Source: a virus. From it: DNA of 20,506 nucleotides. The notes beneath the pieces were generated by a model. The model saw only the letters and a list, made by a program, of their open reading frames with translations. It had not been told where the DNA came from and made no database searches. The stretch spans positions 1 to 20,506 of the IMG/VR virus record IMGVR_UViG_3300025138_000491; one strand, given 5' to 3'. How positions within the stretch are numbered: position 1 is the first letter of the stretch; each line of letters opens with the position of its first letter. Positions 1 through 20,506 of this stretch are shown here, one piece after another. A program made the translations under genes and the position numbers.

Positions 1-442
1 ATCCCCCGAAGGTTACACGACTTTGCCGATTATTAGAAATCGGCATTGAAGGATGTTGTTCCTTCATCAAGTCCTGATCCACAGCAGTCATTTGTTCGCG
101 GGTTCGGCCCCCGTAGTACTCGTTTCTCTCATGCGCTGTCTCTTCAGGTATACGGCACAGCATCAGTCCGCCTTGTCCAATTACTCCTTGATATTTGCCA
201 TCATCGATGACAGGAGCTTCATAGTGTGGATATTGATCTGCACGGACGGGTTCCCATCCTTCACGTAGTTTGGAATGGACGTTCATCTTGTCCTCCTCTC
301 CACGCATTGCAATTCTTATCCACCGATGCACGAAACCTGGTGGGGCTTCTGGTGCTTCAAGGTGACTGGGCGGTGCCCATGGTTTTCTGCGAGATTCTGA
401 TTCTCGTGTTTCGCTTTTACGCGGTGTTCTTGTGTCAGCCAT
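1..442 (-). CDS. Conserved phage head-region protein, C-terminus cut by window edge
   Basis: The reading frame starts at ATG 442-440 and stays open to base 1, giving 147 residues with no stop, so the C-terminus lies outside the window. The start is preceded by GGAG about 6 nt upstream, just inside the intergenic gap after the scaffold gene's stop (446-448). The N-terminal 25 residues are basic and polar. A Trp/Pro-rich segment follows (WAPPSHLEAPEAPPG, about residues 23-37), then RWIRIAMRGEED and KLREGWEPV. I know similar proteins only as hypothetical proteins encoded between scaffold and major capsid genes in marine phages. Its position downstream of the scaffold suggests a head-assembly or minor virion role, which is inference. 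Confidence 0.8.
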   Translation of the reverse strand, partial: MADTRTPRKSETRESESRRKPWAPPSHLEAPEAPPGFVHRWIRIAMRGEEDKMNVHSKLREGWEPVRADQYPHYEAPVIDDGKYQGVIGQGGLMLCRIPEETAHERNEYYGGRTREQMTAVDQDLMKEQHPSMPISNNRQSRVTFGG

Positions 443-445
443 TTG

Positions 446-1360
446 TTACTCCTTCACATACTTGGCGTATTCTTCAAGAGGTACGCCCAGTTTTTTCGCA
501 ATCGCTACCTGTGAGTGCGATAACTTGACCGACCTGCGCCCCTGTTTAGTACTGCGGGATGCGGAGGAATTAGCAGAAGCGACCTGGCTTCCCCCACCCG
601 TTTTCTTAGCCGTCTCAAATTTGTGAGGAAACTCACTACGAATACGACTATCAATCGCAGTATAGTACTCATCACTCTGCGGGTCAAACCCTTCTTCTTC
701 AATAAGTTGTTGATGAATAGCAAAAGCTGCGGTTGTCATGACCCTGTCTTGTCCAAACCAATTATTTTTAGTTGCCCAAGTTTCTGCTCGAGGGTCTGGT
801 TTAGCTTGAGGTTGTTGTTGTTGTGCAACAGGTTGCGGTGGGGCTTCTTGTTTTTGAACCTGTACCTTTGCCTGCTGCTCTGCTTTTGTTTTAGCAGAAT
901 CGTATCGTTGTCTCTCAACAGCTAGTTTAGAAATTAACTCTTGAGCCTCAATCATCTTATCTGCATCACCAGTCTCGTGAGCTTCTTTATACATTTGTTT
1001 TGCGGACAAAGATTGAGATTCTAAACGATTCCCATATTCATTTAAATAACCAGAATCTAAAGACTGAACGCGAGTTTTAAGTTTCTTATTCTCTTCAATT
1101 AATTGTTGAGATAGTCTAACCGCCTCGGCTTTATCACGTTCTTCTTGACGGTACTTTTCCGTCAACTTCTTTATACGACTTTGTACACCCTTACTGTAAG
1201 AATCCAACTCATCCTCTTGAGTTTTCTCTTCTTCTTTGGGAGCCTCTTCAGATTCAATCGTAACTTCCGTTGAAGAAGCTTCTGTTGTTTTTTCCTTCGA
1301 GGTCTCCTCCTCGGGTGCTTCTATAATGATTTCTTCTGCTACTTCGTTTTCTTCTACCAT
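446..1360 (-). CDS. Putative capsid scaffolding protein
   Basis: 304 residues. Residues 1-55 are extremely Glu-rich. Residues 55-165 are heptad-like and charged, predicting a long coiled coil. Residues 170-190 are a Gln/Pro linker. Residues 195-250 form a Trp/Tyr-containing block (WATKNNWFGQD, then a GFDPQSDEYY segment), and a Ser/Gly-rich linker leads to a short basic C-terminal helix ending VPLEEYAKYVKE. This layout, acidic coiled coil with a small basic capsid-binding tail, is typical of phage scaffolding proteins, which are absent from mature virions. The C-terminal helix is of a type I associate with scaffolds next to P22-like portal modules. It lies between GroES and the truncated head protein. 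The scaffold call rests on architecture and context rather than a catalytic motif. Confidence 0.72.
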   Translation of the reverse strand: MVEENEVAEEIIIEAPEEETSKEKTTEASSTEVTIESEEAPKEEEKTQEDELDSYSKGVQSRIKKLTEKYRQEERDKAEAVRLSQQLIEENKKLKTRVQSLDSGYLNEYGNRLESQSLSAKQMYKEAHETGDADKMIEAQELISKLAVERQRYDSAKTKAEQQAKVQVQKQEAPPQPVAQQQQPQAKPDPRAETWATKNNWFGQDRVMTTAAFAIHQQLIEEEGFDPQSDEYYTAIDSRIRSEFPHKFETAKKTGGGSQVASANSSASRSTKQGRRSVKLSHSQVAIAKKLGVPLEEYAKYVKE

Positions 1361-1371
1361 GACTTATCCCC

Positions 1372-1857
1372 TTATACTTGTTTAACATCATCAGGCTCAA
1401 GGATCGTAGCAATGACTTCATCATCATTGATTATACGAACCTCCCCACCATCAATCTTGAATCGAGAACCAGAGTAACGACCAATGCAAACCCATTGACC
1501 CTCCTTGCACCACGGCTCACACTCAGACCCAAACTTATCTGGATCTTTGTATGCCAAGGGTCCAACCTTCATCACGTATGCTACAGTCGTAGCTACGGAC
1601 TCACGTTCTCTCACTTCATCAGGGATATATAAGCCACTCGCAGTTTTAGATTTGCCCTGATACGGCATAACTAAAACCCGCCAACCAGTTGGTTGCGGGA
1701 GTCTTTCGAGTAACGGTTTGTCTAAGAGGGACGGGTCTAACACCCGTTCATTAGCGTCAACATATGCGCTATTCAAAGAATCAGAGGACTTAACCCCTTC
1801 TTTTTCTTTGTTAACTTTCTGCGCAAGATGTTCAGGAAGATATAAGGTCTTCGACAT
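1372..1857 (-). CDS. Phage GroES-like co-chaperonin (Cpn10 family)
   Basis: 161 residues, longer than bacterial GroES (about 97) because of an N-terminal extension of roughly 55 residues. The Cpn10 barrel begins at GWRVLVMPY (58-66). The mobile loop that would dock on GroEL is SKTASGLYIPD (70-80), followed by strand AYVMKVGP (93-100), a Cys-containing insertion (SECEPWCKEG, 111-120) and the closing VRIINDDEVIATI (140-152). Such proteins act with host GroEL to fold phage head proteins, as T4 gp31 does for gp23. The neighbouring scaffold gene fits that job. The start overlaps the 3' end of the 71-aa gene by 26 nt, suggesting translational coupling. The Shine-Dalgarno match is weak: GGAG is about 13 nt away. 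Confidence 0.85.
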   Translation of the reverse strand: MSKTLYLPEHLAQKVNKEKEGVKSSDSLNSAYVDANERVLDPSLLDKPLLERLPQPTGWRVLVMPYQGKSKTASGLYIPDEVRERESVATTVAYVMKVGPLAYKDPDKFGSECEPWCKEGQWVCIGRYSGSRFKIDGGEVRIINDDEVIATILEPDDVKQV

Positions 1858-2047
1858 CGTCTACGTTTTTCTCCATCAGCAGGGACTTGATTTCTTCTCG
1901 AGCAAAAGAGAGTCCCCGTATCTCTCCCACCGACATTTTATACTGCTCCCAGTTCTGAACTGAACCGTGAGAAAGAGCACTTGCAATATCTTTTTCGCGC
2001 TCTTCTAATTTTTTATACAAATATTTAGCTAAGTCAACTACATCCAT
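1832..2047 (-). CDS. Conserved 71-aa phage protein, unknown function
   Basis: 71 residues, mostly helical and charged. It contains DLAKYLYKKLEEREKDIASAL and then a YKMSVGEIRGLSFAREEIKSLL segment. I recognise this as a small protein often found next to head genes in marine phages, without a known activity. Its ATG overlaps the stop of the upstream basic protein as TAATG, and its 3' end overlaps GroES by 26 nt in another frame. That places it firmly inside the head-assembly operon. The two amphipathic helices would suit an oligomeric adaptor or assembly factor, but no motif supports a specific role. Confidence 0.75.
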   Translation of the reverse strand: MDVVDLAKYLYKKLEEREKDIASALSHGSVQNWEQYKMSVGEIRGLSFAREEIKSLLMEKNVDDVEDLISS

Positions 2048-2238
2048 TAATATGTTTGTCCTCTTTCGCTGTTATCTCTTACGTCCCCCTGCCTAACATG
2101 AGCTTGATCTCCTGCTTCAGCGTTGGGTGAGACGTCTATTCCCTCTGGACGTGGTTTTGGTTTTAACGACTTTCTAAGAGGTTTACGTTTTGGTTTCTTA
2201 TGTAACTTGGGGGTCTTTTTTGGTACGGGAACTGCCAT
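2047..2238 (-). CDS. Small Lys/Pro-rich basic protein
   Basis: 63 residues starting MAVPVPKKTPKLHKKPKRK. I chose ATG 2238-2236 because AAGGAGG lies 5 nt upstream. An in-frame ATG at 2262 has no ribosome binding site and overlaps the endolysin gene. The first 35 residues are almost all Lys, Arg and Pro. The rest is polar and acidic and likely disordered. Very basic small proteins in late operons can be DNA-condensing or minor virion proteins, but no domain is recognisable here. It ends TAATG into the 71-aa gene. Confidence 0.7.
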   Translation of the reverse strand: MAVPVPKKTPKLHKKPKRKPLRKSLKPKPRPEGIDVSPNAEAGDQAHVRQGDVRDNSERGQTY

Positions 2239-2249
2239 AGAATCCTCCT

Positions 2250-2858
2250 TCAGGATAACCATTTATAAATTTTATTTGTCTCTTCTTTACGGTGCTTCAA
2301 ACCATTATAGCCACCATTAACTCTTTTAGTGATCGTTTTGATGGTTTCGTCATCAACCCCTTTATCACATATATCCCAGAGTTTATTCCTGTGAAAGAAC
2401 CAGATAGCCGATTCCATAGGAAATTTAGTAGCGACTAAGTCAGGATCTTCCATTACTTCAGACAAATCCATATCCGCTGCAAATTGAGAATAGTTATTTT
2501 TGCCAGTGCATTGTAAAAATCCGCGTCCTCGCCACAGATAACCCTGTCCATCGTTGCCCATCCTGTCACCGTACACACGGTCTGCTAAAGCTTGTGGGTT
2601 TCGGGCACAGCTTTCAGCATCGCTCTCCGACTTAAAGTATTTGCCAAATACTCCCAGTATAGATTCTTTGCTATAGTTTAGATTCTCTTCTGTATAGCGA
2701 AACGTACCACTCTCGTGTACAAGCTGCCCAAGAAAATGCGCCCCACGTTCTGGATTTAAAGCGTAGTGGTCACAGATCTTCTTTGCAGTGTTAGGACCAA
2801 ACGAACCATCTGGTGTAGATCCTATCTTTTCCTGTAATGTTTTTAATGCTTCACTCAT
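2250..2858 (-). CDS. Endolysin, glycoside hydrolase family 19 (chitinase-like muramidase)
   Basis: 202 residues. An N-terminal stretch (LQEKIGSTPDGSFGPNTAKKI, about 8-28) resembles the core of a peptidoglycan-binding repeat. The GH19 fold follows: HFLGQLVHESGTF (41-53) with likely acid Glu49, then a second acidic pair Glu57/Glu58 before NLNYS. YLWRGRGFLQCTGKNNY (107-123) is the family hallmark, and ITKRVNGGYNGL (176-187) is the conserved C-terminal motif. GH19 phage enzymes cleave the glycan strands of peptidoglycan at the end of infection. There is no signal peptide, so export would depend on a holin. It starts with TAATG overlap behind a 39-aa basic protein, inside the lysis cluster. Confidence 0.9.
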   Translation of the reverse strand: MSEALKTLQEKIGSTPDGSFGPNTAKKICDHYALNPERGAHFLGQLVHESGTFRYTEENLNYSKESILGVFGKYFKSESDAESCARNPQALADRVYGDRMGNDGQGYLWRGRGFLQCTGKNNYSQFAADMDLSEVMEDPDLVATKFPMESAIWFFHRNKLWDICDKGVDDETIKTITKRVNGGYNGLKHRKEETNKIYKWLS

Positions 2859-2977
2859 TACTTCTTACCTTTCAAAACTTTCTTTAGTTTTTTAGCTTGA
2901 TTAGCATGAAGTTTAGAAGCTTTGTTCAAGCCTTTTATAACTTTTTTCACCGTAGCTTTTTTTCTTTTATTCATCAT
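2858..2977 (-). CDS. Tiny basic protein (39 aa), unknown function
   Basis: An open frame of 39 residues begins MMNKRKKATVKK and ends KVLKGKK. About 16 residues are Lys or Arg. Coupling on both sides supports it as real: its ATG overlaps the previous stop as ATGA (2977-2974), and its TAA overlaps the endolysin ATG as TAATG. It reads as one amphipathic, highly cationic helix with no membrane segment. Position between a small membrane protein and the endolysin suggests a lysis accessory. A nucleic-acid-binding peptide is equally possible. Confidence 0.6.
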   Translation of the reverse strand: MMNKRKKATVKKVIKGLNKASKLHANQAKKLKKVLKGKK

Positions 2978-3168
2978 TTTATCTTCGCTTTCATAAATAA
3001 AATCAAGCCGTACACAGTAAGTGCAAATACAGTAGCAACTCCTACGTCCAACAAATGTTCCCGCATATGATATATAAACTCAATCCCTGCTTGAACATCT
3101 CCTTGACTGGACACTGAATTAATCTCAACGTTCTTTGTGCCAGTAAAGTTTTCTATGGTCTGTTCCAT
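2974..3168 (-). CDS. Small single-span membrane protein in lysis cluster
   Basis: 64 residues with a polar N-terminal half and one clear transmembrane helix (VGVATVFALTVYGLILFM, about 42-59), followed by a short basic tail KAKIK. Topology is probably N-out or N-periplasmic with the Lys tail in the cytoplasm. It sits between the 3TM-type holin gene and the endolysin, so a second holin, antiholin or pinholin-like role is plausible but unproven. It ends in ATGA overlap with the next tiny gene. Confidence 0.65.
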   Translation of the reverse strand: MEQTIENFTGTKNVEINSVSSQGDVQAGIEFIYHMREHLLDVGVATVFALTVYGLILFMKAKIK

Positions 3169-3170
3169 AA

Positions 3171-3551
3171 CTACCTCTTAAAGAACTTCTGTACACCCCT
3201 GACACCAAACGATGCAGAGATTGCTATACCCAAGCTATAAAAATACCAGTCAGGTGCTTTGGAAAGTTGTTCAAAACCGCTATCAACCCAACCCTCAGTG
3301 CCTGGGACAAACGCCAAAACAAGTGGGATAGACAGGACAATAACGAACCATTCGTCTTTCCAACTCGACTGAGAGCCTTGCGCCATAATGCGTTCCCAAT
3401 CGGCAACACTTGTTTCTTTACTAAGCATTATCTTGGCTTTAGCTTCGGCTTCAGTAAGTTTTAGTTTAGCATTCGCTGTCTGAGCTTGAGTCTTAGCATC
3501 AAGCCAACTACCCGCTAAACCTGCTATCGGTCCTATTATAGATTGTAACAT
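3171..3551 (-). CDS. Putative holin, GTA-type 3TM holin family
   Basis: 126 residues. The N-terminus (MLQSIIGPIAGLAGSWLDAKTQAQ) is amphipathic, followed by an Ala/Lys-rich helical segment. The diagnostic block SSWKDEWFVIVLSIPLVLAFVPG (62-84) holds a membrane helix preceded by WKDEW. A second helix is at about 102-117, and a basic tail ends VQKFFKR. This order matches the three-helix holins used by gene transfer agents and many alphaproteobacterial phages for release. The endolysin two genes downstream supports lysis function. It is coupled to the EF-hand gene (overlap at 3551). Confidence 0.75.
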   Translation of the reverse strand: MLQSIIGPIAGLAGSWLDAKTQAQTANAKLKLTEAEAKAKIMLSKETSVADWERIMAQGSQSSWKDEWFVIVLSIPLVLAFVPGTEGWVDSGFEQLSKAPDWYFYSLGIAISASFGVRGVQKFFKR

Positions 3552-3898
3552 TACTTTTCCTCCATCTGTATACTGGTCTTCTTGCTCTCAGCCTTTGCTG
3601 AATAAGCATTAAACCCCATGAAAGCTGCAACCACTCCAGAGGCTGCTATGACATATACACTTGCTATATCTGTTATTAAACTTGCCGCTTTGTCAAATCC
3701 AAGCACCGAAGCAAGCAAGATGATGAACGGGTAGATCAACATTCCCATAAGAGCAAAGCCTGTAAAACGTCGCTCTGCATTACGCTTAAGATCACGATCA
3801 ATCATTTCTAATCGACGGTCTTCTAAGGCTATCTTATTCCACTCGCCGCGTTCTATAACGCCGTTGTTGTTAAGATCTACTTTATCAAACTCTGTCAT
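3551..3898 (-). CDS. EF-hand-containing membrane protein
   Basis: 115 residues. Near the N-terminus is a canonical 12-residue EF-hand calcium loop, DLNNNGVIERGE (8-19), with Asp1, Asn3, Asn5, Gly6, Ile8, Glu9 and Glu12 in the expected places. A charged helix rich in Arg, Asp and Glu follows (27-45), then two transmembrane helices (about 46-67 and 76-97) and a polar tail. Only one EF-hand is visible, so pairing would need dimerisation. It lies directly upstream of the holin and is coupled to a 37-aa gene through ATGA. A calcium-responsive role in membrane or lysis timing is conjecture. The membrane topology and loop are seen directly. Confidence 0.75.
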   Translation of the reverse strand: MTEFDKVDLNNNGVIERGEWNKIALEDRRLEMIDRDLKRNAERRFTGFALMGMLIYPFIILLASVLGFDKAASLITDIASVYVIAASGVVAAFMGFNAYSAKAESKKTSIQMEEK

Positions 3899-4008
3899 TT
3901 CAAAGACCTCGCATACGCAATCGCTATTCTTTTTTCCCGCGTGATTATAACAACTTTACCAGATTTGTCATATACTATGTATTTACCGTGACATTCTCTA
4001 AATGTCAC
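3895..4008 (-). CDS. Tiny conserved-looking ORF (37 aa) with GTG start
   Basis: From GTG 4008-4006 the frame encodes 37 residues: TFRECHGKYIVYDKSGKVVII, then a basic TREKRIAIAYARSLK tail. It fills the gap between two other genes exactly. The GTG overlaps the previous stop as GTGA, and its TGA overlaps the EF-hand gene as ATGA. A beta-hairpin-like pattern (KYIVYD..GKVVIIT) is apparent. The start codon lies at the edge of a perfect 8-bp hairpin (3988-4008). No family is recognised. The double coupling is the main evidence that it is translated. Confidence 0.5.
   Translation of the reverse strand: MTFRECHGKYIVYDKSGKVVIITREKRIAIAYARSLK
3988..4008 (-). promoter_or_regulatory. Hairpin covering a GTG start codon
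   Basis: GTGACATT (4008-4001 on the minus strand) pairs perfectly with AATGTCAC around a 5-nt loop. The stem begins exactly at the GTG start of the 37-aa gene and includes the previous stop. It could keep that start closed until ribosomes translating the upstream gene open it. Confidence 0.45.
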
Positions 4009-4181
4009 AACTCTATTTTAATGCACACTATTTTTGATTTTTCGTTCGTTACAAGAACTTTAGCCTCTTCTTTTGCTAATTCGCACACCTCTTGTTTAGT
4101 ATAACTTCCTACGTGATAATGTTCAAAGTCACCACCAGTAGCTGCGCTTGTTGTTAATTGAACCCAAAGTAAAACCCACAT
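4005..4181 (-). CDS. Small secreted or membrane-anchored protein (58 aa)
   Basis: 58 residues starting MWVLLWVQLTTSAATGG. This short hydrophobic N-terminus could act as a signal peptide. The rest (FEHYHVGSYTKQEVCELAKEEAKVLV) is soluble, with two Cys residues (EVCEL and KIVCIK) that could form a disulfide in the periplasm. The ATG follows immediately after the TAA of the 158-aa gene (4182-4184), with AGGTGG as ribosome binding site. It ends GTGA into the next tiny gene. No family recognised. A small periplasmic accessory in the lysis or entry module is possible. Confidence 0.6.
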   Translation of the reverse strand: MWVLLWVQLTTSAATGGDFEHYHVGSYTKQEVCELAKEEAKVLVTNEKSKIVCIKIEL

Positions 4182-4658
4182 TTACCACCTACCTTGCTTG
4201 CTACCCCAAAGATAAAACAACCCAAACAATAAAGCAGCACCTACACCAAATATAACAAACCCTATTGCAAAATTTATCAAAGCATCTACCTGCTCTTGTT
4301 TTCTATATAACTCATCTTTTCTCTGTTTACGCATTCTAGCCTCTATCGATAAAACTTCTTTCCAAGCACTCGGACCATAGTTCCAAGATATGTGGTCCTT
4401 AATCTCTTCTCTCATCTGTTCCATTTTTTTCTTGTTAGCAAAGATCTCTAAAGCAGTCTCTTCGTCAGACCCCCTAAACGTCTTCTTCCAAAACGGAGGG
4501 TTCTTTTCCCGCTCTTCTATATTTGTGAAATCACTGAACGCCTTGCCCCAATTGGCAAGCTGTCCCGTCATGTCTTGTAAATCTTTGCCTGCACCAATAG
4601 CCGCCTTTAATCCCTTAAAAGCGCCCGTTGCCATAGCCACACAAGTTATGGGGTCCAT
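4182..4658 (-). CDS. Membrane-anchored phage protein after portal, unknown function
   Basis: 158 residues. The N-terminal third is Gly/Ala-rich (MATGAFKGLKAAIGAGKDLQDM), the middle (50-125) is highly charged and helical, and one strong transmembrane helix lies near the C-terminus (about 126-150) followed by a short basic tail. It is coupled to the portal gene (overlap at 4658). Similar proteins occur after the portal in related marine phages but I know no function. A virion protein injected to span the inner membrane, or a lysis-related protein, are both compatible with what is seen. Confidence 0.7.
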   Translation of the reverse strand: MDPITCVAMATGAFKGLKAAIGAGKDLQDMTGQLANWGKAFSDFTNIEEREKNPPFWKKTFRGSDEETALEIFANKKKMEQMREEIKDHISWNYGPSAWKEVLSIEARMRKQRKDELYRKQEQVDALINFAIGFVIFGVGAALLFGLFYLWGSKQGRW

Positions 4659-7132
4659 TAACCACCTCGTTGCATCTTTTGACGCTGAACTTCTATACGT
4701 TCACGATTAGTGTCGTTTCTTTGATCTGCTATTTCTTCTATGCTTTCAATTCTAGCGGAATCAGTAGTAGCCCGTTGCTGCATCTTCTGCATCTCTAGAT
4801 CAATCTGCGCTGCGTCATCTAACGATTTACGCTGCATGTCTTGTTGTTTTACACCAAGTTCCTGCATTCTAATTTGTACAAGTGGATCTTTCATTGGATC
4901 CTCTCCTTGTGGCGTAATCTTCGGCATAAGCTCGTTCATCAACTGCATCTCCTGTAGAGCTACTGCTTTCTCTAGCTCCTCTGGGTTTTGCATCTGCTGC
5001 TGAACTTCCATGATCTGTTGTTGTGCAGCCTGTGGCTCAAGTGCACCAGACTGAGCCATAAGTTGAACCTGAGAGATAAGTCCTTGGATCTCCGTTACAA
5101 CCATCTCACGAGCTTTCTTAGATATATGTTCTTGAATATGTCCCATCAATATCCCCATGACTTGTGGAGAGGTCATAACAATAGGAGTCTTCATAAACAT
5201 AACATGCAGTTCGATATGAGCGTCATGATCCTGACCGTCAAAGGCCATCAATAACTCCCCAGTCAAGGCACGAGCATTCTCAATAAGAGGGTCTAATGGC
5301 TGTGGCTGTGGTGGGGGAGGTAATATCTCGTCAATGTTTTGAACCTCGAGAGCCTGATACATACGACGAAACGCTGCGTGTAGATTGTGTACTTGTGGAT
5401 TAGACTGAGCAAGTTGTAGCTGCGTCTGTGCCAATGTTACCCTTTGTGCCATAGAAAAGATATTTGGATCACTAACAGGAACCACATCAACACGACCATC
5501 AAAGTCAGAGGCCATAACTTTACGGTCCCCTCCTGCCACATCATACGGATATTCCTGCGGTAGATTATCTCTAAAGATCCTAGCTAGTATACGGAACTCG
5601 TTCTTCTGAGCGTAGTGAAGACGCTTGTGAATAGCAGACATGACTTTCATACCACGTTCCAATAGAGCCACTGTAGTGCCTACAGGAGCCTCCTGGTTCA
5701 TGTTTGACGTTTGTTGATCGGCTAGTGATATAAACCGTCTTCCGTTATCTATGAGGGATCCTAGCAACTGTGCAAGTGTACCCGAAGGTTCCTTATACGG
5801 AAGCGGTATAAGTGCGTCCCTTATGTTGCCCCCAGGTGCATCAATGTCCCGCCACTCACCCGGCTGTAACGGCTCGTCATCATTACGAACCCTCACGCCT
5901 CTGGCCTTGAATCCTGCCGGGAGGTTTGCAAGTGTACCCGCATCGATTAACTGTCGAAGGATACTCGTTGCCGCACGACCAAGACCACCAATCATGTGGA
6001 TCAGACCAAAGCCATAAAAGCCTAGACCTGGCATAAACTTGTAGTGAACAAAATATTGTTGCTTCTTTGCTAGATCAGCACCCTCCTCAAAGTTACGTCG
6101 AACCGCAAGAACCTTCCCTGATCCCTCGTCTATCGTAACAATGTATGGCAGAGCTATACCTGTGGGTTCTCCATCTGGAGCTATGTCCTCAAACCCTTCA
6201 AGGTCTAAATCCACGTGCATCTCCAGTATCGTGTACACATCATCTGTATATCCACGAGAAGTTCCTTGTATCTCATCGATCTTCTGTCGTACTTCGTTTT
6301 CTTCGTCGTCGTTCTTACTTAACTCTACATCCCTGTAGAATCCTGCAATCTGCATTTTACGAACTTCATTAGCGTCTATACGCAGAACATGTGTAACCCG
6401 TGCAGCCGTCTGTAGATCAGAAGCTGCGTAAGATACTACTAAATCCTGTGCAGGAACAAACTTAGAAACAGGTCTTTGTTTCGCTTCGTCGAAATAAACC
6501 TTCTTAAAACAAGATCCAGACAACGGTAAATAAAACAACAACTGATCCATATCAGGGTCAAATTCTTCCATGACCTCTGTAATCTGGTAGTTCATAAAGT
6601 CTTTCACACGAGAAGCCTGCTCCTCACGGGTTGCATCTTGCAAACCAAGAACCTGTGTCTGAACAGGACCACCCGCAGGTAGCATTTCTTTGTATGCCTG
6701 CGCCTGAAACTGAGTTACGCTTTCTGAAATTAACGGGTGCGTGACCCCAGAAGCTCCTTCAAACGGCTGACTACGCTCCTCATACTTGACACCAAGCTGA
6801 TCCAAACCTTTTGTATAAGTCTCTTCCCACTCAGAACGAGATTCCATATCATCCTCATAGGAGCCCCTAAGATCCGATGAAATTTCTCCAAGATACGCTT
6901 CATCTAAAAACTCCGCTAAATTATCCGTGTGACTGGGTTCAGGTATAGCAGCTTCCTCTGCGGCTATCATGTCTGCCAAACTTTGCACTATCGCTCCGCC
7001 CTGTCCATCGCTTATAACTTCCGCCCCACCAGTAAAGTCTTGGGGCTGTGGCACAGATACATCAACAGACGTTGCGTCTGCTGCCATGTCTTCGGGTCTA
7101 ATCCCTGAATCTACAAGTGGTGGCAATGCCAT
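4658..7132 (-). CDS. Portal protein
   Basis: 824 residues, in the size range of P22-like portals. The signature block is at 88-156: LRGSYEDDMESRSEWEETY, then a GVKYEERSQPFEGASGVTHP segment and QAQAYKEMLPAGGP. A dodecameric portal forms the DNA gate at one head vertex, docks terminase during packaging and later the tail. The last 130 residues are very rich in Gln and Met with coiled-coil character, consistent with a barrel or C-terminal extension into the capsid. Order terminase, portal, then downstream genes is classical. The ATG overlaps the terminase stop as TAATG (7132). Confidence 0.88.
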   Translation of the reverse strand: MALPPLVDSGIRPEDMAADATSVDVSVPQPQDFTGGAEVISDGQGGAIVQSLADMIAAEEAAIPEPSHTDNLAEFLDEAYLGEISSDLRGSYEDDMESRSEWEETYTKGLDQLGVKYEERSQPFEGASGVTHPLISESVTQFQAQAYKEMLPAGGPVQTQVLGLQDATREEQASRVKDFMNYQITEVMEEFDPDMDQLLFYLPLSGSCFKKVYFDEAKQRPVSKFVPAQDLVVSYAASDLQTAARVTHVLRIDANEVRKMQIAGFYRDVELSKNDDEENEVRQKIDEIQGTSRGYTDDVYTILEMHVDLDLEGFEDIAPDGEPTGIALPYIVTIDEGSGKVLAVRRNFEEGADLAKKQQYFVHYKFMPGLGFYGFGLIHMIGGLGRAATSILRQLIDAGTLANLPAGFKARGVRVRNDDEPLQPGEWRDIDAPGGNIRDALIPLPYKEPSGTLAQLLGSLIDNGRRFISLADQQTSNMNQEAPVGTTVALLERGMKVMSAIHKRLHYAQKNEFRILARIFRDNLPQEYPYDVAGGDRKVMASDFDGRVDVVPVSDPNIFSMAQRVTLAQTQLQLAQSNPQVHNLHAAFRRMYQALEVQNIDEILPPPPQPQPLDPLIENARALTGELLMAFDGQDHDAHIELHVMFMKTPIVMTSPQVMGILMGHIQEHISKKAREMVVTEIQGLISQVQLMAQSGALEPQAAQQQIMEVQQQMQNPEELEKAVALQEMQLMNELMPKITPQGEDPMKDPLVQIRMQELGVKQQDMQRKSLDDAAQIDLEMQKMQQRATTDSARIESIEEIADQRNDTNRERIEVQRQKMQRGG

Positions 7133-8595
7133 TAGTAATACTCCCGTCTAGGACGATACTCGTCAATTTCTTCGTTCTCGCCGTGTAAGGAAATAAACCC
7201 ACCCTGACGAAAACGCATTAATGCTAGTGTCATGCTATCACAAAAGTCATCATGATCGCCATTAGGAAATGACACTACCTCTTCAATTACCTCATCTGCA
7301 AACTTTTTATCACTTGGTGCCCATACTACACCCGCTTCAAACAATGGCGCAACCATGTGCATTCTAGTTATTTTATCTTTTCCTTTGCCCGGAGAGAAGC
7401 CCAAAGCAGGTATTCCACGTAAACGTAACTCGTCAATTAAGGGTGTACCCGTCGCTTTTGCCTCTACAATCACCATGTCAGGCTCCCAATACTCGTGCTC
7501 ATCATAAGCAATCTCTTTTAATTCGGGGAAATTCCAACGACCTCGCCGTGCATCCATAAGAATTAAGTTATCTGCCCCACCTTCATCTGGTTCAAACACC
7601 CCCCAAGTCGTAATCGCGCTGTAATCCGCTGATTCTTTCTTGGAAAACGCCGTATCATACGACTGAATAATGTATTTAATAGGAGGAATAGACTCTTTTT
7701 CCCAAGATTGCCACCATTCTCTCTTAACTATGGCCGATTCGGACGTAGTTGGCGTTTGTTGCCACTGTGCATTCCATTTTCCTACAGGTAACGACGCTTT
7801 TATACCCAGTAAAGCGTCTTTCTCCCAGAACTCAGGCCATAATGGGTCATCTGACGGTAAAATCGCAGGAAATTCCACCACTTCCCACTGATCTGCCATG
7901 ACATCACTGCCCTGTGCCGCTATCAAACGGCCTGTCAAGTCCTTTTTACCCCATCGAGTCATAACAATTATGATTGCACCACCCGGTTGAAGCCTCTGAC
8001 GAGGTCCAGAAGTGTACCATTCATACGCATTGTCGAATGCACTCTCGCTCATAGCGTCTTGTTCCGAGTGTGGATCGTCAATAACAAACAAATCCGCACC
8101 ACGACCAGTCACCGCAGCACCTACCCCCGCCGCGAAGTACTCTCCGCCTTTGTCTGTACCCCACTTACCTGCACCTTTGTTGTCTTCTTTAAGGTGAGTA
8201 TTCGGAAAAATCTCTTTATAAGCCGGATCATCAATCAAGTCCCTCACTTTTCTACCAAAACGAACAGCTAACTCAGTATTGTGAGTAGCCTGAATAATCT
8301 TTAACTTAGGGTTTCTACCCAAAAACCATGCAGGCATCAAGAAACTAGCAAACTCAGACTTAGAATGACGAGGAGGCATGTTAATGATCAAACGTTTTAA
8401 CTTACCCTGCGCCACTTGCTCAAGCTTTTCCGCAATAACTCGATGGTGCCTACCCTCAATAAAGTTCTCATACACATGATGCGCAAAGGGCATGAAATAA
8501 TCTTGCGCTTTTTCCCTCAAATCTAATGTTTTCTTAGCCTCAGTCAGTGCTAAGATTTCTTTTAACGCTTCTTCAGGAAGTGTTTGTAGATTCAT
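7132..8595 (-). CDS. terL: Terminase large subunit (packaging ATPase and nuclease)
   Basis: 487 residues. The ATPase domain has a Walker A-like MPPRHSKSE (73-81), Walker B ADLFVIDDP (167-175) and a motif III-like IIIVMTRW (208-215). The RNase H-fold nuclease has its acidic residues in SYDTAFSKK (Asp314 region), MVIVEAKATG (Glu378) and the final HDDFCDSMTLAL (Asp453). TerL pumps DNA into the prohead through the portal and cuts concatemers. Its start overlaps the upstream gene as ATGA, and its stop overlaps the portal gene. The matching small subunit is not adjacent but encoded about 7.3 kb away at 15875-16447. Confidence 0.95.
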   Translation of the reverse strand: MNLQTLPEEALKEILALTEAKKTLDLREKAQDYFMPFAHHVYENFIEGRHHRVIAEKLEQVAQGKLKRLIINMPPRHSKSEFASFLMPAWFLGRNPKLKIIQATHNTELAVRFGRKVRDLIDDPAYKEIFPNTHLKEDNKGAGKWGTDKGGEYFAAGVGAAVTGRGADLFVIDDPHSEQDAMSESAFDNAYEWYTSGPRQRLQPGGAIIIVMTRWGKKDLTGRLIAAQGSDVMADQWEVVEFPAILPSDDPLWPEFWEKDALLGIKASLPVGKWNAQWQQTPTTSESAIVKREWWQSWEKESIPPIKYIIQSYDTAFSKKESADYSAITTWGVFEPDEGGADNLILMDARRGRWNFPELKEIAYDEHEYWEPDMVIVEAKATGTPLIDELRLRGIPALGFSPGKGKDKITRMHMVAPLFEAGVVWAPSDKKFADEVIEEVVSFPNGDHDDFCDSMTLALMRFRQGGFISLHGENEEIDEYRPRREYY

Positions 8596-11500
8596 GAGCC
8601 ATCCATCAGGTTTTCAGAAGGTAACTTCTCGGCCCCCGTGCCTTGAATCTCGGCTAGTCTTCTCAAATACTCAAGCTCCGCATTCGGAGCAATGTATCCA
8701 TACCCATATTGTGGATTCGCCGTAGGTGCTAAGTAAGACGTTGGATCTGACATAACTGGTCCCGCAGGAACTGTTTGATCCACTCCCGGTTGTGGCACGT
8801 AGAAAGAATATTGACCCGTTTGTTGTGGCTGATAATACGGCGCAACCGTAGGTCTCGCTCCAGATAATCCCGCTATTCCAGACGTGTATCCCGGTGCTTG
8901 CTCACCAACAGGCGGTACTTCGTCATCATCACCTGTTGTTGTGTCATCACCTCCAGGTGTAAATGATGTTTCAGGAACAAAAACCGTTTCAATTGGAGGA
9001 ACTGTTACATCCGTGTCTCCAGGCAGATACTCTGGTTCTTCAACTGTAGTAACAGTGTTTACTGTATTATCTGTGGTGGTGTTGTTATCAGTGGTTACTG
9101 TATTGTCTGTAGCCTGTGTGGTCGTTCCGTTTGTTTCCGCGTTAATGTTAACTGTTGAGTTGCCGTTTGTTACAGAAGTAGAATTTCCCACCGCAACATT
9201 CGTAGTGGTACTTTCCCCAGTGACGTTGTTCGTTGTGCTAACTGTCGCGTTCCCATTTGCATCTGTCACAGTCGTAATTGTAACATCACCATTCGTGTTG
9301 ACGCTTGAATTTCCAACAAGTGTTAAGTTTGCAGTACTCGTGCCATCACCAGTAGCACCACCTTGTATTACCCCTGTAATCCCGGTTCCCGAAACATCCA
9401 CATTATTAACGATATTGCTTCCCGCAACTGCATCATCTGTTCCCGTAGCTTTTAGGACTTCTGTGTCATTATCCCCACCTAATAAGTTTTCTCCTCCACC
9501 TATACTAACCGAAGAACCAGGACTTAACGTACTAACATTTACAGTGTTCGAGTTGTTTGTATTGGTGCTGTCCACAAACACACTGGTGTCCGATCCCACA
9601 CTAACAACATTCGTGTTCCCATTTGCAACATTTGTAGTTTTTGAAGTGTTCGTAGTTTTATTCGTAACAGTAACCGAAGTATTTCCGTTCGCATCCACCG
9701 CTGTATCTACACCATAAACAACACCGTTACTGTCCGTAACATCGTTGCTCTCAATCGTATTCAAACCTTGTGAGGCAATCAGATCTGGTCCCACGTTTGG
9801 ATTGTTGTCTTGTCCGGCTCCTACGGGTAAACTAGAACCCGCAGTGCTTGCTCCAGTATCTACATTACCCGCTGCATTTCCTTGGAAAGCTGTACCCACA
9901 GCCGCAGGTCCAGAACCAAACATCTCGGACCATGCTGCGTTGAACGTACCGTTTAGTAAATCGACACCATAATCTTCAGGGTTCAACCCCTCTGCTTTCA
10001 TAGCAGATATAACCGCTTGATTTACAGAGCCTTGTTCCATACCTCCCGCAAGAAACTCACTTCCAAGAACAGCCGAAACCCTTGTTAGAACTCCAGGCAA
10101 AGCTTTCACAAAAATCTTTGGAGCACCCAAAGCTAGGGCAGCAGACATCGTATCAACAACACCACCCGATAAACCCGCCGTATAAAAACCTTGAGTCATC
10201 GCAGCATCTTTTGCGTCTTTAAACTCTTCGTCCGATAAATCTTTGAAAGCTGTGCCACGAAGAGCATCCATTTGATCCGCAACGTCATTCGATGCAGCGG
10301 CCCCCGCTTCCGCAATGTTTTGTTGCAAACTTAATGCAATTCCAACTGGCGCATTAATAAGCATGGGTATCCCATCAACCAACAAGCCTCCAACTTCTTG
10401 AATCGCTGTATCCAACATCCATAAACTTGGGTCTGTAATAGGATTTCCACCAATCGTGAAACCAATGTTGTTAGGATCAGGCATCCCTTGTATGATCGCA
10501 TCTCTGTAATCTTCAGGTAAACTAGCAAACAAACCACCAGACTTTTCATTAAGAGAGGCAGCAATTCCACTTCCCCCCTCAACTTTACCAGTGGCAGGAT
10601 TGTACTCTCCCATTGTACCAAGAAGGTACTCTCCTATCCCATACTCTCCACCCTCTTGGATAACTGACATTGGTATCGAAGCACCAGTAGAATCACTGAT
10701 TAAAGGATTAAGGAGCGAGGCCACTGGAACACCTAGTTCAGCCGCTCGAGTCTCAAGAGCCAATCTGTCTAAACCACTCAAGTCTTCTAAGCCTGCTAAG
10801 TTGTCAGCATATTCAGGATTTATAACTGCCGCATCTCGAATTAACTTTTTTCCTGCAAGATAATTCAAAGCGTCATCAATCATGGTTCCCGTGCCTTGGG
10901 CACGAAGAGCAAGTTCCTCCATAAAGCCACCCGCAGAAGAATAACCTAAACCCTGCGCTACTTCCGTAAGAGAAAGATCTGGATTAGATTTTATGTAGTT
11001 TAATATTTCTGAAGCACTCGCTATCACACCCGGTGGATCTTCGCTTCCTGTATACTTAGCTACTTCGTCCGCTAATCCCTCTTCTGTGAAACCGCCTACT
11101 GTTTCGTCTCCACCTAATCCACCCGTCCCAGGTGCAAGGAGCGTGTCTTCGTAACCAAACTGATCAGCCACTGGAGTGCTGTATTCGTTATCAATAAAAG
11201 AAGAGGTTCCTCCTTGTGTGTCATAGGAATCAAATGCAGAAGCTAAATCAAAGTCTTGTCCCGTAGCCGTAGTGCTGAAATCTACATCTGAAACGTCGGT
11301 CCTTAAATCATCCAGTCCCGCTTCCTCTAACTGTGCAGTCAATTGATCCGACGTAGGAGTATAGTCATCCCCCTCGGCAGCAGGCAAAGAACCAGGAGCA
11401 AAGGTGCCCGGACCTCCAGTCGATATAACGCTTTCAACAGGAGCAGCGTCTATCGCTTCCGTCGCTAACTTCTCAATCTCGTCAATACTTAAAACAGGTG

Positions 11501-12236
11501 TCCCGTCCGCCCTGTCTAATGTTTCAGTCGTAACCTCGGGTATATCCAAGTCCCCAGGTTGGGCGATATCTGTTTGTGTAACAACAGGCGTACTATACGT
11601 CCCAGTTGCAGCATCATAACCCAACGAATCTACATCCGTGTCCTTGAATATATCCTTAATACTTCCCTCAAAATCAGAAGACCCACCCGCAGCCTCCACT
11701 TCGTCAGGAAAAAGTGTCTCGACTTTGTCAGATACGTTGTAACCAAATGTCGGTCCCGCGCTGTTGTTCTTCGGATCAATGCTGTAATCCCGTCCAAGAG
11801 CATTAGAGTTGTCTACTTGAACTACAGCGTACCAGTTTCCATTCTCATCCTGTTCTACGTTTCCAACTTGAGCTTGCGCTGAATCAGATAACTGAGTTGC
11901 CGCCGCCGCTGCGTCTATTCTTTCTTGCTCTCTTAAAGCTTTAGCTGCCGCTGCTGCCGCCGCCTGTGCTGCTTTTTTTCTTCTTCTAGAAGCCGCAGAG
12001 GAGCCACTCGACGAAGAAGTGCTTGGAGCAACATTGGCTCCCGCGCCACTCTGCGTTGAAGGAGGATATGCAGGAATGCCCCCAGGACCAGGAATACCCG
12101 AACCACCAAGATCTTTTAAAAGCTGACCCTCTTCTTTATTTATATACGCCAAATAATGCGGCTGACCCATTATGTCAGTCTTTCGAGGAACCTGTTTATC
12201 TTTCGATAGAATTTTTGAAAAATCTAAAAAGCTCAT
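8592..12236 (-). CDS. Very large putative virion protein with Thr/Asn-rich repeats
   Basis: 1214 residues. After a Gly/Pro/Ser-rich N-terminus comes a basic Ala-rich helix (about 85-118, with RRRKKAAQ). A long acidic, Gly/Thr-rich region follows. A central part (about 600-740) contains hydrophobic or amphipathic helices (GIALSLQQNIAEAG, SAALALGAPKIFVKALPG). A Thr/Asn/Val-rich low-complexity domain (about 800-1090) has two imperfect copies of VDANGN/VTDANGN...TTNVA.GN near residues 845 and 988. The C-terminus is Pro/Tyr-rich and ends in a short helix. No enzyme motif is seen. Position before terL and size suggest an internal ejection or tail-associated structural protein. GGAGCG precedes the ATG by 6 nt. 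Confidence 0.75.
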   Translation of the reverse strand: MSFLDFSKILSKDKQVPRKTDIMGQPHYLAYINKEEGQLLKDLGGSGIPGPGGIPAYPPSTQSGAGANVAPSTSSSSGSSAASRRRKKAAQAAAAAAAKALREQERIDAAAAATQLSDSAQAQVGNVEQDENGNWYAVVQVDNSNALGRDYSIDPKNNSAGPTFGYNVSDKVETLFPDEVEAAGGSSDFEGSIKDIFKDTDVDSLGYDAATGTYSTPVVTQTDIAQPGDLDIPEVTTETLDRADGTPVLSIDEIEKLATEAIDAAPVESVISTGGPGTFAPGSLPAAEGDDYTPTSDQLTAQLEEAGLDDLRTDVSDVDFSTTATGQDFDLASAFDSYDTQGGTSSFIDNEYSTPVADQFGYEDTLLAPGTGGLGGDETVGGFTEEGLADEVAKYTGSEDPPGVIASASEILNYIKSNPDLSLTEVAQGLGYSSAGGFMEELALRAQGTGTMIDDALNYLAGKKLIRDAAVINPEYADNLAGLEDLSGLDRLALETRAAELGVPVASLLNPLISDSTGASIPMSVIQEGGEYGIGEYLLGTMGEYNPATGKVEGGSGIAASLNEKSGGLFASLPEDYRDAIIQGMPDPNNIGFTIGGNPITDPSLWMLDTAIQEVGGLLVDGIPMLINAPVGIALSLQQNIAEAGAAASNDVADQMDALRGTAFKDLSDEEFKDAKDAAMTQGFYTAGLSGGVVDTMSAALALGAPKIFVKALPGVLTRVSAVLGSEFLAGGMEQGSVNQAVISAMKAEGLNPEDYGVDLLNGTFNAAWSEMFGSGPAAVGTAFQGNAAGNVDTGASTAGSSLPVGAGQDNNPNVGPDLIASQGLNTIESNDVTDSNGVVYGVDTAVDANGNTSVTVTNKTTNTSKTTNVANGNTNVVSVGSDTSVFVDSTNTNNSNTVNVSTLSPGSSVSIGGGENLLGGDNDTEVLKATGTDDAVAGSNIVNNVDVSGTGITGVIQGGATGDGTSTANLTLVGNSSVNTNGDVTITTVTDANGNATVSTTNNVTGESTTTNVAVGNSTSVTNGNSTVNINAETNGTTTQATDNTVTTDNNTTTDNTVNTVTTVEEPEYLPGDTDVTVPPIETVFVPETSFTPGGDDTTTGDDDEVPPVGEQAPGYTSGIAGLSGARPTVAPYYQPQQTGQYSFYVPQPGVDQTVPAGPVMSDPTSYLAPTANPQYGYGYIAPNAELEYLRRLAEIQGTGAEKLPSENLMDGS

Positions 12237-12305
12237 GGACCACGCTCCGTTGTTACAACAATACTTTACAACAAACCCAAATGAAAATACACCCGCAATT
12301 TTTTC

Positions 12306-12560
12306 TCAGTGAATTTGAGCCTTCTTCGCCCGTCTCGTCCGTTTGAAACTGCGGTTCTTGCTCCTAGACAATACACCCAAATTGCCCTCTCCGTTATTCC
12401 TCGGATTACCATCCTTATGCGTCACATCCTTCCCATCACCCTTCTTAACCCTTTTCTTCTTGGTCATAGCTGCACGGGCCGCGTTCCTCGCTGCTCGGTT
12501 CTTCTTCTGCTTTGCGGACGAATGGTAGTTGTCGTACTCGGACCTATAATCTCGGGCCAT
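12306..12560 (-). CDS. Small HNH-like protein, first gene of the late operon
   Basis: 84 residues, strongly basic. An N-terminal DYRSEYDNYHSS is followed by Arg/Ala/Lys-rich helices. The HNH-like core is GDGKDVTHKDGNPRNNGEGN (41-60) plus SRSKNRS (65-71): His48, Asn52, Asn55/56 and Asn69 fit the pattern. The usual Asp or Glu before the first His is Thr (VTHKD), and no second catalytic His is obvious, so nuclease activity is doubtful. HNH proteins next to terminases can assist packaging cleavage. ATG 12560-12558 has GGAGA 6-10 nt upstream, and promoter elements sit 30-57 bp upstream. It is separated from the giant gene by about 70 nt. Confidence 0.75.
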   Translation of the reverse strand: MARDYRSEYDNYHSSAKQKKNRAARNAARAAMTKKKRVKKGDGKDVTHKDGNPRNNGEGNLGVLSRSKNRSFKRTRRAKKAQIH

Positions 12561-12588
12561 GGATGTTCTCCTTATGTTCTTAAACGGT

Positions 12589-12617
12589 ATTATACACGAA
12601 TGAATTTACAAAACCAA
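12589..12617 (-). promoter_or_regulatory. Leftward sigma70-type promoter for the late operon
   Basis: On the minus strand, TTGGTT (12617-12612) and a perfect TATAAT (12594-12589) are separated by exactly 17 nt. Transcription would start near 12582, giving a leader of about 22 nt before the HNH ATG. A second TATAAT lies at 12624-12619 without a good -35 box. This is the only strong promoter match seen ahead of the leftward structural genes. Confidence 0.65.
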
Positions 12618-12643
12618 CATTATAGGGCGCACACACAGGAGAC

Positions 12644-12655
12644 GTACCACAAATA
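12644..12655 (+). promoter_or_regulatory. Repeated 12-nt box GYACCACAAATA, copy 1
   Basis: GTACCACAAATA, followed by AGGGGG. It lies 27 bp upstream (in leftward sense) of the late promoter. Eleven of 12 bases match the other two copies. It could be an operator or a phage-polymerase promoter. Confidence 0.5.
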
Positions 12656-12882
12656 AGGGGGTGTGGGGGTCTCGGTCCGTACAAAATGTCATACCGCTTT
12701 CGCCACAGTAACCCCTATTGCCTGTAGTTTACAAAGGTGTATTGCAATCTCGGTCCTATGTCCTGGGTAAGCTGTTTCTATACCCCCGGGGTGTCTAGGA
12801 TTATCTAGAAAAGTTTAGGTCTCAACCTTTTATTTTTTGGTGGGAACAAATGCTTTATGGCGATGACCGCGCTACTCATGAA

Positions 12883-12903
12883 CCGAGCCTGTAGTAGTCT
12901 CGG
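12883..12903 (+). other. Hairpin with TGTAGTAG loop
   Basis: Stem CCGAG (12883-12887) pairs with CTCGG (12899-12903). The 11-nt loop contains TGTAGTAG, related to the TGCAGTRG core in the three hairpins with shared loop. It is the weakest family member. Confidence 0.4.
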
Positions 12904-12936
12904 CCCTTACGGGTGAGTATCGTTCCCTCGTCGTGT

Positions 12937-12958
12937 CAGTCGTGCAGTAGCTCGACTG
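12937..12958 (+). ncRNA. Hairpin H1 with shared loop GTGCAGTAGCTC
   Basis: Stem CAGTCG (12937-12942) pairs perfectly with CGACTG (12953-12958) around a 10-nt loop TGCAGTAGCT. The 12-nt sequence GTGCAGTAGCTC (12942-12953) recurs in two other hairpins with one base change. Downstream sequence CTCGGCT...CGTTAGG is also echoed after H2, so the two are diverged copies of a longer unit. Confidence 0.55.
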
Positions 12959-13010
12959 TCTCCTCGGCTATCGCGTTAGGAAGGCAACCATTGCACCCAG
13001 AGAGGATCGT

Positions 13011-13069
13011 GGATTCAGCATACGTTAACGACTTTGCTTGGGCAAAGCTCGAACACTCCTGCTGAATCC
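13011..13069 (+). ncRNA. Two-tier stem-loop
   Basis: Outer stem GGATTCAGCA (13011-13020) pairs perfectly with TGCTGAATCC (13060-13069). Inside is a second perfect stem, CTTTGC (13032-13037) with GCAAAG (13042-13047), closed by loop TTGG. The internal loops are about 11-12 nt. The structure is tRNA-sized but lacks tRNA arms. Confidence 0.5.
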
Positions 13070-13130
13070 TAGTAAGGCTTTAAACAGCCGAACTCGATTC
13101 CTCTACCCGAATCAACCTCTCACGGAGGGC

Positions 13131-13142
13131 GCACCACAAATA
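13131..13142 (+). promoter_or_regulatory. Repeated 12-nt box GYACCACAAATA, copy 2
   Basis: GCACCACAAATA, preceded by GGGC and followed by GAGC. It starts 487 bp after copy 1 and 511 bp before copy 3. A CACGGG/CCCGTG hairpin (13163-13181) follows closely. Confidence 0.5.
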
Positions 13143-13240
13143 GAGCAATTGCAGTTAAGTGACACGGGACTTACGCCCGTGATTGTCTTTGTTCCTTCGG
13201 TGCGCGATTCGGTTAGTAGACCCTTCTGTCCGTTCGACGC

Positions 13241-13268
13241 ACATGATCCTTTTAGATGAGGATCATGT
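13241..13268 (+). other. Perfect 9-bp hairpin
   Basis: ACATGATCC (13241-13249) pairs with GGATCATGT (13260-13268) around a 10-nt loop. No T-run follows, so it is not a typical intrinsic terminator. Confidence 0.5.
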
Positions 13269-13335
13269 TTGCTCACAAACAGGTAGGGTCAAATTGCTTG
13301 CCGTTGTTCCGTATGCAGTCTACCGAGCTATTCGT

Positions 13336-13370
13336 GATTAGGTAGTCGTGCAGTGGCTCGACTTCTAATC
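13336..13370 (+). ncRNA. Hairpin H2 with shared loop GTGCAGTGGCTC
   Basis: Inner stem AGTCG (13344-13348) pairs with CGACT (13359-13363), and outer stem GATTAG (13336-13341) pairs with CTAATC (13365-13370) across a small bulge. The shared 12-mer is at 13348-13359. Inner stem resembles H1, but the outer stem is unique to this copy. Confidence 0.55.
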
Positions 13371-13463
13371 CCGGCTCGTTAGGTGCATGACTACTGTTTC
13401 TTACACACACACATGATTTGTGGTTATAACCCCGTTAAGGCATTTAGACCTGATGCATCGTCA

Positions 13464-13492
13464 ACCCCCTTTTCCAAGTATTCAAAGGGGGT
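13464..13492 (+). other. GC-rich 9-bp hairpin just before H3
   Basis: ACCCCCTTT (13464-13472) pairs perfectly with AAAGGGGGT (13484-13492) around an 11-nt loop. It ends two bases before the long H3 stem, so the two could stack coaxially in RNA or form a cruciform pair. Confidence 0.5.
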
Positions 13493-13494
13493 CG

Positions 13495-13550
13495 GTGAGT
13501 ATATTACTGTACGTAAGTGCAGTGGCTCTAACGTGCAGTAATATACTCAC
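13495..13550 (+). ncRNA. Long hairpin H3, 20-bp stem with shared loop
   Basis: The stem 13495-13514 pairs with 13531-13550 over 20 positions, with one G-U wobble and no mismatch. The 16-nt loop carries the shared 12-mer GTGCAGTGGCTC (13517-13528). The stem sequence is unrelated to H1 and H2 although the loop is conserved. No T-run follows directly. Confidence 0.65.
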
Positions 13551-13561
13551 CTTGACCATTC

Positions 13562-13611
13562 CCAAACTACTTTCAATTGTGCTTCGCGCTTTTATTTTTT
13601 TTGTAGTTTGG
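13562..13611 (+). terminator. Possible rightward terminator or leader hairpin
   Basis: CCAAACTAC (13562-13570) pairs with GTAGTTTGG (13603-13611). Inside, a small GTGC/GCGC hairpin (13580-13590) is followed by a T-rich run of about 12 bases. The short inner hairpin plus T-run looks like a weak intrinsic terminator, and the outer stem would be an alternative structure. Confidence 0.35.
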
Positions 13612-13641
13612 TGCGATCAATCAAATTGCAAGAAAAACGGC

Positions 13642-13653
13642 GCACCACAAATA
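13642..13653 (+). promoter_or_regulatory. Repeated 12-nt box GYACCACAAATA, copy 3
   Basis: GCACCACAAATA preceded by CGGC. It ends 39 bp before the first rightward gene. TTGCAA (13626-13631) lies 17 nt before AAATAT (13649-13654), so the box could overlap a poor sigma70-type promoter or be itself a phage-specific promoter. Confidence 0.5.
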
Positions 13654-13692
13654 TGTGAGTGTTGTAAACTTAACTTTTTATAGGAGCCCATC

Positions 13693-13944
13693 ATGGCTAA
13701 ATTATCTTACACTAACACACAGATCACAGGTCAATTCGATTTCTCAGAACAGGATCTTGATATCTGTATCCAGGCTATCATGAAGACTGGTCCACATAGT
13801 GAATACTCAGCAGATCGTAAGTTGTTGAACCAACTGATCACAGGGCGACGGGTCATGATTCAAGAGAGCCTGAACCGTGTTGAGAATCGTTCAACATATA
13901 CGGACGACGTGATCACTTACCCAGAAGTAAAGGAGGCTTCATGA
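13693..13944 (+). CDS. First rightward early gene, unknown (83 aa)
   Basis: 83 residues starting MAKLSYTNTQITGQFDFSEQ, from an ATG with TAGGAG 6 nt upstream. The body is helical (DICIQAIMKTG, RKLLNQLITGRRVMIQESLN) and the C-terminus is polar. No domain is recognised. It opens a train of five further small coupled genes and its stop overlaps the next ATG as ATGA. A leader position after a control region suggests early expression, perhaps a host-takeover or regulatory role, which is inference. Confidence 0.75.
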   Translation: MAKLSYTNTQITGQFDFSEQDLDICIQAIMKTGPHSEYSADRKLLNQLITGRRVMIQESLNRVENRSTYTDDVITYPEVKEAS

Positions 13945-14102
13945 CCGAGCTCGGCGCATTCCACACTCCAAGTAGTTGGAAAGAGCTAAATGACTGGATC
14001 GATCTTCACCCACGTGAGGATCGTATCCACCTAATCGTAGTCGCGGCAATGGGTTTCAACCTTGCCGTCAAACAGTCAAAAGAGGAGACATCACATGACT
14101 GA
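13941..14102 (+). CDS. Small conserved-looking phage protein (53 aa)
   Basis: 53 residues: SSWKELNDWIDLHPREDRIH followed by a hydrophobic VVAAMGFNLAV segment. ATG 13941 overlaps the previous stop (ATGA) and has AAGGAGG 4 nt upstream, one of the best ribosome sites here. The segment LIVVAAMGFNLAV is too short and polar-flanked to be a sure membrane helix. I have seen this W.EL..WI..HP pattern in marine phage hypothetical proteins, with no function. Its last 8 nt overlap the next gene. Confidence 0.7.
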   Translation: MTELGAFHTPSSWKELNDWIDLHPREDRIHLIVVAAMGFNLAVKQSKEETSHD

Positions 14103-14463
14103 CATTATCGAACGTTCACCAATGCACAACGAAGACCAACTGCTCAAGGTTGCAGATGTAATCATGGCTCTTATCGAACCACGCCTCAAGGAAAGGATGA
14201 AGCAAATGATTGAGGAACACTCGGACGATATCGGCAACAGTGCGGATATCGACGAGCAGATCACGGACTGGATGCGGCTCAACTTTGACTTCAGTGACTA
14301 CTATGAGTTCGATATCCACGATCACTCTTACGAGATCGGCACCATGATTGACGATCATATAGAAGAAAAGGAGGAGGAGGACGACAGGTTCAAAGAACGA
14401 GTCAAAGTAGCACTAGCAGACATCACTGTCGGTGTCCCTTACATGACTTTCGACATCAAGTAA
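14095..14463 (+). CDS. Acidic early protein, unknown (122 aa)
   Basis: 122 residues from ATG 14095 (MTDIIERSPMHNEDQ), chosen because GAGGAG lies 6 nt upstream. A longer in-frame extension has none. The protein is strongly acidic (DFSDYYEFDIHDHSYEIG, then a DDHIEEKEEEDD stretch) with an amphipathic helix at about 15-45. Acidic small proteins of this kind can mimic DNA or bind basic host proteins, but no family is recognised. It overlaps the previous gene by 8 nt and ends TAATG. Confidence 0.75.
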   Translation: MTDIIERSPMHNEDQLLKVADVIMALIEPRLKERMKQMIEEHSDDIGNSADIDEQITDWMRLNFDFSDYYEFDIHDHSYEIGTMIDDHIEEKEEEDDRFKERVKVALADITVGVPYMTFDIK

Positions 14464-14612
14464 TGACAGTCGAGATCGTACCCCACAGTGGGATGGTCGT
14501 GATTTCTGAAATGGTCGGCGGGTACTTGGTTACCCGTCGATACATCGGATACACGAAGAAGCAAGCAATTAAACAGTTCAAGGAGGAACATGATGAGACA
14601 AGAGACACATAA
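14463..14612 (+). CDS. Small phage protein with beta-hairpin and helix (49 aa)
   Basis: 49 residues: MTVEIVPHSGMVVISEMVGG, then YLVTRRYIGYTKKQAIKQFK. The pattern is two or three strands followed by a helix containing KKQAIKQFKEEH. ATG 14463 overlaps the previous TAA (TAATG). Its 3' end overlaps the next gene by about 20 nt and contains that gene's ribosome site (AGGAGG at 14581-14586). It resembles small hypothetical proteins of marine phages; function unknown. Confidence 0.65.
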   Translation: MTVEIVPHSGMVVISEMVGGYLVTRRYIGYTKKQAIKQFKEEHDETRDT

Positions 14613-14967
14613 AATCGCAAAGGCTTTTTACAACAGACGACCCGCTTCGGCTGCTCGTACCAGAACCAACGGAGATGTCGTTTGGCTACATGACAACTTT
14701 ATCGCATGGCGCACACTCGATGGCGACATCGGCTTTCGCTTGGCAGGTTGGCCCACCGTCACCACCAGAGATCGTATCAACGGTATCCTATCAGTCTTTG
14801 GGTACGGACGATGGGGCGTGGCACAACGGAAAGGAGAACAGTATCTCGTGCTCGGTGCCAAAAAGATGATGCCCATCGGAGATGAAGAGCACTTTTATAT
14901 TAGCGACATGAAAGGGATGGAAAGCAAACAAGGGCTGTTTCACAACTACGCAGAGGATGTTTCATGA
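14593..14967 (+). CDS. Early protein, unknown (124 aa)
   Basis: 124 residues starting MRQETHKIAKAFYNRRPASA. Two adjacent ATGs exist (14590 and 14593). I prefer the second because AGGAGG is then 6 nt away rather than 3. The core (GDVVWLHDNFIAWRTLDGDIGF, then a LAGWPTVTTRDRINGIL segment) looks like a small beta-rich domain found in marine phage hypothetical proteins. Several Arg/Lys residues at the N-terminus could bind nucleic acid. It is coupled to the next gene through ATGA. Confidence 0.75.
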   Translation: MRQETHKIAKAFYNRRPASAARTRTNGDVVWLHDNFIAWRTLDGDIGFRLAGWPTVTTRDRINGILSVFGYGRWGVAQRKGEQYLVLGAKKMMPIGDEEHFYISDMKGMESKQGLFHNYAEDVS

Positions 14968-15173
14968 AGATCGATAAGAATATACCAGTACCACGTAAGT
15001 ATCACAAAATCGATATCTGGAACGAAGTATCGAGCAACATGGGCGTTGGAGACAGCGTCCTAGTTGACGACAAGAGTAAACGAGCAGCACTAACCAACGC
15101 GCTCAAAAGATTAGGGTACGAAGTAACTACCCGATCCGAAGGTAAACAATTCAGAATATGGAGGCTCACATAA
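14964..15173 (+). CDS. Small conserved phage protein (69 aa)
   Basis: 69 residues: an N-terminal IPVPRKYHKIDIWN, then MGVGDSVLVDDKSKRAALTNAL and GYEVTTRSEGKQFRIWRL. The order GDS-x-strand, helix with RAALTNALKRLG, then a beta pair ending RIWRL is a compact fold common in phage genomes as an uncharacterised family, sometimes compared with DNA-binding domains. ATG 14964 overlaps the previous stop. The basic C-terminal hairpin hints at nucleic-acid contact but this is not shown. Confidence 0.75.
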   Translation: MKIDKNIPVPRKYHKIDIWNEVSSNMGVGDSVLVDDKSKRAALTNALKRLGYEVTTRSEGKQFRIWRLT

Positions 15174-15367
15174 TGACGATAGGTGGTTATACAATGAAAG
15201 ATCTTGGTTGGGCACTTGAAGTTCACGAGTACGAAGCAGGTTGGTCATTCGCCCTACAGGGAGATGATGCTCAACAGTTTCGTGACGAATGGGAACTCGC
15301 ACAAGAATACGACATACCTTTTGGTACGTTCTTACGCGACCATGAATACAACACATTGTTTCAATAA
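15173..15367 (+). CDS. Last gene of first rightward train, unknown (64 aa)
   Basis: 64 residues starting MTIGGYTMKDLGWALEVHEY. ATG 15173 overlaps the previous TAA (TAATG) with GGAGG 8 nt upstream; an alternative ATG at 15158 would add five residues but overlaps that Shine-Dalgarno. The sequence is acidic and aromatic (EAGWSFALQGDDAQQFRDEW), and FGTFLRDHEYNTLF closes it. No family recognised. A C-UUCG-G hairpin starts 5 nt after its stop. Confidence 0.7.
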   Translation: MTIGGYTMKDLGWALEVHEYEAGWSFALQGDDAQQFRDEWELAQEYDIPFGTFLRDHEYNTLFQ

Positions 15368-15371
15368 GGAG

Positions 15372-15474
15372 AGGGGGCTTCGGCTCCCTACTTCACTACT
15401 ATCATAATGTGCGTTCGCTATGGCGAATCGCATTCCGCGTAATGACGCGGTAAAAGAATAGTGTCGCAAGCGAC
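15372..15474. terminator. Cluster of hairpins between convergent genes
   Basis: Four stem-loops lie in 103 bp. AGGGGGC/GCTCCCT caps a UUCG tetraloop (15372-15389). TGCG-TTCGC pairs with GCGAA-T-CGCA (15410-15432). CCGCG/CGCGG (15435-15450) and GTCG/CGAC (15463-15474) follow. They sit between a rightward and a leftward operon that converge, as bidirectional terminators do, but none has a clear T-run. The first is the most stable. Confidence 0.5.
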
Positions 15475-15954
15475 TCAGTTTATAGTAGCTCGCTCCTCGT
15501 TCCTCGTCGCTCGTTTAGAAAAACCGCCGCGTGGGGCCGCAGGGCTTGGCTCGAGCTTCAAGATACGCGCCGCGTGGGGCCGCAGGGCTTCAAACAACGA
15601 CCCAAGATCCTTGAACCTATGGCCCTCAGAACCCTTGATCCCATGCTCCGCCAAACTCGGTCCTTGGTTGCCCTCAAACAAAAGTATGTCTCTTGTAGAG
15701 AGGCACTTTACTAAGTAAAAATTTGCCCCACCTCGAGCCCAATATGCCATATTCCAAGCGATTTGATGAGGAGATAGTTTTGGTTTATTGCTTTTGGTTG
15801 TCTTCAACTCGCACCAGAATGGAACGCCATCAGCAACGATGTGAAGGTCTGGTATGCCCCCTCCGTGCTTGTTTTCAATCCGCGTTGCGAACCACTTCTT
15901 CGGTAGGTTCTGACGTATCGATTTCCAAAAGTTCGCCTCTGGTCCCTTGCTCAT
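15475..15954 (-). CDS. VRR-NUC-type PD-(D/E)XK nuclease
   Basis: 159 residues. The motifs follow VRR-NUC order: an N-terminal helix with Glu7 (PEANFWKSIRQNLP), TRIENKHGGGIPDLHI with Asp36 (25-39), FWCELKTTK with Glu49 and Lys51 (46-54), then LSPHQIAWNMAYWARGG with Gln64 (60-76). This fold cuts branched or ends-type DNA in a metal-dependent way, and phage versions may resolve junctions before packaging. The first 80 nt overlap the 3' end of terS in another frame, and no good ribosome site precedes the ATG, so coupled translation is likely. The last 30 residues are low-complexity and encoded by a GC-rich 23-nt direct repeat. Confidence 0.85.
   Translation of the reverse strand: MSKGPEANFWKSIRQNLPKKWFATRIENKHGGGIPDLHIVADGVPFWCELKTTKSNKPKLSPHQIAWNMAYWARGGANFYLVKCLSTRDILLFEGNQGPSLAEHGIKGSEGHRFKDLGSLFEALRPHAARILKLEPSPAAPRGGFSKRATRNEERATIN
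15525..15590. repeat. 23-nt GC-rich direct repeat inside nuclease 3' end
   Basis: The same 23 bases (beginning CGCCGCGTGGGGC) occur at 15525-15547 and 15568-15590, 43 nt apart. Since 43 is not a multiple of three, the copies are translated in different frames (PHAAR versus SPAAPRGG). Composition is far richer in G and C than surrounding genes. Confidence 0.75.
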
Positions 15955-16447
15955 TTGGTGTAATATCCTTGTACTCTGCCTCGATCTGAAATGCTTGAGG
16001 GTATTGTTTCTGTAATGCTGCTAGTCGTGTTGTTATTTCATCTCTCGATAGTTGATCAATTGTATTGATTGTCTCTCTTCTATCGATGGTCAAACCACCC
16101 AAGGCAGAACGTATTTTCTCCGCATTAATTGCTGCTGAGAAGTGCCCTGCATCCTCGGCTCCCTTCGATAACTCGTACAGTCTTTCAAGTTGACCAATAG
16201 TTGTAACTCCGTACCGTCTTTCTCGTTCCTCTCGCAATTCATTGATGTACTCAACAACGTGCGGATAGTCTCTCCCATTGAGCAAACGTGAAGCGTGTTC
16301 AACAGCCAGATCGGACTTGAACCCTGCCTTACGAGCGCACTCAACGTTGCTGTATATCCCCTCAACAACGTATCTTGCAAAACTCATCTGCCTACTTGTT
16401 ATTTTCCGGTCATGCTTGTCTTCGACCCCTGCCTTAATACTTGGCAT
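15875..16447 (-). CDS. terS: Terminase small subunit
   Basis: 190 residues from ATG 16447 (MPSIKAGVEDKHDRK), chosen because AGGAGA lies about 10 nt upstream; a longer open frame to 16516 has no ribosome site. The N-terminal helix-turn-helix reads ITSRQMSFARYVVEGIYSNV, then ECARKAGFKSDLAVEHASRLL (16-56), the Terminase_2 type used to recognise packaging DNA. A central helical region (70-120) would form the oligomeric ring, and the C-terminus is acidic. Assignment rests on the HTH signature and length. It lies far from terL and in an inverted two-gene unit with a nuclease. Confidence 0.78.
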   Translation of the reverse strand: MPSIKAGVEDKHDRKITSRQMSFARYVVEGIYSNVECARKAGFKSDLAVEHASRLLNGRDYPHVVEYINELREERERRYGVTTIGQLERLYELSKGAEDAGHFSAAINAEKIRSALGGLTIDRRETINTIDQLSRDEITTRLAALQKQYPQAFQIEAEYKDITPNEQGTRGELLEIDTSEPTEEVVRNAD

Positions 16448-16597
16448 ACAATATTCTCCTGTGTTTTTTACGAACATACACCGATTAATTTTGATTTGTC
16501 TATAAAGGGAAAACACCCCCTAACACTGCAAAAAGTTATTTTTTTATTTTTATTGATGGCTTGATCGAGGCAATTAGAGCAATTGATTACGGTCAAG

Positions 16598-16612
16598 TGT
16601 ACTCTGAGTACA
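16598..16612. promoter_or_regulatory. 15-bp operator-like palindrome
   Basis: TGTACTC-T-GAGTACA is a perfect inverted repeat around one central base. Its right half is one of four TGAGTAC copies in this region. Lying between two oppositely oriented operons, it looks like a dimeric repressor or activator site. Confidence 0.5.
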
Positions 16613-16686
16613 TCACTGAGTACGGTGTACAATAGGGTTATCCTTTTGTTTTTAAATACTTTTTCAGGATTGAGTACGTTGAGTAC
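16605..16686 (+). repeat. Four TGAGTAC repeats in two pairs
   Basis: TGAGTAC occurs at 16605, 16617, 16671 and 16680, as two pairs spaced 12 and 9 bp. The last copy is followed by GGTCAA, as is GATTAC at 16585-16590. Four copies within 82 bp suggest binding sites of one protein or iterons. Confidence 0.55.
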
Positions 16687-16699
16687 GGTCAAAACGTGT

Positions 16700-16743
16700 T
16701 TTTAAAAAAATAAAAAAACATAATAGGGGGCAAATCCCCTATT
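16700..16743 (-). terminator. Leftward intrinsic terminator
   Basis: AATAGGGG (16722-16729) pairs perfectly with CCCCTATT (16736-16743) around six bases. Read leftward, the stem is followed by two runs of seven Ts. It would stop leftward transcription before terS. On the plus strand it lacks a T-run. Confidence 0.6.
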
Positions 16744-16782
16744 AAAGAAAATTAAATTATTTTCGCTCCTCCCCTTGTAATA

Positions 16783-16812
16783 ATGACAGATGATATTATA
16801 TGGTACTATATG
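16783..16812 (+). promoter_or_regulatory. Candidate rightward promoter for second early train
   Basis: ATGACA (16783-16788) matches the -35 consensus at five of six. TATATG (16807-16812) at 18 nt or TACTAT (16804-16809) at 15 nt could serve as -10. It sits about 25 bp before the first ATG of the train, so the leader would be short. Confidence 0.35.
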
Positions 16813-16834
16813 AGACAACATAAGGAGATTGAGA

Positions 16835-17170
16835 ATGTCTTACAGTTTATCAGAAGAAGCTTACGAGATCGCTGACGAGGCGTGGCAAGAAACCAAGGAC
16901 CGAGATGCAGCAATCGATTTCATTCAGGAGACGTGCGACGGACATGAGCTATCGATCTATTATGGCAAGGCGATAGATTTCTGTGCTGCTAACGACACTA
17001 CTTGTGGCGAGGATTATCTGGATGACATAGGAGGCATCTCACAAAAGGGGGATACGTTTGGAGCTATTGCTTGCCGACTTGCGTATGCTTGTTTGGTGAC
17101 TTCTGCATGGGCTTGTCTTGATGGGATCATTGATGAGGCTGAAGAAGAGGAGGAGCTAGAAGATGCTTGA
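16835..17170 (+). CDS. Acidic Cys-containing early protein (111 aa)
   Basis: 111 residues from ATG 16835 (MSYSLSEEAYEIADEAWQET), with AAGGAG 7 nt upstream; an upstream in-frame TTG is less likely. It is acidic throughout and ends in a run of Glu. It has six Cys residues (ETCDG, DFCAAN, TTCGED, ACRLAYACLV, WACLDG) too irregularly spaced for a known zinc site. No family recognised. As first gene of the second train it is probably expressed early. It overlaps the next gene by 8 nt. Confidence 0.72.
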   Translation: MSYSLSEEAYEIADEAWQETKDRDAAIDFIQETCDGHELSIYYGKAIDFCAANDTTCGEDYLDDIGGISQKGDTFGAIACRLAYACLVTSAWACLDGIIDEAEEEEELEDA

Positions 17171-17519
17171 GGGATGGTTTGAAACGGACTTTGGCATGGA
17201 GCCATTCTTGCTCGAGGACCAAGGTTCGTTTGTCGAGGCGATAGAGGAGATGTTGAGGTATGATGCGGACTTTGGTTCTACTGACATGGAGGTTGAGTGG
17301 AATGGCGAGGATGCGACTAAGGCAGCTTATGACACAGTAGAGGAGATACATGATCAAACGGAGAAAGAAGGGTGCAAGTATTACATAAGAGACAAGGTAC
17401 GAGGATACGGAGTAGTTGAAAATCAATACTGGTCAACAAGAGAAGAAGCAGAAAAGGCTGCACTTACTTGGTCTGGTCAAACTGGTGGGCAGTATGTTGT
17501 GGAGGTAACAAACAAATGA
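17163..17519 (+). CDS. Acidic early protein (118 aa), unknown
   Basis: 118 residues starting MLEGWFETDFGMEPFLLEDQ. The N-terminal half is acidic and helical. The C-terminal half (YYIRDKVRGYGVVENQYWST, then REEAEKAALTW) looks like a small alpha-beta domain in which a strand pair is followed by an EEAEKAA helix, a pattern seen in many short phage proteins that are uncharacterised. ATG 17163 lies within the end of the previous gene with GGAGG upstream. It ends ATGA into the next gene. Confidence 0.72.
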   Translation: MLEGWFETDFGMEPFLLEDQGSFVEAIEEMLRYDADFGSTDMEVEWNGEDATKAAYDTVEEIHDQTEKEGCKYYIRDKVRGYGVVENQYWSTREEAEKAALTWSGQTGGQYVVEVTNK

Positions 17520-17842
17520 CTAAGAAACTTATTATAAATTGTTGGGAGGAGGGATCGATGGTTTTGGACTGGGATCCCAAGGCATACAAGACCAAGGCAG
17601 GGGCGGCAAAGTCTTTGTACAAGGCGCTATGCAAGTGGTGTGAGGACATAGGGATGGACCCTAAGACTGAGTGCCACATTTGGACACCGAAGCAGCAACA
17701 GGCCAGAGGTTATTACAAGCAATGGACCGTGAGCCTAGAAGCAGGGCCGTTTGAATGGGCGGTTCATGCCTCGATGGTTATCGACAATCCTGATTGGTAT
17801 GTTGAGCCGTATTATTCTTTTGATTTACAATTTTGCGAATAG
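17516..17842 (+). CDS. Trp-rich early protein (108 aa), unknown
   Basis: 108 residues from ATG 17516 (MTKKLIINCWEEGSMVLDWD), which overlaps the previous stop and has GGAGG 10 nt upstream. It carries many Trp (WEEG, LDWD, CKWCED, IWTPKQ, QWTVSLEAGPFEWAV, DWYVEPYYSFD), in a mixed helix then beta order that suggests a compact globular fold. No catalytic motif is visible. Trp-rich, single-domain neighbours follow in the same operon. Confidence 0.72.
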   Translation: MTKKLIINCWEEGSMVLDWDPKAYKTKAGAAKSLYKALCKWCEDIGMDPKTECHIWTPKQQQARGYYKQWTVSLEAGPFEWAVHASMVIDNPDWYVEPYYSFDLQFCE

Positions 17843-17853
17843 GGAGGTATCGC

Positions 17854-18222
17854 ATGAGATTATACACAAACAACCAAGGTTCATGGGTCGGGACGCAAGC
17901 AGATGCGAAGCGTAAGTTTGGTTTTAAGAATGAATGGCGCGAGGTCGATGTACCGACAAGCAAGGACGATTTACTAGAGTTTTTAAACATACATAAAGTG
18001 GGCAATCAAACGGTTGAACCTATTGTGGATGACACACCTCGCACTGCTCCTCGAGCACATGGACAGAGTTGTTCGGGAAACAGGGAAGTTCGTGAGGCCG
18101 CAGCACTTAATCGATATGATGTAAAAGATGTGGTGTTGAATTGTCCGAAGGAATATTTAGGGGGCGCATTGAGCTCAATTGTAACAAGAATTTATGACAT
18201 GGAGGAAGAATTAAATGCCTAA
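17854..18222 (+). CDS. Early protein (122 aa), unknown
   Basis: 122 residues from ATG 17854 (MRLYTNNQGSWVGTQADAKR), with GGGAGG 7 nt upstream; a TTG 21 nt earlier is less likely. The N-terminus (QADAKRKFGFKNEWREVDVPTSK) reads as a small strand-helix unit. A polar linker with Arg/Ser follows, then a C-terminal helix pair (DVKDVVLNCPKEYLGGALSS, IVTRIYDMEEEL). The linker plus two ends suggests a two-part protein. It overlaps the YubB-like gene by 8 nt. Confidence 0.72.
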   Translation: MRLYTNNQGSWVGTQADAKRKFGFKNEWREVDVPTSKDDLLEFLNIHKVGNQTVEPIVDDTPRTAPRAHGQSCSGNREVREAAALNRYDVKDVVLNCPKEYLGGALSSIVTRIYDMEEELNA

Positions 18223-18703
18223 TCATTGCTATCAACAAGTATCTATCAAGGGGCCGAGCAAACTGGTCCGACATTTATATGCAGAACTAAAAGAGAATAG
18301 TCGTTTCTGTGATGTGGTTGTACCTATGCCATTTGAGTTGTGGGCTGCACCAGATGTTAAGAGCGACAAGTATGGTTTCGAGACCAGTAGTTCGCAGTGG
18401 TATGACTGGAGGGTAGATAACTGGGACACCAAGTGGGATGTTTGTGATGTCGATGTGCATGGGGATCTCGAGACGGATGGGGATCATGCTTACGACATGG
18501 ATTGCACTGCATGGTTTAATTTTAATTGTTGGACTGCGTGGGGGCCACCGTTGAACGTGTGGAATAAGTTGGTTGCTTTGGGTGTTGAGGTAAAGGCTGA
18601 CTACCAAGACGAGGGCGGTATGTTCGAGGGCATGTACGCCAATGGCAAGAACCATAGTTGGGAGCCAGAGGATGAGGAATGTGAAGACGAGGAGGAAGCT
18701 TGA
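18215..18703 (+). CDS. YubB/Api92-like protein with ferredoxin-like fold
   Basis: 162 residues. It opens PNHCYQQVSIKGPSKLVRHL, a strand followed by a helix, and has VVVPMPFEL at 34-42. The family hallmark SSQWYDWRVDNWDTKWDV (59-76) precedes an acidic strand region, and FNFNCWTAWGPP (101-112) follows, then a helix and strand (WNKLVALGVEVKADY). The C-terminus is a Glu/Asp tail. These features match the Api92/YubB group (DUF1281-like) of phages and conjugative plasmids, whose fold is ferredoxin-like and whose function is unknown; no iron-sulfur site is implied. It overlaps its neighbours by 8 and 1 nt. Confidence 0.78.
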   Translation: MPNHCYQQVSIKGPSKLVRHLYAELKENSRFCDVVVPMPFELWAAPDVKSDKYGFETSSSQWYDWRVDNWDTKWDVCDVDVHGDLETDGDHAYDMDCTAWFNFNCWTAWGPPLNVWNKLVALGVEVKADYQDEGGMFEGMYANGKNHSWEPEDEECEDEEEA

Positions 18704-18909
18704 TGACTGAGATACACATAGATACGATTGCTTATCTAGAGGCTCGTAGCGGTGCAGATGCGATAGCGACATTCGCACATGATGAATTGTACACACTGTG
18801 TGCACCTATAATTGAGAAGTGGGTTGCTAAACAGGGAGCTTACATACTGACCGAAAGTTGTGAGTTAGACATAACAATACCTAATGTTGAGGAGTTCGAG
18901 AATGACTAG
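18703..18909 (+). CDS. Small early protein (68 aa), unknown
   Basis: 68 residues: MTEIHIDTIAYLEARSGADA followed by helix IATFAHDELYTLCAPIIEKW, then a beta-type tail YILTESCELDITIPNVEEF. ATG 18703 overlaps the previous TGA (TGATG). GAGGAGGAAG is about 7 nt upstream. It overlaps the zinc-finger protein gene by 8 nt. No family recognised. The consistent overlap and codon use support a real gene. Confidence 0.7.
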   Translation: MTEIHIDTIAYLEARSGADAIATFAHDELYTLCAPIIEKWVAKQGAYILTESCELDITIPNVEEFEND

Positions 18910-19132
18910 TGTTGATCCGATTGAGATTATGTTGAGCGAGATATTCGACAAGGTATTTTACAACAAGCACCAAGGTCCAAGGGCCGAGGTATGTGAAGAC
19001 TGTGACGGAGTTGGGTGGGTTGAGGCTGAGTTCGTTCGCCCACAAAACTTTGACAGGGACGTTGGATATCTGGATACTAAACGTGTGGACTGTGAGGAGT
19101 GCGGTGGCACTGGATTTATGGAGGAAGAATAA
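18902..19132 (+). CDS. DnaJ-type zinc-finger protein (76 aa)
   Basis: 76 residues from ATG 18902 (MTSVDPIEIMLSEIFDKVFY); a TTG 18 nt earlier is less likely. Two CxxCxGxG half-sites are visible: CEDCDGVGW (31-39) and CEECGGTGF (64-72). Each half-site of two Cys would combine to bind one zinc, as in the DnaJ Cys-rich domain. The spacer of 29 residues is longer than in tightly spaced DnaJ repeats. There is no J domain. Related small phage proteins may bind protein or nucleic acid; the target is unknown. Confidence 0.78.
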   Translation: MTSVDPIEIMLSEIFDKVFYNKHQGPRAEVCEDCDGVGWVEAEFVRPQNFDRDVGYLDTKRVDCEECGGTGFMEEE

Positions 19133-19395
19133 TGACGGAAGAAGGTAGGATTATAAACAGGAGGGATTTGAAGAGGGCAATCAATTCAATTTGCATTGTG
19201 TACAAGGATGGGGAGCACAAGGTTAAGTGCCACATGCCTGAGATGGAGCAGATGCGGATTAAGAATGAGGACTTGGACTTATTGTATTTATTGACGGAGG
19301 CACTGTCGGATGCAGCAAACGAGGCCGAGCACTTGGAGAAGAAGGGAGAACTTACGTTCTCGATTGCAGACTTGAAGGGATCGAGCGATGGATAA
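19132..19395 (+). CDS. Early protein (87 aa), unknown
   Basis: 87 residues from ATG 19132 (MTEEGRIINRRDLKRAINSI), overlapping the previous TAA as TAATG. GGAGGAAG lies upstream in the previous gene. It contains a basic helix (RRDLKRAINSICIVYKDG), a strand with CHMPEMEQ, and a Leu-rich acidic helix (DLDLLYLLTEALSDAANEAE). The C-terminus ends in LTFSIADLKGSSDG. No family recognised. The overlap with the next gene is 8 nt. Confidence 0.7.
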   Translation: MTEEGRIINRRDLKRAINSICIVYKDGEHKVKCHMPEMEQMRIKNEDLDLLYLLTEALSDAANEAEHLEKKGELTFSIADLKGSSDG

Positions 19396-19585
19396 CAGGG
19401 TATGTATGCACTACGTGATCGACAGGATTGAGGACATCATAAACTTACATGATCCTAAAAAACCAGAGATTGCAGATATGAAGTATATGCACAAAGCTTT
19501 GGAAGAGTTCAAACGCGAATGTATCTACAACTTGGGTGTCAATGTACGCATCGATTACAAGGGAATAGTTGATGAAGACATATGA
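19388..19585 (+). CDS. Small early protein (65 aa), unknown
   Basis: 65 residues, largely helical: MDNRVCMHYVIDRIEDIINL, then ADMKYMHKALEEFKRECIYN, ending with a beta-like VNVRIDYKGIVDEDI. ATG 19388 overlaps the end of the previous gene. Its last 14 nt overlap the next gene in another frame. No motif recognised. Its Shine-Dalgarno is weak (AAGGGA), so coupling to upstream translation is likely. Confidence 0.65.
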   Translation: MDNRVCMHYVIDRIEDIINLHDPKKPEIADMKYMHKALEEFKRECIYNLGVNVRIDYKGIVDEDI

Positions 19586-19751
19586 AATAACATGTGAGGG
19601 CATGGTAAGTAGAACTATCATGGTTGACGCTAACGATTTGAGTGAAGCGGTCAGCCAAGCAAGAAAAGAGTTTTCGCTCCTTGTGGGTGCGAAAGAAGAG
19701 GATGTTGAAGTAGCGGACATCTATGAAAACAATTTATTTAACAGGAGGTGA
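19572..19751 (+). CDS. Small early protein (59 aa), unknown
   Basis: 59 residues from ATG 19572 (MKTYEITCEGMVSRTIMVDA), since the TTG just before gives no better ribosome site. Strand, strand, helix (NDLSEAVSQARKEFSLLVGA), strand (DVEVADIYENN) is the order of a small swapped beta-alpha domain, resembling the short helix-flanked strand proteins common in phage early regions. It overlaps the previous gene by 14 nt and ends three bases before the next ATG. Confidence 0.65.
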   Translation: MKTYEITCEGMVSRTIMVDANDLSEAVSQARKEFSLLVGAKEEDVEVADIYENNLFNRR

Positions 19752-19754
19752 GTA

Positions 19755-20267
19755 ATGAACCAGAGAATTAGTTTAGTACGTTTAGCGGTGGAGAGAGCGT
19801 GGGCAGATGCTGCCAATGCAACCGAAGCCAAGGACAGGTATCTTGAGATGCTCAAGACGGATGAAGCGTTGCGGACGGAGGCAACGGCTCGATACTTGGA
19901 GAAGATCGCACATTGGGACACGGTTGTACGTCCGACGTTGGATCGTCATTTGTTCAAGAAGCACGTTCTGAGCAAGGGAGAGAAATCGACACCGAATGTA
20001 TCGCGTAAGAACACGATGAAGATGTATGCGAAAGATTTGTTTGAGACACTCAGGTTGCCTGAGACAGGTGTGAAGCTTGGGGAGGCAACTCGTCAGGACT
20101 TGGATAAGGCTATATCGTTTGAGAAGTCTAGGGCGCAGCATCATACGCACCAACAGAGTTTTTGGTCCTCGATACAGAAGCGTCTTAAAAAAGACGATGC
20201 AGTGGTCAAGGATGTTTGGACACCAGTAGAGGTGGAGCAAGCTTACGAGGAGATACTGAACAAATGA
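19755..20267 (+). CDS. Helical early protein (170 aa), unknown
   Basis: 170 residues from ATG 19755, with AGGAGG about 8 nt upstream. The first 65 residues form a long helix (LVRLAVERAWADAANATEAK, then RTEATARYLEKIAHWD) with coiled-coil character. The centre is basic (HLFKKHVLSKGEKSTPNVSRK), and two further helices follow (MYAKDLFETLRL, DKAISFEKSRAQHH). No known motif. It is the last gene before the tandem hairpin array, and its stop TGA shares its A with the first base of the array repeat. Confidence 0.72.
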   Translation: MNQRISLVRLAVERAWADAANATEAKDRYLEMLKTDEALRTEATARYLEKIAHWDTVVRPTLDRHLFKKHVLSKGEKSTPNVSRKNTMKMYAKDLFETLRLPETGVKLGEATRQDLDKAISFEKSRAQHHTHQQSFWSSIQKRLKKDDAVVKDVWTPVEVEQAYEEILNK

Positions 20268-20274
20268 TTAGTTA

Positions 20275-20322
20275 TGGGAGCCGTCATGACTGCGCAGCAA
20301 TGCCCATGGAGGGTCGCTCCCA
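20275..20322 (+). ncRNA. Hairpin A1
   Basis: Outer stem TGGGAGC (20275-20281) pairs with GCTCCCA (20316-20322). Inside, CATG (20285-20288) can pair with CATG (20305-20308), and the apex reads GCA-GCAA-TGC (20294-20303), a 3-bp stem with a GNRA tetraloop. Confidence 0.6.
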
Positions 20323-20329
20323 CCAGTTA

Positions 20330-20381
20330 GGGGAGGGTCAATTATCCACCACAGGAATGTCAGGTGTGGTCCACCCTCCTC
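20330..20381 (+). ncRNA. Hairpin B1
   Basis: Outer stem GGGGAGGGT (20330-20338) pairs with 20373-20381, nine pairs with one G-U. Inside, CACC pairs with GGTG, and the apex is ACA-GGAA-TGT (20351-20360), a GNRA tetraloop on a stem whose outer pair is A-U instead of G-C. Confidence 0.6.
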
Positions 20382-20391
20382 TATTAGTTTA

Positions 20392-20439
20392 TGGGAGCCA
20401 AGGATCAAACGCAGAAATGCCAATGCGCTACCGCTCTCA
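20392..20439 (+). ncRNA. Hairpin A2
   Basis: Outer stem TGGGAGC (20392-20398) pairs with GCTCTCA (20433-20439), one G-U replacing a G-C of A1. The apex is GCA-GAAA-TGC (20411-20420). The 17-mer CGCAGAAATGCCAATGC (20410-20426) is identical in B2. Confidence 0.6.
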
Positions 20440-20440
20440 A

Positions 20441-20492
20441 GGGGAGGGTCAGACTATGCACGCAGAAATGCCAATGCCGAATTGCCCTTCCC
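20441..20492 (+). ncRNA. Hairpin B2
   Basis: Outer stem GGGGAGGGT (20441-20449) pairs with GCCCTTCCC (20484-20492), nine pairs including two G-U. The apex is GCA-GAAA-TGC (20462-20471), identical to A2. Confidence 0.6.
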
Positions 20493-20506
20493 GATTAGTT
20501 TATGGG

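Follow-up and report, generated by a model that had tools for sequence, protein, structure and literature searches.

Introduction

What are the tandem stem-loops with which a 20,506-base contig of a tailed phage breaks off, and what might they do? The contig is IMG/VR record IMGVR_UViG_3300025138_000491, and the stretch analysed here, called the window, spans all of it. A first-pass annotation, made from the letters alone, saw four hairpins of two alternating types and knew of no standard phage element of this form. That last statement has been overtaken by the 2025 description of TIGR-Tas systems (Faure et al. 2025, PMC12045711), according to which stem-loop TIGR arrays are tandem stem-loops with palindromic variable stems replacing the edge repeats, two 8-12-nt spacers and box C/D motifs. 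Such arrays are placed in two clades; the TasA example, from a Peromyscus leucopus gut contig, comprises 13 units, and its RNA is processed to individual hairpins; TasA itself is a solo-Nop protein (PMC12045711). The same paper leaves open the targets of the guides, the purpose of a nuclease-less TasA, and the origin and change of arrays.

Sequence comparison identifies the array, which belongs to a lineage of marine phages, as a TIGR array of the stem-loop type, and this identification is well supported. The whole reading, in which the array would supply tigRNAs to a nuclease-less TasA and probably guide DNA binding without cutting, is in our judgement very probable. The phage group offers 44 distinct related arrays, which keep one gene order and vary chiefly in the guides; guide turnover can therefore be measured directly. 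Close relatives carry largely different guides, which makes what the guides aim at a testable question. Among the literature matches listed, which did not extend to preprints, there was no other report of such arrays in marine phages.

The array in the window

The terminase of the window (7132-8595), which has at least 599 relatives in IMG/VR, is closest among INPHARED entries to those of 023Pt_psg01 (61.6% identity), DSL-LC04 (60.5%), HTVC027P (58.2%) and HTVC023P (52.1%), the last two being Pelagibacter phages. Leftward and rightward gene blocks converge near 13 kb. The last gene of the rightward (early) block, at 19755-20267 on the + strand, is an open reading frame for a predicted all-helical protein of 170 amino acids, which we call up170. 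It is followed directly by the array (20268-20506, + strand), with four complete units and the start of a fifth. The contig end falls inside the array, which may itself have halted assembly, and no tas gene lies within the window.

The four complete units are tandem stem-loops of about 50 nt (20275-20492, all on the + strand). Unit 1 (A1, 20275-20322) pairs TGGGAGC (20275-20281) with GCTCCCA (20316-20322) around spacer A (20284-20292), a cap (20293-20305) and spacer B (20306-20314). Unit 2 (B1, 20330-20381) pairs GGGGAGGGT (20330-20338) with ACCCTCCTC (20373-20381), enclosing spacer A (20341-20349), cap (20350-20362) and spacer B (20363-20371). Unit 3 (A2, 20392-20439) has TGGGAGC (20392-20398) opposite GCTCTCA (20433-20439), with spacer A at 20401-20409, cap at 20410-20422 and spacer B at 20423-20431. 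Unit 4 (B2, 20441-20492) again uses GGGGAGGGT (20441-20449), here with GCCCTTCCC (20484-20492) as its partner, and its spacer A, cap and spacer B lie at 20452-20460, 20461-20473 and 20474-20482. A linker and the first 5' stem bases of unit 5 follow (ATTAGTTTATGGG, 20494-20506, + strand), cut by the contig end. The caps start at 20293, 20350, 20410 and 20461, giving spacings of 57, 60 and 51 and composite periods of 117 and 111. The four hairpins, their A-type and B-type stems, and the run off the right edge are thus as the first-pass annotation had described them.

A unit finder was built from the observed unit anatomy, and its minus-strand echoes were dropped. On the + strand of the window it returned these four units and one weak match at 3748 (0-based), which is taken as chance. 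After mononucleotide shuffling of loci, the finder gave 13 matches on one strand of 484 kb. On 80 fetched terminase loci, reaching up to 10 kb from the terminase, it found no array.

Searches for known elements were negative within their scope. An Rfam search of 20100-20506 gave no match up to E 5, box C/D families included, and blastn of the array against INPHARED gave nothing. A tRNA or tmRNA array was rejected on ARAGORN, which found 0 such genes in the window and none in 35 stretches of relatives. A CRISPR array was likewise rejected: Tandem Repeats Finder has no entry over 20267-20506, there being no constant direct repeats, and the outer stems vary among units.

Related loci and gene order

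Related contigs were fetched with the linker pattern and the up170 gene. In these the array continues and is followed by a gene of about 234-245 amino acids, here called tas. A search with this gene retrieved 45 viral loci and a second one with its alignment 55, mostly on contigs common to both. We examined 59 loci, which are not independent (L016 and L021 are one contig). An up170 homologue precedes the array in 53 of the 59, the other six beginning inside the array or tas. The tas gene is present in 57, the window and L019 ending before it. At least three units lie beside tas or up170 in 56 loci; the remaining three start inside tas or no more than 50 bases from it. Because the window's contig stops within the array, its own tas gene is deduced from relatives. 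It would be expected past the contig end, as in L016, where tasA occupies 6111-6848 and whose contig matches the window at 82-97% identity in blastn pieces.

The array set holds 52 arrays, of which 44 are distinct and have at least four units; arrays with fewer units and repeated arrays were dropped. Counting truncated arrays, 40 of the 44 hold 6-14 units and 37 hold 6 to 12. In relatives, arrays reach a maximum of 14 units and, where complete, end at the tas gene.

No relatives were found in bacterial genomes with two peptide patterns, and none in plasmids. The up170 protein has no match in PDB sequences or INPHARED at the limits used, and its predicted structure (mean pLDDT 74.7) has a best Foldseek match of only E 1.8. 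In L020 the tas match ends after residue 62, from about 6352, and other sequence follows; this contig is possibly chimeric. L030 was left out of protein alignments.

Anatomy of the units

The window and its relatives supplied 257 distinct units, selected on seven cap positions and on having a neighbouring unit, with neither stem taken into account. The seven cap letters are therefore constant by selection; the choice did not draw on the stems, the edge motifs or the remaining cap pairs. The gapless consensus reads 5' stem, YCA, 9-nt spacer, CRC-A-GNRA-U-GYCA cap, 9-nt spacer, CRC, 3' stem. The two 9-nt stretches, of mixed composition, stand at fixed places in the 257 units.

The outer stem is kept as pairing while its sequence changes, as the first-pass annotation had proposed from four units. 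Pairs 1-6 form in 92, 95, 97, 99, 97 and 81% of the 257 units, against shuffled means of 78, 92, 69, 85, 70 and 47%. Pair 2 is a nearly invariant G-C and hence carries little information, slid versions reaching similar values there; past the sixth pair, formation falls to 32-48%. The outermost cap pair forms in 94% (G-C in 192, G-T in 25 and A-T in 24 of 257). In predicted folds of 150 of 285 units, the outer stem has probability 0.92, the cap pairs 0.60, and spacer bases are unpaired at 0.58. Spacer A and spacer B show no excess of pairing with each other in the hairpin register (3.18 against 3.21 +- 0.08 shuffled), and values at shift +1 (3.00 against 2.82 +- 0.07) and shift +2 (2.32 against 2.46 +- 0.07) lie slightly above and slightly below shuffled.

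Each spacer is flanked by similar motifs. At the edge, where the positions are unselected, YCA appears as C/T 95%, C 97% and A 79%, and CRC as C 91%, G/A 94% and C 95%. In the cap, YCA appears as C/T 99%, C (selected) and A 79%, and CRC as C (selected), G/A 95% and C 99%. This likeness of edge and cap is what one would predict for a symmetric protein dimer that binds the two. In TIGR arrays at large, the box motifs may diverge and yet almost always covary between edge and loop (PMC12045711).

Strict A/B alternation is a local feature; the two alternating hairpin types fit a weak general trend. Compared with permuted arrays, 5' stems of adjacent units resemble each other less (0.535 against 0.564 +- 0.010; 0 of 500 permutations as low), those two units apart are about as similar as expected, and those four apart are more alike (0.639 against 0.570 +- 0.013; 0 of 500 as high); the arrays are related, so these figures are not independent evidence. 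Unlike neighbouring stems could prevent mispairing between neighbours.

A 5' stem reading CAGAGG marks the final unit, shortly before the tasA start, in 39 of 43 arrays, and occurs in 5 of the 343 units elsewhere. In L016 the stem of this final unit (around 6063) reads GAGAGG; in L026 the final unit lies around 3951. The L016 array ends a few bases 5' of the likely ribosome-binding site, and our guess is that TasA regulates its own translation at the last unit.

The adjacent Tas-like protein

Searching the PDB by phmmer with the L016 product (6111-6845) gave a match to 9mty_A, a chain of 331 aa, at E 6.6e-12; the aligned part spans residues 68-229. A profile of 17 relatives had 9mty_A as its sole PDB match at E<=1 (E 1.5e-11), and a DGHAHNRA stretch is common to both. 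The 9MTY entry is the deposited model of the TasR structure; TasR is given as 331 residues long, with its RuvC nuclease at the N-terminal end (PMC12045711). The phage protein aligns with the later (Nop) part of TasR only and is therefore, judged by homology, TasA-like, a Nop part without the nuclease. Pfam gave no Nop or Transposase_20 match for the tas product. The AlphaFold model of TasA (mean pLDDT 61.8) is too poor for confirmation of the fold, and Foldseek with this low-confidence model returned nothing at E 0.001, TasH standing third at E 0.12.

Comparison with known systems

The phage loci share with the stem-loop TIGR array of the Peromyscus leucopus contig the tandem stem-loops, the palindromic variable outer stem in place of an edge repeat (pairs formed in 81-99%), two short spacers (9+9 nt in the 257 units, within the 8-12-nt range) between box C- and box D-like motifs, and a solo-Nop-like Tas gene alongside, which is recognised by sequence in the relatives and is absent from the truncated window. 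They differ from that array in the cap, whose length is constant and which bears a GNRA tetraloop on 3 bp, in the YCA/CRC boxes, in the 9-nt spacers and in the presence of up170. The phages have one array between up170 and tasA, whereas the paper's Peromyscus leucopus example has three subarrays.

Dual-repeat TIGR systems (TasR, TasH) likewise have two 9-nt spacers, pseudosymmetric box C/D sites and a homologous protein (9mty_A). In contrast to them, the phage array has a variable stem and no constant edge repeat, its motifs are YCA/CRC where TasR uses CCA/UG, and its protein aligns to the later part of TasR only. IS110 bridge RNA shares the idea of a two-strand guide and a related RNA-binding domain; the phage loci differ in their many units and in having no Transposase_20 match. 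With archaeal and eukaryotic box C/D guide RNAs the array shares box C/D-like anchoring of guides and, through TasR homology, a Nop-type protein, but it has no box C/D consensus or Rfam match.

Alternative explanations

The first-pass annotation had the right object and offered several uses for it. That the array is a noncoding multi-hairpin RNA is supported by the comparison of units and loci. Its notion of a protein-binding array survives insofar as the adjoining gene encodes a relative of TasR, an RNA-binding Nop-domain protein; the DNA packaging or replication version is not supported, and neither is a decoy or sponge, because such elements would not need two hypervariable 9-nt stretches at fixed places in each unit. 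Tandem hairpins with a near-constant GNRA-type cap (the cap having been partly used for unit choice) are what a sponge RNA for a host RNA-binding protein might look like, but given these stretches and the TasR-related neighbour we regard it as very unlikely, and we prefer a guide-RNA array to either a sponge or a packaging site. Just as improbable are box C/D-type guides for RNA modification, acting on host or phage RNA rather than on DNA. Box C/D motifs read RUGAUGA and CUGA, and the unit consensus contains neither; Rfam, as noted, is silent. TIGR, IS110 and box C/D ribonucleoproteins do have a Nop domain and tandem-spacer layout in common, and TasR is described as not acting on RNA (PMC12045711).

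Guides of an IS110-like element, that is, bridge RNAs for recombination, would fit the match of the tas product to PHROG 4285 'transposase' (1.2e-16) and the label of 9mty_A as an IS110-type C-terminal domain protein. The match to only the later part of TasR, the absence of PF02371 (Transposase_20) from all six records searched at E<=1 (in a control, 12 of 14 genomes match, four above the cut-off) and the many units per array, where one bridge RNA would be expected, make this extremely unlikely. We give practically no credence to a repetitive protein-coding stretch with the hairpins as a by-product. A long frame through the array, which the first-pass annotation had held to speak against an RNA, is open in some loci (193 codons in L016) and not in others. 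Stops occur in all three frames in L026 (5/7/9), L036 (3/1/4), L043 (4/4/3) and L047 (6/3/4), which already contradicts the coding reading; the distance between units is in many cases not divisible by three, and stem changes are compensatory. The L016 frame (5462-6127, 221 aa), which spans the whole array, is taken as chance because it is not conserved in other loci.

Proposed mechanism

The unit anatomy, the covariation, the homology to Tas at sequence level, the constant order of the genes and the hypervariability of the guides are direct observations; transcription, processing, guide loading and DNA pairing are carried over by analogy from the TIGR-Tas paper (PMC12045711). Under the stem-loop TIGR reading, the array is most likely co-transcribed with the upstream gene and the downstream tasA gene, and the transcript would then be cut into tigRNAs of about 50 nt, one per hairpin. 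A TasA dimer would bind both pseudosymmetric box C/D sites (YCA, CRC), one at the outer stem and one at the GNRA cap, and would present the two 9-nt spacers, each of which would pair with one strand of adjacent DNA. Because a nuclease domain is missing from TasA, the likely action of the complex is to bind and bend DNA, not to cut it. Its effect during infection would be to hinder competing mobile DNA or to control genes. Competition between elements without cleavage is suggested for TasA in the paper (PMC12045711), and we extend that suggestion by analogy to this phage array.

Guide turnover

Guide sharing was compared across 44 loci by up170 distance, dropping locus pairs of unequal gene length; the pairs overlap and are not independent. 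Identical up170 genes (6 pairs) go with identical arrays. At distances up to 2% (7 pairs), none share half of the smaller array and the mean shared is 37%; at 2-3% (11 pairs), four share no guide pair (mean 17%); at 3-4% (41 pairs), 18 share none and one shares half or more (mean 13%). The window and L016, 1.8% apart in up170, share one of four units exactly, and L035 and L043, 3.4% apart, share 0 (arrays of 7 and 9). L038 and L042 are an exception, sharing six of eight units at 3.8%.

In a group of 11 loci (up170 distance 1.8-6.0%, mean 4.6%), 284 same-register unit pairs differ at 5.5% of scaffold and 48% of spacer positions. Among the 240 pairs with scaffold differing by at most 10%, spacers are identical in 34, differ at 1-5 of 18 positions in 38, and differ at 9 or more of 18 in 139. 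This could come from an adaptation-like process, perhaps involving up170, that exchanges both 9-nt spacers and keeps the scaffold, so that relatives aim TasA at different DNA; we consider it unlikely. Recombination that draws on a common pool of units with alike scaffolds could explain the pattern as well as active replacement; in addition, the scaffold is under structural constraint and the spacers are not. If adaptation-like turnover were true, it would be a second natural system of fast guide renewal beside CRISPR, located in a phage. Codon-like drift of spacers, some variant sets looking synonymous by eye, was dropped because both tests gave low z (-0.3 to 1.95, and -1.1 to 0.8, the second leaving out spacer clusters outside 2-8 members).

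Search for targets

Target pairing has been tested for TasR and TasH, and genuine TIGR targets are called difficult to identify (PMC12045711). We predicted a target as spacer A plus the reverse complement of spacer B with a gap of 0-2, the orientation being derived from statements on 3' overhangs and the C-5 rule in the same paper (PMC12045711). The DNA searched is small against what the phage could meet. Own and related loci totalling 1.2 Mb, scanned in four orientations with gaps from -1 to 3, showed no excess of matches for 160 sampled of 243 distinct pairs. For the orientation predicted above, three pairs matched at 17 of 18 and 24 at 16, against 0 and 21 in one shuffle, and the other orientations were alike.

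With 285 pairs, 140 kb of three related phages gave one match at 17 and ten at 16, against none and four in a single shuffle. The two other sets searched beside this subset gave four 18/18 matches, attributed to the loci having been fetched with the same guide patterns. In 0.92 Mb of relatives (80 terminase loci and stretches of HTVC023P, HTVC027P, DSL-LC04 and psg01) the 140-kb hint vanished, with three at 17 and 27 at 16, against 0-3 and 19-33 in five shuffles.

The guide TTGTTACCA/ATCATAGAT had seven matches in viral contigs, two with the same flanks and the rest in unrelated surroundings. In genomes it had 25 matches, ten of them in flavobacteria with one IYDFGNN motif in common and a 2-base gap (L168, L170, L173, L174, L176, L181, L183, L185, L187 and L188); the guide is common to several arrays, and the motif is presumably penicillin-binding-protein-like. 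A second guide from the same arrays had 20 matches in those ten genomes at up to three mismatches, all with exactly three, against nine for a reversed control and about 25 estimated by chance. The 25 genome matches, those with the IYDFGNN motif included, are probably chance. Another guide had ten matches in viral contigs, none convincing, among which two pairs fall in the same gene.

A relative in a Rhizobium phage

The cultured and only distantly related Rhizobium phage RHph_X2_25 (L113, MW960032) encodes a Tas relative (31.5% identity), annotated as a hypothetical protein, amid stem-loops. Stem-loop TIGR-type units surround this gene at 5341-5722 and 6808-6990 and are absent from the listed features; similar units occur in L203-L206. 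Compared with the marine array, these loci have longer stems, a shorter cap and units on both sides of the gene, and up170 has no match in RHph_X2_25.

With the loop left free at 24-51 nt in RHph_X2_25 and L203-L206, 13 of 16 stems (at least 8 pairs, 6 of them G-C) close exactly 30 nt. A 30-nt finder, partly set to the motif, gave 16 candidates, mostly of the form CA, 9 nt, CGNAACCCA-like, 9 nt, C; the candidate at 3872 in L205 is probably spurious. Three phages isolated at that site were scanned over their first 50 kb with RHph_X2_25-type guides, and the best raw scores were 15/18 (RHph_X3_2), 16/18 (RHph_X2_24) and 14/18 (RHph_X66); the best raw score in the 12.8 kb of L113 was 14 of 18. Since RHph_X2_25 is recorded from a Sinorhizobium americanum strain, it may offer a laboratory test.

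What the first reader, a model, noticed from the sequence alone, without database searches (positions are those of the whole stretch)
20294..20471. Apical GNRA tetraloops with a compensatory pair in all four array hairpins
The apices read GCA-GCAA-TGC (20294-20303), ACA-GGAA-TGT (20351-20360), GCA-GAAA-TGC (20411-20420) and GCA-GAAA-TGC (20462-20471). All four loops obey GNRA, using three different variants, and copy B1 changes both sides of the closing G-C to A-U. That is the pattern expected under selection for RNA structure rather than DNA sequence. GNRA loops dock into receptors or bind proteins, so the units could contact each other or a shared partner.
Basis: partly seen in the sequence, partly recalled or inferred. 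Interest (0 to 1): 0.75.

Follow-up and report, generated by a model that had tools for sequence, protein, structure and literature searches.

The report
Phage TIGR guide-RNA array, GNRA-capped
The four small hairpins are the first units of a phage array of split guide RNAs (a TIGR-Tas system described in 2025); the GNRA loops are the conserved caps between the two 9-letter guide halves of each unit, so this is a well-supported new member of a recently discovered kind rather than a new phenomenon.

Summary
In detail: four units at 20275-20492 carry GNRA-capped apices, and one swaps G-C for A-U. The interpretation stops short of what it is. The window ends inside a stem-loop TIGR (Tandem Interspaced Guide RNA) array. 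Each unit reads: outer stem, box C (YCA), 9-nt spacer A, box D (CR), CA-GNRA-UG loop repeat, box C, 9-nt spacer B, box D, outer stem. In 56 related phage contigs I found 413 units; 400 have spacers of exactly 9+9 nt. In units chosen only by their outer stem, 223 of 262 (85%) have GNRA loops, and loop and outer pairs covary. In relatives the array lies directly upstream of a TasA-like protein that matches TasR (PDB 9MTY, E 7e-12) and NCBIfam TIGR_Tas_endo (19 of 19 members, E about 1e-22, below its curated cut-off). The tasA gene itself lies beyond the window's end. Most likely the transcript is cut into one guide per hairpin, and a nuclease-less TasA dimer uses each guide to bind DNA matching spacer A followed by the reverse complement of spacer B. 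No self-targets were found; real targets remain unknown. Inter-unit tetraloop docking is unsupported.

The parts
20275..20506 (+). Stem-loop TIGR array, truncated by the end of the record (four complete units and the start of a fifth)
   Evidence: complete arrays in relatives L008, L011-L015
20275..20322 (+). Unit 1: stem TGGGAG/CTCCCA; box C CCG 20281-20283; spacer A TCATGACTG 20284-20292; box D CG; loop CA-GCAA-TG 20295-20302; box C CCC; spacer B ATGGAGGGT 20306-20314; box D CG
   Evidence: close copies in G003, G005, G035, G039 and G042. Folded alone, its minimum-energy structure is a different fold
20328..20383 (+). Unit 2: stem TAGGGGAGGG/CCCTCCTCTA; box C TCA; spacer A ATTATCCAC 20341-20349; box D CA; loop CA-GGAA-TG 20352-20359; box C TCA; spacer B GGTGTGGTC 20363-20371; box D CA (the A-U variant)
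   Evidence: fold z -2.8; homologue in L008
20392..20439 (+). Unit 3: stem TGGGAG/CTCTCA; box C CCA; spacer A AGGATCAAA 20401-20409; box D CG; loop CA-GAAA-TG 20412-20419; box C CCA; spacer B ATGCGCTAC 20423-20431; box D CG
   Evidence: identical spacers in G039, G042, G043 and c124
20441..20492 (+). Unit 4: stem GGGGAGGG/CCCTTCCC; box C TCA; spacer A GACTATGCA 20452-20460; box D CG; loop CA-GAAA-TG 20463-20470; box C CCA; spacer B ATGCCGAAT 20474-20482; box D TG
   Evidence: fold z -2.7; identical spacers in G001-G003
20494..20506 (+). Linker and the first bases of unit 5's stem (ATTAGTTTATGGG), cut by the end of the record
   Evidence: repeat D3; complete next unit in L008
19755..20267 (+). 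Gene directly upstream of the array (170 aa, unknown function); its relatives were used to find the complete arrays

Best explanation
The hairpins are guide-RNA units of a phage stem-loop TIGR array. The long transcript is cut into single hairpins, each a guide RNA with two 9-nt spacers. A dimer of the TasA-like Nop-domain protein, encoded just downstream in relatives, grips the edge through box C/box D (YCA/CR), and grips the GNRA-capped loop repeat through an equivalent second pair of boxes. The two spacers then pair with opposite strands of a DNA target reading spacer A, 0-2 bp, reverse complement of spacer B. The Tas protein here lacks the N-terminal nuclease, so the expected effect is sequence-specific binding (blocking transcription, replication or packaging of a competitor) rather than cutting. 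The GNRA loop most likely acts as a stable cap that keeps the loop-side box C/D pair formed. Shown here: unit anatomy, covariation, GNRA preference, linkage to a TasA-like gene in relatives, unit turnover, no detectable self-targets. Inferred by homology: processing, protein binding, DNA binding and effect.
For: Unit anatomy with 9+9 spacers in 400 of 413 units from 56 related contigs. GNRA and covarying pairs in the loop, box C/D pairs and outer stem. Spacer positions are near-random (1.86-2.0 bits), boxes are conserved. The protein downstream of the array in relatives matches TasR 9MTY (profile E 6.6e-12), NCBIfam TIGR_Tas_endo in 19 of 19 members and a 'transposase' phrog; rough AlphaFold models (pLDDT 62-63) still rank TasR and TasH complexes first. 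The published stem-loop TIGR arrays share this architecture: two 8-12 nt spacers flanked by boxes C and D, palindromic edges, loops sometimes of conserved length and sequence; published TasR boxes are CCA and UG with a Watson-Crick pair between them. A distant relative, Rhizobium phage RHph_X2_25, and related contigs carry TasA-like proteins at 31-38% identity with stem-loop units built from CCA, 9 nt, CG, a short loop, CCA, 9 nt, CG.
Against: tasA itself is not in the 20,506-base record; it is seen only in relatives with the same upstream gene (67-99% identical protein). The member shown scores below the curated cut-off of TIGR_Tas_endo (81 against 100 bits). The AlphaFold models are of low confidence. 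No expression data. No target could be established. Unit 1 on its own folds differently.
Confidence: 0.9

Rival explanations
1. The TasA-bound hairpins direct the phage's own physiology: guides bind sites in the phage genome to time gene expression, replication or packaging.
For: The protein lacks a nuclease, so binding its own genome would not be lethal; the array sits among small genes on the + strand.
Against: No own-contig enrichment of targets: the distribution of the best match of each unit to its own contig equals that of mispaired spacers (17 of 398 units, 4.3%, at 3 mismatches and none at 2 or fewer, against 3.9% and 0.6% for mispaired). Many contigs are partial.
Confidence: 0.08
2. 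The array is a decoy or structural RNA: GNRA hairpins titrate a host RNA-binding protein or nuclease, or dock with each other.
For: Strong structure with GNRA caps.
Against: Exactly 9 variable nucleotides on each side of the loop, linkage to a Tas protein, no 11-nt receptor.
Confidence: 0.03
3. The hairpins act as DNA, for example as recombination or integron-like sites recognised as folded strands.
For: Units move as modules between arrays.
Against: Folded as DNA, the complementary strand is no better than shuffles (z -0.1); the GNRA rule and box C/D covariation are RNA features.
Confidence: 0.02

Closest known systems
Stem-loop TIGR arrays with TasA (Faure et al. 2025, PMC12045711)
   Same: Tandem hairpins beside a nuclease-less Nop-domain protein, palindromic variable edges, two spacers flanked by boxes C and D, found in phages
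   Different: Here the loop repeat is highly conserved and is a GNRA-capped mini-hairpin (YR-CA-GNRA-UG-YCA); edge stems come in short (about 5 bp) and long (8 or more bp) kinds, which alternate in the window; unit content changes quickly between relatives
Dual-repeat TIGR arrays with TasR/TasH
   Same: 9-nt spacers, box C CCA, box D YR with a Watson-Crick pair, loop repeat with a tetraloop-like cap
   Different: Those have short edge repeats and 36-nt guides without long stems, and nuclease domains; here the edges are long variable stems
IS110 bridge RNA / box C/D snoRNA
   Same: Same Nop-type protein superfamily (NCBIfam transpos_IS110 also hits, E about 1e-6) and split guides
   Different: No room for a recombinase N-terminal domain in the 234-245 aa protein; an array of many units instead of one bridge RNA; no K-turn consensus seen

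Membership tests
TIGR-Tas, stem-loop type | Tandem hairpins with two variable 8-12 nt spacers each | tested here: met
   9+9 nt in 400 of 413 units; four units in the window
[quoted passage not shown]
   Box C YCA, box D CR; edge pair 94% and loop pair 92% formed, above all 500 shuffles
TIGR-Tas, stem-loop type | Variable but palindromic edges forming a stem | tested here: met
   Stem pairs 1-4 formed in 96-99% of core-anchored units, with GC, AT and TA types
TIGR-Tas, stem-loop type | Adjacent Tas protein with a Nop domain | tested here: met
   Met in relatives: match to TasR 9MTY and TIGR_Tas_endo; the Pfam scan gave no Nop hit. The window record ends before this gene
TIGR-Tas, stem-loop type | NCBIfam TIGR_Tas_endo curated score reached (a naming threshold, not a feature the authors use to define the family) | tested here: not met
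   80.9 bits against 100 for L016; the model is named for endonucleases, and this protein aligns to its C-terminal part (42-215 of 215)
TIGR-Tas, stem-loop type | Array transcribed and processed into single guides bound by Tas | not testable with these tools
   needs RNA sequencing and pull-down
TIGR-Tas, stem-loop type | Tandem-spacer DNA targeting | tested here: inconclusive
   No self-targets; no significant excess of targets in related phages
GNRA tetraloop-receptor docking | 11-nt receptor near the loops | tested here: not met

The most novel reading that the evidence does not exclude
These rapidly turning-over arrays are phage weapons against rival phages: TasA guides of one lineage bind genes of another TIGR-carrying lineage. 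Two units of one sub-group match, with one mismatch and a 2-bp gap, the small-terminase-like gene and a site beside a terminator in another sub-group; the excess over mispaired spacers is not significant.
Probability: 0.15. Interest if true: 0.8.

Novelty: new member of a known kind. Interest (0 to 1): 0.5.

Why it matters
Natural targets, spacer origins and processing of TIGR systems are open questions (PMC12045711). This phage family gives hundreds of natural units with an unusually clear anatomy, close relatives that differ in units while the flanking DNA is about 90% identical, and a simple loop (GNRA cap) whose need can be tested by mutation. It is a good natural data set for finding TIGR targets.

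Tried and rejected
Rfam: no match at gathering thresholds. DNA similarity in the phage collection: none. Pfam: no real domain. A bacterial-genome scan for TasA: no relative. Target search with spacer A + gap + reverse complement of spacer B in about 1.07 Mb of related phage contigs: two units with at most one mismatch at gap 2, against 0.67 expected by mispairing (maximum 2 in 12 shuffles), not significant. Exact scans of the viral collection with the two most shared units gave 7 and 1 matches, most at gap 2, but the gap-2 matches to the first read in frame as a common peptide, I-Y-D-x-G-N, in otherwise different genes (two of them the same sequence twice), so they look like a coincidence of codons. 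A coding-signal test on spacers was weak (z 1.5 at gap 2, 1.3 at gap 0, -2.1 at gap 1). Substitution spacing between homologous spacers shows no period of three. Folding the whole 242-nt stretch gives only a mild z of -1.35 because units cross-pair. AlphaFold models stayed at pLDDT 62-63.

Full report
Observation. The four apices stand at the stated coordinates and all obey GNRA: GCAA, GGAA, GAAA, GAAA; unit 2 carries A-U where the others carry G-C. Folded alone, units 2, 3 and 4 form the expected hairpins (fold z -2.8, -1.1 and -2.7), while unit 1 prefers another fold.

Full array. The window is a viral record of 20,506 bases, and the array is cut off by its end. Relatives found through the gene just upstream or by a repeat sequence hold complete arrays. 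The nearest, G003, is about 91% identical to the window over 18902-20451, yet its recognised units read u7 u8 u1 u5 u4 u9 u6 u10 against u1 u2 u3 u4 in the window. Units are therefore gained, lost and moved as modules. Twenty pairs of units share one spacer but not the other, so half-unit exchange or separate divergence of one spacer also occurs.

Anatomy. Across 56 contigs with arrays, 413 units were parsed, 400 with spacers of exactly 9 and 9 nt. The parser allowed 8-10 nt and preferred 9 when stems were equal, so 9 is favoured mildly by the method. The scheme is outer stem (4-10 bp), box C (YCA), spacer A, box D (CR), CA-GNRA-UG, box C, spacer B, box D, outer stem. Spacer positions carry 1.86-2.0 bits of entropy each.

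Structure tests. To avoid circularity, units were chosen in two ways. Chosen by outer stem only, 262 distinct units show 85% GNRA, and the three loop pairs form in 92%, 95% and 95% against shuffle means of 77%, 89% and 84%. Chosen by loop core only, 278 distinct units show the edge box pair in 94% (shuffles 79%) and stem pairs 1 to 4 in 96-99%. Shuffles do not remove relatedness between units, so they are a guide, not a probability. Changes away from GAAA obey GNRA: position 3 is changed to G in 16 units and never to C or T.

The protein. Immediately downstream of the array, relatives encode a 234-245 aa protein (19 sequences aligned). It matches the TasR structure 9MTY (9MTY is confirmed as TasR in PMC12045711), NCBIfam TIGR_Tas_endo in 19 of 19 members, and more weakly IS110. 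The match covers residues 139-294 of the 331-residue TasR, so the N-terminal nuclease part is missing: a TasA. Low-confidence models still place TasR and TasH complexes at the top of the PDB search.

Known kind. Faure et al. 2025 (PMC12045711) describe stem-loop TIGR arrays with TasA, palindromic edges, two 8-12 nt spacers, boxes C and D, and in some cases loops of conserved length and sequence. TasR boxes are CCA and UG, paired, and the loop repeat forms a tetraloop-like cap without clear specific protein contact. The present array fits this in each tested defining point; the NCBIfam naming cut-off is not reached. The GNRA mini-hairpin as loop repeat was not found in the literature held (no paper with both 'GNRA' and 'tigRNA'). 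In distantly related rhizobial phages (TasA-like protein 31-38% identical) the loop is shorter, for example CG-AAAA-CCA, with the same boxes and 9-nt spacers.

Targets. From the published 8-nt 3' overhangs and cut rule I derived the target as spacer A + 0-2 bp + reverse complement of spacer B. Own contigs hold no excess of such sites. Related phages hold two near-matches, both at gap 2, in a small-terminase-like gene and beside a terminator-like hairpin of another sub-group that also carries TIGR arrays; this is not significant against mispaired spacers. Natural targets therefore remain unknown.

Tetraloop docking. The 11-nt receptor half CCUAAG does not occur in the window's array, and both halves occur together near only 2 of 56 arrays. 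Docking between units is not supported.

Conclusion. The finding is real and best explained as the loop repeats of a stem-loop TIGR array whose tasA lies just beyond the record's end (0.9). It is a new member of a recently described kind, useful because its units are numerous, regular and fast-changing.

Noticed in passing
L147 (MW960032.1, Rhizobium phage RHph_X2_25) 2652-4926: A phage with a named host (Sinorhizobium americanum) and a repressor gene carries a TasA-like gene annotated as hypothetical, with stem-loop units on both sides; a possible laboratory model.
   Followed up: partly
window 1372-1857: By reading of its sequence, a GroES-like co-chaperonin gene in the minus-strand gene block; no family search was run on it.
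   Followed up: no
L008 2706-3101 and L011 4817-5059: Small genes directly downstream of tasA look by eye like helix-turn-helix regulators, and differ between sub-groups.
   Followed up: no
linkers between units, e.g. window 20384-20391: Linkers between hairpins are short and recurrent (such as GATTAGTTTAC, CCAGTTA, ACCTTACAACA), possibly processing sites.
   Followed up: partly
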